Source of the DNA: Acetobacter sp. DsW_063
GTDB lineage: Bacteria > Pseudomonadota > Alphaproteobacteria > Acetobacterales > Acetobacteraceae
Length of the DNA: 64,000 nt
NCBI RefSeq assembly: GCF_002153745.1
Contig: NZ_JOPL01000020.1
Span: 1-64,000 of the forward strand
Direction: 5' to 3'
A program made the position numbers and the translations under genes. The first letter of the stretch is position 1, and each line of letters opens with the position of its first letter. The notes below the pieces were generated by a model. It had not been told where the DNA came from, ran no database searches, and saw nothing but the letters and a program-made list of their open reading frames with translations. This document shows positions 1 through 64,000 of the stretch, in pieces.

Positions 1-69
1 CGCCGCATCCTTCATCTTCTATCTCAAAGAATGAGTCCTGAGCCTAGAAAGTTCGGTGGGGATGTGTCG

Positions 70-393
70 TCAGCCATGAACCGAGCCAAGCGCATACTCG
101 ACCAGTCCGGCCCGCCTCTGCTCCGCCTTGATCCAGTCGATATCGTGCCGTGATCTCGTGGCGTTCACTTCAAGGTAGAGATTGGCGCGACGCATGTTGA
201 ACGGGTTGTGGTCATGAAAGCGGACGCGCCTGCCCTTATGGGTTTCGCCAAGAAGCAGACGGGCGACGGTGATATTGTGTTGACGGTTCGTGCTGCCTGC
301 GAACGCCTGAGCGCAAGGGCCGCCGATCCTGACCGTCTCGGCTGTCTTGTCGCCGTTCTGGACCACGTAGAGCTTTCGGCCTTCGTCGGACAT
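70..393 (-). CDS. HNH/AP2-like phage-type protein, 5' end uncertain
   Basis: The C-terminal half carries the run RVRFHDHNPFNMRRANL, which resembles the D-x-NPLDNRRSNL block that closes many phage HNH homing endonucleases with AP2-type DNA-binding parts. The first ATG in frame is at 393. However, the frame stays open and looks coding upstream, giving residues such as VAIPLTGAHGNG and LELDTADAKIVLA that match the usual beginning of this family. No ATG, GTG or TTG is available there until a stop near 690. The gene therefore either starts at an unusual codon near 450-480 or has lost its start. The catalytic histidine pair of a true HNH site is not clear. Nuclease activity is not established. Confidence 0.5.
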   Translation of the reverse strand: MSDEGRKLYVVQNGDKTAETVRIGGPCAQAFAGSTNRQHNITVARLLLGETHKGRRVRFHDHNPFNMRRANLYLEVNATRSRHDIDWIKAEQRRAGLVEYALGSVHG

Positions 394-836
394 GGCGAGG
401 ACGATCTTGGCGTCTGCCGTATCCAGTTCGAGCCGATGCCCGTTACCGTGAGCGCCAGTCAGCGGGATTGCGACGTGATCAGCATGGCGAACCGGGTAGG
501 AAGCCTGTCGGGGGCGGGCAGGGCCGCGCAGGGCCGCGCAGGATGCCCTTGTCGGAGCGTGTCTTGCGTGTGGTGGTCGTGGTGAAAGGCTGGGGCGGCC
601 CAGCGTGTAGGCGTGCGTTATCGCTCCGGCTGGGGGCCGAAGTGTCCTGATGTGGCATTGTGTGATCCTGTCTGGATTATTTGGAGGTCAGGCCGGGGGC
701 GCTATGACCATCGAAAAAAGGGGCAGACGCGGAGCCGGATTTGCTCGCCTCTGTCTAGTGGCATTGGCTCCCCGAGAGGACTTGTGAGGGTCATGCGGGC
801 CTTACGGCTCGCCTCAGAGCAATGCAGAGCTGCCCC

Positions 837-862
837 TTAAGGGTCTTTAAGGGTCTTTAAGG
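837..862. repeat. Three TTAAGG motifs at exactly 10-bp spacing
   Basis: TTAAGG occurs at 837, 847 and 857, inside two tandem copies of the 10-mer GGGTCTTTAA. The 10-bp period places each copy on the same face of the helix, as expected for cooperative protein binding. A related pair in CCTTAAAGG form lies about 65 bp downstream. Confidence 0.75.
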
Positions 863-926
863 AGACCTATCTGGAACCGTAATCTGTGGTGGTTGACAAC
901 CACACACATCGTCATCCGAAAGGAAG

Positions 927-946
927 CCTTAAAGGAACCTTAAAGG
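927..946. repeat. Two CCTTAAAGG copies at 11-bp spacing
   Basis: The 9-mer CCTTAAAGG is present at 927-935 and 938-946. Its core is related to the TTAAGG motifs at 837-862, and read on the other strand it becomes CCTTTAAGG, so the two clusters face each other. This looks like an operator or iteron arrangement. The cognate protein is not identified. Confidence 0.7.
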
Positions 947-984
947 GGTCTGTTCTGTCTTCATTGCTTTGGTCTGTTCTGTCT
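947..984. repeat. 14-bp direct repeat GGTCTGTTCTGTCT
   Basis: Identical 14-mers lie at 947-960 and 971-984, offset by 24 bp, and directly abut the CCTTAAAGG pair. A shorter relative, CTCTGTCTAGTGG, appears near 750. They may be part of the same control or replication region. Confidence 0.7.
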
Positions 985-1257
985 AGTGGGTGTGGTTTCT
1001 GCCAAAAACGCCTAAAAAACCGCAGTCGGCCCTAGTGTTTCATACAATTCCGAAAGGCCCCGGTTGTGGGCCAGCAATTATCCCCCCAGAACCCGCAGTT
1101 ACCCTCTGCGAAAATTCGACGGGGTGGGTCTGGGGATTGAGGGGGCTGGCTGGGAGAATTTGATCGAATATGTTGTCCGTGCGTTTGTTTCTCGGCGAAG
1201 TGCTGACGCTCGTTTCGGCATACAGCCCAAAGCGGACGCCTTCGTCACCATGTTTGA

Positions 1258-1280
1258 TACCCTAAGTCTGTCTTAGGGTA
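1258..1280. terminator. Perfect 9-bp hairpin downstream of the lipoprotein gene
   Basis: TACCCTAAG, a 5-nt loop, then CTTAGGGTA form a perfect stem. It sits about 75 nt beyond the stop of the minus-strand lipoprotein gene. There is no T tract on either side, so a factor-independent terminator is not assured. An operator is the alternative. Confidence 0.4.
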
Positions 1281-1354
1281 GCCAAACCCAATGCACGCCC
1301 TCTTCCAAGATTGGGCGACTTGCCGGGCACGCCGACGATCAGGAAGGTGGGGCT

Positions 1355-1966
1355 CTATGGCATGTGCGTGCAGTTCGTGAATGTTCCGACGCGATTACAG
1401 GTCGTGCTGCTACCGTCTGAACCAGAGATGTTCGTGAATGGCCCATTTTGCTGAATCGTGTAAGACGCGGGTGCGCTCGTGTTCATTTGCTGCTGTGCTT
1501 GTAGGCTAGACTGCGACAGGTTTGCCATCGCTGCGGAGAAGCGTGCTCTTTGCTCGTCGGCGGCGTCTTGATGCTCTTTGATCAAGTTATCTTTTGATTG
1601 CCCAAGATCATTACTGAGCAACGCATTTGAACGATTTAGCAGCACCTGCGCGTCCTTGATGGAGATGCGTCCGGTATCGACGAGGGTAGTGATGTCTAAT
1701 TCGCGCATCATGGCTCGCCTATGGGCAGGGACATATTCTCCGAAAGCGTCCTTCCCATATTTGTTGAGAGCATCAAGGTCGCACGTGGAAACCGCCGTGA
1801 ATTGACCGATCTGTATCGAAGGTGCGTTGCCTTGCACGCGCTTGACGCAAGCGGTTTCCGCCGCTCGCAACTTTTGAATACCTTCGGTAGAGCCATCATT
1901 AATTGGTTCTGGGGAAAAACAGGCAGAAAGTGAAAGCAGAGAAACGAGAGATACTTTTTTGATCAC
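1355..1966 (-). CDS. Putative lipoprotein of the integrated element
   Basis: The preferred start is a GTG at 1966, which gives a short, typical lipoprotein signal: two lysines, a hydrophobic stretch and the lipobox L-S-A-C. An upstream ATG near 2050 would add about 28 residues that do not look like a signal peptide. After the cysteine comes a polar domain of roughly 180 residues with a Gln/Ser-rich, probably helical middle and a C-terminal tail containing three cysteines. I do not recognise the family. It lies directly downstream of the integrase on the same strand and is probably cargo. Attachment to a membrane through the lipidated cysteine is inferred from the lipobox. Confidence 0.6.
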   Translation of the reverse strand: MIKKVSLVSLLSLSACFSPEPINDGSTEGIQKLRAAETACVKRVQGNAPSIQIGQFTAVSTCDLDALNKYGKDAFGEYVPAHRRAMMRELDITTLVDTGRISIKDAQVLLNRSNALLSNDLGQSKDNLIKEHQDAADEQRARFSAAMANLSQSSLQAQQQMNTSAPASYTIQQNGPFTNISGSDGSSTTCNRVGTFTNCTHMP

Positions 1967-2069
1967 CTTGCAATCCAGTGTCTCGATTTGTAACGAAACG
2001 TGGTGGTAGACCATTTTGCTTCTGTATGTCAGCCCTGTACCAACGTTCAATGCCTTGGCGGGCTAGAGC

Positions 2070-3647
2070 TCAGGTCAAAGTTGCCAGCACGCCCTCCGGC
2101 ATACCCTTCTCGACCATGCCGATGATGGCCCGCTCATAAATGCCCCACTGTAGCTCCTGCTCCATGTAAACGGCTTCGGTGAGCGTCTGGGGTTTGTGCC
2201 CGATGAGCTTCTGTGCAACCGAAAGCTGGCACTCAGTCACGCCAGCCAAGTGCGCCCGGCGCATGAAGGTGCCAAACGATTTCCGGAAGCTGTGGAAGTT
2301 CACCACGCCGTCACTTTCCAAACCCAGCACGGCCCGCCGCAGGCCCGTGAAGCGCTGCGAGAAGACATGGCCGCGCTTCTTGCCCACACCGCCCGGCCTG
2401 CACTCAGGAAACAGAACGGCGTCAGGCTCACCCGTGGCTTCGGCATCCCGCAAGCGTCTCTCTATAATAGGCATCAGCAGCGGATGGAGCGGAACCTTAC
2501 GGACGGAGTTATCAGTCTTGGCGTGCTCTTCGGTCACTTCGATGCCCCATAGCGACCCATGAGCGCCATCACGGTTCACGATGCGGCTCACCGTCAAGCT
2601 GCACAGTTCGTTCTCACGCGCTCCCGTCAGGAGAGCAATGCGCATCAGGTCCGTGAGCGGTGCTGTCCATGACCAGACGCCCCGGTGTCCTTCGTTCGGA
2701 TCGGCGGTGAGAAGCTTGATCAACTCCCCTTCGCTGAACTCTCGTCCCTTGATCTTTGTCCGCCCGTCCCGCTCCGCACGCTTCTTCAGCCCAGCCGTCG
2801 CGCCAAGCCACGGGTTTAGCCCGTCGATGAGATGATGCCTGATTGCCCAATCCCACATCACCTTGAGCGGGCTGATAATGCGGCTCACGGTCTTGGGCGA
2901 CAGGTCTTGATCCGCCAGCCACTCCCCGAACTCGCCTAGCACGGCCTTTGGGATATCCTCGACGGCCTGTGTCCGCAGGAAGGCCACGGGATCGGCGGGC
3001 TTCTCTAGTCCCTGACAGGAAGACAGATAGGTTCCAAAGTGCCGAAGCGTGGTCAGGTCCATCGCGACCATAGACGGCGACACGTCGCGCTCACGCTCTC
3101 TGATCCACCGATCCAGAAAGGCCGAAAAGGGCGTGACGTCGCCCTCGGCTATCTCCCGATACCGCTCGGCATATGCCGCCCCATCCTTGCCTTGGCTATC
3201 AAGACGGGCGGCCCGTTCCTCTAGGAAGTCGGCCATGCCATCCCGGAGCCTGTCGCGTGGGCTGATCGGACCATACAGGTCGTCATGGTAATCCGGCTTG
3301 TCGGAGGTCGTCTGAATCAGCCTGCGGGCTTCTAACGCCTCATCCGTCAGGCTGCCTTCACGGCTCCAACCCGACACCCAATCCTCATGAAGAGGTTTGA
3401 AACCCGCTCCAATCAGCTTGCGGTCAACGCTCTCCCGCATCTCCGCCAGCTTCTTGTCACGCCTCCGCAGGGCCGTCTTCAGGTCTCGGGTTTCAAGCGT
3501 TCCAAGCATGTCTTGACGGGTGCCGGATGCAATGCCCAGCGCCTTGCCTACGTCCGCCCGCCGGTCACGGGGGATGTGCATCCGAGCCTGCCAAGTGCCG
3601 CCCACGGTGCGCTTCAAACCATGCATGTCCGGTCCCTTTTTAGCCAT
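2070..3647 (-). CDS. Tyrosine-type site-specific recombinase (integrase)
   Basis: A 525-residue phage-type integrase that would catalyse insertion and excision of the element at tRNA-Tyr. The C-terminal catalytic domain shows the expected residues: R344 in LTGARENEL, K377, H452-x-x-R455 in HSFRKSFG, H484 in LIGHK and the nucleophile Y494 in VYMEQ. A SAM-like core-binding domain spans about residues 165-275. The N-terminal part (about 1-80) is basic and probably binds arm-type sites. It starts about 90 bp from the 3' end of tRNA-Tyr, and that gap holds three ACTACCG repeats suitable as arm sites. All catalytic residues are present, so it may be active. The length is typical of alphaproteobacterial element integrases. 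Confidence 0.93.
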   Translation of the reverse strand: MAKKGPDMHGLKRTVGGTWQARMHIPRDRRADVGKALGIASGTRQDMLGTLETRDLKTALRRRDKKLAEMRESVDRKLIGAGFKPLHEDWVSGWSREGSLTDEALEARRLIQTTSDKPDYHDDLYGPISPRDRLRDGMADFLEERAARLDSQGKDGAAYAERYREIAEGDVTPFSAFLDRWIRERERDVSPSMVAMDLTTLRHFGTYLSSCQGLEKPADPVAFLRTQAVEDIPKAVLGEFGEWLADQDLSPKTVSRIISPLKVMWDWAIRHHLIDGLNPWLGATAGLKKRAERDGRTKIKGREFSEGELIKLLTADPNEGHRGVWSWTAPLTDLMRIALLTGARENELCSLTVSRIVNRDGAHGSLWGIEVTEEHAKTDNSVRKVPLHPLLMPIIERRLRDAEATGEPDAVLFPECRPGGVGKKRGHVFSQRFTGLRRAVLGLESDGVVNFHSFRKSFGTFMRRAHLAGVTECQLSVAQKLIGHKPQTLTEAVYMEQELQWGIYERAIIGMVEKGMPEGVLATLT

Positions 3648-3652
3648 GAGGG

Positions 3653-3695
3653 ACTACCGCCAGACAACTACCGCCGAGGTAGCTGGTCACTACCG
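3653..3695. repeat. Three ACTACCG repeats between integrase and tRNA-Tyr
   Basis: ACTACCG occurs at 3653-3659, 3667-3673 and 3689-3695, and CGAGGTAG at 3673-3680 supplies an inverted partner. Short direct repeats beside the attachment site are the usual form of integrase arm-type binding sites. This role is inferred from position. Confidence 0.55.
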
Positions 3696-3739
3696 ACAAC
3701 ACAGTGTAATGCGCTGATTTCATTGAATTTTCAAGATCG

Positions 3740-3825
3740 TGGTGGAAGGGGTTGGATTCGAACCAACGTAGGCGTACGCCAGCGGATTTACAGTCCGCCC
3801 CCTTTAGCCACTCGGGCACCCTTCC
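3740..3825 (-). tRNA. tRNA-Tyr (anticodon GUA)
   Basis: On the minus strand the gene runs from 3825 to 3740 (86 nt). The acceptor stem GGAAGGG pairs with CCCTTCC. The D-arm, the anticodon loop reading CTGTAAA (anticodon GTA), a long class II variable arm and the TTCGAATC T-loop are all visible. The CCA end is encoded. The long variable arm with a GTA anticodon is diagnostic of bacterial tRNA-Tyr. The 3' end faces the integrase, marking it as the integration target. Confidence 0.97.
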
Positions 3826-3920
3826 GACGCGGAGACGAATTACGGCGCTCGTCCCCTCCTGTCAATGCGGTTTCGTCACACAAACGTATTCCGTGTGCAG
3901 GCGAACAGGGGACACGCGGA

Positions 3921-4844
3921 ATGATGACGGACGCGCACCGTAATCGTATAGCTGCATTCATGCCCAAACCCCGCTCATCAACTCCCCGCCCCCAGACCTC
4001 CTCCCGCCCCCAGCAGAGGCGCTCAGAACGCGCCGCACCGCATGAGCACCCGGGGCAGCCATCAGCCTCCCGCAACGAGGGCCAGCGTGCGCCTCGCGAG
4101 CATCGTGGCCGTGGGCGGCAAGGGGGTAAGCCCGGCGGGCCGTACTGGCTAGCTGGCGTTCACGCGGTGCAGGCCGCGTTGGAAAACCCCGCGCGCACCA
4201 TTCTCCGCGTCCTGCTGACCACCGAAGCCCGCCCAGACTTCATCGAGAGACTGTCAACGCCGCTCCCCGCCTTGGCTGAGACCACAGACCGGGCGCATCT
4301 CGCGGCTCTTCTTGGAGCTGAAACGGTACATCAGGGCGTCGCGGCGCTGGTCGAACCTCTGGAATCCATGGATCTTGAGGACGCTCTGGAGCGCCCTGGC
4401 CCTGTGCTCGTGCTCGATCAGGTCACGGATCCCCGCAACGTCGGCGCGATTCTCCGCTCAGCCGCGGCGTTCGGCGCCGCATGTATCGTCATGCAGGATC
4501 GCCACGCGCCAGATGAGGGCGCCGCGCTCGCCAAGGCCGCTTCCGGGGCTCTTGAGATTGTGCCGCTGATACGCGTCGTTAATCTTGCGCGGAGTCTGGA
4601 GACGCTGAAGCGTCAGGATATCTGGACGATCGGCCTCGACGCAGGAGGGAGCCGCCTCAACGGGTCGTCGCTGGGCGGGCGACGCGCCGCACTTGTGCTG
4701 GGCTCGGAAGGAGACGGGTTGCGACGCCTCACCCGAGAAGCCTGCGACGAGATCGCCGGCGTATACATGCCGGGCCATATGGAAAGTCTGAACGTTTCCG
4801 TAGCGGCTGCGGTCGGCCTCTACGAACTGATTCGGGCCGATTGA
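3921..4844 (+). CDS. rlmB: SpoU/TrmH-family 23S rRNA 2'-O-methyltransferase (RlmB-like)
   Basis: It would transfer a methyl group from SAM to a ribose 2'-hydroxyl, in RlmB at a G of 23S rRNA. Residues 1-72 are basic and disordered (Pro, Arg, Ser rich). They are followed by a substrate-binding domain beginning with YWLAGVHAVQAAL, then the SPOUT fold with motif 1 (DQVTDPRNVGAILRSAAAFG), motif 2 (LVLGSEGDGLRRL) and motif 3 (MPGHMESLNVSVAAAV). The deep trefoil-knot motifs are complete. The open frame runs back through the tRNA region, but the first credible start is ATG 3921 (ATG 3924 and 3960 are alternatives). The exact target nucleotide cannot be read from sequence. Confidence 0.9.
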   Translation: MMTDAHRNRIAAFMPKPRSSTPRPQTSSRPQQRRSERAAPHEHPGQPSASRNEGQRAPREHRGRGRQGGKPGGPYWLAGVHAVQAALENPARTILRVLLTTEARPDFIERLSTPLPALAETTDRAHLAALLGAETVHQGVAALVEPLESMDLEDALERPGPVLVLDQVTDPRNVGAILRSAAAFGAACIVMQDRHAPDEGAALAKAASGALEIVPLIRVVNLARSLETLKRQDIWTIGLDAGGSRLNGSSLGGRRAALVLGSEGDGLRRLTREACDEIAGVYMPGHMESLNVSVAAAVGLYELIRAD

Positions 4845-4859
4845 GTAAAAGAAAAAATT

Positions 4860-5012
4860 CTACAGACGGATCAGCGCGATCACATAGATGATCGCCGCCA
4901 TAGCCAGCGTGAAGCTCACAAGGCCGACAATCCGGCCACGCTGGCGACGATCAGCCTCACGTAACTCAGCCTCCGTCAAGCTGACGGAGGGTTGCTGTTC
5001 GATCATGCTCAT
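4860..5012 (-). CDS. CoxF-like small membrane protein
   Basis: A 50-residue protein whose ATG overlaps the stop of the heme O synthase gene (ATGA), so translation is probably coupled. It has a charged N-terminal part with EAELREADRRQRGR followed by one membrane helix (about residues 29-48). This layout matches the tiny CoxF proteins found beside ctaB in cytochrome-oxidase operons of alphaproteobacteria. Its role there is poorly known and is thought to concern oxidase assembly. It is the last gene of a three-gene minus-strand set with the subunit I-like gene and ctaB. Assignment rests on size, topology and position, not on a strong motif. Confidence 0.7.
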   Translation of the reverse strand: MSMIEQQPSVSLTEAELREADRRQRGRIVGLVSFTLAMAAIIYVIALIRL

Positions 5013-5965
5013 GAAAGCCACCATGTCAGTGCATGATCCCCGAGCAAACCGCAGAACAGCAAGAAAAGATAAGCCAGCGAAAACCGGAACGACACCCGCG
5101 CAGCACGATCACCCGCGAGGCTGACGCCCGCATCGTCTTGCTTCTCCAGCAGCACCCGCACGGCGCAGGCCACGAACCCGAGACCGAGCAAAGTCGCCGT
5201 CAAGGTGTAGAGCGAGCCGCAAAGCCCCAGCACGGAAGGCGTCAGCGACACCGGCAGAAGAATCAGCGTGTAGAGAAGAATCTGCCAGCGCGTGTGCCGC
5301 GCTCCGCGCACGACAGGCAACATTGGAATGCCTGCACGCCCATAATCCTTACAGGCGTAAAGCGACAGCGACCAGAAATGCGGCGGCGTCCACAGGAACA
5401 CGATCAGAAACATGACGACCGGCAGCACCGACAGCGATCCCGTCGCGGCGGCCCAGCCGATCATTGGCGGAAAAGCGCCCGCCGCCCCACCGATGACGAT
5501 GTTCTGCGGCGTCGAACGCTTCAGCCACATCGTGTAAATAATCGCGTAAAAGAAGATCGAGAACGCCAGAATCCCGGCCGCCAGCGCGTTTGTCGCCAGC
5601 CACATCAATGCAACGGAAAGAACGGAAAGACCGACGCCGTAAACAAGTGTCTCATCAGCGGGAATACGACCACCGGGAATAGGGCGCGTCGCAGTACGTT
5701 GCATGACCGCATCAATATCGCGGTCGTACCACATGTTGATCGCCCCGGCCGCGCCAGACGCAAGGCAAATACATAAAATGCTGATCGCTGCGAGAACGGG
5801 ATTCACCGGGCCGGGCGCGACAGCAAGGCCAGCTGCCCCCGTAAAGACCACCAGAGAAATCACTCTCGGCTTTAACAGTTGAACCCAGTCATGCGCCCGG
5901 GTCCCGACGCGGTCAGCGCGAAAACGGGGCCGCGCAGCGCGATCGACAAGGCTCGCGCCGCTCAT
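5009..5965 (-). CDS. ctaB: Protoheme IX farnesyltransferase (heme O synthase)
   Basis: A 318-residue UbiA-family prenyltransferase that farnesylates heme b to heme O, the cofactor of bo3 oxidases and precursor of heme A. The first Asp-rich motif is NMWYDRDIDAVMQRT (about residue 97) and the second lies in YACKDYGRAGIPMLP. Nine hydrophobic helices are visible and KPRVISLVVFTG near residue 33 is the family N-terminal signature. It begins inside the end of the upstream oxidase-like gene (ATGA overlap) and ends in a 4-nt overlap with the CoxF-like gene, so the three form one translationally coupled unit. Confidence 0.95.
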   Translation of the reverse strand: MSGASLVDRAARPRFRADRVGTRAHDWVQLLKPRVISLVVFTGAAGLAVAPGPVNPVLAAISILCICLASGAAGAINMWYDRDIDAVMQRTATRPIPGGRIPADETLVYGVGLSVLSVALMWLATNALAAGILAFSIFFYAIIYTMWLKRSTPQNIVIGGAAGAFPPMIGWAAATGSLSVLPVVMFLIVFLWTPPHFWSLSLYACKDYGRAGIPMLPVVRGARHTRWQILLYTLILLPVSLTPSVLGLCGSLYTLTATLLGLGFVACAVRVLLEKQDDAGVSLAGDRAARVSFRFSLAYLFLLFCGLLGDHALTWWLS

Positions 5966-7269
5966 CGCGCAACCTGCGCAATCGTCGCGCCATCAGTCGA
6001 TCGCTCACCCAGGAAAACACCAAGAGCAACAACAGCCAAAGCCAGCAATGACAGACCGAACGCGACGCCGCTGACGATTTGCAGCACCCCTCCAGCATGC
6101 GAAACCGCCAGGTTGCCCAGAATGGACCCGGCAAACATAAACAGAAACTGGAATCGCGCCGCGGCGGCAGGGTACCAACGCCCGGCGCTATCGAGCCAAC
6201 CGTAAAAGGCCCCGAATAACGCCAGAGCGGATGCGCTCAGTACGGCGGCATGAACGCTGTCACCCTCGGCCACACCAACCGTCCAGCCCGAAAGCAGCAC
6301 GACGAAGAAACCGGACGTCCATAACAGTTGCACGCCTCCGCGTCCCGCAAACGAGACAGCCCGTCGCCACAAACGCGACATCCAAAGGGCGCCAAACGTG
6401 AGCGAGCACAACGCCGCCAGCCCTGTCTCGAAAGAGACGACCGGCGCCAGCGCCTGATGCGTCATCATCGCATGAGCCCAAATTACCGGCCCGCCGACGC
6501 CTGCCGCCACCGCCACAGCGCGCCCGACGTGGTTTTCAAGAGCAGAAGCTCCCCGATCATCGTCTTGACCTGCGGCGGGTTCGAACGCACGTGACGCCAG
6601 ACCAAGCGCCGCAACGAGCACGACAATCATCGCGGGCGTCTCGAAAGACGTCAGCGCATCCGACGCTGACGCTCCAGACACCAGCGTTCGGGTCAAGCCT
6701 GCCGCCAGCACCGGAACCGAGAACAACAACCCGGCTGCCGCCGCGACCTGCGTCCATAAAAACAGGGAGAAACGGTGCACCGAACCGCGTTCACCGGAAG
6801 CGACAGATGTCCGGCTATCCAGAATTCTGCTGAGAACCGACGTCGCCATCACGACGGCTCCCAGACACCACACGAGCCCGCCCCACACGCTTGTCGCCGC
6901 CCCTGCCGCACCAAAGAACAGCAGCAGACTGGCGATCATAAACACGAGAGACAGCGATAAAAGCCGAGCACAAATCGCGCTGGCGCCAACACCGCGTCGC
7001 AGCTCCGCCGGAGCCAAAAGCGCTCCGAAACCGCCCAGCAACGCAGGCAGCGCAACATACAGCACCATTGCGATCGAATGCGCCTGACCGGCCTTCTTTG
7101 CGAGATTGGAGGGAAGAAGGCCAAATTGCGACGCGAGCGTAGCCGCGCCGGCCGCTGCTCCGACCGCGCAGGAGAACACTACATATCCCACGCCAGATCG
7201 AGGAGATGAAGACCGTTCAGCGGTCAACCCGGACATCGAACGGGACAAAGCGTCTACTGTTTCAGACAT
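5962..7269 (-). CDS. Degenerate heme-copper oxidase subunit I-like membrane protein
   Basis: A 435-residue protein with about 12 membrane helices. By eye it aligns with cytochrome oxidase subunit I: HSIAMVLYVALPALLGGFG (residues 64-82) matches helix II, including the heme a histidine; LLFSVPVLAAGL matches helix V; PVIWAHAMM matches the WAHHM block; and VLSASALALFGAFYGW matches helix X. The HPEVY motif of helix VI is absent, the second His of the HH pair is Ala, and both helix X histidines are replaced. It therefore cannot hold the heme a3-CuB centre and is unlikely to reduce oxygen. It heads the operon with ctaB and the CoxF-like gene, as a real subunit gene would. Function unknown; heme transfer or assembly is only a guess. 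Confidence 0.75.
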   Translation of the reverse strand: MSETVDALSRSMSGLTAERSSSPRSGVGYVVFSCAVGAAAGAATLASQFGLLPSNLAKKAGQAHSIAMVLYVALPALLGGFGALLAPAELRRGVGASAICARLLSLSLVFMIASLLLFFGAAGAATSVWGGLVWCLGAVVMATSVLSRILDSRTSVASGERGSVHRFSLFLWTQVAAAAGLLFSVPVLAAGLTRTLVSGASASDALTSFETPAMIVVLVAALGLASRAFEPAAGQDDDRGASALENHVGRAVAVAAGVGGPVIWAHAMMTHQALAPVVSFETGLAALCSLTFGALWMSRLWRRAVSFAGRGGVQLLWTSGFFVVLLSGWTVGVAEGDSVHAAVLSASALALFGAFYGWLDSAGRWYPAAAARFQFLFMFAGSILGNLAVSHAGGVLQIVSGVAFGLSLLALAVVALGVFLGERSTDGATIAQVAR

Positions 7270-7482
7270 GGCGCCGAGTGTCTCTCCACCTCCGACGATA
7301 CGCCTCCTGAACCGCCACCCACGTCTGTTCGACGAAGCGGCGCGGCGTCATCGCATCTATTTCATCAACCTTAACGGGATTTCACGTCGCCATGAAGCCC
7401 GTTGACGGCGTCAGCGGGACAGACCTGCATCACCGACATTGCACCTACGCGCACGCCAATCCCAACAAACCGATGCGTAGCG

Positions 7483-8214
7483 TCAGGCGCCTTCAGGCTG
7501 CGGCGCGGCGACCTGTTCGTGCTTCAACGTCACCAGAGTAAAAATCCCCGCCGGCGGAACAGCTTCGATCCGGGCGCGGCGTATGTCTTCGGGCGGCAGC
7601 AACGCCTCCATGGCGAAATCAGGATGCCAGCCCAGAGAGTGGGACGCGCGCGCCATGCCGCGCTCAACCGCGCCACGCAGACCGTTCGGCGCAAGAAAAT
7701 GATTCACGAACAGAATATGACCGCCGGGCCGAACAACGCGCTTCAGTTCTTTCAGCAAACGGCGCGGATGCGGAACGACCGAAGCGACGAACATTGCGAC
7801 TGCAATGTCGAACGAAGCATCCGGAAAGCGCGTGTCCTCCGCATCCATCTCCAGAAGCATTTCGACGTTGTTCAGGCGTTCGCGGCGAACCCGCTCCCTG
7901 GCGCGGGCCAGCATGTCGGAAGACAGGTCTATCCCAGTGATCCGCTTACCCGGGACGTAATGCGGCAGCGCAAGCCCAGTGCCTACGCCAACCTCAAGCA
8001 CGCGCTCACCCGGCAGGGCATTGACGGCGGCCACGGCGCGGCGGCGACCAAACGCGGACACCCCGCCAAACACAGCGTCATAGACTGAAGCCCAACGCTT
8101 ATAGGCGGCCTTAACCGCGTCGGCGTCGAGGGCGACCTTGGGTCCATGAGACTCGGGTATCGAAGAGGCCACTTCCACCGACTCGGCGCGGACGCCTTGC
8201 AAGACTTCGCTCAT
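7483..8214 (-). CDS. pmtA: Phosphatidylethanolamine N-methyltransferase, PmtA type
   Basis: A soluble class I SAM-dependent methyltransferase expected to convert phosphatidylethanolamine stepwise to phosphatidylcholine at the cytoplasmic membrane face. The sequence shows KAAYKRWASVYDAVFG before the fold (the PmtA signature region), SAM motif I VLEVGVGTGLALP (about residue 73), the acidic turn TGIDLSSDML, and the late motifs VVPHPRRLLKELKRVVRPGG and NHF, all close to the Rhodobacter-type enzyme. The length of 243 residues is slightly long because of an extra N-terminal 35 residues. UbiE-type methyltransferases share the fold, but the spacing and NHF motif favour PmtA. The 213-nt gap downstream of it before the oxidase-like gene contains no other gene that I can see. 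Confidence 0.85.
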   Translation of the reverse strand: MSEVLQGVRAESVEVASSIPESHGPKVALDADAVKAAYKRWASVYDAVFGGVSAFGRRRAVAAVNALPGERVLEVGVGTGLALPHYVPGKRITGIDLSSDMLARARERVRRERLNNVEMLLEMDAEDTRFPDASFDIAVAMFVASVVPHPRRLLKELKRVVRPGGHILFVNHFLAPNGLRGAVERGMARASHSLGWHPDFAMEALLPPEDIRRARIEAVPPAGIFTLVTLKHEQVAAPQPEGA

Positions 8215-8378
8215 GCCCCCTATCTGCCCGCCACCGCGAAGTTCTACAAGAGGCTGCGTATCGTTACACTTCGTCGAGCGCTTGCAAACGCAGCGACCGA
8301 CCTACAGCATAATGGAAGCCCCCGCGCTGGCCCGGAACACGGACCTGAGCGAAACAGCCCGGAAACGCGAGGACACTC

Positions 8379-8564
8379 ATGCTGCAAATCATTATGCCCC
8401 TCCTGTGCGTCATCATCTGGAGCGGCATGTTCGGCTACTACTTCCGCCAACAGTTGTGGGATCTGAGGGACCGTTTCGGCTCGGACAAACCCAAGGGGCC
8501 TGTGCCGGAAACAGAGCACACCGCAGCGCAGCCAGAGCCTCCGGCGAGGCCGGACGGCGCCTGA
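8379..8564 (+). CDS. Small membrane-anchored protein of unknown function
   Basis: A 61-residue protein: an N-terminal hydrophobic helix (residues 2-20, LQIIMPLLCVIIWSGMFGYY) followed by a charged, Pro-rich tail. A Shine-Dalgarno-like GCGAGGA lies 7 nt before the ATG. It stands alone on the plus strand between pmtA and gshB, convergent with gshB. I do not recognise a family. The ribosome site and clear anchor-plus-tail layout support a real gene. Confidence 0.55.
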   Translation: MLQIIMPLLCVIIWSGMFGYYFRQQLWDLRDRFGSDKPKGPVPETEHTAAQPEPPARPDGA

Positions 8565-8571
8565 GCCCGCG

Positions 8572-9567
8572 TCAACCCGCTGACAGGCGGGCTTCGATGC
8601 AATCCCAGAGAAGCCCCGCCGGGTTGACGCCGTCGAACCGGGCCAACTCCTGCAGACCGGTCGGCGACGTAACGTTGATCTCTGTCAGCCAGTCGCCAAT
8701 CACGTCGATGCCGACAAAAATCAAACCCTTCTCCCGAAGCATCGGGCCGATCGTCTCACATATCTCTCGGTCACGCGGAGTCAGGTCGACCTTCTGAGCA
8801 ACGCCGCCTACATGCATGTTAGACCGAGCCTCGCCTTCCGCCGGAACGCGATTGATGGCGCCAATAGGCTTCCCATCCGCCAGAATGATTCGCTTGTCGC
8901 CAGCCCGTACAGCTGGTTCGTAACGCTGGATCATCAGCGGCTCGCGAGAACGGGCGAAATGCATTTCCAGCAAAGCGTTGAGATTCTGGTCGTCTTCGCG
9001 AATGCGGAAAACGCCGCTACCTCCGTTGCCGAACAGCGGCTTGACGATGATGTCCCGCCATCTGGCGCGAAACGCACGAATTTCAGCCACATCCCACGTG
9101 ACAAGCGTCGGCGGCATCAATTCCGGGTAGTGCGTGACCAGCAGCTTCTCCGGTGAGTCGCGCACCGACCGGGGATCGTTCACGACTAGCGCACGTCCGG
9201 GACCGGTTCCGTGAATATGCTCGAGCAGATGCGTCGCGGTGATGTACGCCATGTCGAACGGCGGATCCTGACGCATCAGGATCACGTCCATGTCGCCCAG
9301 ATCACGACGAACAGCGGCGCCAAAACGCGCGTGATCGCCCTTTTCCCGCTGCACACTGACCGGTCGCACGCTCGCCGTGACGCGACTCGTCCGCCCACGC
9401 CCCGGAGTATGGGCGCCTTCCGTCAACGCAAGCGACTCAACGCCGTAGACAAAAAGATTATAGCCCCGGGCCTGTGCCTCAAGCATCAGGGCGAATGTCG
9501 AATCGCCGTTGATGTCGATCCCCTCGAGGGGGTCCATCTGCACCCCGACGTCAAGCTTACGGGCCAT
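8572..9567 (-). CDS. gshB: Glutathione synthetase
   Basis: An ATP-grasp ligase that joins gamma-glutamylcysteine and glycine to make glutathione in the cytoplasm. The 331-residue length is normal. Recognisable parts are the N-terminal [43 protein letters not shown] (about residue 95), the ATP-grasp stretch [17 protein letters not shown], the glycine-rich loop in [13 protein letters not shown], and the Mg-binding end [18 protein letters not shown]. It is transcribed on its own, downstream of greB on the same strand with a gap of about 60 nt. No gshA is visible in the window. Confidence 0.96.
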
Positions 9568-9626
9568 AGCCGAATTTCCTCCATTGAGCGGTCGACACTA
9601 GAACAGTTTCGTCCCGCCGAAAACGC

Positions 9627-10142
9627 TCAGCCCTGTGGCGGCGGGTAGGAAATCTCCAGCAGCTCCAGTCGCTCGGGCCCGCGCGGTGTGTTCAGAACCA
9701 CCTCATCCCCAACGCCATGCCCGAGCAACGCACGCGCGACCGGCGCCAGCAGGCTGACCTGCCCCTGAGAAGAATCCGCCTCATCGGCGCCGACGATAGT
9801 CACGGTGGTTTCCCGATCACTCTCATCGACATACAGCACCGTAGCGCCGAAAAACACGCGATCCCGCCTGGTCTGGGCTGCTGGATCGACCGCAATGGCG
9901 TTTTCGACGCGCTGCGTGAGAAACCGGATGCGCCTGTCAATCTCACGAAGTCGCTTCTTGCCGTAGATATAGTCGCCGTTCTCGGAACGATCGCCGTTGC
10001 CAGCCGCCCACGACACGATTTCGACCACGGACGGCCGCTCCTGCTTCAGCAGACGCGTCAGCTCCAGCCGCATCGTCTGTAAGCCACCCGGCGTCACGTA
10101 GCGCGCCAGTTCGGCGCCAGCGTCGGGCGCGGCGGCGGTCAT
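9627..10142 (-). CDS. greB: Transcription elongation factor GreB
   Basis: It rescues backtracked RNA polymerase by stimulating cleavage of the transcript 3' end. The 171-residue protein has the N-terminal coiled-coil domain (about residues 15-85), with the acidic tip in NGDRSENGDYIYGKKRLREIDRRI and the GreB-typical YIYGKKRLREID stretch. An FKBP-like C-terminal domain follows (VSLLAPVARALLGHGVGDEVVL). The first 10-15 residues extend beyond typical GreB but the start ATG 10142 fits. It lies 31 nt from the end of motA on the same strand, although no functional link is expected. Confidence 0.93.
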   Translation of the reverse strand: MTAAAPDAGAELARYVTPGGLQTMRLELTRLLKQERPSVVEIVSWAAGNGDRSENGDYIYGKKRLREIDRRIRFLTQRVENAIAVDPAAQTRRDRVFFGATVLYVDESDRETTVTIVGADEADSSQGQVSLLAPVARALLGHGVGDEVVLNTPRGPERLELLEISYPPPQG

Positions 10143-10173
10143 ACACCCAACCCTTTCACATCAACGTCCGACG

Positions 10174-11040
10174 TCAGCCGATCGCCTGCTCGCTGATCGC
10201 CGTGTCCATCTCCAGAAAGCTGGGCATGTAATGCACGGGGATGTCCTTTCTACCGATCTCGACACTGACCTGCGGGGCGTTGCCCTGAAGATGAGCCACG
10301 AATACCACGCGAATGAGATCGTAGTAACTGGCCTCCTCTTCGGCGACGCTGCGCATACGTGTCGCAATTGGCCCCACGATCCCATAAGCCAGCAGCACGC
10401 CGAGAAAAGTTCCAACCAGAGCGCCCGCAATCATTTCACCAAGCACCTCTGGCGGCTTAGTGATCGAACCCATCGTCTTGATCACGCCCAGCACTGCGGC
10501 GACAATGCCCAGAGCAGGCAACGCGTCAGCGAGCTGCTGCATGCCATGCGAAATATGCGTTTCTTCTTTCAGGTTTTTCGCCAACTCACGCGTCATGACG
10601 TCGTCGATCTGAAATGCGTCGTCCATATTCATGCTCATCATCCGCAGATAATCGCAGATCATGTCGCGAGCGCGCTCATTGTCACGAATCTTGGGATAGG
10701 CAGCGAAAGCAGTGCTCTCTGTCGGCGTCTCGACGTGGCTCTCCAGCGCCATCAGACCCTGCGACTGCGCCAGACGTGTGAAGAAGAACAGCAGGCCGAG
10801 CAAATCCATATAATCGCGCTTGCCATAGCTCGGCCCTTTCAACGCGGATTTGAACGCAGCGGGCACATGCTTCAGATCACCCATGGAATTGGCCATGATG
10901 AACGTACCAATTCCGGCGCCGAGAATTGTAAGCAACTCGAAAGGCATCGAGGCCAGAAGCGGCGCGATGGCCCCTCCTGACGCTACAAACGATCCGAACA
11001 CACACAGCAGCAGAAAAACGAGGCCGCCGATCACCAGCAT
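10174..11040 (-). CDS. motA: Flagellar motor stator protein MotA
   Basis: A proton-channel subunit of the flagellar stator, inner membrane. The 288-residue length is typical of the proteobacterial MotA group. The first helix is MLVIGGLVFLLLCVFGSF. The cytoplasmic loop contains RARDMICDYLRMMSMNMDD, and the paired channel helices are LPALGIVAAVLGVIKTMGSI and GEMIAGALVGTFLGVLLAYGIVGPI with the conserved prolines. It follows motB on the same strand with a gap of about 55 nt, an inverted order relative to the common motA-motB layout. No other flagellar gene is in the window. Confidence 0.95.
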   Translation of the reverse strand: MLVIGGLVFLLLCVFGSFVASGGAIAPLLASMPFELLTILGAGIGTFIMANSMGDLKHVPAAFKSALKGPSYGKRDYMDLLGLLFFFTRLAQSQGLMALESHVETPTESTAFAAYPKIRDNERARDMICDYLRMMSMNMDDAFQIDDVMTRELAKNLKEETHISHGMQQLADALPALGIVAAVLGVIKTMGSITKPPEVLGEMIAGALVGTFLGVLLAYGIVGPIATRMRSVAEEEASYYDLIRVVFVAHLQGNAPQVSVEIGRKDIPVHYMPSFLEMDTAISEQAIG

Positions 11041-11095
11041 TTACTGAAATCCCACTCTTGAGCGCCATTACTATTTGAAACGGAAACCATTCGCG

Positions 11096-12280
11096 TCATT
11101 TGGCGGCGCCTGCACCAGAGATCGCCGCCGACGTACCTACGCTTTCTGGGGCCAGATGATCGCGATGAAGGATAAGCACCACGCGGCGATTTTCCGGCGC
11201 GCCAGGATCATCGGGACGCGCTAGGTCATGGTCTCCGACGCCAACCACCTCTCTGAGCCTCTGGTCCGGAAAACCATTGTCCGTCAGAATTTGCCGCGCC
11301 GCGTCCGCCCGCGCGCCAGACAGTGTCCAGTTCGACATTTTGCGTCCGCGATAGAGCGCGCCATCCGCATATCCATAGACAGAGAGCTTCTCAGGCAAAG
11401 CCGTCAGATACGGAGCTATGACACGCAACAAAGCGACCGCGCGGTCGGTCAACCGCGCCGAACCGTTATCGAACATCGATTTGCGATCAGATTCACTCAG
11501 CTCGATCTTCAACCCGGCAGGAATAACGGCTACGGCGACCTGCCCCGCATCCGCCGCCACCGTCGGCGTCTGGGCAAGCACCCGCTTTAATTGATCTGCC
11601 CCTGCCTCCAGAGCCCTCTGCTCCGCTCTGGCCGCATCCGCCTCCCCAACCGCAATCGATGGTCCTGCCCGATCACCGCCGACTGGCACGATGCGCAGGA
11701 TCGCTGGTGGCGCGAGTGTCTGGCGACCCAGACTGCGGTCAAGGAAGGACGGCTGCGGCGCGACCATCGCTCCGCGCTCCTCATGCGCAGGGCCGGAGCC
11801 TGCGTCACTGCGTCCGGGAACAGCTCCGGGCTCGGGCCCGAATCCTCCGACCCGCCCAGGCTCGGACACCGCGATCACACCAAGCGATTTACTCGCCGCG
11901 GCACGGAGACTTGCTACGCCCGCCGCGCCGGACGCACTGGCGCTTCCCGCACTCGCCGCGCTGCCTGCGCTTCGGCTGTCAGCGCTTGTCGCCGTCTGCT
12001 TGTTGTCAGATGACGATGCGTTTGTCGGGGTGTCCTGCGGCTGAACCTGCAAGGCGGGCGAGCCGCTATTAGCCATCGGGTTGAAGAAATTGGCGATGCC
12101 ACGCCGTCGCTGCTCGGTCGTGGCGTTGATCAGCCACATGACAAGGAAGAACGCCATCATCGCGGTCACGAAATCGGCGTAGGCGATCTTCCACGCGCCG
12201 CCGTGGTGTCCGGCGCCGCCGCCGCCGCCGCGACGCACGATGATCGTCGGTCCCTTGTTATGTCCGTTCCGTTTCGCCAT
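11096..12280 (-). CDS. motB: Flagellar motor stator protein MotB
   Basis: The peptidoglycan-anchored stator partner of MotA. I prefer ATG 12280 (MAKRNG...), preceded closely by GGAG, over an ATG 24 nt upstream. The single helix AYADFVTAMMAFFLVMWLI contains the essential proton-binding Asp. The plug region RRRGIANFFNPMA follows, then about 170 residues of low-complexity Ser/Ala/Gly and Gln-rich linker, and finally the OmpA-like peptidoglycan-binding domain (SESDRKSMFDNGSARL through GVGDHDLARPDDPGAPENRRV). The linker makes it longer (394 residues) than the roughly 300 of E. coli MotB. Confidence 0.93.
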   Translation of the reverse strand: MAKRNGHNKGPTIIVRRGGGGGAGHHGGAWKIAYADFVTAMMAFFLVMWLINATTEQRRRGIANFFNPMANSGSPALQVQPQDTPTNASSSDNKQTATSADSRSAGSAASAGSASASGAAGVASLRAAASKSLGVIAVSEPGRVGGFGPEPGAVPGRSDAGSGPAHEERGAMVAPQPSFLDRSLGRQTLAPPAILRIVPVGGDRAGPSIAVGEADAARAEQRALEAGADQLKRVLAQTPTVAADAGQVAVAVIPAGLKIELSESDRKSMFDNGSARLTDRAVALLRVIAPYLTALPEKLSVYGYADGALYRGRKMSNWTLSGARADAARQILTDNGFPDQRLREVVGVGDHDLARPDDPGAPENRRVVLILHRDHLAPESVGTSAAISGAGAAK

Positions 12281-12330
12281 CCGCTCCCACGCCTCCGCCG
12301 ACATGCTGGCGGGCGCAGCTTAAGGGCGGC

Positions 12331-13776
12331 TTAACGGGCGGGCGGAAGGCGGTAGAAACCCGCCTGCGGACACGACAGGCGGTAAAGAACGTAGCGCTCG
12401 GCCTCGACGCCGCGTCGTGCGCGGACCACCGTCGCCACCGTTTCCGCCCCGCGCATCCACCCCGCGTTCCTGGGCGGATCACGACGAGCGTTATGCAGCA
12501 GATAACCGCCGCCGCCGCATGCGACAGGGGGAAGACCAAAATATGCCCAGCGATCGTCGGCCCCCGCTACGACGCGTCCCGGAAGACGCAACGCCAGTTC
12601 CGAAGCCAGTCCGTAATCGTCGGCGGCGACGAAAGCCGCGCCTGCAGTTCGTGCGTCGACGTCCCGCACGAAGGCGGGCCACCCACCACCCTGCCGCAAC
12701 GCGACGTCAAGATGACGTCCCAGCGGAAACACCGCAGTCAGAGCCTGAAGAATCACCAACACGCTCAGCGCCCCGCCCGTCAACGCGGCGGCGAACCGCC
12801 AGCGGACATCCACCCGCGCGGCCAGAACAGCGAAAACGGGATATATGATGACCGGCCAGTTCGCCTGAACCCGGTCGCCAAGCGCGTGCTGCGCAAACAC
12901 CACCAGCGGGACGCCAACCAGACAAAGCAGCAGCCTGTCGGCCGCGTCGCGCCGACGCGACGCGACCCATACGCCTGCGATGAACAGGGCGAAAATCGCG
13001 GGCGTCGCGAGGCCGACCTGCCCACCAAGCAACTCCCCCAGAAACTGCGCTGCGCGGGCGGGTCGCCAGTCCGCCGCCCGTCCGCCTTGCCTGACGAAAC
13101 TCGCCCAGCCATGCGTCGCATTCCACCAGAAGACCGGCGCAGTCAAAACTGCTCCCGTGACGGCCGCCAACCATGGCCACGGTCGCGCAAGCCCGCCTCG
13201 CCCCTCTTTCGTGAGCACCAGCCATACCGCAAGACCCGCAGCAGGCAGAGCCATCGTATATTTGCTGTCGAAGCCAAGCCCGACAGCGACGCCAACAGCG
13301 AGCCACCACATCGGCGAGCCATCTAGGGACAGGCGCGCCAAGGCCAACAGAAAGAGCGCCACGAAAAACAGCAGTGGCGTGTCCGGGGTCATCGTCACAG
13401 ACCCGACGCCCAGCGCCAGAGTCGCGTTCAGGAGAACGCCCGCCATGATCGCGCCGGCGTTCTCCCGCCCGTCTGGCCGCACGAGACGAAACAGATCACG
13501 CGCCGCAGCTACGATCATGACTGTGCCCACCGCCGTCGCCAACGGAGCCAGCACCCGAATCCCGAATGCATTGTCGCCGAAAAGGTCTGTGCCCGCCCGT
13601 ATCCACAAGGCGGCCATCGGCGGGTGGTCGAGGTATCCGCCTTGCAACCCCCGCGACCAGACCCAGTAATAAGCCTCGTCGGGCGTCACCGGCAGAAGCG
13701 CAGCCACGATAAGGCGCAACAGGGTTGCCGCCGCCAGCCAGGCCGCAGGCGAGCGAACCGTCTGGCGGATTTTCAC
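12331..13776 (-). CDS. GT39-family membrane glycosyltransferase (ArnT/PMT-like)
   Basis: A 481-residue polytopic protein that would transfer a sugar from a polyprenyl-phosphate donor on the periplasmic side. The N-terminal loop has the family signature PDEAYYWVWSRGLQGGYLDHPPM (about residues 32-54), with the catalytic acidic residues after the first helix. About 11 further hydrophobic segments follow, then a soluble C-terminal domain of about 120 residues. It lies 46 nt downstream of a polyprenyl-phosphate sugar synthase-like gene on the same strand, which suggests the two make and use the same lipid-linked sugar. The acceptor (lipid A, polysaccharide or protein) cannot be told. Confidence 0.85.
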   Translation of the reverse strand: MKIRQTVRSPAAWLAAATLLRLIVAALLPVTPDEAYYWVWSRGLQGGYLDHPPMAALWIRAGTDLFGDNAFGIRVLAPLATAVGTVMIVAAARDLFRLVRPDGRENAGAIMAGVLLNATLALGVGSVTMTPDTPLLFFVALFLLALARLSLDGSPMWWLAVGVAVGLGFDSKYTMALPAAGLAVWLVLTKEGRGGLARPWPWLAAVTGAVLTAPVFWWNATHGWASFVRQGGRAADWRPARAAQFLGELLGGQVGLATPAIFALFIAGVWVASRRRDAADRLLLCLVGVPLVVFAQHALGDRVQANWPVIIYPVFAVLAARVDVRWRFAAALTGGALSVLVILQALTAVFPLGRHLDVALRQGGGWPAFVRDVDARTAGAAFVAADDYGLASELALRLPGRVVAGADDRWAYFGLPPVACGGGGYLLHNARRDPPRNAGWMRGAETVATVVRARRGVEAERYVLYRLSCPQAGFYRLPPAR

Positions 13777-13822
13777 GACGACTTCCGACTTCTCTTGCAG
13801 CCGGCGTCCAGCCGCGCAGTCG

Positions 13823-15004
13823 TCACCTCGGCCGCCATATCAGGGTCGACGACACGGCGTAGTTCCACACGACGCCGATCACTGCGCCCGCAGCGCTCGC
13901 CTGTCCCCAACCGTCCCCGCCCGCACGGAAAAGTTGCGCTATGCCGATATTCGCCCAGGCGCCCACCGACGACACCAGAAGAAACGCTACGAAACCGCCG
14001 AAAAGACGCGGACCACGCAGGCGTCGATCGCGATAGGTGAACGTGTTGTCGAGCCAGAAATTCGCCAGAATGGCGGCGACGGTGCCTATGGTCTGGGCGA
14101 CCTCGAAATCCGCGCCCCCAATACGCATGACGTTCATGACGATCAGATTCACTGCAACGCCGATCGCGCCCACACAGGCGAACGTCAGGAACCGCACCGG
14201 CAGCCAGCCATGAAACAGCTTGTCCAGCAAAAGCCCGGCGAATTGCAGCAGAACCAGAACGTCCAGCTTGCTTTCGCCAGCGACGCGCGGGCGGAACACA
14301 CACGGTATTTCCTCGACCCGGACCTTTTCAGGGGCAGACATGATCAGATCCATCAGGATCTTGAAGCCCTGCCCCGATAGCCTCGGCGCAATGCGCTGAA
14401 ACAGCGTCCGGCGCAACGCGAAGAAGCCACTCATCGGGTCTCCGACCTTCACCGGCAACACCATCTGCGCCAGACGGATGCCGCCATCGGACAAGGCATG
14501 ACGCCAGGCATTCGCCAAACCGCTGTTGTCGCCGCCCTCTACATGGCGGCTTCCGACCGCGATGTCGCAGCGCCCTTCCGCCAAGGCGTCAATCAATGCG
14601 GGCAATCGCGATTCGTCGTGCTGCAGATCCCCGTCCATGACGGCGACGTAGCGGGCTGACGACGACAGAGCCCCTTCGATCACCGCCGAAGACAAGCCGC
14701 GCCGCCCAATACGGCTGATTCCACGCACGCGCCAGTTCTCCTCCGAAAGCGCGCGGACCTCGTCGATCGTACCGTCGGGTGAATCGTCGTCGACGAACAC
14801 CACTTCCCAGTCGCGCCCCTCAAGCGCAACGGTCAGCGCGTCCACCAGAGGCCGGACGTTCGCCGCCTCCTTGTAACACGGCACAACGACTGTGATCTCC
14901 GGGCCGCCGTGACGCTCCGCGTCTGTCTCGATAGCGAAATACGTTCCGTTTTCGAGCCCGCCTGAGCGTCCGGCGGCCATCGGCGTTACAGTCTCTACCG
15001 TCAT
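13823..15004 (-). CDS. Polyprenyl-phosphate glycosyltransferase with GtrA-like membrane domain
   Basis: A GT2 enzyme of the dolichol-phosphate mannose synthase type fused to a GtrA-like domain. Residues about 33-260 hold the catalytic part: EITVVVPCYKEAANVRPLV, the metal-binding DDDSPDGT, VMDGDLQHDESRLP and GDPMSGFFALRR. Residues about 265-390 hold four membrane helices of the GtrA type (FLTFACVGAIGVAVN through GVVWNYAVSSTLIWRPR). It would load a sugar on undecaprenyl phosphate and present it to the periplasm for the downstream GT39 enzyme. Its ATG overlaps the stop of the Lrp-type regulator gene (ATGA), so expression is probably coupled to that regulator. Confidence 0.9.
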   Translation of the reverse strand: MTVETVTPMAAGRSGGLENGTYFAIETDAERHGGPEITVVVPCYKEAANVRPLVDALTVALEGRDWEVVFVDDDSPDGTIDEVRALSEENWRVRGISRIGRRGLSSAVIEGALSSSARYVAVMDGDLQHDESRLPALIDALAEGRCDIAVGSRHVEGGDNSGLANAWRHALSDGGIRLAQMVLPVKVGDPMSGFFALRRTLFQRIAPRLSGQGFKILMDLIMSAPEKVRVEEIPCVFRPRVAGESKLDVLVLLQFAGLLLDKLFHGWLPVRFLTFACVGAIGVAVNLIVMNVMRIGGADFEVAQTIGTVAAILANFWLDNTFTYRDRRLRGPRLFGGFVAFLLVSSVGAWANIGIAQLFRAGGDGWGQASAAGAVIGVVWNYAVSSTLIWRPR

Positions 15005-15498
15005 AACGCGGCCTCGTTCAGATCTGCCGGTCTCGCAGGTTGAGACAGGCTGGTGCGAATCGTATGAAGCGTCTGAACGCGCGCGACATGCGGCGCTTCG
15101 GTCAGACGACGAGTCAACCGGTTCTCATGCGCCGTATCCCGAGCCACCAGATGAACAAGGAAATCAACGCCGCCACGAAGCATGTGACACTCGCAAGCTT
15201 CCGGCCATGCGGCGATCATCTCCTCGAACTGCAACAGGATTGCTTCCTTCTGACTGTCGAGTCCGATCAGCGCGAACATCGTGATCGGCCACCCCAAAGC
15301 CTGCGGATCAGTGTCGGCGCGGTACCCTCGTATGACGCCTTCTTCCTCCAGCCTGCGGACGCGGCGCAAGCATGGCGGCGCCGAGATGCCGACGCGGCGC
15401 GCAAGCTCCACGTTCGTCATGCGCCCGTCCGCCTGAAGTTCGGCCACGATCCGCCGGTCGACCGCATCCAGTTCCGTCACAAGATTCCGCCTTTTCAC
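15001..15498 (-). CDS. Lrp/AsnC-family transcriptional regulator
   Basis: A 165-residue DNA-binding regulator. The N-terminal winged helix-turn-helix is LDAVDRRIVAELQADGRMTNVELARRVGISAPPCLRRVRRLEEEGVI (about residues 10-56). The ligand-binding RAM domain follows (IGLDSQKEAIL through LVHLVARDTAHENRL). Such proteins usually sense amino acids and form octamers. It is divergent from trxB across about 210 bp and overlaps the following glycosyltransferase gene by 4 nt, so it may control either side. Its ligand is unknown. Confidence 0.93.
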   Translation of the reverse strand: MKRRNLVTELDAVDRRIVAELQADGRMTNVELARRVGISAPPCLRRVRRLEEEGVIRGYRADTDPQALGWPITMFALIGLDSQKEAILLQFEEMIAAWPEACECHMLRGGVDFLVHLVARDTAHENRLTRRLTEAPHVARVQTLHTIRTSLSQPARPADLNEAAL

Positions 15499-15710
15499 GC
15501 ACGGTTCGGCGGCGGGTATAGGACGAACGACGCTGCTTGCGCAAAGCCGCCTTCAGTGACGGCGCAGATGACCCGACTGTGACGGCGCGCAAACCCGGCG
15601 CGACTTGCCGGGACGTTCTCACGCCGCCATATGTAACTCACAGTCACTTCGTCGGCGCCCGGCGGCGTATCCGCCAAGCCGCACGCAGACGCCCACGGAT
15701 AATCGACCCC

Positions 15711-16664
15711 ATGAACGAACCCGTCACGACCGACCTTTTAATCATCGGCGCCGGTCCCGCCGGTTATACCGCCGCGATCTACGCGGCCCGCGCCAACCTC
15801 AAACCGGTTCTGGTCGCAGGCCTGCAACCCGGCGGCCAGCTGATGATCACGACCGACGTGGAGAACTATCCCGGTTTCGCCTCCGCGATTCAGGGACCGT
15901 GGTTGATGGAGCAGATGGCGGCGCAGGCGGAGCATGTCGGAGCCGAGATCGTGCATGACATCGTGACCGAGGTGGAGTTTCGCCACGGCGACCCGTTCCG
16001 CGTCACGCTCGACGGCGGCGACGTCATGCACGCCCGCAGCGTCATCATCGCCACAGGCGCGCAGGCGAAATGGCTCGGTCTGCCCAATGAAAAGCGCCTG
16101 CAGGGCGCCGGGGTGTCGGCATGCGCGACCTGTGACGGGTTCTTCTTCAACGGCAAGAAAGTCGCCGTTATCGGTGGCGGCAACACAGCCGTGGAAGAAG
16201 CCCTTTACCTGACGCACCACGCGGAACACGTAACGCTGATCCATCGTCGCGATTCACTGCGCGCGGAAAAGATCCTGCAGGACCGCCTGCACGCCAACCC
16301 GAAGATTTCCGTAGTCTGGAACTCGGTCGTCGCAGACATCCTTCATGACGGAACGCCGCCCGCGGTGACCGGCGTGCGTCTGTGCGACACGCTGACCGAA
16401 ACAATGTCGACCATCGACGTCGACGGCGTGTTCGTCGCCATCGGCCACTCCCCCAACACCGCGCTGTTTCACGATCAGCTCATGCTCGACGACGAGGGCT
16501 ATATTATTACCCAGCCCGGCTCGACGCGCACCTCCATCCCCGGCGTATTCGCGGCGGGCGACGTGCAGGACAAGATCTATCGCCAGGCCGTCACGGCGGC
16601 GGGCTCGGGATGCATGGCGGCTCTCGACGCCGAGCGGTTCCTCTCCGGAATCGCCGCAGTCTGA
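15711..16664 (+). CDS. trxB: Thioredoxin-disulfide reductase
   Basis: An FAD/NADPH flavoenzyme that reduces oxidised thioredoxin in the cytoplasm. The 317-residue form from ATG 15711 is the usual length. The frame extends upstream to 15537, but those residues are not family-like. The FAD motif is LLIIGAGPAGYTAAIYAAR (about 9-27), the redox pair is C138-A-T-C141, the NADPH motif is VAVIGGGNTAVEEALYLT, and the second FAD motif is GVFAAGDVQDKIYRQAVTAAGSGCMAA. A LysR gene follows 124 nt downstream on the same strand, an association that recurs in alphaproteobacteria as I recall it. Confidence 0.96.
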   Translation: MNEPVTTDLLIIGAGPAGYTAAIYAARANLKPVLVAGLQPGGQLMITTDVENYPGFASAIQGPWLMEQMAAQAEHVGAEIVHDIVTEVEFRHGDPFRVTLDGGDVMHARSVIIATGAQAKWLGLPNEKRLQGAGVSACATCDGFFFNGKKVAVIGGGNTAVEEALYLTHHAEHVTLIHRRDSLRAEKILQDRLHANPKISVVWNSVVADILHDGTPPAVTGVRLCDTLTETMSTIDVDGVFVAIGHSPNTALFHDQLMLDDEGYIITQPGSTRTSIPGVFAAGDVQDKIYRQAVTAAGSGCMAALDAERFLSGIAAV

Positions 16665-16788
16665 AATCGTTACGCCTGCGGGTTGCAAACGCTTGACCTG
16701 AACCGCCGATTCCTGCACGAGAACGACAGGCATCGTGTTTTCGGGCGTCCGGCGCGCAGGCGACCCGCGTCCAGACAGGGAGACAGAT

Positions 16789-17673
16789 GTGGACTGGGAT
16801 AAACTAAGAATTTTCCACGCGGTCGCAGAGGCCGGGTCATTCACTCACGCGGGGGAAGTTCTGAACCTCAGCCAGTCCGCCGTATCCCGGCAGATTTCTG
16901 CGCTTGAGGATGTGCTTCAGGTTCCGCTGTTTCACAGGCACGCGCGTGGATTGATCCTGACCGAGCAGGGCGAGACGCTCAACCAGACCGTCCGCGAGGT
17001 TTTCTCCAAGCTGGAAATGACCCAGACTCTCCTGACAGAGAGCAAGGAAAAAGCAGCCGGAAGGCTTCGCGTCACCACGACGACCGGCTTCGGAAGCTGC
17101 TGGCTCATGCCGCGCCTGCACCGTTTCATGGAGCAGAATCCCGAGATCGCTATCACCATGATCCTCGAGGATAACGACCTCGATCTCGGCATGCGGGAGG
17201 CAGACGTCGCAGTACGCATGCACGCGCCCCGTCAACCGGATCTGATCCAGCGTCATCTCGCCGACTTCCCACTGCCGGTATACGCCGCGCCGTCCTACAT
17301 CGAATCTTACGGCATGCCGACGTCGCTCGACGATCTGGCGACGCACAAGCTGGTGGCGTTTGGCGGCTACCATCCTCCGGTGCCCCACATAAACTGGCTG
17401 CTTGAAGCCGGGTTAAACGACGGAACGCGCCGCGCGGCGCGCCTTGAAGTCAACAGCATGGCCGCCATGGCGGACGCCATCGCTTCCGGGCTCGGCATCG
17501 GGTCCATCCCCGGCTACGCGGCGGCGGAGTACCCACACCTCGTCAAAATCCTGCCGGACATAAAGCACCCGGCTGTGGAGGCGTTTTTCGTTTACCCTGA
17601 AGAGTTGCGCAGTTCGAAGCGCGTCGCCGTCTTTCGCGACTTTCTCACCAGCGAAATGGGCCTGCGCGGGTAG
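16789..17673 (+). CDS. LysR-family transcriptional regulator
   Basis: A 294-residue regulator from a GTG start at 16789, preceded by AGGGAGA at good spacing. An upstream ATG at 16735 would add 18 non-family residues. The N-terminal winged HTH reads DWDKLRIFHAVAEAGSFTHAGEVLNLSQSAVSRQISALEDVL, and the effector-binding domain begins about residue 90 (GRLRVTTTTGFGSCWLMPRL). It follows trxB and precedes an RND pump gene by 255 nt. Either could be a target. The effector is unknown. Confidence 0.92.
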   Translation: MDWDKLRIFHAVAEAGSFTHAGEVLNLSQSAVSRQISALEDVLQVPLFHRHARGLILTEQGETLNQTVREVFSKLEMTQTLLTESKEKAAGRLRVTTTTGFGSCWLMPRLHRFMEQNPEIAITMILEDNDLDLGMREADVAVRMHAPRQPDLIQRHLADFPLPVYAAPSYIESYGMPTSLDDLATHKLVAFGGYHPPVPHINWLLEAGLNDGTRRAARLEVNSMAAMADAIASGLGIGSIPGYAAAEYPHLVKILPDIKHPAVEAFFVYPEELRSSKRVAVFRDFLTSEMGLRG

Positions 17674-17928
17674 AGAAACCCTGGTGGGGCCGGCGTCCCA
17701 CCTCTCCTTCGGCCCAACTCACTATCCGGTTTTTTCAAACTCCCGAAACAGATACGCTCAGAAGCATTTGTCAGGCACGCCTTCCGATCCGGACGTTTTT
17801 GAAATACGGAGCGGCAAAGGCGTATCCTTTCATGGATACCTCTCCGTTCACGGTCGGCCGCCGTAACGGTTGGAGAATCAGCCCGCGCCGAAATCGAACG
17901 CGACTGCACGCTTCGGGAGCCCCCGCAT

Positions 17929-20900
17929 TTGAACCTGTGCCGCATTTTCATTCTTCGGCCGGTCGCGACGACTCTGATGGCCTTGGCGTTCCTCGTCTCC
18001 GGCGCTTTGGCTTACAGATTAATGCCAATTGCCGATCTGCCGAATATTTCGGTGCCAGTCATCTATGTGATCGCGAACCAGCAGGGCAGTTCGCCGCAAC
18101 AGATGGCGAGCGCCGTGACGACGCCGCTGGAGCGGCGGCTGGGGACCATCGCCGGACTGACGCAGATGACGTCCGACACGACGGACAAATCATCGTTCCT
18201 GCTACTCTTCTTTGACGATAATCGGGATATCGACGGCGCCGCCCGCGACGTTCAGGCCGCGTTACAGGCGGCGCGGCAGGACATGCCGAGCACGCTCATC
18301 GACAATCCGCAATATTACAAGGCCAACCCAAGCGACAATCCCATCATCGTCGCCGCCCTGACCTCTGACACGCGTCCGCTGATCAAACTCCGCGACTTCG
18401 CCGAAACACGACTTATGCCGCAACTCGCAGGCATTCGCGGCGTCGGCTGGGTGCAGACAGAGGGCGTCGCAAAGCCGTCCGTCCGGGTCGAAATGAACCC
18501 CTACGCGCTTTACAAGTTCGGGCTCGGTTTTGAGGACATCCGTTCCGCGCTGGCGTCGGCGAACGCCAACACGCCGAAGGGATTCATCGACGCCGGCGGC
18601 CTGCGCATGACGCTCGCCACCAACGATCAGGCGCGTGAGGCGGCGCAATATCGCGACCTCATCGTCGGGTATCGCAACAACCGTCCAATCCGTCTGACAG
18701 ATATCGCATCGGTCAGCGATGGCCCGCAAAATGAACGGCAGGCCGCATGGTTCGACGGTCATCCCGCCGTGCTCGCCATCATCCGTCCACAACCCGGCGC
18801 GAACGTCATTGAGGTCACGGATCAGATCAAGGCGCACGCGCCGATGTTGCAGAGCGTGCTGCCCGGCGACGTGAAGCTCACACTGCTCGACGACATGTCA
18901 AAGAGCATCCGTTCAGCGCTGGCGGACACGCAGCTGACACTGCTGATCTCAGTGGCGTTGGTCGTCATCGTCGTGCTCGCTTTCCTGCGCTCGTGGCGCT
19001 CGACGCTCATACCGGCCGTTACCGTACCTGTGTCGCTGGCCGGCTCCATTGCGATCATGCATCTGCTCGGGTTCTCGCTCGACACTCTGTCGCTGATGGC
19101 GTTGACCATCGCGACCGGCTTCGTCGTCGACGACGCCATCGTCGTGGTCGAAAACATTGCCCGTCACATGGAAGACGGCATGGACCGAATGGAGGCCGCG
19201 ATTCTCGGATCGCGAGAAATATCCTTCACCGTGCTGTCGATCACCATCTCGCTCATCGCGGTGTTCCTGCCGTTGCTGCTGCTGAACGGCACGGCGGGCA
19301 AGATATTCTTCGAATTCGCGATGACGCTGGCGACCGCAGTCTCAATCTCACTCCTACTCTCGCTCAGCCTTACGCCAATGATGTGCGCATACCTCCTTGA
19401 GGTGCACCATGGCGGCCCGGCCCAGCAGGGCTCAGGTCTGGCGCGGCTGGCGCATCTGGCGTTCGACGCAGTGGAGAACACGTTGAACGCGATGGTCGGT
19501 CTCTATATGCGCTCGCTCGACCGCACGCTCCGCCGCCGCTGGCTGGTTCTCGCTTCTCTCCCGCTGAGTCTGGTGGCGACGGTCGGGGTCATCATTGTGA
19601 TGCCAAAGACCATCCTGCCCGCCGAAGACATCGCGCTGCTCTCCGCCTACCTGCATGCGGACGAAACCAGTTCCTTTTCGTCAGTGTCGACAAAGACTCG
19701 CGCCGTGGTCGACGCCATGATGAAGGACCGACAGGTCACGTCGGTCGTCGCGTTCACGGGAGACGACGCCGCGAACGAGGCCGAAGCCTTCTCGGAACTG
19801 ACTGACAAATCCACGCGTAGCGAAACCCCGGAAACCATCGCTGCGCGCGTTCAGAAACGCGTCGCCGACATTGCCGGGCTGGACGCGCATATTTCCAACT
19901 CCGGCGACGTGAATGGCGGCGGCGGGCGCCAGCACAGAGGCAATTACAACTATGTATTCCACGGCGAGAACGCAGACGACGTCTACGTCTGGGTGCCCCG
20001 TCTGGCGGAAGCATTGCGCAACAACGCGATCCTCAAGGACGTCAGCACCGACATCCAGAACACTGGCGCTTCGGTTCATGTGAATATCGATCGCGACAAC
20101 GCCGCGCGGCGCCTGATCACCCCCCAGTTGATCGGCAACGCGCTTGAGGACGCTTACGGCCAACGGACGGCGTCCAGTATTTCGACGCCGCTTACGACCT
20201 ATTATGTCGTCATGGAGGCCGCGGCGCGTTACCGTCAGAGCCCCGACATCCTCAACAGTATGTGGGTTTCAACCTCTGGCGGCACGGCAGGCGGCGGCAC
20301 GGTGTCGAACTCGATACGCGTTAAACTCCCCGACACCACGGAATCCAAGCAGGCCTCGCTTAGCCAGCAATCTTTCCGCAATCAGATCGCCAACCGACTG
20401 GCGGGCGGAAACGGCGCCTCAAACGGGTCGGCAGTCTCGTCGTCCTCCGAAACAATGGTGCCGCTCACGACCGTCGCGTCTTTATCGTATTTGCCGACGC
20501 CGCTGAGCATCAGCCACACCGACAGCTTCGTGTCGGGGACGGTCTCGTTCAACCTGCCTAAAGGCAAGGGAATCAGCGATGCGGAAACCGAGATCAAGCG
20601 CGTGCGGACCCTCATTCACATGCCTGCCGAAATTCAGGGCGGCTTCACCGGCCGGGCGGCGGATTTCAACAAGACGCTGATCAATGAGCTCCTTGTCTTC
20701 ATCGCCGCCCTGGCGACGATGTACGTGACGTTGGGCGTGCTTTACGAAAGCTACGTCCATCCACTGACGATCCTGTCCACGCTACCTTCGGCCGCGATTG
20801 GGGCGGTACTCGCTCTATGGGTCACGGGCCAGTCCTTCTCGCTGATCGCCATGATCGGCGTGATCCTGTTGATCGGCATCGTCAAAAAGAACGCGATTCT

Positions 20901-21237
20901 GATGATCGACTTTGCGCTGCAAGCCGAGCGTGAGGGCGGCATGACCCCGCAGGCGGCGATCCGCGAAGCCTGCCACAAGCGGTTTCGACCAATCCTGATG
21001 ACGACGCTCGCCGCCGCTCTCGGCGCGGTTCCACTGGTTCTAGGCAACGGATATGGCGCGGAGCTGCGACGCCCTCTCGGGATCGCCGTGGTTGGCGGTC
21101 TTACCATGAGTCAGTTGCTGACCTTGTATTCGACACCCGCCGTTTATCTACTGATGGAAGGGTTGAGACGACGCGTCGCGGGACTCTGGCGGAAACCTGA
21201 CGGTGGAACGAGGACACTGCGCTCCAAACCTGCTTAA
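17929..21237 (+). CDS. RND-family multidrug/solute efflux pump, inner-membrane subunit
   Basis: A 1102-residue proton-driven exporter of the HAE1/MdtBC type. The start is a TTG at 17929, preceded by CGGGAG, and gives the canonical N-terminus NLCRIFILRPVATTLMALAFLV. The sequence shows the porter loops between helices 1 and 2 and again 7 and 8, the proton-relay Asp pair in GFVVDDAIVVVENIARHMED (about residue 400), and the late helices TMYVTLGVLYESYVHPLTIL and GIVKKNAILMIDFALQAE. The second large loop contains an unusual Gly/Ser-rich insertion (GGNGASNGSAVSSSSE). No membrane-fusion or outer-membrane partner gene is adjacent, so it must use partners encoded elsewhere, or a partner gene was lost. 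Confidence 0.94.
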   Translation: MNLCRIFILRPVATTLMALAFLVSGALAYRLMPIADLPNISVPVIYVIANQQGSSPQQMASAVTTPLERRLGTIAGLTQMTSDTTDKSSFLLLFFDDNRDIDGAARDVQAALQAARQDMPSTLIDNPQYYKANPSDNPIIVAALTSDTRPLIKLRDFAETRLMPQLAGIRGVGWVQTEGVAKPSVRVEMNPYALYKFGLGFEDIRSALASANANTPKGFIDAGGLRMTLATNDQAREAAQYRDLIVGYRNNRPIRLTDIASVSDGPQNERQAAWFDGHPAVLAIIRPQPGANVIEVTDQIKAHAPMLQSVLPGDVKLTLLDDMSKSIRSALADTQLTLLISVALVVIVVLAFLRSWRSTLIPAVTVPVSLAGSIAIMHLLGFSLDTLSLMALTIATGFVVDDAIVVVENIARHMEDGMDRMEAAILGSREISFTVLSITISLIAVFLPLLLLNGTAGKIFFEFAMTLATAVSISLLLSLSLTPMMCAYLLEVHHGGPAQQGSGLARLAHLAFDAVENTLNAMVGLYMRSLDRTLRRRWLVLASLPLSLVATVGVIIVMPKTILPAEDIALLSAYLHADETSSFSSVSTKTRAVVDAMMKDRQVTSVVAFTGDDAANEAEAFSELTDKSTRSETPETIAARVQKRVADIAGLDAHISNSGDVNGGGGRQHRGNYNYVFHGENADDVYVWVPRLAEALRNNAILKDVSTDIQNTGASVHVNIDRDNAARRLITPQLIGNALEDAYGQRTASSISTPLTTYYVVMEAAARYRQSPDILNSMWVSTSGGTAGGGTVSNSIRVKLPDTTESKQASLSQQSFRNQIANRLAGGNGASNGSAVSSSSETMVPLTTVASLSYLPTPLSISHTDSFVSGTVSFNLPKGKGISDAETEIKRVRTLIHMPAEIQGGFTGRAADFNKTLINELLVFIAALATMYVTLGVLYESYVHPLTILSTLPSAAIGAVLALWVTGQSFSLIAMIGVILLIGIVKKNAILMIDFALQAEREGGMTPQAAIREACHKRFRPILMTTLAAALGAVPLVLGNGYGAELRRPLGIAVVGGLTMSQLLTLYSTPAVYLLMEGLRRRVAGLWRKPDGGTRTLRSKPA

Positions 21238-21407
21238 CGCGCTTTCTGTATAGATTTATAATTTTTTTTTACACAATTGGCGGATGCTGCCCAATACATT
21301 AAGTTTACTACGTAGATGTGAATATAGCGGCGTGACGCCGCGTTGACGACGGCGCGCCATGTTTGCTTTACATTCTACAGCCACATGACGGAAGAGAAGT
21401 ACGCCCT

Positions 21408-21542
21408 ATGTTAAAGTGCTGTAAAACGTCCTCCAAGAACGGCGAGAACACCACCGGCCGCCGTTGCTGCAGGAAAGTTCTGGGGCTTGTCGCCGCCGGA
21501 GCCGCTGTCTTCTTTTTTCTAAAAAAACGCAGCAAAGAGTAA
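21408..21542 (+). CDS. Cys-rich single-helix mini-protein
   Basis: A 44-residue protein with two Cys-Cys pairs (LKCCK at residues 2-6 and RRCCRK at about 18-23), followed by a helix LGLVAAGAAVFFFL and a basic end KKRSKE. GAAGAGAAG lies about 8 nt before the ATG. It stands alone after the RND pump gene and just before a nested inverted repeat. I do not recognise a family. The paired cysteines before a membrane helix would allow metal binding or palmitoyl-like modification, but this is a guess. Confidence 0.5.
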   Translation: MLKCCKTSSKNGENTTGRRCCRKVLGLVAAGAAVFFFLKKRSKE

Positions 21543-21554
21543 CCAGAAAACGCG

Positions 21555-21600
21555 CAGGTCGGATGGCCCAGCCTATCAAGCTGGTTGATTATCCGACCTG
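21555..21600. repeat. Nested inverted repeat with 10-bp perfect outer stem
   Basis: CAGGTCGGAT (21555-21564) pairs perfectly with ATCCGACCTG (21591-21600), and the interior contains a second stem CCAGC/GCTGG around a 7-nt loop. It begins 12 nt after the stop of the Cys-rich mini-gene. There is no T tract after it, so it may be a structured RNA element or a factor-dependent terminator. Confidence 0.65.
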
Positions 21601-22521
21601 ATCACGCCAACGCTTTCGACTGCGCGATGCGGCGTGGAAAATTTATGCAACCCCTTGCAAAATATTCTGAATTACAATGCCGCTGCGGCGCAGCTTCGCG
21701 CGCGTCTGCTTGGGCCGCCGGGATCGCTCTTTGTATTTAAAAATTTTCTTAATAAATCTTTGCCTTGCTCTCATGCGCAAACGACGCGCCAAAAAAACCC
21801 AGAGAGTGAGCAATGACCACTCAAGCGTATTTCTGATTCGATTGAGCTGATCCAGCCGGCGCCTGCATTCCCTGCACCATTACAAAAAATTTGCTATCTA
21901 TCGACAACTTCAATGACATACCTTGGAAAAGGAAATAATTGATCGAATTAAACATGACGGGTGGTATTATTTATTGAATATTTTAGAAAAAATACACAAA
22001 ACAAAAACAGAAACCGACAGTAATCAATCGCACGCGCACGATAAAAAGTAAAAATATGTAATCCTTAACCCAAAAATATCCACCCACTACCGTTTATTCG
22101 TAATTTTTCAGACAATGCGCAAGTCGTAATTGACTGTCACAACGAACTTGTCTCTGCGAGAGATATCAAAAAACTCTCCGACATAAGCAAAATTTTACAC
22201 CGACAGCGCAACAAAATTCCTTTTCGTTTCAAATTCATGGCATGCCGTCGGAAGAAAATCAGCGGTTGAAGTCATCCAAAAAACTGTTCAACCCATAGAA
22301 CAATCACCCTTCAGTGGCGGTTTGATCATGTTTTTTCGCTTCATGCGGTGTAAATTCGGATATCGCAGAACAGAAAAAGTATCTCGAAAAACTTTCCCAA
22401 ACGGTATTGCGGTGAAAGCGCGCTGCGATTATTTGTCAACCGTTCGATTCCACGTTTTCTCCAAAAACTGATGGCTCTTCTGACCGAAGAGCCAAGTCAT
22501 CCGAACGTAACGGAGTTTTTC
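21601..22521. other. AT-rich gene desert upstream of mucR
   Basis: About 900 nt visibly richer in A and T than the flanks, with many A and T runs (for example 21940-22110) and stops in all frames. I see no gene. MucR-type proteins bind AT-rich DNA and repress their own genes, so this stretch is a plausible target region for the regulator encoded next to it. It could also hide a small RNA. Confidence 0.6.
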
Positions 22522-23013
22522 ATGACTGAGATAAAGCAGGGCTCCCCCCTTCTTGACCTGACTGCACAGATCGTTTCCGCGCATGTTTCGAACAATACTT
22601 TTGCGTCGGAAGCTTTGCCTGCCCTTATCCGCGACGTATACACAGCTCTTGAGGCCGCTGGTCAGGCCGCGCCGGAGCCCGAGAAGCTGCAGCCCGCCGT
22701 TCCCATCAAGCGTTCGGTATTCCCGGATTACATCGTCTGCCTTGAAGACGGAAAAAAGCTCAAGATGCTGAAGCGGCATCTTCAGAGCGCCTACGGTATG
22801 ACCCCTGAGCAGTATCGCGAGCGTTGGGGCCTGCCCACCGACTATCCGATGGTCGCGCCGAATTACGCCGAGCGCCGTTCGACACTCGCTCGCGAGATCG
22901 GCCTTGGCCGCAAGATCAGCGCGGCGACCAGCGCGCCTGCGGCGAGCGTCAGCGAGGACGACGAGGCGGTCGCTCCGCGCAAACGCGGACGCAAGCCTCA
23001 GTCGGCAGGCTAA
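22522..23013 (+). CDS. MucR/Ros-family zinc-finger transcriptional regulator
   Basis: A 163-residue regulator from ATG 22522 (GGAG 10 nt upstream). The core is the prokaryotic Cys2His2-type finger region: PDYIVCLEDGKKLKMLKRHLQSAYGMTPEQYRERWGLPTDYPMVAPNYAERRSTLAREIGLG (about residues 70-132). The tail is Ala-rich and ends in basic RKRGRKPQ, like an AT-hook. The first finger cysteine spacing is irregular (single Cys in IVCLEDG), as in several MucR homologues that fold without zinc. In alphaproteobacteria MucR acts as a global, H-NS-like silencer of surface polysaccharide, motility and acquired DNA. Polysaccharide and AT-rich islands occur in this window. Confidence 0.92.
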   Translation: MTEIKQGSPLLDLTAQIVSAHVSNNTFASEALPALIRDVYTALEAAGQAAPEPEKLQPAVPIKRSVFPDYIVCLEDGKKLKMLKRHLQSAYGMTPEQYRERWGLPTDYPMVAPNYAERRSTLAREIGLGRKISAATSAPAASVSEDDEAVAPRKRGRKPQSAG

Positions 23014-23086
23014 ACAGCAGCCTTGACGGTTCAGGCGCTCTTAAACGAGCGTCCGGATCACGCGTTGTGTGCAGAAACTGGAGTAA

Positions 23087-24043
23087 ATGGTTCGTATGAC
23101 CGAGGATGTCGATGCAGCCGTGGTCAGCGCCCTTTATCGGCGTCGTCTTCGGCTGTGGCGTGGAGCGTCTGTCGCGGCGTTCAGCGTCGCGCTACTTGTC
23201 GCAGGCGTCTCCGTCCACCGACATGCATCGCCGCTCGGCCCGCATCTGGCGCGTCTTAAGGTCCACGGCACGATAGGCTCCGACGTGTCGCTTATGACGC
23301 GCGCGCTGAAAACCGCGGAAAAAGACAGTTCCATAAAGGGACTTTTACTCGATATCGACAGTCCCGGGGGTGCCGTCACGGGGGGAGAGGCGCTTCACGA
23401 CGCTGTCGAACGTTTCGCTAAAATGAAGCCTGTCGTCGTGACCATGGGGGGAATGGGCGCGTCGGCAGGTTACATGATTGCCGTTCCCGCAAAACGCATC
23501 TTCGCCCAGCGGGGCACGTTGACCGGTTCGATCGGCGTTCTGATGCAATCGCCGGATGTGTCCAGCCTTCTGGACAAGGTGGGCGTCTCGGTGGACGAAC
23601 TCGTGTCCGGTCCGCTCAAAGGACAGCCGTCAATGGTTAAACCTCTCTCTCCTGAGGGCCGAACCATGCTTCAGGGGGTGGTGAACAACCTGTTTGAACA
23701 GTTTGTGACCATGGTGGCTACCGGGCGACATATGCCGGAAGAAAAAGTGAAAACACTCGCGGATGGACGGCCCTACACAGGCCAGCAGGCTCTTGCTCTC
23801 GGCCTGATCGATAGCCTCGGTGACGAAGACGACGCCAAAGCGTCCCTTGCCAAGCTATGCGCGCTTCCAGAAGATGCAAAAATTGAGACAATCGGCGAGA
23901 AGTCGAAACAGTTCTCTCTCCGCCACCGCCTGCTCGGTATGATCGGCGGCTCCTTCGCCACACTTTTCGGTTTCGGCGCCGAAGAATTGCTGCAAAACGA
24001 AACGCTTGGCATTGACGGCCCCGTTGCGATCTGGAAACCTTAG
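23087..24043 (+). CDS. sppA: Signal peptide peptidase SppA-type S49 serine protease
   Basis: A 318-residue inner-membrane protease thought to degrade leftover signal peptides. One N-terminal membrane anchor (about residues 25-42) is followed by the periplasmic S49 domain: [22 protein letters not shown], the nucleophile Ser in [27 protein letters not shown] and the general-base Lys in SGPLKGQPS. The length is that of the short, single-domain SppA. An ATG 23087 start has GGAG upstream. It is followed after 20 nt by ihfB on the same strand, the same sppA-ihfB adjacency seen in many alphaproteobacteria. Confidence 0.94.
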
Positions 24044-24063
24044 CCCCCATCGAGAGGGACGCG

Positions 24064-24366
24064 ATGACCAGATCCGAACTCGTGGCCGAGATTGCTGCGG
24101 AAAATCCGCATCTTCTTCTTAAAGACGTTGAGCTGATCGTCCACACCATCTTCAACGAGATTGGCGGAGCTCTTGCGCGCGGCGATCGCGTCGAGCTTAG
24201 AGGCTTTGGCGCGTTCACAGTGAAGAAACGCAACGCACGCGCTGGCCGCAACCCCCGCACTGGCGACACTGTCGTCGTAGACGAGAAAGTGGTGCCGTTT
24301 TTTAAGGCGGGCAAAGAACTCCGCGAACGGGTCAATACCGGAGGCCTGCCCAAGAAAGAAGGCTGA
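24064..24366 (+). CDS. ihfB: Integration host factor subunit beta
   Basis: A 100-residue DNA-bending protein that pairs with IHF alpha in replication, recombination and promoter activation. It shows the HU/IHF fold: [33 protein letters not shown] (helices), [26 protein letters not shown] (beta arm with the DNA-intercalating Pro), and [15 protein letters not shown]. The start ATG is preceded by GAGAGGGACGCG. It is probably cotranscribed with sppA. Confidence 0.97.
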
Positions 24367-24495
24367 CTCGATAGCCTGACGTTGGCGGATGGCGCTTTTT
24401 TTGACCGCGGCTTGGCCTGTTTAGCGTAAAGTGCTTACCTGCCCCCGTCACGAATAATAAAAATATAGACAGGGCGCGCTGCTCGTCATTACCTC

Positions 24496-24897
24496 ATGGT
24501 CGATTTGAGACATGGGATTATGATTCGTCCGTCACGCCTGACCTTCTGGACCGCTCCACCGCTCCACCGACCGTCTGGCCGGTGGATAATAGCCGCGCTC
24601 CATGATCCGGCGCGGGCGATCCCTATCCTCGCAGTTTGCGCCATTTTGTGGCTGACCGTCAGCGTCGCAGACGCTCACACCACGGCGCGCACGCGCGCTG
24701 CGCACATTCATTCGAAGAAACACCACTTCATGCTGCGAGGGTGCCTTTCTGCAGGCGCAGTGATTCCCGCCCATAACCGATCCATGCGTCCGATCGGCCA
24801 TGGCGGGCGACTTTTCGCCCCAGTTGGTCACGCGATGTATTACACTGACGCCAAAGGGCGGTGTATGCCGGGAAAACACGCCCGACATCGAGGATAA
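24496..24897 (+). CDS. Putative exported basic protein
   Basis: A possible 133-residue protein. A hydrophobic segment IPILAVCAILWLTVSVADAH (about residues 43-62) looks like a signal or anchor, followed by a His/Arg-rich region with two cysteines. The start is uncertain: ATG 24496, 24520 or later are all possible, and no clear ribosome site distinguishes them. It lies alone between ihfB and manC. I do not recognise a family, and codon-level evidence is modest. Confidence 0.4.
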   Translation: MVDLRHGIMIRPSRLTFWTAPPLHRPSGRWIIAALHDPARAIPILAVCAILWLTVSVADAHTTARTRAAHIHSKKHHFMLRGCLSAGAVIPAHNRSMRPIGHGGRLFAPVGHAMYYTDAKGRCMPGKHARHRG

Positions 24898-25106
24898 TAT
24901 TGACGCGTAATTATCGCTGCCTGACTGTCAGGCGCACTCGCAGCCAAAAAAAGATTCTGTTACCCTGAATTCGGCAGGCCGCCAGCCTCCTCTTTGAACC
25001 GCACGGGTTTCTGAGCGCGTCATGTACGGCCAGTTCCTGCGGCGCAAATCTTACCTAGCAGGATACTCAGCGGACTTTCCGTTTCGCGCATGGAGAATGA
25101 AACGCA

Positions 25107-26585
25107 ATGCTTGATTCCCCCGAACTGAAGCCGTTGACCGAGCAGACGTCACCGACGCCTGGTTCCGGCGTCACTGTCGTTCCGGTCATCCTTTCGGGAG
25201 GATCAGGAACGCGTCTCTGGCCGATGTCGCGCGCCAGCTTTCCCAAGCAACTTTGGCCGCTGCTGAGCGAATATTCGCTGCTTCAGGAAACGGTAGCGAG
25301 AGCCAGACAGGTCTCCCTCGCCTCACCAATCATCGTCTGTAACGAGGAGCATCGCTTCCTGATCGCCGAGCAGCTTCGGGAAGCAGGAGTCGAGCACGCA
25401 CGCATTCTGCTGGAGCCCATAGGGCGCAACTCCGCCCCCGCCATCGCCGCCGCCGCGTTGCTTGTTGCAGAGACCGACCCCGGTGCGGTGCTTTGGATGA
25501 TGGCCGCCGATGCAGCGATGACCAAACCCGGCGCCCTGCCTGCAGCGATGGATCTGGCCGTCGCCGGCGCGGAGCGCGGAATGGTCGTGACCTTTGGCAT
25601 GCACCCGACACGACCCGAAACCGGCTACGGTTACATCGAGACGGGCGCGCCGGTGCCCGGCGTCCCGGGCCTGTCGCAAGTCAAAGCGTTCCGGGAAAAA
25701 CCGGGCGTGAAACAGGCCGAAGAGTTCATCGACTCAGGCGATTACCTCTGGAACTCCGGCATGTTCGTGTTCCGGGCTGACACCCTGATCCGTGAAATGG
25801 AGCAGCACGCGCCGAAGGTGATGGAAGGCGTCCGCGCATCCTATGCCGCCCGCGCCAGCGATCTGGATTTCGAGCGCCTTGGCGCAGATGAATTCAAGCG
25901 CGTGCCTGATATCTCGATCGACTATGCGATCGCGGAAAAGAGCGCACACGTTGCGGTCGTGCCAGCCGATCTCGGCTGGTCGGACGTCGGCAGCTGGGAC
26001 GCTCTGTGGGACATCAGCGGCAAAGACTCGCACGGCAATGTCAGCATCGGCGACGTATTGATCGAAGATTCGGCGAACTGCTACGTCCGGTCCGATAAAT
26101 TGCTGACGGCGGTGGCGGGCGTCGAGGACGCGATCGTAGTCGTTACGGAAGACGCCGTACTGGTCACGCATCGCGATAAGGCACAGGACGTCAAAAAAGT
26201 TGTCGATCGTCTAAAGCGTGAGAAGCGTCCCGAGGCGGCAGTTCATAACCGCTGCTATCGCCCCTGGGGCTTCTACGAGAGCCTGATCCAAAACGACCGT
26301 TTCCAGGTGAAGCGGATCGTGGTCCAACCTGGCCAGAAGCTCTCGCTGCAGAAGCATTTCCACCGCGCGGAACACTGGGTTGTCGTCGGCGGCGTAGCGC
26401 TGGTGACTCGCGACGAGGACAAGGTTCTGGTTCGTGAGAACGAGAGCATCTACCTGCCCCAGGGCTGCATCCACCGCATGGAGAATCCCGGCAAAATCCC
26501 GTTGACGCTGATCGAGGTCCAGACGGGCTCATATCTCGGAGAAGACGACATCGTGCGTATCGAGGATAGCTACAACCGCACCTGA
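25107..26585 (+). CDS. manC: Mannose-1-phosphate guanylyltransferase / mannose-6-phosphate isomerase
   Basis: A 492-residue bifunctional type II enzyme that makes GDP-mannose for surface polysaccharide. The N-terminal nucleotidyltransferase has VIPVILSGGSGTRLWPMSR-like residues (pyrophosphorylase signature, about 25-45) and FREKPG, with NSGMFVF at the sugar site. The C-terminal cupin isomerase domain shows RPWGFYESLIQNDRFQVKRIVVQPGQKLSLQKHFHRAEHWVVV and the metal-binding QGCIHRMENPG. Both halves are complete. It is single, ending in a strong terminator. The sugar may feed the polysaccharide genes near 57-61 kb, although these are 30 kb away. Confidence 0.95.
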   Translation: MLDSPELKPLTEQTSPTPGSGVTVVPVILSGGSGTRLWPMSRASFPKQLWPLLSEYSLLQETVARARQVSLASPIIVCNEEHRFLIAEQLREAGVEHARILLEPIGRNSAPAIAAAALLVAETDPGAVLWMMAADAAMTKPGALPAAMDLAVAGAERGMVVTFGMHPTRPETGYGYIETGAPVPGVPGLSQVKAFREKPGVKQAEEFIDSGDYLWNSGMFVFRADTLIREMEQHAPKVMEGVRASYAARASDLDFERLGADEFKRVPDISIDYAIAEKSAHVAVVPADLGWSDVGSWDALWDISGKDSHGNVSIGDVLIEDSANCYVRSDKLLTAVAGVEDAIVVVTEDAVLVTHRDKAQDVKKVVDRLKREKRPEAAVHNRCYRPWGFYESLIQNDRFQVKRIVVQPGQKLSLQKHFHRAEHWVVVGGVALVTRDEDKVLVRENESIYLPQGCIHRMENPGKIPLTLIEVQTGSYLGEDDIVRIEDSYNRT

Positions 26586-26607
26586 CGTCAGACACGCCAG
26601 ATTCGAT

Positions 26608-26634
26608 AAAAGGCGGCCTTCGGGCCGCCTTTTT
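26608..26634 (+). terminator. Rho-independent terminator of manC
   Basis: AAAAGGCGGCC, a TTCG tetraloop, GGCCGCC, then TTTTT. This is a GC-rich stem with a classic stable loop and a U tract, 23 nt after the manC stop. Confidence 0.92.
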
Positions 26635-27146
26635 GCATTTAATAGTCCACGTCACAGTTGGGCGGCGTCGCGCCGGACTGCGCACAAAAGTGCGTAAATC
26701 CCCCGAGACCCAAATGGCGGATGCAATCCAGACAACAGCGACGACATATCTGCTTCTCCTCACGGGGCGGAATTCGGCGGAACGGGTCAATTTTCACAAC
26801 AGCCGGCTGAGCTCGCACCAACCCTCACGATGAACATAAATGACGAACGCAGAACGCCTCTCGCGCGAAACATGGTCGCGTGCTTACTGACATCTTTACA
26901 GTGTGGAACGATTTTCCAGACGACGAGCAGCCTCTCAGGCCACGACCGTCAGACCGAAACATATGGCCCGCCCACCTCTCCATAAATGCAAACACGGCTT
27001 TATCCGCCGGACCTGTGACACCGGGAGCAAAAGCCGCGTCCCGCCACGACGAACATGCGTTCATCGTCCCGCCATAATATCGCGAAATCATGCCCACGCC
27101 GCACCGTGATCAACGGGCGCGGCGCGACAGATCAGGAACGCCCTTC
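26635..27146. other. Intergenic region without recognised gene
   Basis: About 510 nt between the manC terminator and the SH3-like gene. Short open frames occur on both strands but none has a convincing ribosome site or family-like sequence. It must hold the promoter of the downstream exported protein. I see no other structure. Confidence 0.5.
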
Positions 27147-27830
27147 ATGCCACGGCTCAGAAAATACGCTGAAACTCCTCAGGCCCGGATGCGTCTCGTA
27201 GCGTTGTCCGCCACGCTCCTCGCCACCCTGCCCGCCGCGATCAACGCAGCGCACGCACAGACGCCCGCGTTCATTCCTGGCGGTAGCTATCTCTACTCCG
27301 GCCCAGACCCTTCCTACCCGCTGGTCGGTTCTCTTCAGCCCGGAACCCAAGTCGCTACCTTCGGCTGCCTGTCCGGATGGGGGTGGTGCGACGTCGCGGT
27401 TGGGCCTCTGCGCGGATGGGTTCCGGGGCAGAACATTCAACTGCCCTATCAGGGGGGCATGGGGTCGCCCATGACCTATGGCGCGATGATGGGATTGCCG
27501 CTCATTTCGTTCGCGTTCGGCTCCTACTGGAACAACCACTACCGCTCACAGCCATGGTTTTCCGATCGTGACAGGTGGGGCGGTGGCGGTTGGGACAATC
27601 GCGGCGGGCAAGGGCCCGGACGCGGCAACATGGGCGGCATGGGCCAGCATTCAGAATTCAGATCCGGATACCAGCAAGGCGGCGGAATGGGACCCGGATC
27701 GCGCGGCGGCGATCAGGGCCGCCCCCAAGGAGGAGACGATCGCGGCGGACAAGGAGGACGTGGACCGGGACAGGGGGGCGACAGGCAAGGCGGCGGAGGA
27801 CAAGGACCTGGCGGCCACGGCCCTGGCTGA
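27147..27830 (+). CDS. Exported SH3-like protein with Gly-rich tail
   Basis: A 227-residue protein with a signal peptide (about residues 1-38, ending AAHAQT) and a bacterial SH3-like domain (about 40-100): SYLYSGPDPSYPLVGSLQPGTQVATFGCLSGWGWCDVAVGPLRGWVPGQNI. The GWGWCDV block and two cysteines fit the YraI/SH3_3 type thought to bind peptidoglycan. Residues 145-227 are almost entirely Gly, Gln, Arg, Asp and Pro, forming a low-complexity tail. It is probably periplasmic or cell-wall associated. It converges with the paralogue pair on the other strand. Confidence 0.75.
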   Translation: MPRLRKYAETPQARMRLVALSATLLATLPAAINAAHAQTPAFIPGGSYLYSGPDPSYPLVGSLQPGTQVATFGCLSGWGWCDVAVGPLRGWVPGQNIQLPYQGGMGSPMTYGAMMGLPLISFAFGSYWNNHYRSQPWFSDRDRWGGGGWDNRGGQGPGRGNMGGMGQHSEFRSGYQQGGGMGPGSRGGDQGRPQGGDDRGGQGGRGPGQGGDRQGGGGQGPGGHGPG

Positions 27831-27839
27831 CATCACAGC

Positions 27840-27872
27840 GCAGGCGGTCTTCGAAGATTGAAAGCCGCCTGC
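27840..27872. terminator. Hairpin between convergent genes
   Basis: GCAGGCGG (27840-27847) pairs with CCGCCTGC (27865-27872). The loop contains the perfect palindrome TCTTCGAAGA. It lies 10 nt after the SH3-like gene and before the convergent paralogue pair, so it can serve as a terminator, though it has no T tract. Confidence 0.55.
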
Positions 27873-27967
27873 ACAGATATCCCGCCGGGTGACTCAAAAC
27901 CCGACTTCCCGCCTACGGCGCTTCCACCTTCCCCGCCGAAGACTCTTGCGGACTTGTCCGGGTTATA

Positions 27968-28567
27968 TCAGCGGGCCGGAGCCGCGACGGCAAAGTCAGA
28001 CGGCACAGCGAACACGTCATCGGATTGGGCTGTTCTGGAGACGGATACGGCGTTCACTTTTACCTGCCCCTGCTGCGATACGCGAACCAGTATCCCGTCC
28101 GCAGTGTAGCACGCGTCCACAGGGCGCCCGTCCTGATCCGCCGTGCGCCAGAGGACGCAGCTCTGGCCAGCCGCCATGTCCGAACCCAGACGCTGAAAAG
28201 ATCCCGGGGCGACCTGCCCGGGCGGCGTCAAGGCGGCGCCGGGGGCTGGCATGACGCTCCGTCGGCGATGCAGCGTGTCCACGACAGCCAGAGTCCCGTC
28301 GCGCCAGGAGGTGACCATGTAGACCGCCGATCCTTCCGGATCGATTCTCTGCCGCAGCGACGAGACCTGCCAGCGCATACGCTGGCCGACCGGCTTCCCG
28401 CCGTCGGGAGACGCCATTTCATACCGCACATCGACATCAACCGACGGCGTCACGAATGGCCCCGTCGCGGCGTCATCCGCAGCCAGACTATGAGAGATCG
28501 ACGCAGCCCCACACATGGCGGCAAACAGAAGAACCAGCTTCCCTTTACGGAACGCTCTCGGCATCAA
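27968..28567 (-). CDS. Exported protein, second of a tandem paralogue pair
   Basis: A 199-residue protein with a signal peptide ending near SHSLAADD. The body aligns by eye with the upstream gene product: both have RYEM/TYEV at the start, a QQRIDSPDG-like RQRIDPEGS block, a stretch ending RRRSVMP or KPRIYTKL, and the shared pattern C-x2-W-x8-12-AC-[YV]-T-[AS]-DGI/L-[LI]-x-R. The two conserved cysteines may form a disulfide. It resembles DUF4412-type outer-membrane or periplasmic lipid-binding-like proteins, but I cannot assign a function. Its start overlaps the stop of the upstream gene by 4 nt. Confidence 0.65.
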   Translation of the reverse strand: MMPRAFRKGKLVLLFAAMCGAASISHSLAADDAATGPFVTPSVDVDVRYEMASPDGGKPVGQRMRWQVSSLRQRIDPEGSAVYMVTSWRDGTLAVVDTLHRRRSVMPAPGAALTPPGQVAPGSFQRLGSDMAAGQSCVLWRTADQDGRPVDACYTADGILVRVSQQGQVKVNAVSVSRTAQSDDVFAVPSDFAVAAPAR

Positions 28568-29355
28568 CGGCCTGACGCCGCATCACTCGCTACCGCGCCT
28601 GACTGTCCGGCAGCAGGCGTCACGGGCGCCACAGTCGCCTCCCCCTCCCCGGCCGCACCAGCCGGGCCAAGCACCGGCGCGCCAGCGCCGCCTCCGGGGG
28701 CGATACGATGACGGTGAACTTCCTGATAACCGGCAGGCGGCGAGAATACGCTCTGCGGTATCGGCTCGTAACTGATCGTTTTGGCGACGAGGGCGCCGTT
28801 GATCCCGTCCGCGTCCACGCCATTCTCGCGGAGGATCAAACCATCGGAAGTCACGCACGCAGTCGCCTGCCCCCTGCCTGACGTCACTGTCCAGTCCGTG
28901 CAGTGCGTCCCTGCAATCGTCGACTCACCCTCGCGCTTGAACTGCATCGAAACATCGAGAAGGAACGGGCTGCGTACGCCGTCGCGCTGTTCGAGCTTCG
29001 TGTAGATCCTCGGCTTGTGCAGCGCGATGACCACTTCTTTGCTGGTGCGGTTGAGAATCGTTGAGCCGGAGCCGTCGGGCGAATCGATACGCTGCTGCGC
29101 GCCCTGCGCCGAAAACCAGACCTTCACACTCTGCGGCTCCTGCGAACCGTCGGCGCGCACCTCGTATGTGACGACTGCGTCGCGCGTTGGCATCAGCGCA
29201 GGATGATCAACATCCGCACGGCTCTGTCCGACGGACGCGCATACCGCCACCAGTGCGAATCCCCACGAAAGCAGCCCCGACGCAACGGCGCGCCTCTTTG
29301 CCGCCGACCGCCGCGACACCCCGTTCTCCGGGGGGATGTGACCCTGTATTTTCAC
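28564..29355 (-). CDS. Exported protein, first of a tandem paralogue pair
   Basis: A 263-residue protein from a GTG start at 29355 with GGGAGGAG 5 nt upstream. A long signal peptide (about residues 1-47, ending QSRAD) precedes a domain of about 150 residues with VVTYEVRADGS, AQQRIDSPDG, IALHKPRIYTKLEQRDG and GTHCTDWTVTSGRGQATACVTSDGLILRENG. A Gly/Ala/Pro-rich C-terminal tail of about 50 residues is absent from its downstream relative. The pair is translationally coupled and probably duplicated. Exact function unknown. Confidence 0.65.
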   Translation of the reverse strand: MKIQGHIPPENGVSRRSAAKRRAVASGLLSWGFALVAVCASVGQSRADVDHPALMPTRDAVVTYEVRADGSQEPQSVKVWFSAQGAQQRIDSPDGSGSTILNRTSKEVVIALHKPRIYTKLEQRDGVRSPFLLDVSMQFKREGESTIAGTHCTDWTVTSGRGQATACVTSDGLILRENGVDADGINGALVAKTISYEPIPQSVFSPPAGYQEVHRHRIAPGGGAGAPVLGPAGAAGEGEATVAPVTPAAGQSGAVASDAASGR

Positions 29356-29406
29356 GACGCTCCTCCCACATGTTTCAGCGCAGGCAACGCGCGGACAGAC
29401 AGGAAG

Positions 29407-30105
29407 TCAACAGGGTAAGGATCTGGCGTCGACTTCCGGCCGGCCACCCATCGCGCGGATTTCATCGTCAACCAATCTCGGATCGAGATCTTCAAACCGC
29501 TCCCAGCAAGGCGGCGCCGTCACCGCCAAGTCCAGTCGCTTCTTGTAATCGTTCGCCGGAATCTCGATCCCCCCGAAACGCGCCAGATGCGCAGTCCCAA
29601 ACTGTGTATCGAGCAGAACGAAGCCCCGCAGTCGTAGCCGCGCGACCAGATGCACGAGCGCGGTTTTGGACGCATCGGTTGCGCGGCTGAACATGCTTTC
29701 GCCGAAAAAAGCCCTGCCGATGGAAACCCCGTACAATCCGCCAACCAGCACTCCGTCTCGCCAGACCTCGATGCTATGTGCGCATCCCGCCTCATGAAGC
29801 GCGCAGAACACCCTTACGATGTCCTCGTTGATCCAGGTCGATTCACGTCCCGGCGCTGGAGCCGCGCAGGCGCGCATCACCTCCTCGAACGCTCGATCAG
29901 CCGTCACCGTGAAACGAGGCCCCAGAACCGTCTTGCGCAGCCTGCGCGGCAGATGAAAGGCGTCGAGCGGCATGATTCCGCGTGGATCAGGGTCGTACCA
30001 GCGCAGGCGCGATGAATCGGCGCCGTCGGCCATCGGAAACAGCCCGGCGGCATAGGCGCGCAACATCATTGCGGGCGTCAACGATGGCATTCGCCGCATA
30101 CGCAT
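29407..30105 (-). CDS. aat: Leucyl/phenylalanyl-tRNA--protein transferase
   Basis: It adds Leu or Phe to N-terminal Arg or Lys of proteins, making them N-end-rule substrates for ClpAP. I chose ATG 30105 because a strong GGAGGTGA lies 8 nt upstream of it. The frame's first ATG is 27 nt further upstream and would bury that site. The 232-residue protein shows LRAYAAGLFPMADG, LRWYDPDPRGIMP, STWINEDIVRVFCALHEAGCAHSIEVWRDGVLVGGLYGVSIGRAFFGESMFSRATDASKTALVHLVARL and LLDTQFGTAHLARFGGIEI, all family hallmarks. Stands alone. Confidence 0.96.
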   Translation of the reverse strand: MRMRRMPSLTPAMMLRAYAAGLFPMADGADSSRLRWYDPDPRGIMPLDAFHLPRRLRKTVLGPRFTVTADRAFEEVMRACAAPAPGRESTWINEDIVRVFCALHEAGCAHSIEVWRDGVLVGGLYGVSIGRAFFGESMFSRATDASKTALVHLVARLRLRGFVLLDTQFGTAHLARFGGIEIPANDYKKRLDLAVTAPPCWERFEDLDPRLVDDEIRAMGGRPEVDARSLPC

Positions 30106-30511
30106 CGCGTCTCTCACCTCCGAAGGGCGCATCCGATTGCGTCAATACCCGGGTCGGATTTCTACATTTCGGTTCGCAGGCAGCCAAGCAGCCGCACATC
30201 TCCGACCAGCGGGAGGCCCGATCCGCTCCAAAGTATTTTCACGAAACATCGGTTAAAGGGAAATGCCTTCAGTGAATATTTTATCCCGCGTCATCGTCCT
30301 CTGGACCGTTTCCATCGGGACGACGAACGATTCCGGCGCCTACCGGAGACACCGACCGCAATCCCAGCCTCCCGCCGGCCCGCAACCTTCCCGGCGACCA
30401 CGAAACAGCAAACTCATGCTTACACTGTGTTGAGGCGACGGAAGAACCCTGCATAGGGTAGCAAAGCGCCGTCGGGTCCCGCCCCCGCATATCCCGAGAT
30501 CGGAGACAGTC
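30106..30511. other. Divergent promoter region between aat and dehydrogenase gene
   Basis: About 400 nt between two divergent genes. I see no credible gene here on either strand. A short AT-rich patch near 30235-30290 may hold promoters. Confidence 0.4.
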
Positions 30512-31480
30512 ATGTCCGCAAGCCGCCCCAGCATCGTCCGCAGCCTTCGCCTTCCGGATGCGGTCGAGGCCCGCATCGCCGCCGAATTCGACGCCCCGCC
30601 GCCGCCAGACGCGCCGTTGTCCACCGACGCGCTGCTGGAAGCCGCGCGAGAGAGAAAAGCCGTCGCCTTGCTGGTCACGCACCACACGCCGATCACGAAG
30701 GACGTTCTCGATCGCATGCCACCCGACGTAAAGCTGATCGCCACGGTCAGCGTCGGTCTCGATCACCTCGACGTAGACGCCATTCACGCGCGGGGAATCG
30801 CCCTGACGAACACGCCCGACGTGCTGACTGAATGCAACGCAGACCTCGCGCTCTTTCTCATGCTTGCCGCCGCGCGGCGCGCGAGCGAATATTCCGCGGT
30901 AATGCGCGGCGGCTGGGGCCGGACACTCGCCATGGATGAACTGCTCGGCCAGCGCGTATCAGGCAAGACGCTTGGCATTATCGGCATGGGGCGGATCGGA
31001 CAGGCTGTCGCTCGCCGCGCGCAGGGCTTCGGCATGACCGTGCTCTACAACAACCGCCGTCGCCTTTCCCCGGAACTGGAGCACGGCGCCACATGGGTCG
31101 CCGATTTGCGAGAGATGCTGCCGAAGACGCAGATTCTGAGTCTGCACCTGCCGGGCGGCCCTGAATCTGACTCCCTGATCAACGCCGAAACGCTGGCGCT
31201 TCTTCCGCGCGGGGCAATCTTCGTCAATGCGGCGCGCGGGCGCCTTGTCGACGAGGATGCTTTGCTGGCCGCCCTTGCCTCAGGACAAGTCGCTGCGGCT
31301 GGTCTGGACGTGTGCCGCAACGAGCCAAACCCCGACCCTCGGCTGCTCGCGGCCCCGAACGTGTACATGACCCCTCATGTTGGGAGCGCGACCGTCGAGA
31401 CGCGAACGGCGATGGGCATGCTCGCGCTCGACAACGTCGTGGCGGCGGTCGCCGACGCGCCTCTGCCCTCCCCCGTCTGA
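30512..31480 (+). CDS. D-isomer-specific 2-hydroxyacid dehydrogenase (glyoxylate/hydroxypyruvate reductase-like)
   Basis: A 322-residue NAD(P)H-dependent oxidoreductase that reduces a 2-oxoacid to a D-2-hydroxyacid. It has the ATVSVGLDHLDVDA region, the nucleotide-binding GKTLGIIGMGRIGQAVARRAQGFGMTVLYNNRRR (about residues 150-185; the Asn-Arg-Arg after the second strand favours NADPH), NAARGRLVDEDAL with catalytic Arg, LDVCRNEPNPDPRL with Glu, and TPHVGSAT with His. These place it in the GhrB-like glyoxylate/hydroxypyruvate reductase branch. The substrate cannot be set from sequence alone. GGAG lies 8 nt before the ATG. Confidence 0.92.
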   Translation: MSASRPSIVRSLRLPDAVEARIAAEFDAPPPPDAPLSTDALLEAARERKAVALLVTHHTPITKDVLDRMPPDVKLIATVSVGLDHLDVDAIHARGIALTNTPDVLTECNADLALFLMLAAARRASEYSAVMRGGWGRTLAMDELLGQRVSGKTLGIIGMGRIGQAVARRAQGFGMTVLYNNRRRLSPELEHGATWVADLREMLPKTQILSLHLPGGPESDSLINAETLALLPRGAIFVNAARGRLVDEDALLAALASGQVAAAGLDVCRNEPNPDPRLLAAPNVYMTPHVGSATVETRTAMGMLALDNVVAAVADAPLPSPV

Positions 31481-31509
31481 TCTCAGGTATTTCCATATTC
31501 CTGACGTGG

Positions 31510-31541
31510 CGGCATAAATCCGACAGGTTGGATTTATGCCG
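31510..31541. terminator. Perfect 12-bp hairpin after the dehydrogenase gene
   Basis: CGGCATAAATCC, an 8-nt loop GACAGGTT, then GGATTTATGCCG form a perfect stem 29 nt after the stop codon. No T tract follows. It may terminate the dehydrogenase transcript or act as an operator for the small gene 55 nt downstream. Confidence 0.55.
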
Positions 31542-31596
31542 TCGCACTCGCGCCCGGTGAACCCGACCGGCGTTCGAGACGAAGGAAGACCACGCA

Positions 31597-31752
31597 ATGC
31601 ATATGCTTATCGTCTGCCTGATCGGTATCGTCGGGAGTCGCGTGGTCGGCCTTGTCGCGCCGCACTACGCGAACGCTGCGGACGTCGCCTGCGTCGTCTA
31701 CATGATTCTGGGAATACCGGCCGCCGTGTTCACGCTACGCGAACGCGCCTGA
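31597..31752 (+). CDS. Small two-helix membrane protein
   Basis: A 51-residue protein with two hydrophobic stretches (about residues 3-19, LIVCLIGIVGSRVVGLV, and about 29-46, VACVVYMILGIPAAVFTL) separated by a short polar loop, ending in TLRERA. GAAGGAAGA lies 7 nt before the ATG, a good ribosome site. The length and GIVGSRVVGLV layout recall the small GlsB/YeaQ-like membrane proteins, but the similarity is too weak to name it. It lies alone between a perfect hairpin and a convergent ecsC-like gene. Confidence 0.55.
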   Translation: MHMLIVCLIGIVGSRVVGLVAPHYANAADVACVVYMILGIPAAVFTLRERA

Positions 31753-31947
31753 CCAACGCAGACGCCGGGACTGATTTCAAACGCCACCTCGAAACGATGT
31801 TTCACGCGAAACGTCCCGCACGCCGATGTCCCGCGCGATGAGGCGTACGCAGCCTCCGAACCCTGCCCGGGCAGTCCGTTGACCGCGCGTATGAACGCGT
31901 CGTCAACGGACATTCAGATACTCAAAATTCGGCCCGGAAAAGCGGGT

Positions 31948-32805
31948 TCAGCCGCCCGCGCGGCTGAACGCCTGATCGCGCAACGCGAGGGCTGTTTCAC
32001 GAACCGTTGGCCCGTGCTCGCGCTCAAGCCGCCGTATCGTGAAATGCGCCCGTGCAAGCGCCCTGTAATGCGCCAGGAACGCCGCGTTCAACGACGCGCC
32101 ACACAACGCGCCCGCCACAGGCATCAACTGCATCGAAATCTTCTGCCCGATCGCAAGGCCGTAATGCGACGCGACCTCGGCGATCAGCATAACCACGGGG
32201 CGTCCACGCAACACCGTCCGTGCGGAGAAATAGCCAAGTTCGCTCTCCCGCCCTTCGCCAGCATTCGGGAACGCCTTGAGCGCGAACACCTCCAGACACG
32301 CCCGACGCGCGTCCGGATCAGACAAATCCTCTCCTTCCTCGCGCGCTATGCGCGCGATCTCACGCATGATCGTCAGGGTGGTGAACCCTATATCCGGCGC
32401 AAGCCCGGCGATCCCGGCGAAGCCGCCAACAGCGCCCGACACCGCGACAGCCGCCTGCACCGCCGTCCCGCGCATGGAACGGCCGGACGACGGCGCAAGA
32501 CTTTCCCCTTCGCCTGTCCGGGGCGTTGTCTCGGCCGGGCCGCCAAGTCCGAGGATCGCCATGTCGAAGGCGCGGGCAATCGCGGTTTCCGCGATCCCGC
32601 GCAGCTTTTCCTGCATGTTCGGGGCCATGCCCAACCCACGCAGACCAAGCCGTGTGGCGTGACCGACGGCGCCGCCCATCAAATCGGCGAGACGAACCAG
32701 AACGCCCCGTCCTGACTCCACCTGATCGAGCGCCCGTTCAAGCTCCGCGATCTGATTGCCCGTAAGGGCCAGCGGAGCGAGGTCGCTTCCCGTGCTGAGA
32801 TTCAT
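31948..32805 (-). CDS. EcsC-family protein
   Basis: A 285-residue protein of the EcsC family, named for the third gene of the Bacillus ecs ABC-transporter locus; its biochemical role is unknown. Family-like stretches are GGAVGHATRLGLRGLG, AIARAFDMAILGLGG, GGFAGIAGLAPDIGFTTLTIMREIARIAREEGEDLSDPDARRACLEVFALKAF, and the C-terminal VAGALCGASLNAAFLAHYRALARAHFTIRRLERE. Several amphipathic or membrane-associated helices are likely. It is alone, with about 330 nt upstream before the next gene. Confidence 0.85.
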   Translation of the reverse strand: MNLSTGSDLAPLALTGNQIAELERALDQVESGRGVLVRLADLMGGAVGHATRLGLRGLGMAPNMQEKLRGIAETAIARAFDMAILGLGGPAETTPRTGEGESLAPSSGRSMRGTAVQAAVAVSGAVGGFAGIAGLAPDIGFTTLTIMREIARIAREEGEDLSDPDARRACLEVFALKAFPNAGEGRESELGYFSARTVLRGRPVVMLIAEVASHYGLAIGQKISMQLMPVAGALCGASLNAAFLAHYRALARAHFTIRRLEREHGPTVRETALALRDQAFSRAGG

Positions 32806-33134
32806 GTAAGTCCGTCCTGTCTCACTATGTCGCGCGCGCCAGAATCGATGATTCGGAGTTGTTTATCCAGAGTGGATTATAGCGCGCAGACCCCACTCAG
32901 GGTTGCGGAAACGCCCCTTGACCGCAAGCGTTGCGAAACCAACGTTAAAGGCGCACGGTGGAACCCTGTTCGCTGGTTCGAAACGTCGCTCATCCACCTC
33001 GCCCTGCGCGAAGACGGATCGTGAGTTCAGGCGACGTGTCGACCATGCCGGGCTTACACGGCGACGCTCAGGGCGGGGGCTGGCGCGTCGCCCGCGATCC
33101 AGTAGAAACCGGGAGCGCTTGAGGGAGGCTCATC
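32806..33134. other. Divergent intergenic region
   Basis: About 330 nt between the ecsC-like gene and an exported protein gene transcribed in opposite directions. The short inverted repeat ATCCAGAGTGGAT lies at about 32865-32877. No gene is evident. Confidence 0.4.
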
Positions 33135-33755
33135 ATGATTCGCCACATACTTGGCTTGACCGCGAGAACAACGAACGCTCCCGGCGAATCCGGCGCCCTA
33201 ACGCGCCGCATGGGCCCGCAGACTTTCGCCGTCCTGCTTGCGCTCGGCGCCGCTACCGCCCTGTCCTCGACAAACGCGCTCGCCGCCCCTGACGATGCGA
33301 TGCAGCCTTCCGATTCGTCGCTTACACAGGCCCCCGCACGAAGCGCCACGAAGCACGTCCGGGCGCGCGGCGCGCAACACGGCCGCTCCGCACAATCCAC
33401 GGCAGTCGCGTCGACGTCCGATCATTCCTCGCCGCAATCGCTGGAATCGCAGGAGCAGGCCCCGCCGCCGCCAGATGGTTACGTGCCGGTTCAAGACATG
33501 GACGTGGTGCTCGAGGCGCACTCCCCGCAGATCGCGGCGCATAGAGGTCCCGGCCTAGCCCCGGTCGACGCCCAGCAGACGCCGCGCGACGACCGCAGTT
33601 CGACGCCGCTCGCGACAATGGGGGGATATACCCTGCACGTGACCGCGCCGGTGGTGCCGCCCTATAACGGCGCCTTTACCTACACGACCTACGGCGGACA
33701 GCCGGGCAACGGCCGCAACGCGCCGGGCGCATGGGGAGCCGCTGGCGAGCCGTAA
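33135..33755 (+). CDS. Exported low-complexity protein
   Basis: A 206-residue protein with a long N-terminal region and a signal-like helix at about 34-53 ending NALAAPDD. The remainder is rich in Ser, Ala, Gln, Pro and Gly and probably disordered, with a C-terminal block GGYTLHVTAPVVPPYNGAFTYTTYGGQPG. GAGGGAGG lies 8 nt before the ATG. I do not recognise a family. It is probably periplasmic. Stands alone before hflX. Confidence 0.5.
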   Translation: MIRHILGLTARTTNAPGESGALTRRMGPQTFAVLLALGAATALSSTNALAAPDDAMQPSDSSLTQAPARSATKHVRARGAQHGRSAQSTAVASTSDHSSPQSLESQEQAPPPPDGYVPVQDMDVVLEAHSPQIAAHRGPGLAPVDAQQTPRDDRSSTPLATMGGYTLHVTAPVVPPYNGAFTYTTYGGQPGNGRNAPGAWGAAGEP

Positions 33756-34061
33756 TAGCGGGTCGTCAGCTTTCACCTGCAGTCTCCCTGCCCGCGTCGA
33801 ACTACACTCGATACCGTTATAACTGGCGCCGCTCGCCACCCCGGGGCCGTGACGCAGCCAAGTGGTCAGTTGCGTTCCCGACGCCGGTCTGACGTGCTCT
33901 TACGCAGGTCTTCGCCCGCCTCCTGACGGAGCCGCCTCGTGTACGCCTCCGCAGTGCGGCTCTTTCCTGCCGCAAACGCGCACCAATCGCCGTAGCCGTT
34001 TCAGCGGGGAGCGGTCGCTCGCCTCCATTCGGCGCCCTACGGACCCGAACATTTCCGTGCT
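33756..34061. other. Intergenic region before hflX
   Basis: About 305 nt without a recognised gene or clear structure. Confidence 0.4.
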
Positions 34062-35444
34062 ATGGCGGGCATTATGGAAACCGCCTCCCCAATTCCGCTC
34101 GCCGTGCTTGTCGGCATCCAGACGCCCGATGTGGACGACATCGCGCATGAAGCCAGCCTCGAAGAACTGGGAAGGCTGGTGAAAACGCTGGGCTATCAGG
34201 TCGTCGGCTCGGTGTCGCAAAAACGCGAGGGCACGGGCGCCGCACTTTTGCTGGGCGCGGGGAAACTGGAGGAACTGGCGGCGATAACCGGAGGCAGCGG
34301 CGTCGTAACGTCCATGGCGACGGCCCCTATGACCAAGGCCCGACGTCGGTTCGAAAAGGCCGAGGAGGCCGAGGAGGCCGACGAACCGGACGAGCCAGCC
34401 GAAACCTCTGCGGGCGCCACCCGCAAACCCGAATTCGTCATCGTCGATCACGAACTGTCGCCCAGCCAGATCCGCAACCTCGAACGCGCCACGGGCGCGC
34501 AGGTGCTGGACCGCACAGGCGTCATCGTCGAAATCTTTCATCGCCACGCCAACACCCGCGAAGCGAAGCTGCAAGTGGAGATGGCGCGCCTGAAATATGT
34601 CGCGCCACGTCTGCGTGAATCCGCTAGCGGCGGCGGGCGGCAACAGGGACGCGGCGCGGGTGAAAGTGACCTCTCGCTGGACCGCCGCAAGATTCGTGAC
34701 CGACTGGCGGAGATAAAAACCCAGCTGGAAGTCGTGCAGCGGGACAGCGACCACCGCAGATCCACTCGCCGGGATCAATTACGCGTCGCTCTGGTCGGCT
34801 ACACCAACGCAGGTAAATCGTCGCTGATGCGCGCCCTGACCGGAAGCGAAGTTCTCGTACAGGACAAGCTGTTCGCAACGTTGGACACGACAGTTCGCAT
34901 TCTTCAGCCCGAAACACGACCGCGCGTGCTCGTCTCCGACACAGTCGGCTTCATCAAGCAGTTGCCCCACGATCTGGTGGCCTCGTTCCGCTCGACCCTG
35001 TCCGAAGCGCTGGAGGCGTCATTGCTGCTGTTCGTGGTCGACGCTTCCGACCCGACTTACGAAGCGCAGCTTGAGGTCAGCCGCAGCGTCTTGCATGAAA
35101 TCGACGCAGATGCTGTCCCCTCCCGGCTCGTTCTGAACAAGATGGATCGCGTGGACGCCGAAAAGCGCGCCGCTCTGATGGAGAAACATCCGGGCGCAAT
35201 CATGCTCTCCGCCCACAACCCCGAAAACGTCAGCGATCTGCGCGAAACCATTATCGCGTTCTTCGAAGCCGGAATGGTGGACGACGTGCTCACGCTGCCT
35301 TACGCAAAGCAAAGCCTGATCGGCGAGATTTACGAAAGCGCACGGGTTCTGTCTGAGGAACATGACGAGATAGGTCGTGTGCTGACGGTGCGCGGCCTGC
35401 CTGGCGCCATCGCGAGGTTGAAGCGGGGCCTCGCTGCGGGGTGA
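34062..35444 (+). CDS. hflX: Ribosome-associated GTPase HflX
   Basis: A 460-residue GTPase that binds 50S subunits and splits stalled or heat-damaged ribosomes. The N-terminal nucleotide-binding domain (about 11-165) contains LLLGAGKLEEL and LSPSQIRNLERATGAQVLDRTGVIVEIFHRHANTREAKLQVEMARLKY, followed by a Gly-rich turn, a coiled coil (about 205-235) and the G domain: P-loop GYTNAGKS (246-253), DTVGFI, and NKMD. Residues 97-116 are an acidic Glu/Ala/Asp insertion (from tandem GAGGCCGAG codons), which is unusual. ATG 34074 is an alternative start. It is not next to hfq. Confidence 0.93.
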   Translation: MAGIMETASPIPLAVLVGIQTPDVDDIAHEASLEELGRLVKTLGYQVVGSVSQKREGTGAALLLGAGKLEELAAITGGSGVVTSMATAPMTKARRRFEKAEEAEEADEPDEPAETSAGATRKPEFVIVDHELSPSQIRNLERATGAQVLDRTGVIVEIFHRHANTREAKLQVEMARLKYVAPRLRESASGGGRQQGRGAGESDLSLDRRKIRDRLAEIKTQLEVVQRDSDHRRSTRRDQLRVALVGYTNAGKSSLMRALTGSEVLVQDKLFATLDTTVRILQPETRPRVLVSDTVGFIKQLPHDLVASFRSTLSEALEASLLLFVVDASDPTYEAQLEVSRSVLHEIDADAVPSRLVLNKMDRVDAEKRAALMEKHPGAIMLSAHNPENVSDLRETIIAFFEAGMVDDVLTLPYAKQSLIGEIYESARVLSEEHDEIGRVLTVRGLPGAIARLKRGLAAG

Positions 35445-35554
35445 AATGTTTCCCAGGCGCGTCATGGACGCGACGCGCACCCGCTTATCTGGGCTCTGAC
35501 TGCGCGCCTGCTATATTCTCATCGTGGCGTCTCTAACTTCCTGTCGCTCACGTG

Positions 35555-36556
35555 TCATAGTTTCGGGACGAGAACTGCTCGTGCGCCATGCCTTGTTTCA
35601 TAAGCCATGGCGTCTTCAATCTCATCAAAGCTGAATCTCTCGCCACATTGCGTTCTGAACAGCGGATCAATGATGATGCCTTCGAGATACGCCAGTGCGC
35701 CACGAAGCGCGCCTGCATCTTTGACCGTGACGCTGTTGAAATTGCTAAATCCTTTCATTTCCAGAGTCTTTGTTACAAAAAGCGCAGACGGAATCGAGAT
35801 AGGACTTGCTCCGCCAAGGAAGCCATAAAACGACACCGTAGATCCTGACGGCAACAGAGGAGCGATCCGATTTATCAACTCGCCCCCAACTCCGTCGAAG
35901 ACAGCCGTCGCGCCGAGCCGATCAGCAAGTGACGAAAAATGACGTTCAAAATCATTCGCCTTTGTACAGAGAACATGCTCTGCGCCTGATCTGCGCAGGA
36001 TTTCACCAGCCTGCTCAGAGCGCACAAGAGCCAGCACCGGAATCTGCTTTCTGCGAGCGATCGCCGAGATCGCCAGCCCCGTCGCAGACGCTCCCGCCGT
36101 TACGATAATGCCTCCGCGCTCCTCCGAAAGAGCCTCCTCCAGATACGCGTATCCTGTTATCGTATTGACCAAAGACCCCGAATAATCCTCGACCAAGACA
36201 GAATCGGGAAGAATGATGGCGCTGGTGCAGGGCACGACGGCTTGCTCAGACCATAACCCGACGATGTGCGGGCTTGACGTCAGCGACCGATAGAGCGCCA
36301 CGTTTTTTCCCAAGAACTCCGCTGGCACGCCGTTGCCGATTTCGCGCACCCTTCCTGAAGCGGAAGCTCCCCAGATTTCATTGAGACTGGTCTTCAAACC
36401 TGCGGCGATCGTCGGCCTTGAGAGAAAAGTTTTATCACCATGATTGATGGCGGCAGCGGCAATATCCACCAGAATATGGCCGTCAGGAGGCGACGTTGGC
36501 GATGGGACCTCGCGCACCTCAAGCTGCCGGGTTTTCGTTACGCAAATCGCCTTCAT
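35555..36556 (-). CDS. MDR-family zinc-less quinone oxidoreductase-like protein
   Basis: A 334-residue NADPH-dependent medium-chain reductase, from ATG 36556 (MKAICVTK...). An upstream in-frame ATG at 36631 would put the start inside the divergent promoter. The N-terminal GroES-like domain lacks the zinc ligands. The nucleotide-binding domain starts near residue 140 with IIVTAGASATGLAISAIARRKQIPVLALVRS, followed by AEHVLCTKANDF and AVFDGVGGELI. Such enzymes reduce quinones or activated double bonds. It is divergent from an HxlR-type regulator across about 105 bp, a common redox-sensing arrangement. Confidence 0.88.
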   Translation of the reverse strand: MKAICVTKTRQLEVREVPSPTSPPDGHILVDIAAAAINHGDKTFLSRPTIAAGLKTSLNEIWGASASGRVREIGNGVPAEFLGKNVALYRSLTSSPHIVGLWSEQAVVPCTSAIILPDSVLVEDYSGSLVNTITGYAYLEEALSEERGGIIVTAGASATGLAISAIARRKQIPVLALVRSEQAGEILRRSGAEHVLCTKANDFERHFSSLADRLGATAVFDGVGGELINRIAPLLPSGSTVSFYGFLGGASPISIPSALFVTKTLEMKGFSNFNSVTVKDAGALRGALAYLEGIIIDPLFRTQCGERFSFDEIEDAMAYETRHGARAVLVPKL

Positions 36557-36660
36557 CTTCGCATCCCCTTCGGTCGATTTTATGAAAATCGTCTTCCGGG
36601 ACAACGAAGTATGAACGCCAATTTTACACAAGTGCGGATATATTTGTTAGTGTCGGGACC

Positions 36661-37044
36661 ATGCAACTCACGACCCCATGCCCTGTCGCGTTTACGTCGA
36701 AAATATTAGGCGGACGATGGAAAGCTCGTATCGTATGGTCACTCATACGCGGCCAACCACTACGGTTCTCGGAAATACGAAGAGCATGCCCGCCGATCAG
36801 TGATCGTATTTTGACAAAAGAACTGCGTGAGCTGGAGGAGTGGGGGTTGCTGTCACGCATGGCATATCCCGTGATCCCTCCAAAGACGGAATACAGCCTC
36901 ACCAATCTGGGGGAAACGCTGCGACCCGTCATGCAGTCTATGGCTGAATGGGGACTTTCCCATCGCGACACCATCACAAGAGGATCTGGAGACGACGATC
37001 GAGGAGTTATGGTGAATGCATCAGATCAACCGGCCGCACGCTGA
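36661..37044 (+). CDS. HxlR-family transcriptional regulator
   Basis: A 127-residue winged-helix regulator: CPVAFTSKILGGRWKARIVWSLIRGQPLRFSEIRRACPPISDRILTKELRELEEWGLLSRMAYPVIPPKTEYSLTNLGETLRPVMQSMAEWG is the complete HxlR/DUF24 domain. The N-terminal Cys (CPV, residue 7) is the position used as a thiol sensor in related regulators such as YodB and QorR; a second Cys lies at 43. It probably controls the divergent quinone-oxidoreductase-like gene and itself. Confidence 0.93.
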   Translation: MQLTTPCPVAFTSKILGGRWKARIVWSLIRGQPLRFSEIRRACPPISDRILTKELRELEEWGLLSRMAYPVIPPKTEYSLTNLGETLRPVMQSMAEWGLSHRDTITRGSGDDDRGVMVNASDQPAAR

Positions 37045-37369
37045 GGAGAACACGAAAGAACCTGAGAGCTGTTATTTTCCTGAGGTAAACCGATCATCAC
37101 AACGCGATTCCGCGCATACAACCTTTTTTATTTTTATCAAAAGATTTTTCCTGTTTCCTTTTGCCGCTTTTCCTAATCTCATGAACTCACCCTACTTTTT
37201 CCTGCGTTCGTAAAAAGCAGCGATGACGACGAACCTCCTCCTCAGGATCGCTCAGAAAAAGCCACAAAAATCGACAAAGGCCTTTGCTAAAATAATTTTT
37301 CCAATTCTTGGACAATCACCTCAGTCAAAAAATACCGCCCGTCCAGATTACGGCGGCTCATAACTGCAC
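37045..37369. other. Intergenic region between hxlR-like gene and ssb
   Basis: About 325 nt, AT-rich around 37100-37210 and 37260-37300. No convincing gene. It includes the convergent ends of the HxlR gene and ssb. Confidence 0.45.
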
Positions 37370-37398
37370 AAAAAAGGGGCCACGTTTCCGCAGCCCCC
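37370..37398 (-). terminator. Putative terminator of ssb
   Basis: On the minus strand, GGGGC, a 12-nt loop, GCCCC, then TTTTTT, about 35 nt after the ssb stop codon. The stem is short but the U tract is clear. Confidence 0.6.
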
Positions 37399-37432
37399 GA
37401 AACACCCCAACAATATTTTCGGCCGCCGCTCC

Positions 37433-37990
37433 TCAGAACGGAATTTCGTCGTCCAGATCGCCGCCCGGCGCGTCCCATCCACCGCTGGAGGGAGCGCCGC
37501 CGCCGCGCGATCCACCGCCGCCAGGACCGCCGATCTGGCGCGGCGCGGCAGGGCTGCGGCTTCCACCGCCGCCATATCCACCGCCTCCGCCGCTACCGCC
37601 GCCGTAACCGCCCTCGTCGCCATCCCCATCGCCCGAACCGCGACCGTCAAGCAGCACCAGTTCGCCACGGAAGCGATCCAGCACGACCTCGGTCGTGTAG
37701 CGCTCCTGCCCTGACTGATCGGTCCATTTACGGGTTTGCAGCGTGCCTTCCAGATAGACCTTGCGGCCCTTCTTCAGGAACCGCTCGGCGACGTCGGCCA
37801 GACGCTCGTTGAAGACCACAACGCGGTGCCATTCCGTACGCTCGCGGCGCTCGCCGGAGGCGCGGTCGTTCCACGTCTCGCTGGTCGCGACCGACAACGA
37901 CACGATCTTCATGCCATTTTGGCTGGTGCGGGTCTCCGGGTCCTTGCCCAGATTGCCGACCAGAATCACCTTGTTGACGCTGCCTGCCAT
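37433..37990 (-). CDS. ssb: Single-stranded DNA-binding protein
   Basis: A 185-residue SSB that coats single-stranded DNA and recruits repair and replication proteins. I chose ATG 37990 ([19 protein letters not shown]...), since upstream residues of the frame are not family-like. The OB fold occupies about residues 1-115 ([18 protein letters not shown] through TTEVVLD). Residues 120-175 are a Gly-rich linker and the end DLDDEIPF is the acidic C-terminal tip that binds partners. It is divergent from eutB across about 175 bp. Confidence 0.97.
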
Positions 37991-38167
37991 GGGCCGTCCC
38001 TTACGCTCTGCTATGTATCCGTTGCGCCTGCTGTACTGGAGGCGGAGGCGCCAGTCGAGCCTGAAGTCGCAACTGCGTGACATCGCGGGTCGCAGAATCG
38101 GCACGGCGTGATAACGTCGCACCCGAAACAATCAGGCATCGCCCCTGCGCCCGGACGAAAAACGGTC

Positions 38168-39562
38168 ATGACCTACCGCGCCGCACTTGATGGAACCAGC
38201 TACGCGTTCACAGACCTGAAGCGATTGCTCGCCTGCGCCTCCCCGGCGCGTTCCGGCGATCAACTCGCCGGGTTGTCAGCAGCCGACGATGTGGAACGGG
38301 TCGCTGCGCGTTACGCACTGGCGGATGTTCCGTTGACCGACTTTCTTGAAAACCCGCTGGTTCCGTACGAAACCGACGACGTGACGCGGTTGATCGTGGA
38401 CACACACGACCGCGCAGCCTTCACGCCCGTCGCACATATGACGGTCGGCGCCTTTCGCGACTGGCTCCTCGGTTACGACGCTGACGGCCCGACCCTCGCC
38501 GCGCTGGCGCCCGGCCTTACACCGGAGATGGTGGCTGCAGTCAGCAAATTGATGCGCAATCAGGACCTGATCACTGTCGCTCGCAAGGTCGAGGTGAAAA
38601 CCGCCTTTCGCAATACGCAGGGGCTGCGCGGTCGGCTCGGCTCGCGGTTACAGCCCAATCATCCGACGGACGACGTGCGCGGCATCGCGGTATCGATGCT
38701 CGACGGGCTGCTGATGGGCGTCGGAGACGCGGTAATCGGCATCAACCCCGCCAGCGACAGCCTGCCGGACATCAAAGTCCTTCTCGACATGGTTGACGGC
38801 GTGCGGGAGCGCTACGACATGCCGGTGCAAAGCTGCGTGCTCACACATGTCACCAACACCATCCGGCTGATGGAGCGCGGCGCGCCGGTCGATCTGGTCT
38901 TCCAGTCGATCGCCGGATCACAGGCCGCGAATACGGGCTTCGGGGTCACGCTCGACATCCTGCGCGAAGCGGACGACGCAGCGCGCTCGCTAGCGCGGGG
39001 GACGGTAGGCGACAACGCGCTCTACTTCGAAACCGGACAGGGCGCCGCTCTGTCCGCCAACGCGCATCACGGCGTCGACCAGCAAACCATGGAGGCCCGC
39101 GCTTACGCCGTCGCCCGCGCATTCCGTCCGTTGCTGGTGAATACCGTCGTCGGATTCATCGGCCCGGAATATCTCTACGACGGCAAACAGGTCATCCGCG
39201 CCGGGCTTGAAGATCATTTCTGCGCCAAGCTGCTTGGCGTGCCGATGGGTTGCGACGTCTGTTACACCAATCACACGATGGCTGATCAGGACGACATGGA
39301 CGACCTGATGATGCTTCTGACGGTGGCGGGCGTGAATTTTCTGATCGCAGTTCCAGGCTCTGACGACGTGATGCTGGGGTATCAGAGCCTGTCGTACCAT
39401 GACATCCTGACGCTCCGCTCCACCTTTGACCGCCCGCCCGCGCCGGAATTCGAGGCGTGGCTGCGTCGTCAGGACATGCTGACGGCGGAAGGCAGGATGC
39501 GCGTCTCCGCGCCGCAGCAGCTTGGCCGCGTGCTCGGCCCGACGGGAGGCCTCGTGGCATGA
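38168..39562 (+). CDS. eutB: Ethanolamine ammonia-lyase large subunit
   Basis: The catalytic subunit of the adenosylcobalamin-dependent enzyme that splits ethanolamine to acetaldehyde and ammonia. The 464-residue protein from ATG 38168 is standard. Characteristic stretches are FREADDAAR-like ILREADDAARSLARGT, KVEVKTAFRNTQGLRGRLGSRLQPNHPTDD, GDAVIGINPASDS, SIAGSQAANTGFGVTL, FETGQGAALSANAHHGVDQQT, and CDVCYTNHTMADQDDMD. Its stop overlaps the eutC start. No microcompartment or eutA reactivase gene is nearby, so this is the soluble, two-gene form. Adenosylcobalamin is finished by cobU/cobT/cobS products encoded about 9-12 kb away. Confidence 0.96.
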   Translation: MTYRAALDGTSYAFTDLKRLLACASPARSGDQLAGLSAADDVERVAARYALADVPLTDFLENPLVPYETDDVTRLIVDTHDRAAFTPVAHMTVGAFRDWLLGYDADGPTLAALAPGLTPEMVAAVSKLMRNQDLITVARKVEVKTAFRNTQGLRGRLGSRLQPNHPTDDVRGIAVSMLDGLLMGVGDAVIGINPASDSLPDIKVLLDMVDGVRERYDMPVQSCVLTHVTNTIRLMERGAPVDLVFQSIAGSQAANTGFGVTLDILREADDAARSLARGTVGDNALYFETGQGAALSANAHHGVDQQTMEARAYAVARAFRPLLVNTVVGFIGPEYLYDGKQVIRAGLEDHFCAKLLGVPMGCDVCYTNHTMADQDDMDDLMMLLTVAGVNFLIAVPGSDDVMLGYQSLSYHDILTLRSTFDRPPAPEFEAWLRRQDMLTAEGRMRVSAPQQLGRVLGPTGGLVA

Positions 39563-40299
39563 ACGATCGGACGCCGGAGCCAAGGGGCGTCGATCCGTGG
39601 GCCGATCTGCGGGATCTGACCATCGCCCGAGTGGGTCTCGGTCGATGCGGAGACGCTATCCCGGCTCGCGACGTGCTCGCATTTCAACTCGCCCACGCAC
39701 AGGCGCGCAACGCCGTCGGCGCGACGCTCGACGCCGCAACCCTTGGACTGGACAACGTTGTCGAGGTTCACAGTCGCGCGACAGACAGAGCGACCTTTCT
39801 CCAGCGGCCAGATCTCGGACGCCAACTGGCCGAAAAGGACGCCCCTCGTCTGCCGCCCGGCGCGTATGACGTCGTATTTGTCCTCGCCGACGGTCTCTCC
39901 GCAACCGCCGTCACGCGACAAGCCCCTGGCGTTCTCGCCGCCTGCCTCAAAGCATTGCCCGGCTGGAGCGTCGCTCCCGTCGTCGTCGCGCATCAGGCGC
40001 GCGTCGCACTGGGCGACGAGATCGGCGAAAGGCTCGCAGCCCGTTTCGTCGTCATTATGATTGGCGAGAGACCGGGGCTGAGCGTGGCCGACAGCCTCAG
40101 CCTCTACATCACGGCGAACCCGCGTCCGGGACGCGCGGATTCGGAACGGAACTGCATCTCCAACATCCAACCCCGAGGCGGCCTTTCGCCGGAGTCGGCG
40201 GCTGACAAACTCGCATGGTTGCTGCGTGAAGCGGTCAGGATCGGCGGCACAGGCGTAAATCTTAAAGACGACCCGAGCGCAGCCCTACCCTCTGCGTGA
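39559..40299 (+). CDS. eutC: Ethanolamine ammonia-lyase small subunit
   Basis: Partner of EutB that helps hold adenosylcobalamin. From ATG 39559, overlapping the eutB stop by 4 nt, it gives 246 residues. Family stretches include LRDLTIARVGLGRCGDAIPARDVLAFQLAHAQARNAV, VHSRATDRATFLQRPDLGRQL, YDVVFVLADGLSATAV, MIGERPGLSVADSLSLYITANPRPGRADSERNCISNIQPRGG and SPESAADKLAWLLREAVRIGGTGVNLKDD. The cobalamin lower-face contact in the GxD-like DGLSA region is retained. EutBC thus form a coupled two-gene operon. Confidence 0.96.
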   Translation: MNDRTPEPRGVDPWADLRDLTIARVGLGRCGDAIPARDVLAFQLAHAQARNAVGATLDAATLGLDNVVEVHSRATDRATFLQRPDLGRQLAEKDAPRLPPGAYDVVFVLADGLSATAVTRQAPGVLAACLKALPGWSVAPVVVAHQARVALGDEIGERLAARFVVIMIGERPGLSVADSLSLYITANPRPGRADSERNCISNIQPRGGLSPESAADKLAWLLREAVRIGGTGVNLKDDPSAALPSA

Positions 40300-40658
40300 A
40301 CGCCGCCCGCTGCATGAAAGCCGGTCAGAGGATTGCATCCCCGGTCAGGCGACGAACATGCGTGACATCCCGCGTCCCGTGGTTTTCGAAAATGAGCGAG
40401 GCGGACTCGGCCGGGCAAAAGCGCCCGCTCGCCGGAAACCGCCTCTTAAGGCTTAACGCTATAAAAACGTAACGTGACGCAGTTCGTCTTGAACCTGACC
40501 GACGCATTCGGCCTAATGTTTCAAACGCGACTTCAGACTTCAGGACGCACGCCGACCGCTCGCCCGCCTCCGCCCTGTCGACCGAAAAGACGCCAGCGTT
40601 TGGGAACGCCCGGCGCGGCAGCCCGTCCGGCAGGACAAAGGTTCGGAGAGAGTGACGC
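40300..40658. other. Intergenic region after eutC
   Basis: About 360 nt without a recognised gene. Weak overlapping open frames exist on both strands but show no family-like residues. Confidence 0.4.
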
Positions 40659-40985
40659 ATGATTTCTGAAGAACAACTGGAAGCTGCAGCCCGCTCTTAC
40701 TACGACTATTGCGAGGGATCTTGGGAAACCTTGAACCCGATGGCCCAGTCGCTCTACCGCACCCGTATGCGGCTGGCCCTGAACACGTTCGTGGCGACCC
40801 TCTGGCGCGATATAGCAAGCGCCCCGAAAGACGGGACGGCGGTGCTGCTGTTCAACCACATCGACGGGCGCGGCGATTATACATGGCTGGACCGCTGGGA
40901 CCCGGAATACGGCCGCTGGATTACTGCCCCGAAGGCGCGGGCCACCCACTGGATGCCCATTCCCCCCGCACCCGGCTCACGCTGA
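40659..40985 (+). CDS. Phage-type DUF551-like protein
   Basis: A 108-residue protein with WRDIASAPKDGTAVLLFNHIDGRGDYTWLDRWDPEYGRWITAPKARATHWMPIPPAPG (about residues 48-105), the W-x-x-I-x-x-A-P-K-D-G-T ... H-W-M-P-[IL]-P pattern of DUF551 and related short phage proteins of unknown role. GGAGAGAG lies 9 nt before the ATG. No other phage gene is adjacent, so it may be a domesticated leftover of a lost prophage. Confidence 0.75.
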   Translation: MISEEQLEAAARSYYDYCEGSWETLNPMAQSLYRTRMRLALNTFVATLWRDIASAPKDGTAVLLFNHIDGRGDYTWLDRWDPEYGRWITAPKARATHWMPIPPAPGSR

Positions 40986-41046
40986 TCATCGTCGTCACGC
41001 CGCGTTGCAGTTGACGGAAGTTACGAGTGGACGATGCTTCGCTGCG

Positions 41047-41517
41047 TTATTCCGCAGGCGCCATGGAGCGAATCAGATCGAGGACCCGTTTGCGAACGCC
41101 TTCATCGGGAATACGGTAATAGGCGCGCACCAGTTCGATGGTCTCTCGGCGATTCAGCACGCCGGAATCAACGCCGGTCGAACCGGCGCCGCCCGCAGGC
41201 GGGCCACCAAAACCCTGCTGCGCCTCAGCGAAACCAGCCACAAGACCGCCCCCCGCCACGGGACGAGCAGGCGGCGCATCTGCGTTCATGTCATCGAAGA
41301 AGAAGCCGATCGGCACATCGAGAACGTGAGCGATATCGTAGAGGCGAGACGCACTGACCCGGTTTGTGCCCCGCTCGTATTTCTGAATCTGCTGGAAGGT
41401 CAGCCCGATCGCCTCGCCCAGTTTTTCCTGCGACAAGCCAAGCAGCGTGCGACGCAAGCGGATACGCCCACCAACGTGAACGTCACGCTCCGTACTCCGC
41501 CCGGTTTCTTCTCCCAT
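41047..41517 (-). CDS. XRE-family transcriptional regulator
   Basis: A 156-residue regulator. The N-terminal HTH is GGRIRLRRTLLGLSQEKLGEAIGLTFQQIQKYERGTNRVSASRLYDIAHVLDVPIGFFFDDM (about residues 16-78), which is the short alphaproteobacterial type found beside lnt. A Gly/Ala-rich linker and a small helical end (RRETIELVRAYYRIPDEGVRKRVLDLIRSM) follow. It lies 92 nt downstream of lnt on the same strand. Its regulon is unknown. Confidence 0.9.
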   Translation of the reverse strand: MGEETGRSTERDVHVGGRIRLRRTLLGLSQEKLGEAIGLTFQQIQKYERGTNRVSASRLYDIAHVLDVPIGFFFDDMNADAPPARPVAGGGLVAGFAEAQQGFGGPPAGGAGSTGVDSGVLNRRETIELVRAYYRIPDEGVRKRVLDLIRSMAPAE

Positions 41518-41608
41518 CCCCGTTCAGCATCCTTAACTTCGACCGCACAGCGGCAAAACATTCAAACAGATGCTAATTTTACAACCAAAAGATGTGTTTG
41601 TTAACCGT

Positions 41609-43198
41609 TTATCGACTAATCGGCGGGAGGCGACGCCCAAAAACCGCAACGACGATCGTCAATACACAGAAAACCAGCGGTATCTCCTGCCCGAACCGCG
41701 CGAAAAAAGGTGGCGGCAAGGCGGGGGGTACGGCCCGGACCAGCACGCCCTCGCGTCCCCATTCCAGCCGCCCCATATCGTGACCGCGCGCGTCGTATAC
41801 GATGCTGACTCCAGTGTTCGCAGCACGTGCGACGGGCAATCCCTCCTCCACCGCACGCATCCTGACTGCCGCCAGATGCTGACGGGGGCCCGCGCTGTCG
41901 CCATACCAGGCGTCGTTCGTCACATTGACCAGCCAGTCCGGTCGATGGCGCCGGTCGACCACATGGCCGGAAAAAATGACCTCGTAGCACACCAGCGGAC
42001 CGACAGAGGCCAGCCCCGGCAAACGCCACGTCACGGGGCCCGGTCCCGGGGTCATGCCCCCGCCCGGCACAATCTGCAGGGGGATGAACGCCGGTTGATA
42101 CTCGCCGAACGGCACCAGCCGCGCCTTGTCGTAGGCGCCTTTCACCGCGCCGCTATCATCCAGAGCGATGACCGAGTTGCGCCAGTGCCCGTCGCTCGCC
42201 TGCCGCAGGGAGCCGATCATTCCCGCCGCCGCGCCGGTAGCCGCTCGCGCTACCATGGAACGCGCCACCGGTTCTTCCTCGAGTACGCCCGGAAACGCGG
42301 TCTCCGGCCAGACATAGACGACCGGGCGCGCGGGACCCTGGGCAGACGCCGCCTCAGCCACCGCCGCCTTCACGCCCTCCGAAGTCAGGCGCAGATAGCG
42401 CTCGAACACCGTCCGCACATCAGCGCGGCCGATCTTGTCCTTCTCCGCCACATTGCCCTGCGCCAGCACCACGATCGGCGACACACGCTCATCGGTCTTC
42501 ACGCCCGAGGCAACAGTCTCGAAACGCCAGGCGCCGACCGCGCCCCAAAGGAATAAGACGACGACGCCCAGAAGCGCTTCCCGACGTCCGAGCGGCATAA
42601 GCACAGCCAGCAGAACCGTCAGCAGCGTCAACCCGTCGACGCCGATCCACGCCGCAGGCTGGATCATCACATCGCCAAGAAAACCATGGAACGCCCAGTC
42701 GCTGCCCAGAGGGTTCCACGTGAATCCGCTGAAGAGGAACGCCCTCCCCATGTCACACAGCGTCCAAACCCCGGCGAATAACGCGCCACGCCGCCAGCCG
42801 CGCGGCGCGAGGCGCGACAGGGCTGCGGGCACGGCGGCGAACGGCGCCAGAATGACGGCGCAACCGGGGGCCGCCAGCGGCACGAACCACCAGAATTCAC
42901 TCGCACGAATGAGAATGGCGTTGGTCAGCCAGTATAGCCCCGCCGTATGCAGCCCCAGTCCGAAGGCGAACCCGGCCCATGCCGCCTGCCGCATGTCGCG
43001 CGCGCCATTGATCGCACGCATCAGCATCAGAAATGCGAACGGCAGCACAAATACGAGATGCGCGGGAGGAAAAGCCAAGGCGGCGACAGCGCCAGAGGCC
43101 GCCAACTTCAGAAACACGCCGGCTTTTGGAAGAAGGCGCTGCAAAAAACGCGGACGCCTCGCCCTAGACGAAAGCGTGTCCGCGATGGGGGCGTTCAT
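41609..43198 (-). CDS. lnt: Apolipoprotein N-acyltransferase
   Basis: An inner-membrane enzyme that adds the third acyl chain to lipoproteins. From the preferred ATG 43198 (an upstream ATG at 43243 is also possible) it has 529 residues: about seven N-terminal membrane helices, then a periplasmic nitrilase domain with the catalytic triad Glu299 (WPETAFPG), Lys358 (YDKARLVPFGEY) and Cys404 (VCYEVIF), and a last C-terminal helix. WLVNVTNDAWYGDSAGPRQHL is the conserved substrate-loop region. Complete. Confidence 0.95.
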   Translation of the reverse strand: MNAPIADTLSSRARRPRFLQRLLPKAGVFLKLAASGAVAALAFPPAHLVFVLPFAFLMLMRAINGARDMRQAAWAGFAFGLGLHTAGLYWLTNAILIRASEFWWFVPLAAPGCAVILAPFAAVPAALSRLAPRGWRRGALFAGVWTLCDMGRAFLFSGFTWNPLGSDWAFHGFLGDVMIQPAAWIGVDGLTLLTVLLAVLMPLGRREALLGVVVLFLWGAVGAWRFETVASGVKTDERVSPIVVLAQGNVAEKDKIGRADVRTVFERYLRLTSEGVKAAVAEAASAQGPARPVVYVWPETAFPGVLEEEPVARSMVARAATGAAAGMIGSLRQASDGHWRNSVIALDDSGAVKGAYDKARLVPFGEYQPAFIPLQIVPGGGMTPGPGPVTWRLPGLASVGPLVCYEVIFSGHVVDRRHRPDWLVNVTNDAWYGDSAGPRQHLAAVRMRAVEEGLPVARAANTGVSIVYDARGHDMGRLEWGREGVLVRAVPPALPPPFFARFGQEIPLVFCVLTIVVAVFGRRLPPISR

Positions 43199-43301
43199 GC
43201 AGCGATGCCAATCCTGAAAAAAGATGGACCGCACGCGGCCCATTCTGAATGAAGCGTTCGCCTAAACTCTTACGAACAACCCGCGAAGCGCCGGACTCGA
43301 C

Positions 43302-44150
43302 TTAGTCGAGCGCGTCGCGCAGCCGCCGCTCGTAATGCCGGTAGTACTTGTCGGCCATCAGCTCGCTTTTGACCAAGACCGCGACGTCGGTAGTGTTGAA
43401 CTGCGGGTCAACGACCGCCCCGTCCCCCACATAACCGCCCAGCCGCAGATACCCCTTGATCAAGGGCGGCAGCTTGGCGAGCGCGCTTCGCGTGTCGATG
43501 GTCAGCGGGTCGCGCCGGAGCATCTCCACGCGGCGCTCCGGCAGCGCGCGAACACGCAGCGCGGGCGGCGCCAGATGGTTCTGGTACAGATATGTCAGCT
43601 CTTCGCTCAGATCGTCCGGATTCGGGCTGGGCAAGCTCGCGCAGCCGAAGAGGACATCAATCTGATGCAGAAAGATATAATACGCAATGCCACGCCAGAG
43701 CAGCTGCATAGCCGCCCGCCCCCGATAACGCGCGTCAACGCAGGAGCGTCCGACTTCAAGCAGCCTTCCGGGAAATTCGGTCAACGGCGAGATATCGAAT
43801 TCGCTCTGGCTGTAGAAGCGTCCCAGTCTCGACGCCGCGTCTCCCTGCATCAGGCGATAGGTGCCGACAACGCCCTCCGGCCCTGAGGAAATCGCGTGAT
43901 CGATAACCAGCAGATGATCCGCATAATCATCGAATTCGTCGACGTCGCGCTTCAACCGTTGCGCCTGCGCGTCGGGATGGGCGCCCATTTCCTCGAAGAA
44001 CACGCGATAGCGCAGCGCCTGCGCCGCGTCTTTCTCCGCGTCCGTCGTGGCGATGCGCACACCGAGATTGCCGCCACGAAGCTCGTGGAACCCTGTGCGA
44101 TCAAGGTCCAGCGTGGAAAGTGTCGAACCTCTCGGCTTTTCAGCGCTCAT
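43302..44150 (-). CDS. olsB: OlsB-like ornithine N-acyltransferase
   Basis: A GNAT-type enzyme that would attach a 3-hydroxyacyl chain from ACP to ornithine, the first step in ornithine-lipid synthesis. The 282-residue protein shows VRIATTDAEKDAAQALRYRVFFEEMGA (about 30-56), VDEFDDYADHLLVID, VVGTYRLMQ, the SEFDISPLTEFPGRLLEVGRSCVDARYRGRAAMQLLWRGIAYYI acyltransferase core and DVLFGCASLPS, matching the OlsB/hemolysin-like family. Ornithine lipids replace phospholipids under phosphate limitation or acid stress. Its start overlaps the end of the fur gene (TGATG). olsA is not visible nearby. Confidence 0.88.
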   Translation of the reverse strand: MSAEKPRGSTLSTLDLDRTGFHELRGGNLGVRIATTDAEKDAAQALRYRVFFEEMGAHPDAQAQRLKRDVDEFDDYADHLLVIDHAISSGPEGVVGTYRLMQGDAASRLGRFYSQSEFDISPLTEFPGRLLEVGRSCVDARYRGRAAMQLLWRGIAYYIFLHQIDVLFGCASLPSPNPDDLSEELTYLYQNHLAPPALRVRALPERRVEMLRRDPLTIDTRSALAKLPPLIKGYLRLGGYVGDGAVVDPQFNTTDVAVLVKSELMADKYYRHYERRLRDALD

Positions 44151-44752
44151 CAGGCTTTTCCCCCGCCACGTGCGGCAGGCGTCTTGCGCTCGCGCCCCGC
44201 CGCGCCCGCCTTGTCGCTTGCTTTGCCCGCACCGGCGCTTTCCTGCGCGGGAACGCGTCGACCGAACAGCTCCATCCGCAACGAGACCAGGTCAAAGCCC
44301 AGACGCTCGGCGATGCGGCGCATCAGCGCCTCATGCTCTTCGTCCTCGAATTCGATCACCTTGCCGGTGTCAATGTCGATCAGATGGTAATGGCGACCAT
44401 GCTCGCTCGCCTCGTACCTCGCCCGGCCGCCACCAAAATCGCGGCGCTCAAGGATGCCCTTCTCTTCAAGAAGGCGAACGGTGCGATACACCGTCGCCAC
44501 CGAAATACGGGAGTCCAGAGCAGTCGCCCGGCGGTAAAGCTCCTCGACGTCCGGATGATCCTCTGCGTCCGACAAAACGCGTGCGATCACGCGACGCTGG
44601 CCGGTCATCTTCAGGCCGCGCTCAACGCACAGCCTGGCGATTCGAGATTCCTGTACAGACGTTGCGCTCGTCCCGTGGACGGGCGCGTCTTCCGATACGA
44701 TCGAACGTGCGTTCACGGCGCTTATCCTATCGCCGACCTGTTTGCGATCCAT
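44150..44752 (-). CDS. fur: Fur-family metal-responsive regulator
   Basis: A metal-sensing repressor, 200 residues from ATG 44752; the frame is open further upstream but those residues are not family-like. The DNA-binding domain is ARLCVERGLKMTGQRRVIARVLSDAEDHPDVEELYRRATALDSRISVATVYRTVRLLEEKGIL (about 38-100), followed by the metal-site stretch EASEHGRHYHLIDIDTGKVIEFEDEEHEAL. The C-terminal CxxC pair of E. coli Fur is absent, as in many alphaproteobacterial Fur/Mur proteins that sense iron or manganese. The tail is Ala/Gly/Lys-rich. It overlaps the olsB start. Confidence 0.92.
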   Translation of the reverse strand: MDRKQVGDRISAVNARSIVSEDAPVHGTSATSVQESRIARLCVERGLKMTGQRRVIARVLSDAEDHPDVEELYRRATALDSRISVATVYRTVRLLEEKGILERRDFGGGRARYEASEHGRHYHLIDIDTGKVIEFEDEEHEALMRRIAERLGFDLVSLRMELFGRRVPAQESAGAGKASDKAGAAGRERKTPAARGGGKA

Positions 44753-44912
44753 GAGCAAGTCGCGTAGCCGACTCAACCGAAGTTTGTCCACTGGTACATT
44801 ACCAAGACGCGCGTCCGCGCCATCGTCCGCCGTTCCCGTTTCAGCCCGCCTTCGACGAGGGCGAGCCTCTCGACACCTTGCCGAACCGGCGCCTTGCGCC
44901 CATTTTCTCGGC

Positions 44913-45206
44913 ATGCAAGCGCCTGAAAACACGACCAAGCCGACCCCGGCGGCCACCGAAAATTATTCCCGAGTCGGTCACGTCGACCGAACCCTCGACA
45001 TCACGCGCGATACGTGTCCGATGACGTTTGTCCGTACGCGTCTCGCGCTCGACACCATGAGCTCCGGGCAGTTGCTGGCAGTGACGCTGCGCGGGGAAGA
45101 GCCGCTGCGAAACGTGTCCCGATCGGCGTCCGCTCTGGGCCACGCGATCATATCGCAGCGCGACGAGACCGACGGCTCAGGCACCCTGTTCATCCGCAAG
45201 GCCTGA
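44913..45206 (+). CDS. TusA-like sulfurtransferase-family protein
   Basis: A 97-residue protein: a disordered N-terminus (about 1-27) then the TusA/SirA fold, HVDRTLDITRDTCPMTFVRTRLALDTMSSGQLLAVTLRGEEPLRNVSRSASALGHAI, with Cys at the CP-M position (about residue 36) that in TusA carries the persulfide. TusA proteins usually have CPEP, here CPMT. A terminator-like hairpin lies downstream before the amine dehydrogenase genes. Sulfur relay or a role in cofactor or disulfide handling is possible but not shown. Confidence 0.8.
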   Translation: MQAPENTTKPTPAATENYSRVGHVDRTLDITRDTCPMTFVRTRLALDTMSSGQLLAVTLRGEEPLRNVSRSASALGHAIISQRDETDGSGTLFIRKA

Positions 45207-45240
45207 CGACGAAGGCGCAGTTAAACGCTCAGGTGGCGTT

Positions 45241-45280
45241 GATCGCGAAGGTATTGTTGCGATCGTGAAAGATTTTTTTT
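45241..45280 (+). terminator. Putative terminator before the amine dehydrogenase genes
   Basis: GATCGC (45241-45246), a 12-nt loop and GCGATC (45259-45264), then TTTTTTTT (45273-45280) after an 8-nt spacer. It sits 34 nt after the TusA-like gene and about 65 nt before the heavy-chain start. The stem is short, so attenuation is also possible. Confidence 0.5.
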
Positions 45281-45343
45281 CTCATCCCCTTGGCGGCGTC
45301 CCGTAATTCGGCTTGTCTTGCACGCGTTACGTGGAGGACCGAG

Positions 45344-46531
45344 ATGACGGATTGGCTGAAGACCTGCGCCCGCCGCGCGATAGGACCGCTGGGGTTCGGT
45401 CTCGCCGCCGTGCTGTCACACACCCCGGCCATGGCTCAGGCTACTGGCGCCCACCCGGTGTTGCAGGCGGAACAGAACGACGTCGCCACGTTGCCGCCGA
45501 TCGGGCCGCACTGGTTCATCCCGTCCGCGACCGATTACACCTATCAGATTTTCGACATGGACAAGGGGCGGATGCTGGGCACCGTGCCCGCGAGCATGCT
45601 GGCGAACATCGCCATTTCCCCGGATCACAAGGTTATCTACGTCGCGGACACGATGTATTCGCGCGTCGATCATGGCACGCGACAGGATCTGCTTCAGGTC
45701 TACGACGCCAAAACGCTCGCCCTCACAAAAGAGATCGAGCTGCCGCCCCGCGCCCTCGCCGTCTATAAAAAGCAGGATCTGGACGTCAGCAGCGACGGCC
45801 GCTGGGCGTATATTTTCGACATGAGCCCCGCGACCGCCGTCACCCTGGTGGACCTTTCGAAGGGCTCTGTCGCGCGGACTGTGGACATCCCCGGCTGCGC
45901 TCTGATCTTCCCATGGAAATCCGGCGGTTTCTCCAGCCTCTGCGGCGACGGTTCTCTGACCAATGTCGGCGTGAACGATGGATCGCAGCCCACGATCACC
46001 CACACCAAGCCGTTCTTCGACGCGAATAACGACCCCGTCTTCGAACAGGGGCTGGTCGATCACAAATCCGGCAAGGCGCTGTTCATCAGCTACACAGGCA
46101 AGGTCTATAACGTCACGCTCGGCCAGAATCCGACGATCGACGCCACATGGTCCCTACAGAAAGCCGCTGGCCTGCCGCAGGCTGGAACCGGCGTACAGGA
46201 ACTGGCGTGGCGTCCGGGTGGCCAGCAGCCTTTCGCCTGGAACAGCGCTACCGGCCATCTGTTCGTTCTGATGCATTCCGGCAACCACTGGACGCACAAG
46301 ACTGCAGGCACGGAGTTGTGGGAGTTCGACCCGACGCAACAGGTCCTGCTCCGCAGAATCGACCTGCCTTCGCCCGCGAAAGGCGTCGCCGTCAGCCCCG
46401 ACAAGGCCTCCCTCGTCTACGTAACGGCAGACCACGACGGCCCCATCACCGTGATCGACGCAGCCACCGGACAGGTGAGCCGCACTGTCGAGGCGCGCGT
46501 CGGCGGGATGTCGATCGTGCCGGATATGTGA
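45344..46531 (+). CDS. mauB: Amine dehydrogenase heavy (beta-propeller) subunit
   Basis: The large subunit of a periplasmic, tryptophan-tryptophylquinone (TTQ) amine dehydrogenase, which oxidises primary amines to aldehyde and ammonia. From ATG 45344 (GGAGG 9 nt upstream) it has 395 residues: a signal peptide ending near AMAQA (residue 31) and a seven-bladed propeller with repeated SPDHKVIYVAD, SSDGRWAYIFD and SPDKASLVYVTADHDGP blades. GPHWFIPSATDYTYQIFD and DMDKGRMLG follow the family N-terminus. The light chain lies two genes downstream. Whether it is of methylamine (Mau) or aromatic-amine (Aau) type is unclear, so the symbol is provisional. Confidence 0.85.
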   Translation: MTDWLKTCARRAIGPLGFGLAAVLSHTPAMAQATGAHPVLQAEQNDVATLPPIGPHWFIPSATDYTYQIFDMDKGRMLGTVPASMLANIAISPDHKVIYVADTMYSRVDHGTRQDLLQVYDAKTLALTKEIELPPRALAVYKKQDLDVSSDGRWAYIFDMSPATAVTLVDLSKGSVARTVDIPGCALIFPWKSGGFSSLCGDGSLTNVGVNDGSQPTITHTKPFFDANNDPVFEQGLVDHKSGKALFISYTGKVYNVTLGQNPTIDATWSLQKAAGLPQAGTGVQELAWRPGGQQPFAWNSATGHLFVLMHSGNHWTHKTAGTELWEFDPTQQVLLRRIDLPSPAKGVAVSPDKASLVYVTADHDGPITVIDAATGQVSRTVEARVGGMSIVPDM

Positions 46532-46604
46532 GCGGAATGGCTCAATCGATCCACATTCCGGCGCACGCTTCGCAGTCGTCCAGCCCCGCCGGGCGGGCGT
46601 CCGC

Positions 46605-47210
46605 ATGATCACGCTCGCCGCAGCGCAGGCGCTGATATGGCTGCTCGTGGCTGCAGTGGCGGTCGTGATGGCCCTGCTGTTCCGATCCCTGCGCGGCTTT
46701 TATCGCGTCGTAGCCCCGGCCGGCGCCCTGATGGCGGGAGGCGGCCCTCCCCCCGGCGCGCAGGCGCCAACCTGGAGCGGCTCCGCCCTGGACGGAACGC
46801 CCGTCGTTCTCGGTGGCCCGCGATTCAGGATGCAACTCCTGCTCTTCGTCGGCGAGGGATGCCCGATCTCGCGCAAACTGGCGCCGATCGCACGCGATTT
46901 CGCCCGGCGGGAAGCGCTGGATCTGGTGTTCATGGGCGACGACAGCGCTGAAGCGCAGGAGCGTCTGGTCGCGTCGTTCGGCCTGCCGCGCGGGCAGATG
47001 GTCAACGATGACCGCTATGGCCGCATGATTGGCGTCGACAAGCTGCCGTTCGCGGCGCTGCTCGGCACGGAAGGCGCGATCGTGGCGAAAGGCCTGGTCA
47101 ACAGCCGCGAGCATCTGGAAAGCCTGCTGACAGCGCACGAGACCGGTTTCGCGACGGTCCAGTCTTATCTCGCAGCGCGGTCGCACGCCGGTCACGCCCA
47201 TGCGGCATGA
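46605..47210 (+). CDS. mauD: MauD-like thioredoxin-fold protein with incomplete redox motif
   Basis: A 201-residue protein with one N-terminal helix (about residues 8-26) and a thioredoxin-like fold facing the periplasm. In the mau and aau clusters MauD helps form the many disulfides of the light chain. Family parts: APTWSGSALDGTPVVLGGPRF, MQLLLFVGEGCPISRKLAPIARDFA, LDLVFMGDDSAEAQERLVASFGLPRGQMVNDDRYGRMIGVDKLPFAALLGTEG. At the redox site the motif is C86-P-I-S89, whereas I would expect a second cysteine. It lies between heavy and light chain genes. No mauE is present in the 73-nt gap upstream, where one is usual. Confidence 0.8.
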   Translation: MITLAAAQALIWLLVAAVAVVMALLFRSLRGFYRVVAPAGALMAGGGPPPGAQAPTWSGSALDGTPVVLGGPRFRMQLLLFVGEGCPISRKLAPIARDFARREALDLVFMGDDSAEAQERLVASFGLPRGQMVNDDRYGRMIGVDKLPFAALLGTEGAIVAKGLVNSREHLESLLTAHETGFATVQSYLAARSHAGHAHAA

Positions 47211-47310
47211 TCTGACGCGCAGCGGTGTCGCACATACATCGCCGGTCCTGACGGGCGCCTTCGGGGCGCCCGCAGAACTGAAGTTCGAACTGGTCAGGGG
47301 AGAGTAAAGC

Positions 47311-47862
47311 ATGTCCGTGTCGCTGTTCGACACACTGAGCGAGAAATTCGCCCGTTACCTTGCCGTCAACTCTTCCCGTCGCAGCGTCCTCGGCAAGGTG
47401 AGCACGGCCATGGCCGTCGCCCCCGCCTTCCCGCTGTTGCCCGTCACGCGTGCAGAAGCGTCGGCGCCGAACCCGCCGCCGACTCTGACGGATTTCGAGC
47501 GTAACGCGCAGTCCAAAGATCCGGATCGCTGCGATTACTGGCGGCACTGCGCCATCGACGGCGTGCTGTGCGGCTGCTGCGGAGGCGGCGTGCACACCTG
47601 CCCTCCGGGCACGGAACCCTCCCCGGTTTCATGGATCGGCACCTGCCGCAACCCGGAGGACGGCCGTTCCTACGTCATCGCCTACCGTGATTGCTGCGGT
47701 CGCAATATGTGCAACGTGCCGAAGGAGTGCGACTGCAATACGTCCGACCGTGAAATGCCGATCTACCGCCCGCAGACGAGCAACGACATCATCTGGTGCT
47801 TTGGCACCAAATCCACCACGTATCACTGCTCAACGGCGGCGATCATCGGTCAGGCCAGCTAG
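47311..47862 (+). CDS. mauA: Amine dehydrogenase light (TTQ) subunit
   Basis: The catalytic subunit that carries the TTQ cofactor. A twin-arginine signal SSRRSVLGK (about 21-29) directs Tat export of the folded precursor. The mature domain shows DYWRHCAIDGVLCGCCGGG, CPPGTEPSPVSWIGTCRNPEDGRSYVIAYRDCCG and SNDIIWCFG; W108 and W162 match the two tryptophans that are crosslinked to TTQ (57 and 108 in methylamine dehydrogenase), and D83 and D127 match the conserved Asp residues. It has 14 cysteines, the number I recall for aromatic-amine dehydrogenase. Parts of the sequence resemble the methylamine form instead, so the substrate class is open. Confidence 0.93.
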   Translation: MSVSLFDTLSEKFARYLAVNSSRRSVLGKVSTAMAVAPAFPLLPVTRAEASAPNPPPTLTDFERNAQSKDPDRCDYWRHCAIDGVLCGCCGGGVHTCPPGTEPSPVSWIGTCRNPEDGRSYVIAYRDCCGRNMCNVPKECDCNTSDREMPIYRPQTSNDIIWCFGTKSTTYHCSTAAIIGQAS

Positions 47863-47870
47863 GCTCCATC

Positions 47871-48563
47871 ATGTTCGGTCCCCGCTTCGCGTCGCGCCTG
47901 CGGGCACCGTTTATGGAGCGTGCGCTTCCTGTCCGGCGACACACCCGGCGCACAACCAGCTCTGAAACGACTGCGGTGTCCCGCGCGCCCGGACGCTGGC
48001 TCGCCGCCCTGTTCGTTGGGACGACGCTGCTCGGTGGAAGCGCCGCTGCACTTGCGGGCGACAATTCCGTGAACGTGGCGCCGGTTCCCATGGCCTCCGT
48101 CCCCGTTCTGCCAGGCGTTCAGGGGAACTATCTGACCGGTTGCGGCGGCTGCCACGGCGTGCAGGGACATTCCGGCCGCAGCGTGGTCCCGGATCTTGCC
48201 GGACATGTCGGTTATTTCCTCTGCACTCCCGCCGGGCGCGAGTATCTGATCCGCCTGCCCAACGTCGCCTTTGCCAACCTGTCGTCAGCGGATCTGGCGA
48301 CGATGATGAATTTCGTCGTGTTCAGGCTGGGCGCAGGCAGCGCCCCGCAGGGCGCCCAACCCTATACCGAGGAGGAAGTCGCCAGATTGCGCGCCCATCC
48401 TTTCCGAGAGGCCAGCCTGCATATGTATCGCGACGAAGTGGTGCGCGGCGTCGCAAAGGCCTGTCCGCGCGCGGCCGATCTGCACGATTACGATCTCAAT
48501 CTGAACAGCCGGGAGGTCGATAACGGCGTCTCGCGCCCGTTCAGCGCGCCGGGGCCGTCCTGA
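47871..48563 (+). CDS. Monoheme cytochrome c of the amine dehydrogenase cluster
   Basis: A 230-residue protein from ATG 47871 (9 nt after the light chain stop; ATG 47913 is an alternative) with a signal anchor (about 42-62) and one heme site C91-G-G-C-H95. A plausible axial Met lies in DLATMMNFVVF (about residue 145). It probably accepts electrons from the TTQ enzyme, as the cytochrome or amicyanin does in related clusters, though this is inferred from position. It contains a single CxxCH, so it is not the di-heme MauG maturase. It ends 3 nt before the convergent cobU stop. Confidence 0.82.
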   Translation: MFGPRFASRLRAPFMERALPVRRHTRRTTSSETTAVSRAPGRWLAALFVGTTLLGGSAAALAGDNSVNVAPVPMASVPVLPGVQGNYLTGCGGCHGVQGHSGRSVVPDLAGHVGYFLCTPAGREYLIRLPNVAFANLSSADLATMMNFVVFRLGAGSAPQGAQPYTEEEVARLRAHPFREASLHMYRDEVVRGVAKACPRAADLHDYDLNLNSREVDNGVSRPFSAPGPS

Positions 48564-48566
48564 CTC

Positions 48567-49136
48567 CTATTTGAGACGCAGCGGAAGCCCCGCAGCCAAA
48601 AACACGACCTGTCCCGCGTCACGCGCGATGCGCTGATGCAGCAATCCCGCTTCATCACGGAAACACCTGCCGAGCGGAGTTTCCGGCGTCAGCCCCAACC
48701 CTACCTCGTTCCCGACCAGAACCGTCGGCGCAGCACGCCGGACCAGCGCCTCCATCAACCCTTCCGACGCCGCCGCGATATCGCGATCATCTAAAATGAG
48801 GTTCGTCAGCCAAAGCGTCAGGCAGTCCACCAGCACCGGAGCGGTTCCCGCCCGGTCCAGAACACCGAGAAGATCGAAACGCTCTTCGACGGTCCGCCAT
48901 CCGTCTTTCCGATCCGCGCGATGTTTGTCGATCCGCCGCGCCATCTCGTCATCTCCGGCATGCGCGGTCGCTACGTAAACCCACGGCGCGGGCATTGCGG
49001 TGATCAGGGCCTCCGCGTACCGGCTCTTGCCCGAGCGCGCGCCGCCAAGAACGAGAACCGTTCCGTCCAGCCCCGTCAAAACGGGCGTCAGAACCACCTC
49101 AGGCGTCATCAGAACCGCTTGCTCCCCACACGCCAC
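48567..49136 (-). CDS. cobU: Bifunctional adenosylcobinamide kinase / guanylyltransferase
   Basis: It phosphorylates adenosylcobinamide and converts it to adenosylcobinamide-GDP in the late nucleotide-loop stage of B12 synthesis (also called CobP). The protein shows VLVLGGARSGKSRYAEAL (P-loop), WVYVATAHAGDDEMARRIDKHRADR with the guanylylation His, PVLVDCLTLWLTNLI and VLVGNEVGLGLTPETPLGRCFRDEAGLLHQRIA. ATG 49109 is an alternative start. It is convergent with the cytochrome gene, and the beta-lactamase gene lies 83 nt upstream on the same strand. Confidence 0.95.
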   Translation of the reverse strand: MACGEQAVLMTPEVVLTPVLTGLDGTVLVLGGARSGKSRYAEALITAMPAPWVYVATAHAGDDEMARRIDKHRADRKDGWRTVEERFDLLGVLDRAGTAPVLVDCLTLWLTNLILDDRDIAAASEGLMEALVRRAAPTVLVGNEVGLGLTPETPLGRCFRDEAGLLHQRIARDAGQVVFLAAGLPLRLK

Positions 49137-49219
49137 GCGACTTTTCTCGAACGGACGCCGCGCGTAATTTTCCTACTCCAAGGCGCCGCGACATCTTGCC
49201 ACGCAACCCGCCCGGAGCC

Positions 49220-50077
49220 TCAACCCAGCGTCTTTGCGACAAGCGCGCCGACGCCAGAGAAAGCCGCAGTCAGCTGCGCGTCGGTCGGCGCTCCGCCCCT
49301 CGTATAAACCGCCACAATGATCGGGGCGTCCGGTTTCGGCCACAGCACCGCGATGTCTCCAGCCGCATCCTTCGCGTTGTTGCCGGTCTTGTCGCCCACG
49401 CGCCACGTCTTGGGAAGACCGGCGCGCAGGCGGTTTCCGCCAGTCTGGCACCCGACCAGCCACCCGGTCAGCAACGCCCGCGACGAGTCCGACAGCACGT
49501 CCCCCAGCACCACGCGTTGCAGGACCTTCGCCATCGCCTCCGGGGTCGTCGTGTCGCGAACGCCGCCGAGAGGCGTCCGGTTGAGATACGGTTCCGGATC
49601 GTCGAGGCGCGTCTGCGTATCGCCGATCGAACGCCAGAACGCCGTCAGGGCCGCCGGGCCGCCAACACTTGAGAGAAGCAGCGTGGCGCAGGTGTTGTCG
49701 CTCTGCTCCACAGCGGCCCGACACATCTCAGCGACCGTCATCGACCCGCGCGCCAACTTCTCCTTGGCCACAGGCGCATACCAGTCCGGCACATCCGCTT
49801 TCGTATAGGCGACATTTCGATCGAGCTTCTCCTGCCCTCGCTCGACGCGGCGCAACACACAGGCGGCGAGCGAAGCCTTGAACGTGCTGCACATTACGAA
49901 ACGTTCGTCGGCCCGCCACAGCAACTTGCCGCCAGTCGCAAGATTTTCGGCATAAACACCTATGTGGCCGCCGCTCTCGCGCTCGTACGTCCCGATCGCT
50001 TGTGGCGGGGGCGGCAGCGCGTAAGCAGGAGAGGCCAGCAATACCGAGCCATACTGAAGCAAGCGCCGACGTCGCAT
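49220..50077 (-). CDS. bla: Class A beta-lactamase
   Basis: A 285-residue exported serine beta-lactamase that hydrolyses beta-lactams. The signal peptide is short (RRRRLLQYGSVLLASPAYA). Class A motifs are all present: S64-T-F-K67 preceded by Cys63, S126-D-N128, E162-P-Y-L-N166 and K230-T-G232. Other cysteines lie at 119, 130 and 210, and no Cys follows KTG, so the C69-C238 disulfide of KPC/NMC-A enzymes is not formed in the usual way. The N-N after KTG is unusual. It lies directly upstream of cobU on the same strand and divergent from cobT, between genes that are often contiguous. Spectrum cannot be inferred. Confidence 0.92.
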   Translation of the reverse strand: MRRRRLLQYGSVLLASPAYALPPPPQAIGTYERESGGHIGVYAENLATGGKLLWRADERFVMCSTFKASLAACVLRRVERGQEKLDRNVAYTKADVPDWYAPVAKEKLARGSMTVAEMCRAAVEQSDNTCATLLLSSVGGPAALTAFWRSIGDTQTRLDDPEPYLNRTPLGGVRDTTTPEAMAKVLQRVVLGDVLSDSSRALLTGWLVGCQTGGNRLRAGLPKTWRVGDKTGNNAKDAAGDIAVLWPKPDAPIIVAVYTRGGAPTDAQLTAAFSGVGALVAKTLG

Positions 50078-50340
50078 GTGTTCCGCCTGAGTTGAGGGAT
50101 TAAGTGTGTTGCACTTGATGATGTAGGTTCCGGGCTTTTTTGTGTCGCATTCGGAACGGGGTGAGCATTCTTGCCTAGAGGGGGCTGGAGCGGGTTTCGT
50201 TCAAAAAACTCGTTTGAACGGGTAAATATCATCGATAAAATAATAACTTAGAGTATGTTTTCCTTGACGCCATCTTTGCAGTTGACTCAGCGCAACCTGA
50301 CGTCCGCAAGCATCTTCATCCCTGTATCACAGGCGAGCGA

Positions 50341-51426
50341 ATGCCCCACTCTGGCTTGCCGCCCACGCCCGAAGGCCGCACATACCGGGACATGTCAGAA
50401 TCTTTCCTTACCATCGCCGCCCTCCGCGACGCCGCCACCTCGCTTTGGCGCGGCGACGCGAACGCCGAGGCCCAGGCCGCCGCCCGCGACCGGATACTGA
50501 CCAAGCCGCCCGGCAGCCTCGGACGATTGGAGCGCATCGCCCAATGGCACGCCCGCTGGAGGCGTGGACGGCCCATGGTGCTGGAGCGCATCGACGTCCT
50601 CGTATTCGCAGGCAATCACGGGGTCGTGGCGCAGGGCGTCTCCGCATGGCCATCCGCCGTCACCGCGCAGATGGTGGAGAATTTCCGCAACGGCGGCGCG
50701 GCGATCAACCAGTTGTCGCGCGTCGCAGGCGCAACGCTTCGTGTCATCGAAGTCGCCGATCTGGCGCCGACGCGGGACTTCACAGCCGGTCCGGCGATGG
50801 AAGAGCGCGCGTTCCTCGCCGCTGTGAATCTCGGTTACGCCTCGGTGTCGCCGGAAGCCGACCTGCTCTGTCTGGGAGAGATGGGCATCGGCAACACGAC
50901 TGTCGCCGCTGCTCTGTCCGCCGGCCTGTTTGGCGGAAGCGGGGCGGATTGGGCCGGACGTGGCGCCGGGATCGACGACGAAGGGTTGGCCCGCAAGGTG
51001 CGCGCCATAGACGCCGCGCTTTCACTGCATGGTGGTCTCGCACCCGATCCTCTGGAAGCCGCACGTAGGCTGGGAGGTTACGAACTCGCCGCAATCATGG
51101 GCGCAACGCTCGCCGCCCGACGCCACGGCGTGCCCGTTCTGCTGGACGGGTTCGTCTGCACGGCCTCCGCCGCCCCTCTGGCCCGGTTGAGCTGCGACGG
51201 CCTCGACCACGCATTGGTGTCCCATCGCTCGGCGGAGGCTGGACATGCACGGCTCGCCGCCGCCCTTGGAATGGAGCCTCTGCTCGATCTTGGCCTGCGC
51301 CTCGGCGAAGCGTCAGGGGCCGCGCTCGCGGCGCCGCTCGTACGGGCGGCGATCGCCTGCCACACCGGGATGGCGACTTTCGATTCCGCGGGCGTCGCCA
51401 CAACCAGCGACGCCCGCGCGTCGTGA
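50341..51426 (+). CDS. cobT: Nicotinate-nucleotide--dimethylbenzimidazole phosphoribosyltransferase
   Basis: It makes alpha-ribazole phosphate, the lower-ligand precursor of cobalamin. The 361-residue protein (ATG 50392, MSESFL..., is an alternative) shows LTKPPGSLGRLERIAQWHA, VFAGNHGVVAQGVSAWPSAVTAQMVENFRNGGAAINQLSR, LLCLGEMGIGNTTVAAAL, GYELAAIMGATLAARRHGVPVLLDGFVCTASA and SHRSAEAGHARLA, matching CobT. The stop overlaps the cobS GTG (GTGA). No cobalamin riboswitch is visible in the 263-nt upstream region. Confidence 0.96.
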   Translation: MPHSGLPPTPEGRTYRDMSESFLTIAALRDAATSLWRGDANAEAQAAARDRILTKPPGSLGRLERIAQWHARWRRGRPMVLERIDVLVFAGNHGVVAQGVSAWPSAVTAQMVENFRNGGAAINQLSRVAGATLRVIEVADLAPTRDFTAGPAMEERAFLAAVNLGYASVSPEADLLCLGEMGIGNTTVAAALSAGLFGGSGADWAGRGAGIDDEGLARKVRAIDAALSLHGGLAPDPLEAARRLGGYELAAIMGATLAARRHGVPVLLDGFVCTASAAPLARLSCDGLDHALVSHRSAEAGHARLAAALGMEPLLDLGLRLGEASGAALAAPLVRAAIACHTGMATFDSAGVATTSDARAS

Positions 51427-52184
51427 CGCAAGCCCTCCGCGCCGACCTCGCCTGCGGGCTGGGGCTTCTGACCCGCCTACCAACAGGATGGCTAGGGGTG
51501 AACGGCGCGGCCATGTCGATGGCGCGCTCCTCCTGGACATGGCCACTCATCGGCGGGCTGATCGGGCTGATCGGTGGCGGCGCGATGGAGACGCTGCGCG
51601 CTCTTGGGATACCAGCGCCGGTTGCCGCCCTGTGCGCGCTGTCTGTCCAGACGTTGCTGACTGGCGGACTGCATGAGGACGGGCTGGCCGATGTCGCAGA
51701 CGGCTTTGGGGGCGGGCGGGATCGGGAACGGAAACTCGCCATCATGCGCGACAGCCGTATCGGCAGTTACGGCGCGCTGGCGTTGGTCCTGACAACAATG
51801 CTGCGCGCCGGCGCTATGGCCGCGATTCCCGTCAACATGACGCTGGCGACGCTGGTCCTTGCATCGGCGGCTTCGCGCGGCGCGCTGCCGCTCGTCATGA
51901 CCCTGCTGCAGCCCGCGCGCGAGGATGGGTTGGGGCGGTCTGTTGGCAAACCGCCGGTATTCGCAGTGGTTTTTGGGTTGGTTGCGCCGCTCACGTTCTT
52001 ACTAAGTACGCCCAACCCCTCCCACGGGCTTGTAAGCTGGGCCATATCTATTGCCGCAACCGGAGCAGTCACAATGCAGGCACGGCGACAGATTGGTGGA
52101 TACACTGGCGACACGCTGGGCGCATCTGTAATAGTTTCAGAGAGCATGACTTTAGTTTTAGAAAGCGCACAACTTTTTCGATAA
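51423..52184 (+). CDS. cobS: Adenosylcobinamide-GDP ribazoletransferase
   Basis: The membrane enzyme that joins adenosylcobinamide-GDP with alpha-ribazole (or its phosphate) to complete cobalamin. It starts at a GTG at 51423 inside the cobT stop. The 253-residue protein shows FLTRLPT-like LLTRLPTGWL, TGGLHEDGLADVADGFGGGRDRERKLAIMRDSRIGSYGALAL with the Asp-rich motif, and RQIGGYTGDTLGA. About six membrane helices. The sequence becomes visibly AT-rich right after its stop, where two unrecognised genes follow. Confidence 0.95.
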   Translation: MTQALRADLACGLGLLTRLPTGWLGVNGAAMSMARSSWTWPLIGGLIGLIGGGAMETLRALGIPAPVAALCALSVQTLLTGGLHEDGLADVADGFGGGRDRERKLAIMRDSRIGSYGALALVLTTMLRAGAMAAIPVNMTLATLVLASAASRGALPLVMTLLQPAREDGLGRSVGKPPVFAVVFGLVAPLTFLLSTPNPSHGLVSWAISIAATGAVTMQARRQIGGYTGDTLGASVIVSESMTLVLESAQLFR

Positions 52185-52208
52185 AATTTTTCCACTCGGG
52201 ACCACGCC

Positions 52209-52685
52209 ATGTCTGCGCATCAAATTGCAGCCGATAATTCGGTATTTTTATACCTAATTACAAAGACACTATCTCACAAAAATGATTTTTTGACGCTTCT
52301 TGTGTCGTTTCTATCGTTGGTCGTATCAGCCATGTCTTGGCGAGCAACCAATGGACAGATGAAAATTGCGGAAAATCAATATAAAATATCGTTGTACGAA
52401 AAACGAATGGAGAGATTCGAATCTTACTGCAATAAAGTTCAAGAAGTAGCGTCCATTCTTGATCAACCATTAGCAACGATAGCTCTGAAGGATATCCTTC
52501 ACGATTGCATGCGTGTTTTTTATAGCCAATTCGAAGAGGACAGCCCCATCGGAATCGCCATCGACGCCTGCATGACTTACAACACCATGAATTTATTATA
52601 CAAAAGAAAATGTTTTTCTTACCAAGAAAGAGAACGCGAAATTAGCGGTATCAACAACATTGCAAAAATAACCGAAGAAAAATAA
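52209..52685 (+). CDS. AT-rich membrane-anchored protein, unrecognised
   Basis: A 158-residue protein with one hydrophobic segment (about residues 27-43, FLTLLVSFLSLVVSAMS), followed by WRATNGQMKIAENQYKISLYEKRMERFESYCNKVQEVA, a helical stretch of the L-Y-[ED]-[KR]-R-x-[EA]-x-F-E-x type found in many short, membrane-anchored hypothetical proteins. Codon use is strongly A/T-biased, unlike cobS before it and the serine hydrolase after it, so recent acquisition is likely. It is followed after 6 nt by another AT-rich gene on the same strand. Function unknown. Confidence 0.65.
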   Translation: MSAHQIAADNSVFLYLITKTLSHKNDFLTLLVSFLSLVVSAMSWRATNGQMKIAENQYKISLYEKRMERFESYCNKVQEVASILDQPLATIALKDILHDCMRVFYSQFEEDSPIGIAIDACMTYNTMNLLYKRKCFSYQEREREISGINNIAKITEEK

Positions 52686-52691
52686 CAATCG

Positions 52692-52907
52692 ATGACACGA
52701 GATTTAGACTTTCTCTCACAAGAAATAAAATCGATAGGAGCTATTTTGATGCAGAACTACAATGAATATCAGATCCAAATACTCAACGCTCGTGAGTGGA
52801 TGCATGAACAGCTATATGTTCCTGACGCACCAAGTTACAAACCTGCGGTGTTTAAAAATTTTATAAACAAAATAAAAATAAAAGGAAAATTTCTTAGAAA
52901 AACATGA
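52692..52907 (+). CDS. AT-rich small protein, unrecognised
   Basis: A 71-residue protein with an acidic, probably helical first half (MTRDLDFLSQEIKSIGAILMQNYNEY) and a basic end (KNFINKIKIKGKFLRKT). The start ATG is 6 nt after the stop of the preceding AT-rich gene, so the two are probably one unit. Same unusual base composition. I do not recognise a family. Confidence 0.5.
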   Translation: MTRDLDFLSQEIKSIGAILMQNYNEYQIQILNAREWMHEQLYVPDAPSYKPAVFKNFINKIKIKGKFLRKT

Positions 52908-52914
52908 GGATATT

Positions 52915-54117
52915 TTACTCCGCCAAAGCATCCATGACCGCATGTGCAAACGCGTTCGAATCTACAGGATCTTCCATGATCGGCTTGGAGCGCGCCCGCA
53001 ATTCCACAATCATCGTCCTCCGCTTCGGATTCAGATAGATACGTTGCCCGAAAATACCTCGCGCGGAAAAGGCGCCATCCGAAAATCCACCATCACGGTC
53101 CGGCGTCGGCCACCACATGTAGCCGTATTCCAGCCGATCACCGCCCGAAAGCGTCCTCGGGCGACCCGCCTCCTCAAACCATCCGTCCGGCAGAAGGGAT
53201 TTTCCGTCGATGCGCCCGCCATCCAGGACGAACAGCCCAAAGCGCGCGAAGTCACGAAGGGTCGCGTTCAGACCCATACCCGCCGTCTCCGTCCCATCAG
53301 GACTGTCGAGCCACCAATGCGCGTCATGCTCCATCCCAAGCGGTTTCCACAGTTTTTCCGAAAGATACTCCGATAGCGGCCGCCCCAGCGCTGCACGCAG
53401 CAGATAGCCCATGACACAAGTCTCACCCGTGCTGTAATTCCAGACCGCACCGGGCTCCGCCACGCGCGACAGGCTCGTCATCAAATTCATGATCGCGCCG
53501 GGGCGACCAGCGGATTGCAGCGCCAGCATCCTGCGGCGATCAGACGTCGGGTCGGTGTAGGTCTCGTTCCACCCAACGCCTGATGTCATCTGCAACAGAT
53601 TGCGGACAGACACGCCCTGATAAGCGCCGCCCCTCAACTCCGGCAGGTATTGCTCAAGCCTGTCGTCCAGACTGCCGATCAGGCCATCCCTGATCGCCAT
53701 GCCGATCAGAGTGGTGCTGACAGACTTGGCGACGGACATGGACGGCCAGAGCGTGTCCGGCCCAGCCCCGAGGTCATAATGCTCCAGAACGACCCGACCT
53801 TCATGCGCGATCAGCATTCCCGCAACCCGGTTTAGGGAGAGGTAGTCATAAAAATCGTTTACCTTGCCTGCAGTCTCCACTTTCAGGCCGAGCAGATTTC
53901 GCAACGCGCCGTCATCGTAAACCAGCGGCCGCGGCTCGCCATGCTTGACAACGCGGCATGGCAGAATGTCGCGCAATGCCGAGAACACCTCGACCTGCCG
54001 GGCGGGGGGCAGCGCGCCGTCATAAACGCGCGCCAGAAGCTCCGCTTTTCCAGCGTCGCGTTGCTCGATGACGTTCGTCCACGCTGAAGGAACTGTTTTC
54101 ATGGTAACAACATCCAT
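52915..54117 (-). CDS. Serine hydrolase, class C beta-lactamase-like fold
   Basis: A 400-residue cytoplasmic-looking esterase/amidase-type enzyme. The catalytic S-x-x-K is in PSMSVAKSVST (about residues 126-136, Ser-Val-Ala-Lys), the Tyr motif is YSTGE (about 229), and GIFGQRIYLNPKRRTMIVELR replaces the KTG-like region. No signal peptide is seen, so antibiotic hydrolysis is unlikely. Relatives include 6-aminohexanoate-dimer hydrolases and esterases. ATG 54102 is another possible start. It is flanked by AT-rich genes on both sides but has normal composition itself. Confidence 0.85.
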   Translation of the reverse strand: MDVVTMKTVPSAWTNVIEQRDAGKAELLARVYDGALPPARQVEVFSALRDILPCRVVKHGEPRPLVYDDGALRNLLGLKVETAGKVNDFYDYLSLNRVAGMLIAHEGRVVLEHYDLGAGPDTLWPSMSVAKSVSTTLIGMAIRDGLIGSLDDRLEQYLPELRGGAYQGVSVRNLLQMTSGVGWNETYTDPTSDRRRMLALQSAGRPGAIMNLMTSLSRVAEPGAVWNYSTGETCVMGYLLRAALGRPLSEYLSEKLWKPLGMEHDAHWWLDSPDGTETAGMGLNATLRDFARFGLFVLDGGRIDGKSLLPDGWFEEAGRPRTLSGGDRLEYGYMWWPTPDRDGGFSDGAFSARGIFGQRIYLNPKRRTMIVELRARSKPIMEDPVDSNAFAHAVMDALAE

Positions 54118-54319
54118 AATATATATTTTTTATTACGATATCGGTTTAATGACGTCTACACCACCATGACTACCACCTCAAAACGGACAATACGCGCTAC
54201 GTACATCGTGCGCTCACGAGATGAACAACATGAAGATAAAGCGCATCTATCGTTATAGGCACTCGACCACCATTAAAGGTATGATATAAATATTGAATTT
54301 CTATTCCAAAGGGCAAAAA

Positions 54320-54970
54320 ATGGGGCACCATATCGACGAAAATATTTGCCAGTTGGCTTGGTATGCGGAATGTATGAATAGGGCTTTGGCGGAGATCCGC
54401 GGATTCAGTCCCCCAGCCAGAGACGTACGATTTCATCACTCGCTTTTCATTATCAATTTTATGTCCCTCATAGACCTCGCAGTAGAGTTTTACGGTCCGC
54501 TGTTTAAGCAGCAGTTCATTAAAAAACTGGATGGCACCGGAGGTCAAACTGGAGAAAATAATGAAGGATATTTGCGAGAGCTACGTAACGCTACTATCCA
54601 TCGCGGCATGGACATAGCCTCTTCAGGCACAGTCATATCAAATCACGTTCGAGCTATTGCACCAGAGGAAATTTTCGATCGCCACCGCAAGAAGGGGCCA
54701 TTCAAACCTTTTGCGAGCACACTCCTAGAGATTTTCGAGATCAGTCGGCTCATCGGCGGTTCTCTTGTACTGGAATTCGCGGAGCCGTGGTTCCGAGAGA
54801 TGGAAAGCAGAGAATTTAATGAAATGCGAGATCAATATCTCCGCGACTTAGAAGAGAATACATTTCTTCCTGAATGGGCTATAAACGCTGCGCGGGAAAA
54901 TATCGATCAAATACCATTTATGGAAATTCGTGCCCACAACTCACATACACTACGAATCTTGCTATCCTAA
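54320..54970 (+). CDS. Putative HEPN-like protein in an AT-rich island
   Basis: A 216-residue mostly helical protein. I chose ATG 54320, preceded by AAAGGG at 7 nt, over a TTG 27 nt upstream. Residues 85-95 read LRELRNATIHRG, where R89-N-A-T-I-H94 matches R-[NHD]-x3-H, the RNase active-site pattern of HEPN domains, set in a helical context with conserved-looking preceding helix FIINFMSLIDLAVEFYG. HEPN nucleases act in toxin-antitoxin and anti-phage systems, but many HEPN-like proteins are inactive and this assignment is by motif only. No partner (such as an MNT antitoxin) is adjacent. AT-rich composition suggests acquisition. Confidence 0.5.
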   Translation: MGHHIDENICQLAWYAECMNRALAEIRGFSPPARDVRFHHSLFIINFMSLIDLAVEFYGPLFKQQFIKKLDGTGGQTGENNEGYLRELRNATIHRGMDIASSGTVISNHVRAIAPEEIFDRHRKKGPFKPFASTLLEIFEISRLIGGSLVLEFAEPWFREMESREFNEMRDQYLRDLEENTFLPEWAINAARENIDQIPFMEIRAHNSHTLRILLS

Positions 54971-55143
54971 ACTACTACAAAAACGAAAATCGATACACCC
55001 TCCATTTGGCGCACATAGGTATATTTCGCCTCTGATATCACCGACTAGTATCACGCCTCACAAATTAAATAACAGCCAACAGACGAGAACGCGGGACGCA
55101 GCTGCGTCCCGCCCCACCTTAAAACGACCTGACTTTGTGGCGC

Positions 55144-55593
55144 TCACTTCGGTTTGACGGCGATGCCCATGACCTCATAGTGAGCGCCGCCCAGCAGGCT
55201 TCCCGCCCCGATGAAAGCGCGCGCAGGCATCGGCCCCTTGAAATAGGTCCGGTAAACGGCGTTGAAGGCCGCAAAATTCTTGAGGTCAGAGGCGAATATC
55301 TGCACCCAGACGAGGTCGTCCATCGTCAGACCAGCCTTCTCGACCGTCTTTTTGATGTTATCCAGCACGATTTTGGCGCCGGCGGTCGCGTCGAGGGCCG
55401 GTTTGCCCGTGGCCGGGTCATGATCAGTGGTGCCGGAGATGTAGAGCGTGTCGCCAGCCATAACTGCGCTGCTGAACGGCGGAGCGGTCGTGACACTCGC
55501 TGGCACTCCCTCAGGAGCGAAATGCTCGACTGTAGCGGCGTGCGAAGCCGTGGAAACCAGCATTGCAAGGGCGACGGGAGCGACGTAGCGCAT
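55144..55593 (-). CDS. Exported RidA/YjgF-family protein
   Basis: A 149-residue protein from ATG 55593, preceded by GAGG. Residues 1-19 form a cleavable signal (MRYVAPVALAML... ending ASHAA). The rest is the RidA fold: PPFSSAVMAGDTLYISGTTDHDPATGKPALDATAGAKIVLDNIKKTVEKAGLTMDDLVWVQIFASDLKNFAAFNAVYRTYFKGPMPARAFIGAGSL. In cytoplasmic RidA an Arg (near R105 in E. coli) binds the imine substrate, and here PARAFIG keeps an Arg. Export of this fold is unusual. Confidence 0.82.
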   Translation of the reverse strand: MRYVAPVALAMLVSTASHAATVEHFAPEGVPASVTTAPPFSSAVMAGDTLYISGTTDHDPATGKPALDATAGAKIVLDNIKKTVEKAGLTMDDLVWVQIFASDLKNFAAFNAVYRTYFKGPMPARAFIGAGSLLGGAHYEVMGIAVKPK

Positions 55594-55765
55594 GATGACC
55601 TCGTTTGTGAGAAGCTTCATTCAATGGAGCAACGTCTAGGAAATTATTGCGATTCCATTGTGAAAACAACTCACGCGCCACGCATGGGGAATCAGGGACT
55701 CGACGCGTCGACGATCATATATCCGGCGTCGCCATCAAACGGCCGTCTGACCACCCGCCTGACCG

Positions 55766-56344
55766 TCACCACCCACGAACGTCGAACGCCCGCATCCCGG
55801 CCGCCCGCGCCGCTTTCAGTCCTTCGTCGCTGTCCTCCAACACCACGCAGCGGCCAGGCTCTACACCCAGTCTCTGCGCGGCAAGAAGGTAAATTTCCGG
55901 ATCTGGCTTCGGGTTTGCGACATCCTCGATCGTCACGATCTTCGCGAACGCGTCCCGCAGCCCGATGGCCGTCAAAGACGCCTCGACAACCTCACGCGAG
56001 CCGCTCGAAGCCACGGCCAGCGGCAGGCGGCCGCGCCATTCCCGCGCCAGCGCGACTACCGGCGCGTTCTCACGCACGGCGTGCAGACGATCGATCACGC
56101 CACGCCGGGCGGCGGCAATGATCGCGTCGTGATCGAGAGAAACGTTGAACGCCTTGTCGACGGCCGCCAACAGCATGCGCTCGGCGTAGCCACCTTTTCC
56201 CCTGAACCATTCCGGTGGCAAGTCGATCCCGCCAACCTCAAGCACAGCGGCGCGCCACGCCGCCAGATAGAGCGGCAAGGTGTCGACCAGCGTTCCGTCG
56301 CAATCAAAAATCAGCGCGGCGACGTCGTCAGAAATCTCGATCAT
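55766..56344 (-). CDS. HAD-superfamily sugar-phosphate phosphatase/mutase-like
   Basis: A 192-residue HAD enzyme from ATG 56344. Motif I is IFDCDGTLVDTLPLYLAAW (nucleophile Asp14), motif II ASSGSREVV (Ser/Thr), motif III with Lys in NPKPDPEIYLLAAQRLG, and motif IV VVLEDSDEGLKAARAAG. The four-helix cap is of the beta-phosphoglucomutase/GPP type. The substrate is not predictable. Its start overlaps the stop of the next gene upstream (ATGA). Confidence 0.9.
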   Translation of the reverse strand: MIEISDDVAALIFDCDGTLVDTLPLYLAAWRAAVLEVGGIDLPPEWFRGKGGYAERMLLAAVDKAFNVSLDHDAIIAAARRGVIDRLHAVRENAPVVALAREWRGRLPLAVASSGSREVVEASLTAIGLRDAFAKIVTIEDVANPKPDPEIYLLAAQRLGVEPGRCVVLEDSDEGLKAARAAGMRAFDVRGW

Positions 56345-56811
56345 GGGAAAGCGGACTTCTGATACGCGCCGCCGTCGACCAGCTTGCCCAACGGCGCAAA
56401 CTCCGCATCGCTGAATGTTTCCGTACGCACTTTCTTTCCGTCCGGCGCCTCGACGAACACCGTATCGTTCCAGTCCGCTGCACTGATCCCGGTCCACAGC
56501 GTCAGCGCGATCGGGTCGGACTTGCCATCCCGCTGAGCCTGAAGCTCCAGCCGCGCATCGCCGCTTGAAGGCGGCGTCTGGCTGAGCGGCCCCCACCCGT
56601 GCGTGTGGTGTTGAAGCCAGTCGTTCACCGTCGCGATCTCAGACGCGTTCAGCTGCCGGACGCGTCGCATCGGCCCCACGAAAATTTTCCCGGCCGTGAC
56701 TTGCGGAAACGTCACCGGCTTGAAATTCGGCAACGCCGCCAGCCAGATGACGCTTGCCGTCCCGATGGTGAACACCAGAAAAGCGATGATGAAGACGACT
56801 TCTTTCCTCAT
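56341..56811 (-). CDS. Membrane-anchored protein of unknown function
   Basis: A 156-residue protein with an N-terminal signal anchor (about residues 5-28, VVFIIAFLVFTIGTASVIWLAAL) and a soluble domain including VRQLNASEIATVNDWLQHHTHGWGPLSQTPPS and WNDTVFVEAPDGKKV. GGGAGCAGG lies 2 nt before ATG. It is coupled to the HAD gene downstream (ATGA) and follows the polysaccharide aminotransferase gene by 18 nt, so it may belong to that operon. No family recognised. Confidence 0.65.
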   Translation of the reverse strand: MRKEVVFIIAFLVFTIGTASVIWLAALPNFKPVTFPQVTAGKIFVGPMRRVRQLNASEIATVNDWLQHHTHGWGPLSQTPPSSGDARLELQAQRDGKSDPIALTLWTGISAADWNDTVFVEAPDGKKVRTETFSDAEFAPLGKLVDGGAYQKSAFP

Positions 56812-56829
56812 GGACCTGCTCCCGTCCGA

Positions 56830-57969
56830 TCAGCCGCGCACGGCGGCGATCACACGGGCGACCTCCGCGTCCGTCAGTTCAGGCTGAATCGGCAACGCGA
56901 GGATGCGTTCGGCCAAAGACTCCGAAACAGGCAGCGTCGCGCCGTCATGATGGTCGCGATACGCAGGCTGCCGATGCAACGGCAGCGGGTAATAGATCGC
57001 AGACGGAACTCCCGCCGCTTTCAATCGCTCCTGCAACGCCGTCCGCGCCGCCGTGTCCGACAGCAGGATCGCATAGATCGCCCAGGCGCTGGCGCCGCCC
57101 GGCACGCGCACGGGCACAGTCACGACGTCGCGCAATCCGGCGTCATAAGCGCAGGCGATTTTCTCACGCCGCGCCAGTTCCGCCTCGAAGAAGTCCAGCT
57201 TCGCCAGCAACACTGCCGCCTGCAACGTGTCGAGCCGACCGTTCATGCCGGTGCGCAGGACCTCATACCGCGTGCCGCCCTCGCCATGCGTGCGCAGCGA
57301 GCGATACAGCGCCGCGCGCTCCGCATCGTCGGTCAGGATCGCCCCGCCGTCTCCATAACCGCCCAGCGGCTTGGACGGGAAGAAAGACAGCGTCGTAGCC
57401 GTCGCCTCCCGTCCCAATTTGCGCCCGCCATAAGAGCCGCCGAAGGACTGCGCGCAGTCGTCGAGCAGGAAAAGATCGTTCTCTGTCGCGATGTCCCGCA
57501 ACTCCGCCCACGGGGCGGGCTGACCAAACAGATCGACGCCGACGATGGCACACGGCCTCAGCTTGCCCGCCTTGCGAACGTCGGCGATGCGCGCGCGCAG
57601 GTTCACGGGATCGATCTGGAATGTCGCCGGATCGACGTCCACGAAGACCGGCGTGGCGCCGAGCACCAGCGGAACCTCGGCCGTCGCCGTGTAGGTGAAC
57701 GCAGGAAGAAACACCGCGTCGCCGCGCCCGATCCCTTCCGCCATCATGACGATCTGCAACGCATCGGTGCCAGAGGACACGCCGACGCAATGCCCGGCGC
57801 CAGCGTAGGCCGCCAGCTTTTCCTCCAGCTCAACGACTTCCGGTCCCATCACGAAGCGGCAATGCGCCAGCACCGCGTCGATCCGCGCGCGCAGCGCCTC
57901 GCCCATCCTGCGCTGCTGCGCCGCGAGGTCGAGAAACGCGATTGGAGCCAACTCTGACGACGTGCTCAT
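56830..57969 (-). CDS. DegT/DnrJ/EryC1-family sugar aminotransferase
   Basis: A 379-residue PLP enzyme that aminates a keto-sugar nucleotide for surface polysaccharide. Family stretches: IAFLDLAAQQRRM, YAGAGHCVGVSSGTDALQI, AFLPAFTYTATAEV-like VFLPAFTYTATAEV, LLDDCAQSFGGSYGGRKLG, and the PLP Lys in SFFPSKPLGGYGDGGAI (about residue 185). NGRLDTLQAAVLLAKLD is the substrate-side helix. Relatives such as WbpE/WlbC act with WbpM-type dehydratases. It overlaps the CapD-type gene upstream by 4 nt, so they are coupled. Confidence 0.92.
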   Translation of the reverse strand: MSTSSELAPIAFLDLAAQQRRMGEALRARIDAVLAHCRFVMGPEVVELEEKLAAYAGAGHCVGVSSGTDALQIVMMAEGIGRGDAVFLPAFTYTATAEVPLVLGATPVFVDVDPATFQIDPVNLRARIADVRKAGKLRPCAIVGVDLFGQPAPWAELRDIATENDLFLLDDCAQSFGGSYGGRKLGREATATTLSFFPSKPLGGYGDGGAILTDDAERAALYRSLRTHGEGGTRYEVLRTGMNGRLDTLQAAVLLAKLDFFEAELARREKIACAYDAGLRDVVTVPVRVPGGASAWAIYAILLSDTAARTALQERLKAAGVPSAIYYPLPLHRQPAYRDHHDGATLPVSESLAERILALPIQPELTDAEVARVIAAVRG

Positions 57970-59984
57970 GAAACCAGTCTCTCCCTGCCCAAGGCGGTTC
58001 CGGGCGCGGCGTCGGAAGCGGCTTCTCCCGCATCCGTCGGCGTCGCGCCCGTGCTGTTGTGAACGAATTCGGGCACAAGGGCGGTAAGCACGGCAATCGC
58101 CTCAGCCGCATTGCCGTCATGCGCGCAGGCCGCGATCCTGTCCACGGCCGCCGACACCTGCCGCAAATCCACGACACGCGGCGTGGCGATCAGCAGGCCC
58201 GGCGCATCTGTCGGCGCCGGGGCCTCACGCCCGTGGAACAACTCTTCGAAAAGCTTCTCGCCCGGACGCAGGCCGGTGAAGCGGATCGCCACGTCCTCGT
58301 CAGGCCGAAGCCCCGCCAGGCGGATGATGCGGCGCGCAAGATCGACGATTTTCACGGGTTGCCCCATGTCGAGCACGAAGATGCCGCCATCGCGCAGCAT
58401 GGCGTCCGTGCCGCTTTCCTCATGGTCCAGTCCGACGATGGCGCCCCGCACACTAGCCTGCAACACCAGCCCAACAGCCTCCGGCACCGTCATGAAGTAG
58501 CGACGCATGTCCGGATGCGTGACGGTCAGCGGGCCGCCGCGCTCAAGCTGCCTGCGGAAGAGCGGCACAACCGATCCGGTCGAACCAAGAACATTGCCGA
58601 AGCGCACGGTTACGCAGCGCATGGCGTCCCGGCGTCCGGACGTTCGCGCGGCGATGTCGAGAGCCTGACAATACATCTCGGCGGCGCGTTTGCTCGCGCC
58701 CATCAGGCTGGACGGATTCACCGCCTTGTCGGTCGAGATCACCACCATCGCCTGCGCGCCGTGCCGCGCGGCTGCGTCGGCGACGATGCGCGTGCCGAGC
58801 ACATTGGTCAGCAATCCCTCGCACGGGTTGCTCTCGACGATCGGCACATGCTTGAGCGCGGCAGCATGGAACACCAGCGCCGGGCGATAAGTCGCGAACA
58901 CGCGCTCGATCCGTCCGGCGTCACGCACGTCCGCGACGACAATGTCGCGCGCTGCGGGGTGCGCCTGCTCGCCCAACTCGACGTCGATACGCCACAACGC
59001 GTATTCGCCGTTATCGACCAGAACGAGGCGACTCGGTCCAAAGGAAGCGATCTGGCGCGCCAGTTCGGAACCGATCGAGCCGCCTGCGCCCGTCACCATC
59101 ACCACGCGGTCGCGGATCATGCGATCCATGCCCTCGCGATCCAGCGGCACCTGCGGACGGTTCAGCAAATCTTCCAGAGCCACCGGCCGCAGTTCCACGC
59201 GATCCGCAGGCGTAAGCGCCGTCAGCACGGGCGCGCGCATGACCTCGACGCCGTGCGCCTCGGCCGCGTCCAGCACCCGGCTCAACCCTTCGCCACGGAA
59301 ATTCGGGTCGGTCACCACCAGACTGTCCGGCAACGCCTTGCGCTGCGCCATACCGTCAAGCAACGCCGCTATTTCGGTGACGTGCCCCAGAATTGGAACA
59401 TTATGAATGCGCCGCCCTGCCTGATTCGTCCCCTGCCCGATCAGCCCGGTGACTCGCACGTCCGAGCCCGGGTTGCGGGCAATCGCACGCAGGAACAGGT
59501 CGGCGACCTGATCCGCGCCAACCAGCACCACCCGTTGCTGTGCCGCACCGCGCCGGCCCAGAACGTTGAATATGCGGTATGCCGCGCGCAATCCGCCGAG
59601 CATGACAATCAGCGTCAGCGCATAGATGATCGGGAAGGCAGGGCTCGGCAGCGGATAACCCGTGGCGGCCAGACCGGCGGTGAACAGCGCGGCACTGGCG
59701 ATCGACGCCCCGACAATCCCCAGAAGGTCGGAGATGCCGGAAAACCGCCAGTACTGCTGCGGCATCCGAAACGGCAGACCACTGACCAACAATGTGATCG
59801 CGCCCCCAGCCAGCAGCCAGAGCGGATGCAGCAGCCCCTCTTGCGGCGCGGCAAGCCAACGCGCGACCGGCGCAGCGAGCGCGGCCACCGTCCCGTCGAG
59901 CAGGACGTTGACAAGAATGCGGTTGAACGGCCGCAGCCGGGTGCTTATCGGCGCGACTTCCGGACGTTGCGGTGCCATCACCAT
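57966..59984 (-). CDS. CapD/WbpM-type nucleotide-sugar 4,6-dehydratase
   Basis: A 672-residue membrane enzyme that converts UDP-GlcNAc to a 4-keto-6-deoxy sugar in polysaccharide synthesis. From ATG 59984 it has four N-terminal helices (about 25-145), a first Rossmann domain (RVVLVGADQVADLFLRAI) and the catalytic SDR domain with VVMVTGAGGSIGSELARQIASFGPSRLVLVDN, the HAAALKHVPIVESNPCEG region, ISTDKAVNPSSLMGASKRAAEMYCQA (Asp-Lys replaces the usual Tyr-Lys order) and TVRFGNVLGSTGSVVPLFRRQ. RPGEKLFEEL closes it. The frame is open to 60350 but upstream residues are not family-like. Divergent from the WbpL-like gene. Confidence 0.94.
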   Translation of the reverse strand: MVMAPQRPEVAPISTRLRPFNRILVNVLLDGTVAALAAPVARWLAAPQEGLLHPLWLLAGGAITLLVSGLPFRMPQQYWRFSGISDLLGIVGASIASAALFTAGLAATGYPLPSPAFPIIYALTLIVMLGGLRAAYRIFNVLGRRGAAQQRVVLVGADQVADLFLRAIARNPGSDVRVTGLIGQGTNQAGRRIHNVPILGHVTEIAALLDGMAQRKALPDSLVVTDPNFRGEGLSRVLDAAEAHGVEVMRAPVLTALTPADRVELRPVALEDLLNRPQVPLDREGMDRMIRDRVVMVTGAGGSIGSELARQIASFGPSRLVLVDNGEYALWRIDVELGEQAHPAARDIVVADVRDAGRIERVFATYRPALVFHAAALKHVPIVESNPCEGLLTNVLGTRIVADAAARHGAQAMVVISTDKAVNPSSLMGASKRAAEMYCQALDIAARTSGRRDAMRCVTVRFGNVLGSTGSVVPLFRRQLERGGPLTVTHPDMRRYFMTVPEAVGLVLQASVRGAIVGLDHEESGTDAMLRDGGIFVLDMGQPVKIVDLARRIIRLAGLRPDEDVAIRFTGLRPGEKLFEELFHGREAPAPTDAPGLLIATPRVVDLRQVSAAVDRIAACAHDGNAAEAIAVLTALVPEFVHNSTGATPTDAGEAASDAAPGTALGRERLVS

Positions 59985-60163
59985 AGCCCTATAGCCCACC
60001 CTCGCGCTGGCTAGAAGGAACCAACGCAGCTTTCCTCTGCGTCGGCCGTTCGGCGCAGGCCAACCCGACACGAAGGGCCAGCCCGGCGACGCCCCGAACA
60101 TAGTCCGAAGAGCGCGGACGACCGCCCTTCGCGCCGCCCGCTGCCCCCGGTTGAAAGCGACCG

Positions 60164-61246
60164 ATGCCCATAACGCTCCCCTCCATCGCCCTGCTTTTCC
60201 TCGCTGCTGTCGTCTCCGCGCTGCTGATCCGCCGTATGATCGCCGTGGCCGTCCTCGACACGCCGGTTCATCGCAGCGCGCATACGCAGCCGACACCCAA
60301 GGGCGGCGGCGTGGGCGTAATCGGCGCGTTCCTTCTCGTGCTTCCGCCACTGCGCGCGACGCTCGGACTGCCCGCGTTTACAACGCCCGTCGGCGTCCTG
60401 TGGGTCGCTGTCGCAGCGCTGGCGATCGTGTCGTGGATCGACGACGTGAAGCAGTGGTCGCCGTGGGTAAAGCTCGGGGCGCAGATTGGCGCAGCAATGC
60501 TGGTCACAGCCTGCTCGCCGCCGCTTCCCGGACCTCTTGGCCTGTGGATCGGAGCCGCCATCGCCCTGCCGTGGCTGCTGTTCGTAACCAACGCCGTGAA
60601 CTTCATGGACGGGCTGAACGGGCTGGTCTCAGGCGTTCTGTGCCTGTCCTTCGCCTGTCTTGCATTGCTTCCGTCACCCACCGCAGCTTCCGACCTGCGC
60701 GCGGAGTCGGCGTTACTCGCCTGCACGCTGCTCGCCTTCTTACCGTTCAACTTTCCCCGCGCGCGCATTTTCATGGGCGACGTGGGTAGCCAGAGCTGCG
60801 GGCTGCTGGTCGGCGCGGCCGCGCTCTCAGGCGTTCGTCTCGACGCAAGCGGCCTCTTCGATCCCTCGACAGCGATCGAGGTTCTCTGCCTTACCGCCGG
60901 GTTGCTTTACGATGTGGGTATCACGCTCTGTCGCCGCGCTCTCGCAGGAGAGCGCCTGCTGGAGGCTCACCGTGGTCACCTGTATCAAGTGGCCTATCGC
61001 GTCGGCATGCCGCGCACGACGGTGGCGCTGATCCATTGGGGCTTCGTGCTGTGGGGCGCGACATGGTTTACGCTGCTGCGTCCATCGCTGATTACGACGT
61101 GCGTCACTACAGGCAGCACAACCATGGAGGAAGGCGGCCACCTCAGCGGCCTGCTGTTGCTTCTGGCGCTGATCGCCCTGCCGCAACTCATCTGGACGGG
61201 CGTGGTCGTATCTCTGGAACGCCGTCGGCCGGTCGGCCGCTGGTGA
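60164..61246 (+). CDS. WbpL/WecA-type polyprenyl-phosphate sugar-1-phosphate transferase
   Basis: A 360-residue membrane enzyme that starts polysaccharide chains by adding a sugar-1-phosphate to undecaprenyl phosphate. Visible motifs: HTQPTPKGGGVGVI, VSWIDDVKQWSPWVKL (Asp-Asp), FVTNAVNFMDGLNGL, RIFMGDVGSQSCG, and the His-rich EAHRGHLYQVAYRVGMPRTTV. About ten helices. The motif pattern fits the WbpL/Fuc4NAc-type branch rather than MraY. Divergent from the CapD-type gene across about 180 bp, both probably one polysaccharide locus. It ends about 50 nt before the convergent exported-protein gene. Confidence 0.93.
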   Translation: MPITLPSIALLFLAAVVSALLIRRMIAVAVLDTPVHRSAHTQPTPKGGGVGVIGAFLLVLPPLRATLGLPAFTTPVGVLWVAVAALAIVSWIDDVKQWSPWVKLGAQIGAAMLVTACSPPLPGPLGLWIGAAIALPWLLFVTNAVNFMDGLNGLVSGVLCLSFACLALLPSPTAASDLRAESALLACTLLAFLPFNFPRARIFMGDVGSQSCGLLVGAAALSGVRLDASGLFDPSTAIEVLCLTAGLLYDVGITLCRRALAGERLLEAHRGHLYQVAYRVGMPRTTVALIHWGFVLWGATWFTLLRPSLITTCVTTGSTTMEEGGHLSGLLLLLALIALPQLIWTGVVVSLERRRPVGRW

Positions 61247-61265
61247 CGCCGCAAGCGGCGCCACG

Positions 61266-61284
61266 GGGCGGAAAAGCTCCGCCC
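61266..61284. terminator. Hairpin between convergent genes
   Basis: GGGCGGA (61266-61272), a 5-nt loop, TCCGCCC (61278-61284), with a second stem GACGCCGC/GGCGCC just before. It separates the WbpL-like gene from the convergent exported-protein gene. No T tract, so termination efficiency is uncertain. Confidence 0.5.
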
Positions 61285-61297
61285 GGACAGCGTCGTC

Positions 61298-61744
61298 TTA
61301 CTGCTTGAGAGTGAAGGTGATGCCGCTGGCGGCGGCGGCCAGACGGGCGCCTTTGGAAGCCATCTCGATCTTGATGCGCACGCCGTTCTTGTTTTCAAGA
61401 ACCTTGCCGCCGATGCCCTCGCCCAGCGTCGCTTCACCAGCCGCAGCGGCGTATGTTCCCGCGAAATCTTCGGCGCGGTGCAGGTTGTAAACCGTACCCT
61501 TGCCGGTCGCCTCGGAATAACCAACGGCCGCAATCGTGCCGCCCGTCACCGAGAAATGATATTTTTTGTGGTTATAGGTCAGAGTCGCGTCGCCCCAAGT
61601 GTAACCAACGCCAATATCCGCCGACTTGGCCGTAAGAACCACCGTGGCGGTCGGCGACCCCAGAGCGTCGCCTGCCGCTACCGACGGCGTGGCGATGGTC
61701 GCGAGAGAAAGAGCCGCCACAGCGGCGATCGGTGCAAAACGCAT
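61298..61744 (-). CDS. Exported beta-rich protein of unknown function
   Basis: A 148-residue protein from ATG 61744, preceded by AAGGAAG at 7 nt. A signal peptide ends near SVAAGDAL (about residue 24). The body shows VLTAKSADIGVGYTWGDATLTYNHKKYHFSVTGGTIAAVGYSEATGKGTVYNLHRAEDFAGTYAAAAGEATLGEGIGGKVLENKNGVRIKI, a pattern I recall from small exported proteins of proteobacteria (VYNL..xEDFaGTY) without assigned function. Probably periplasmic. Confidence 0.75.
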   Translation of the reverse strand: MRFAPIAAVAALSLATIATPSVAAGDALGSPTATVVLTAKSADIGVGYTWGDATLTYNHKKYHFSVTGGTIAAVGYSEATGKGTVYNLHRAEDFAGTYAAAAGEATLGEGIGGKVLENKNGVRIKIEMASKGARLAAAASGITFTLKQ

Positions 61745-62378
61745 GATGGTCTTCCTTTTTAAATCTTGCCGACGCTGTTCCCGTCTGTGCGAAAACACAT
61801 CGGAGCACGGCTGAGAGCGCACCCGCGCCCAGCTTCAGCGCACATCATATTTCAACGTTCTCACCGGCCCATGGTTTGCGGCGACGAAGCGTTTCACGAC
61901 AGAGCGCTGGTTTAAAAAAACGCTTTCTCTGCCTACAGGCACGCAACGAACCCGCCCCGAAGCATATTCTGACGCTCCTCATGAGAGGTTTGCAGAAAAT
62001 GTGACGATGCGCCTCCGCCAATGCGAGTCCGCATACCTTTCTGTGCGCCCGCAAGACGTCAAAAGAAAGGCGCCCATGCGTTTTGCGAACCGTGCTCAGT
62101 TGTACGAAGCTGGTAGCCCCGGGACGAAAGTCCTGCATTCCCCTGATGACCGATACGCGAAACCGGTTCACGGACGCTGCTGTTCCGGGGCCTGCAAGAG
62201 TTTGGCCTATTCCCTGATTTCAGCGGAATGAATGGCGCGCCTGCCTCAGTATTCTCTGATCGGCAAAAATCAAAAAGACCGCTCCCGCGTGATCGCGTAA
62301 GAAAGTTTGAGGAAATCCAACCCCTTCGGACGCACGTATCTCCTCAGGCAATCGATTGGCGCGCATCGACGCCAAAAG
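61745..62378. other. Intergenic stretch without recognised gene
   Basis: About 630 nt between the divergent exported-protein gene and the terminator of the MarR gene. Open frames exist but none has family-like residues. A small RNA cannot be excluded. Confidence 0.45.
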
Positions 62379-62409
62379 AAAAGCCGCGTCCCTGAGGGAC
62401 GCGGCTTTT
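62379..62409 (-). terminator. Terminator of the MarR-family gene
   Basis: A perfect stem AAAAGCCGCGTCCC / GGGACGCGGCTTTT with a 3-nt loop. On the minus strand the T-rich TTTTCTTTTGG follows the stem, and it lies about 105 nt after the MarR gene stop. It can work in both directions. Confidence 0.85.
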
Positions 62410-62513
62410 GAATATTCGCTCGAACAACGCTGCTCAAAACGCAGTGTCCGAACTGCAGGATCGTCACTCCGTCGGAAAAATCTCCAAACGGGAAGGACGC
62501 GTCCCGAGCGCGA

Positions 62514-62936
62514 TCAGGCTGCGCGGGCGCGGACCGTCTTCTCTTCGACAGCCTTCTTCGGCGTGGCGGACTCGCCCATGATCGAACGAATTTCGCGCAG
62601 GTAAGCGGCGCCCTTCAGCGTGCGCTGTACCAAAACCGAGCGACGGTCGAGCGGATCGACTTTGCGGCGAGCCAGATCCAGCTCGCCGAGACGATCGAGC
62701 GCGCGTGTGATCGCAGGCTTCGAAACATTCAGCTCTGCGGCGAGACCGCGCACCGTGTGTCCTTCTTCCTGCAGGTAGCAGGTAAGGAACACGGCGAGCT
62801 GACGCGCCGAAAGATCAGGGCCGTCACGACGAACGAGAGATACGATCGTCTCGCGCAGCGTGGTGACGAGGGCGTCGGCGGCGGCGTTGTTCTGAGCCTT
62901 GGCGCCCTTGATGGAGGCGGTTTTGGTCTGAGCCAT
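62514..62936 (-). CDS. MarR-family transcriptional regulator
   Basis: A 140-residue regulator with AAGGAG 9 nt before its ATG. The winged HTH is LSARQLAVFLTCYLQEEGHTVRGLAAELNVSKPAITRALDRLGELDLARRKVDPLDRRSVLVQRTLKGAAYL (about residues 43-113). The N-terminus is Ala/Lys-rich and the tail basic. Stands alone before the aminopeptidase gene. Ligand and targets unknown. Confidence 0.93.
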   Translation of the reverse strand: MAQTKTASIKGAKAQNNAAADALVTTLRETIVSLVRRDGPDLSARQLAVFLTCYLQEEGHTVRGLAAELNVSKPAITRALDRLGELDLARRKVDPLDRRSVLVQRTLKGAAYLREIRSIMGESATPKKAVEEKTVRARAA

Positions 62937-63086
62937 GATAGTAAACTCCTTAACTCTTTCGGGCCGGGAGTCGTTATCCCGGTCAGGCCGGTCGAGACCG
63001 GCGCTTCACATGCGACGTCATATAGAACGTCTCTGGCGAAAATAAACCGCACCCGAATAAATAGTTCTTCATGGGAATCATTATTC

Positions 63087-64000
63087 TCACGAATGTAATA
63101 TATCGTTCAGGTTCAGCAACGTCGGCAACGCGGCGAAAATCGCACGTAACCCCATGATTTCTCCGCCTTCCGGACGTCCCGGACGCGAATTATCGTTCCA
63201 TGCGTAGCTATCAATATGTGCCCAACACACAGCTGGGTCGACAAAACGTTCAAGAAACAAAGCCGCGGTTATTGCCCCCGCGAAAGGCTTGGATGAGACA
63301 TTGTTAATATTTGCGACCGGGCTGCGCAGCCAATCACGGTATCCATCCCATAGCGGGAGACGCCACAACGGGTCGTATACCGCACGACCGGCTTTCAGAA
63401 GCGCCTCAGCCGCTCCGTCGTCGTTGCTCAGCAAAGCTGGCAGATCGGGTCCCAAAGCGATCCGCGCCGCTCCCGTCAACGTGGCCACGTCCAGCAGCAA
63501 GGCGGGCTTCGCCTCGCAGGCTTCGCTCAACAGGTCGGCCATGACCAGACGCCCCTCTGCGTCGGTGTTCCCGATCTCGACCGTCAGCCCGTTACGCGCC
63601 TCTACGACATCCAGCGGGCGCATGGCTGAACCGGACACCGAATTCTCGACGCACGCGAACCGCGCCTCCAGCCGGATCGGCAGATCGCGCGCCATGATCA
63701 GGCGGGCCAGCGCCAGCACCGTCGCAGCGCCGCCCATGTCCTTCTTCATTCGCAACATGCCCGCCGACGGCTTGATATCGTTGCCGCCGGTGTCGAAACA
63801 CACGCCCTTGCCGACAAGCGACAGCAGCGGCGCGTCAGCCGCCGCGCCAGACCCGCTCCATGACGCAACGACCACGCGCGGTTTGCGTGCGGATCCGGCT
63901 CCAACATGCGCGACCAGCGGATATTCCTTCGCCAGCGCCTCGCCCTTCACGACCTTCGTCTTCGCGCCGAATGGCGAGAGCGCGCCGACGACAGCCTTCG
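63087..64000 (-). CDS. Leucyl aminopeptidase (M17), cut by the window end
   Basis: The C-terminal 304 residues of a metallo-aminopeptidase that removes N-terminal amino acids in the cytoplasm. The reading frame is open through 64000, so the start lies outside the window. Visible M17 features: GKGVCFDTGGNDIKPSAGMLRMKKDMGGAATVLALARLI (two-metal Lys and Asp residues), ENSVSGSAMRPLDVVEARNGLTVEIGNTDAEGRLVMADLL (the NTDAEGRL signature), and the C-terminal AHIDSYAWNDNSRPGRPEGGEIMGLRAIFAAL. Closer to the short PepB-like branch than to E. coli PepA. GTG 63950 is inside the gene, not its start. Confidence 0.93.
   Translation of the reverse strand, partial: KAVVGALSPFGAKTKVVKGEALAKEYPLVAHVGAGSARKPRVVVASWSGSGAAADAPLLSLVGKGVCFDTGGNDIKPSAGMLRMKKDMGGAATVLALARLIMARDLPIRLEARFACVENSVSGSAMRPLDVVEARNGLTVEIGNTDAEGRLVMADLLSEACEAKPALLLDVATLTGAARIALGPDLPALLSNDDGAAEALLKAGRAVYDPLWRLPLWDGYRDWLRSPVANINNVSSKPFAGAITAALFLERFVDPAVCWAHIDSYAWNDNSRPGRPEGGEIMGLRAIFAALPTLLNLNDILHS

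What the first reader, a model, noticed from the sequence alone, without database searches (positions are those of the whole stretch)
45344..48563. TTQ amine dehydrogenase cluster with no mauE or mauG
The gene order is heavy chain, MauD-like, light chain, monoheme cytochrome. In mau and aau clusters as I recall them, mauE, a membrane protein needed to form the light chain disulfides, lies between heavy chain and mauD. Here only a 73-nt gap is present there. The cytochrome has one heme site, so it is not di-heme MauG. Either maturation genes lie elsewhere, or this lineage matures TTQ by another route.
Basis: partly seen in the sequence, partly recalled or inferred. Interest (0 to 1): 0.7.

Follow-up and report, generated by a model that had tools for sequence, protein, structure and literature searches.

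The report
Amine dehydrogenase cluster with halved chaperone
This vinegar-bacterium gene cluster makes a quinone-containing amine-oxidising enzyme whose folding genes are divided between two places in the genome, with two half-degraded copies of one folding helper seemingly sharing one job, and beside it lies an unusual haem protein that might replace the known cofactor-making enzyme.

Summary
In detail: window 45344-48563 encodes heavy chain, MauD, light chain and a one-haem cytochrome, with 73 nt where mauE is expected and no diheme gene. But the cell has mauE: a second cluster, B-E-D-A-cytochrome, lies on another contig, and 22 of 22 named relatives have mauE. The window's MauD is odd: its CxxC site is CPIS. 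CxxS MauDs form one well-supported clade, seen only in Acetobacteraceae; in a family sample 14 of 14 genomes with one also have a CxxC MauD. The two have lost opposite parts of ancestral MauD: CxxS lost the juxtamembrane motif and resolving Cys, CxxC lost the C-terminal motif. I read this as complementary degeneration: one MauE, and MauD split into an electron-relay and a substrate-side half. Lack of mauG is ordinary for aau-type clusters; some complete genomes with one have no CCP/MauG-family gene at all. The adjacent cytochrome is a Thermus c552 relative without the distal-methionine loop. In a Pseudomonadota sample it is present in 12 of 12 genomes with a light chain and full-length in 0 of 385 others, and in the clusters examined it never stands with mauG: a good, untested candidate for the missing TTQ-forming factor.

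The parts
45344..46531 (+). amine dehydrogenase heavy chain (aauB/mauB-like)
   Evidence: PF06433 E 1.1e-50; solved MADH/AADH heavy chains, best E 7e-41
46532..46604 (.). 73-nt gap where mauE lies in canonical clusters
   Evidence: canonical loci have an E ORF here
46605..47210 (+). MauD paralogue with CPIS (CxxS) active site and N-terminal helix; keeps the C-terminal GLVNSREHLESL..ETG..VQSYL motif
   Evidence: TIGR02661 E 2.4e-37; motif survey and tree; AlphaFold pLDDT 92.4, thioredoxin fold, ResA-like top matches
47311..47862 (+). amine dehydrogenase light chain, TTQ-bearing, 14 core Cys as in AADH
   Evidence: PF02975 E 8.5e-53; AADH light chain 2agl_D aligned; Cys count
47871..48563 (+). 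one-haem cytochrome, Thermus c552-like without the distal-Met loop
   Evidence: one CGGCH; profile hit to 1dt1/1c52 E 8e-18 skipping residues 49-70 of 1c52; VIA Z 10.8 to 1dt1

Best explanation
The window holds one of two TTQ amine dehydrogenase clusters of an Acetobacter. It is aau-type (AADH-like). It has lost its own mauE, and its MauD has lost the resolving cysteine and the juxtamembrane motif. The single MauE and its partner, a CxxC MauD, are encoded in the second cluster and act in trans. That partner has lost the C-terminal motif which the window MauD keeps. Proposed mechanism: MauE with the CxxC MauD carries thiol/disulfide redox equivalents at the membrane; the CxxS MauD binds the cysteine-rich light chain, trapping or shuffling its disulfides through its one active-site cysteine; the CxxC MauD resolves it. 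Both halves are needed for either light chain. TTQ is then formed without MauG; the adjacent cytochrome with a seemingly open distal haem side is the best candidate. Shown: gene content, motif split, clades, co-occurrence. Inferred: the biochemical roles and the mutual dependence.
For: Second cluster B-E-D(CPIC)-A with cytochromes on G000 contig C155. mauE over the family cut-off in 22 of 22 named genomes, best E in each 1.8e-17 or lower. CxxS MauD is one clade of 33 rows, support 100/99, in 100% of 200 bootstrap trees, Acetobacteraceae only. In 249 Acetobacteraceae genomes (G000 included) 17 have MauD at E 1e-12: 14 have both kinds, 3 have CxxC only, none CxxS only. mauE lies directly upstream of the CxxC MauD in 95 of 97 rows and of the CxxS MauD in 0 of 45 (rows include repeat fetches of the same genes; 5 MADH-type rows whose motif my pattern did not read also have mauE upstream). 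Of 66 columns conserved in canonical MauD, 11 were lost only in CxxS, 21 only in the acetic-acid-bacterial CxxC, 1 in both, 33 in neither (Fisher one-sided p = 0.039; 0.042 at the other threshold tried); N-terminal 15 columns: CxxS lost 7, CxxC lost 1; C-terminal 26: CxxS lost 1, CxxC lost 13. The only MauD found in G211, sister to the CxxC clade, keeps both sets (10/10 and 17/18). Purifying selection on the window genes.
Against: No biochemistry. Complementarity p is only 0.039, the columns are not independent, and the two column sets were chosen from the same data. The two MauDs are not sisters in the tree, so they may stem from two acquired clusters rather than one duplication. Two sampled genomes (G056, G130) also carry a third, canonical MauD, so dependence need not be absolute. 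Acidomonas and A. oeni CxxC MauDs keep only 8/10 and 7/10 of the N-terminal set, Ameyamaea's keeps 5/18 of the C-terminal set. G000 is rated 69% complete, so the pattern rests on its relatives too.
Confidence: 0.6

Rival explanations
1. Trans-complementation only: the window cluster borrows MauE and the CxxC MauD from the second cluster, and the CxxS MauD is a drifting leftover with no essential role.
For: mauE in 22 of 22 named genomes and a CxxC MauD in 14 of 14 sampled genomes with a CxxS MauD; some clusters lack any local MauD (for example L040, L045, L049, L068).
Against: CxxS MauD is held by 14 of the 17 sampled Acetobacteraceae genomes with MauD, its first Cys, Pro148 and C-terminal motif are conserved, dN/dS is about 0.07 against A. 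nitrogenifigens, and the CxxC partner has lost the C-terminal motif.
Confidence: 0.25
2. Unrelated periplasmic thiol systems (DsbA/DsbC/DsbD, VKOR) have taken over light chain folding and mauE is dispensable.
For: No mauE in the window cluster. Dsb and VKOR genes were not searched.
Against: mauE kept in 22 of 22 named genomes and directly upstream of a CxxC MauD in 95 of 97 rows.
Confidence: 0.08
3. TTQ is made by a MauG-family protein encoded elsewhere (two BthA-like diheme proteins and one triheme peroxidase-like protein in G000).
For: L006 and L007 resemble BthA and MauG and align a Tyr with MauG Tyr294 (that Tyr294 is a haem ligand is recalled); BthA-like genes in 13 of 17 Acetobacteraceae genomes with MauD versus 29 of 232 without, a difference that shared ancestry may explain.
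Against: 7 of 32 genomes with a verified light chain have no PF03150 gene at E 0.01, among them single-contig G330 and G439 rated 100% complete, while the control MauG genes on two plasmids were found; G166 and G229 lack the BthA type at E 1e-40.
Confidence: 0.25
4. The distal-Met-less cytochrome is only the electron acceptor of the enzyme, not a maturation factor.
For: It is next to the light chain; other quinoprotein dehydrogenases pair with cytochromes (recalled).
Against: The loop that holds the distal ligand in c552 is missing in the 103 domains aligned and no other Met is conserved; other aau-type clusters also encode a second cytochrome that keeps such a loop; the five MauG-bearing clusters lack it.
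Confidence: 0.45

Closest known systems
aau cluster (aromatic amine dehydrogenase; e.g. plasmid LT969519.1 of P. aeruginosa, L095)
   Same: Heavy chain, MauD, light chain, cytochrome; no mauF, mauJ, mauG, mauM/N; the window light chain has 14 core Cys like the solved AADH chain
   Different: mauE missing locally; MauD CxxS; only one cytochrome; mauE and CxxC MauD supplied by a second cluster. L095's own light chain has 10 core Cys
mau cluster (methylamine dehydrogenase; P. denitrificans plasmid 1, L094)
   Same: Homologous heavy and light chains and MauD
   Different: The window cluster has no mauE, mauF, mauJ, mauG, NapG/H-like genes or amicyanin; it has a c552-like cytochrome instead
Methylacidiphilum infernorum mauBEDA-moxG operon (PMC2474590, passages seen)
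   Same: A cytochrome gene after mauA, and a MauG homologue elsewhere in the genome
   Different: Has mauE in place; whether its cytochrome lacks the Met loop was not tested
Thermus thermophilus cytochrome c552 (1c52, 1dt1)
   Same: Best sequence-profile and fold match of the window cytochrome
   Different: c552 residues 49-70, which hold the distal Met69 (recalled), are missing
BthA of Burkholderia (6nx0; PMC6405878, passages seen)
   Same: Two BthA-like genes exist elsewhere in G000
   Different: Not in the cluster; [quoted passage not shown]

Membership tests
TTQ amine dehydrogenase | Light chain of PF02975 with both TTQ tryptophans and the Cys framework | tested here: met
TTQ amine dehydrogenase | Heavy chain PF06433 in the same cluster | tested here: met
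TTQ amine dehydrogenase | TTQ actually formed, activity on primary amines | not testable with these tools
   needs protein
aau-type cluster | c-type cytochrome after light chain, no mauF/J/G/M/N | tested here: met
   MauG-like genes absent from the near-identical loci L012 and L013
aau-type cluster | mauE between heavy chain and mauD | tested here: not met
   73-nt gap; mauE in trans on contig C155
mau (MADH, MauG) cluster | diheme mauG in the cluster | tested here: not met
MauD | NCBIfam TIGR02661 above cut-off | tested here: not met
   128.3 vs 188.6 bits; the CxxC paralogue of the same genome also misses it, 122.7
MauD | CxxC active site | tested here: not met
   CPIS
MauD | thioredoxin fold with long N-terminal helix and the invariant Pro148 (taken to be the cis-Pro) | tested here: met
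   groups inside the MauD tree
MauG / CCP_MauG (for the window cytochrome) | two CXXCH haem sites, PF03150 | tested here: not met
   one CXXCH; only a sub-threshold PF00034 match
Thermus c552-like cytochrome | c552 sequence profile and fold | tested here: met
Thermus c552-like cytochrome | distal Met loop (c552 49-70) | tested here: not met
   that Met69 is the ligand is recalled

The most novel reading that the evidence does not exclude
MauG is the exception: most TTQ amine dehydrogenases (aau-type) are matured by a dedicated one-haem cytochrome that arose from a c552-like electron carrier by deleting the loop with the distal methionine, so opening the haem to peroxide or oxygen. In acetic acid bacteria, in addition, the MauD disulfide chaperone has been split into two complementary half-proteins, a relay half working with MauE and a substrate half with a single active-site cysteine.
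Probability: 0.3. Interest if true: 0.85.

Novelty: new variant of a known kind. Interest (0 to 1): 0.62.

Why it matters
How TTQ is made in aromatic amine dehydrogenases, which lack mauG in their clusters, is to my knowledge open. The data here point to one named gene, adjacent to the light chain and in the sample confined to light-chain genomes, that can be knocked out. The MauD pair offers a natural dissection of MauD into a MauE-facing and a substrate-facing part, which makes the obscure roles of MauE and MauD directly testable.

Tried and rejected
TIGR03791 (TTQ_mauG) as a test for MauG was dropped: P. denitrificans MauG itself scores 96.8 against a cut-off of 443.85, and it gave no hit at 1e-30 on that plasmid. 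I used PF03150 instead, which finds the P. denitrificans and Methylobacterium DM1 MauG genes, and a direct comparison with P. denitrificans MauG for the loci.

Tyr43 of the cytochrome as a haem ligand: dropped as a firm claim, because several wider relatives have Phe there. Against an open distal side: 6 of 103 domains contain a Met-Pro pair somewhere, and some wider relatives have a Met near the shortened loop (VPGM, APGIM, GGVM). So the missing ligand is inferred from lack of conservation, not shown. One wider relative (L163/L171, G506) also lacks the otherwise invariant Arg41 and Pro48.

BthA-like proteins as the general TTQ maturase: not supported as universal.

G051 was left out of the count of genomes without PF03150, because its contig ends inside mauD and no light chain was seen. 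The genomes were picked by hand, not drawn at random.

Pseudogene or decaying cluster: rejected. Clustering of ORFs within 7.5 kb of the light chain: the same-strand families found in more than half of the loci were the B, E, D, A and cytochrome ones; the rest were opposite-strand ORF clusters or families in at most 26 loci, which I did not annotate one by one.

Paper searches showed in their listings no paper on the aau maturation route, on a CxxS MauD or on this cytochrome; only the top rows of each were seen, in an open-licence library. Papers in subscription journals, such as the 2001 Alcaligenes aau cluster paper, are recalled, not seen. One search (at least four of MauD, MauE, disulfide, thioredoxin, light chain, amine dehydrogenase, as whole words) returned zero papers.

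The CxxS and CxxC MauDs of Komagataeibacter sp. FXV3 and K. swingsii were not read.
Full report
What is there. Heavy chain 45344-46531 and light chain 47311-47862 belong to the TTQ amine dehydrogenase families. The light chain keeps both TTQ tryptophan contexts and has 14 core cysteines, as in the solved aromatic amine dehydrogenase chain. MauD (46605-47210) and a one-haem cytochrome (47871-48563) complete it. Heavy chain and MauD are 73 nt apart. The light chain is 99% identical in Acetobacter sacchari and A. nitrogenifigens, so the host is taken to be an Acetobacter close to these. Against A. nitrogenifigens dN/dS runs from about 0.01 (light chain) to 0.15 (cytochrome), computed from the dN and dS.

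mauE is in the genome. The genome (G000, rated 68.9% complete) has a PF07291 gene at C155:42811-43182, E 2.8e-22. It sits in a second cluster: heavy chain, mauE, MauD with CPIC, light chain, then two cytochrome ORFs. Two light chains and two MauDs were found in G000. The same second cluster is in A. sacchari and A. nitrogenifigens. mauE was above the curated cut-off in 22 of 22 named genomes. In Gluconacetobacter the order is B - D(CPIS) - A - cytochrome - E - D(CPVC); in Acidomonas and A. oeni it is E - D(CPIC or CPVC) - B - D(CPIS) - A - cytochrome. So mauE and a second MauD are placed differently, often close by.

The MauD here is a CxxS protein. Over 131 MauD rows (repeat fetches included) the first active-site Cys and the following Pro are invariant, and the fourth position is Cys (88) or Ser (43) only. 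The tree of 108 distinct MauDs puts all 33 CxxS rows in one clade (100/99; all 200 bootstrap trees), all from Acetobacteraceae, placed next to CxxC MauDs of sphingomonads and relatives with modest support (84/88). The acetic-acid-bacterial CxxC MauDs form another clade of 33 (100/100), sister to the only MauD found in G211. In a sample of 249 Acetobacteraceae genomes, G000 included, 17 have MauD at E 1e-12: 14 have a CxxS and a CxxC MauD, 3 have CxxC only, none has CxxS only. In a Pseudomonadota sample the MauDs next to the light chains of the 11 genomes other than G000 all read CxxC. mauE stands directly upstream of the CxxC MauD in 95 of 97 rows and of the CxxS MauD in 0 of 45; of the two exceptions one locus starts at MauD (L072) and the other (L151) has a weak mauE match just upstream, below my cut-off.

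Complementary loss. Taking columns at least 75% conserved in 42 canonical MauDs (66 columns), CxxS MauDs have lost, among others, A24, A26, Q28, G30, H33, R35 (the LARQxGxLHER stretch after the membrane helix), the resolving Cys89 and Lys90; they keep, among others, A41, L42, E103, K146, G163, L164, E169, H170, S173, E179, G181, Q186 and Y188. The acetic-acid-bacterial CxxC MauDs show the reverse. Counts at threshold 0.35: lost in both 1, CxxS only 11, CxxC only 21, neither 33; one-sided Fisher p = 0.039 (0.042 at threshold 0.5). Single canonical MauDs keep both sets: G211 10/10 and 17/18, G094 10/10 and 15/18; that of G051 is cut by the contig end. The split is not perfect: Acidomonas and A. 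oeni CxxC MauDs have 8/10 and 7/10 of the first set and 4/18 of the second, Ameyamaea's 8/10 and 5/18. My reading: ancestral MauD had a MauE-facing half and a substrate-facing half; in acetic acid bacteria two co-resident MauDs each lost one half and now need each other. That the N-terminal motif faces MauE is inferred from its co-retention with mauE and the Cys pair; that the C-terminal motif faces the light chain is a guess. CxxS thioredoxin-fold proteins with isomerase or holding activity are known from elsewhere (recalled; listing only).

mauG. A MauG-like ORF was found in 0 of 78 loci and in 0 of 10 aau-type plasmid clusters (L095-L098, L144, L145, L147, L149-L151), but in 5 of 5 mau-type ones (L094, L142, L143, L146, L148). 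The mau-type clusters also carry mauF, mauJ and NapG/H-like genes and lack the cytochrome described next; the ten aau-type ones have it. L147 and L151 carry no annotation in the collection and were read by my own scans only; L149 has only part of a light chain. G000 has three PF03150 genes elsewhere: a triheme peroxidase-like protein and two BthA-like diheme proteins. PF03150 was absent at E 0.01 in 7 of 32 genomes with a verified light chain (G000, 20 of the 21 genomes, 11): G004, G211, G271, G273 and G330, G439, G485; G330 and G439 are single contigs rated 100% complete, G004 is a MAG. So TTQ can apparently be made without MauG, and lack of mauG is not a feature of this lineage.

The cytochrome. 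A profile of 39 sequences finds Thermus c552 as the best solved match (1dt1, E 7.8e-18), aligning residues 8-48 and 71-128 of 1c52 and skipping 49-70. The AlphaFold model (pLDDT 89.6) also has c552 as top match (Foldseek 1c52 E 3.8e-3; VIA 1dt1 Z 10.8, 109 residues, rmsd 2.5). c552's distal ligand Met69 (recalled) lies in the skipped part. Among 103 distinct domains the CXXCH is kept in 102, Arg41, Pro48 and Asn65 in all, Tyr43 in 101, and no Met column exceeds 68 of 103; the stretch where the loop would sit is short in all 103. A neighbouring cytochrome in other aau-type clusters keeps a Met-containing loop at this place. The distal-Met-less cytochrome starts within 1000 nt of the light chain in 75 of 78 loci; the three without (L040, L045, L049) are extra Komagataeibacter clusters whose genomes have it in another cluster. 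In 397 Pseudomonadota genomes, 12 have a light chain and the same 12 have this cytochrome, within about 0.8 kb of all 15 light chains; of the 385 others none has a full-length match and two have a partial C-terminal one, E 5e-9 and 7e-9 (at most ten candidates per genome were scored). A haem with no conserved sixth ligand, tied to TTQ light chains and standing where MauG is missing, is what a MauG substitute would look like. It could still be an unusual electron acceptor.

Novelty. The absence of mauG in aau clusters, and a cytochrome after the light chain, are known (2001 aau cluster paper recalled, not seen; a mauBEDA-moxG operon is described in PMC2474590, passages seen). The listings of my paper searches showed nothing on a CxxS MauD, on split MauD, or on a distal-Met-less cytochrome as a TTQ factor (open-licence library, top rows only). 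That MauG takes part in making TTQ in methylamine dehydrogenase is stated in PMC7876137 (passages seen). I rate it a new variant of a known kind, with a bolder reading that stays open.

Noticed in passing
window 38168-40299: Ethanolamine ammonia-lyase genes eutB and eutC (PF06751, PF05985) lie 5 kb upstream of the amine dehydrogenase cluster, and cobalamin genes cobU, cobT-like and cobS lie within 48567-52184 just downstream: an amine and B12 neighbourhood.
   Followed up: partly
window 55144-55620: RidA/L-PSP family protein (PF01042) with what by eye looks like a signal peptide, so possibly periplasmic; it might deal with imines from amine oxidation.
   Followed up: no
window 49220-50077 and 52915-54117: Two beta-lactamase-family genes (PF13354 and PF00144) within 6 kb of the cluster.
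   Followed up: no
window 44742-45206: TusA-like sulfurtransferase (PF01206) directly upstream of the heavy chain; not checked for conservation.
   Followed up: no
L001 181-774 (minus strand), G000 C155: The second light chain of the same genome has 12 core cysteines with other spacing than the window's 14, so the two enzymes probably differ in disulfide pattern and perhaps substrate.
   Followed up: partly
L070 3354-3899: Light chain of an Acetobacteraceae MAG with a 15th cysteine next to the first TTQ tryptophan (PSPICWIG).
   Followed up: no
L040, L045, L049: Komagataeibacter species carry an extra heavy chain-light chain pair with neither MauD, MauE nor the cytochrome in the fetched stretch.
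   Followed up: no
L006 1330-2691, L007 1135-2625 (G000 contigs C147, C94): Two BthA-like diheme proteins with a Tyr aligned to MauG Tyr294; BthA-like genes occur in 13 of 17 Acetobacteraceae genomes with MauD versus 29 of 232 without.
   Followed up: partly
L094 7880-9043: NCBIfam TIGR03791, named the TTQ MauG equivalog, scores P. denitrificans MauG at only 96.8 of a 443.85 cut-off, so the model misses the best-studied MauG.
   Followed up: yes
L034: A MAG titled Klebsiella pneumoniae carries an aau-type cluster whose MauD and MauE group with an uncultured gammaproteobacterium; probably a misnamed bin.
   Followed up: no
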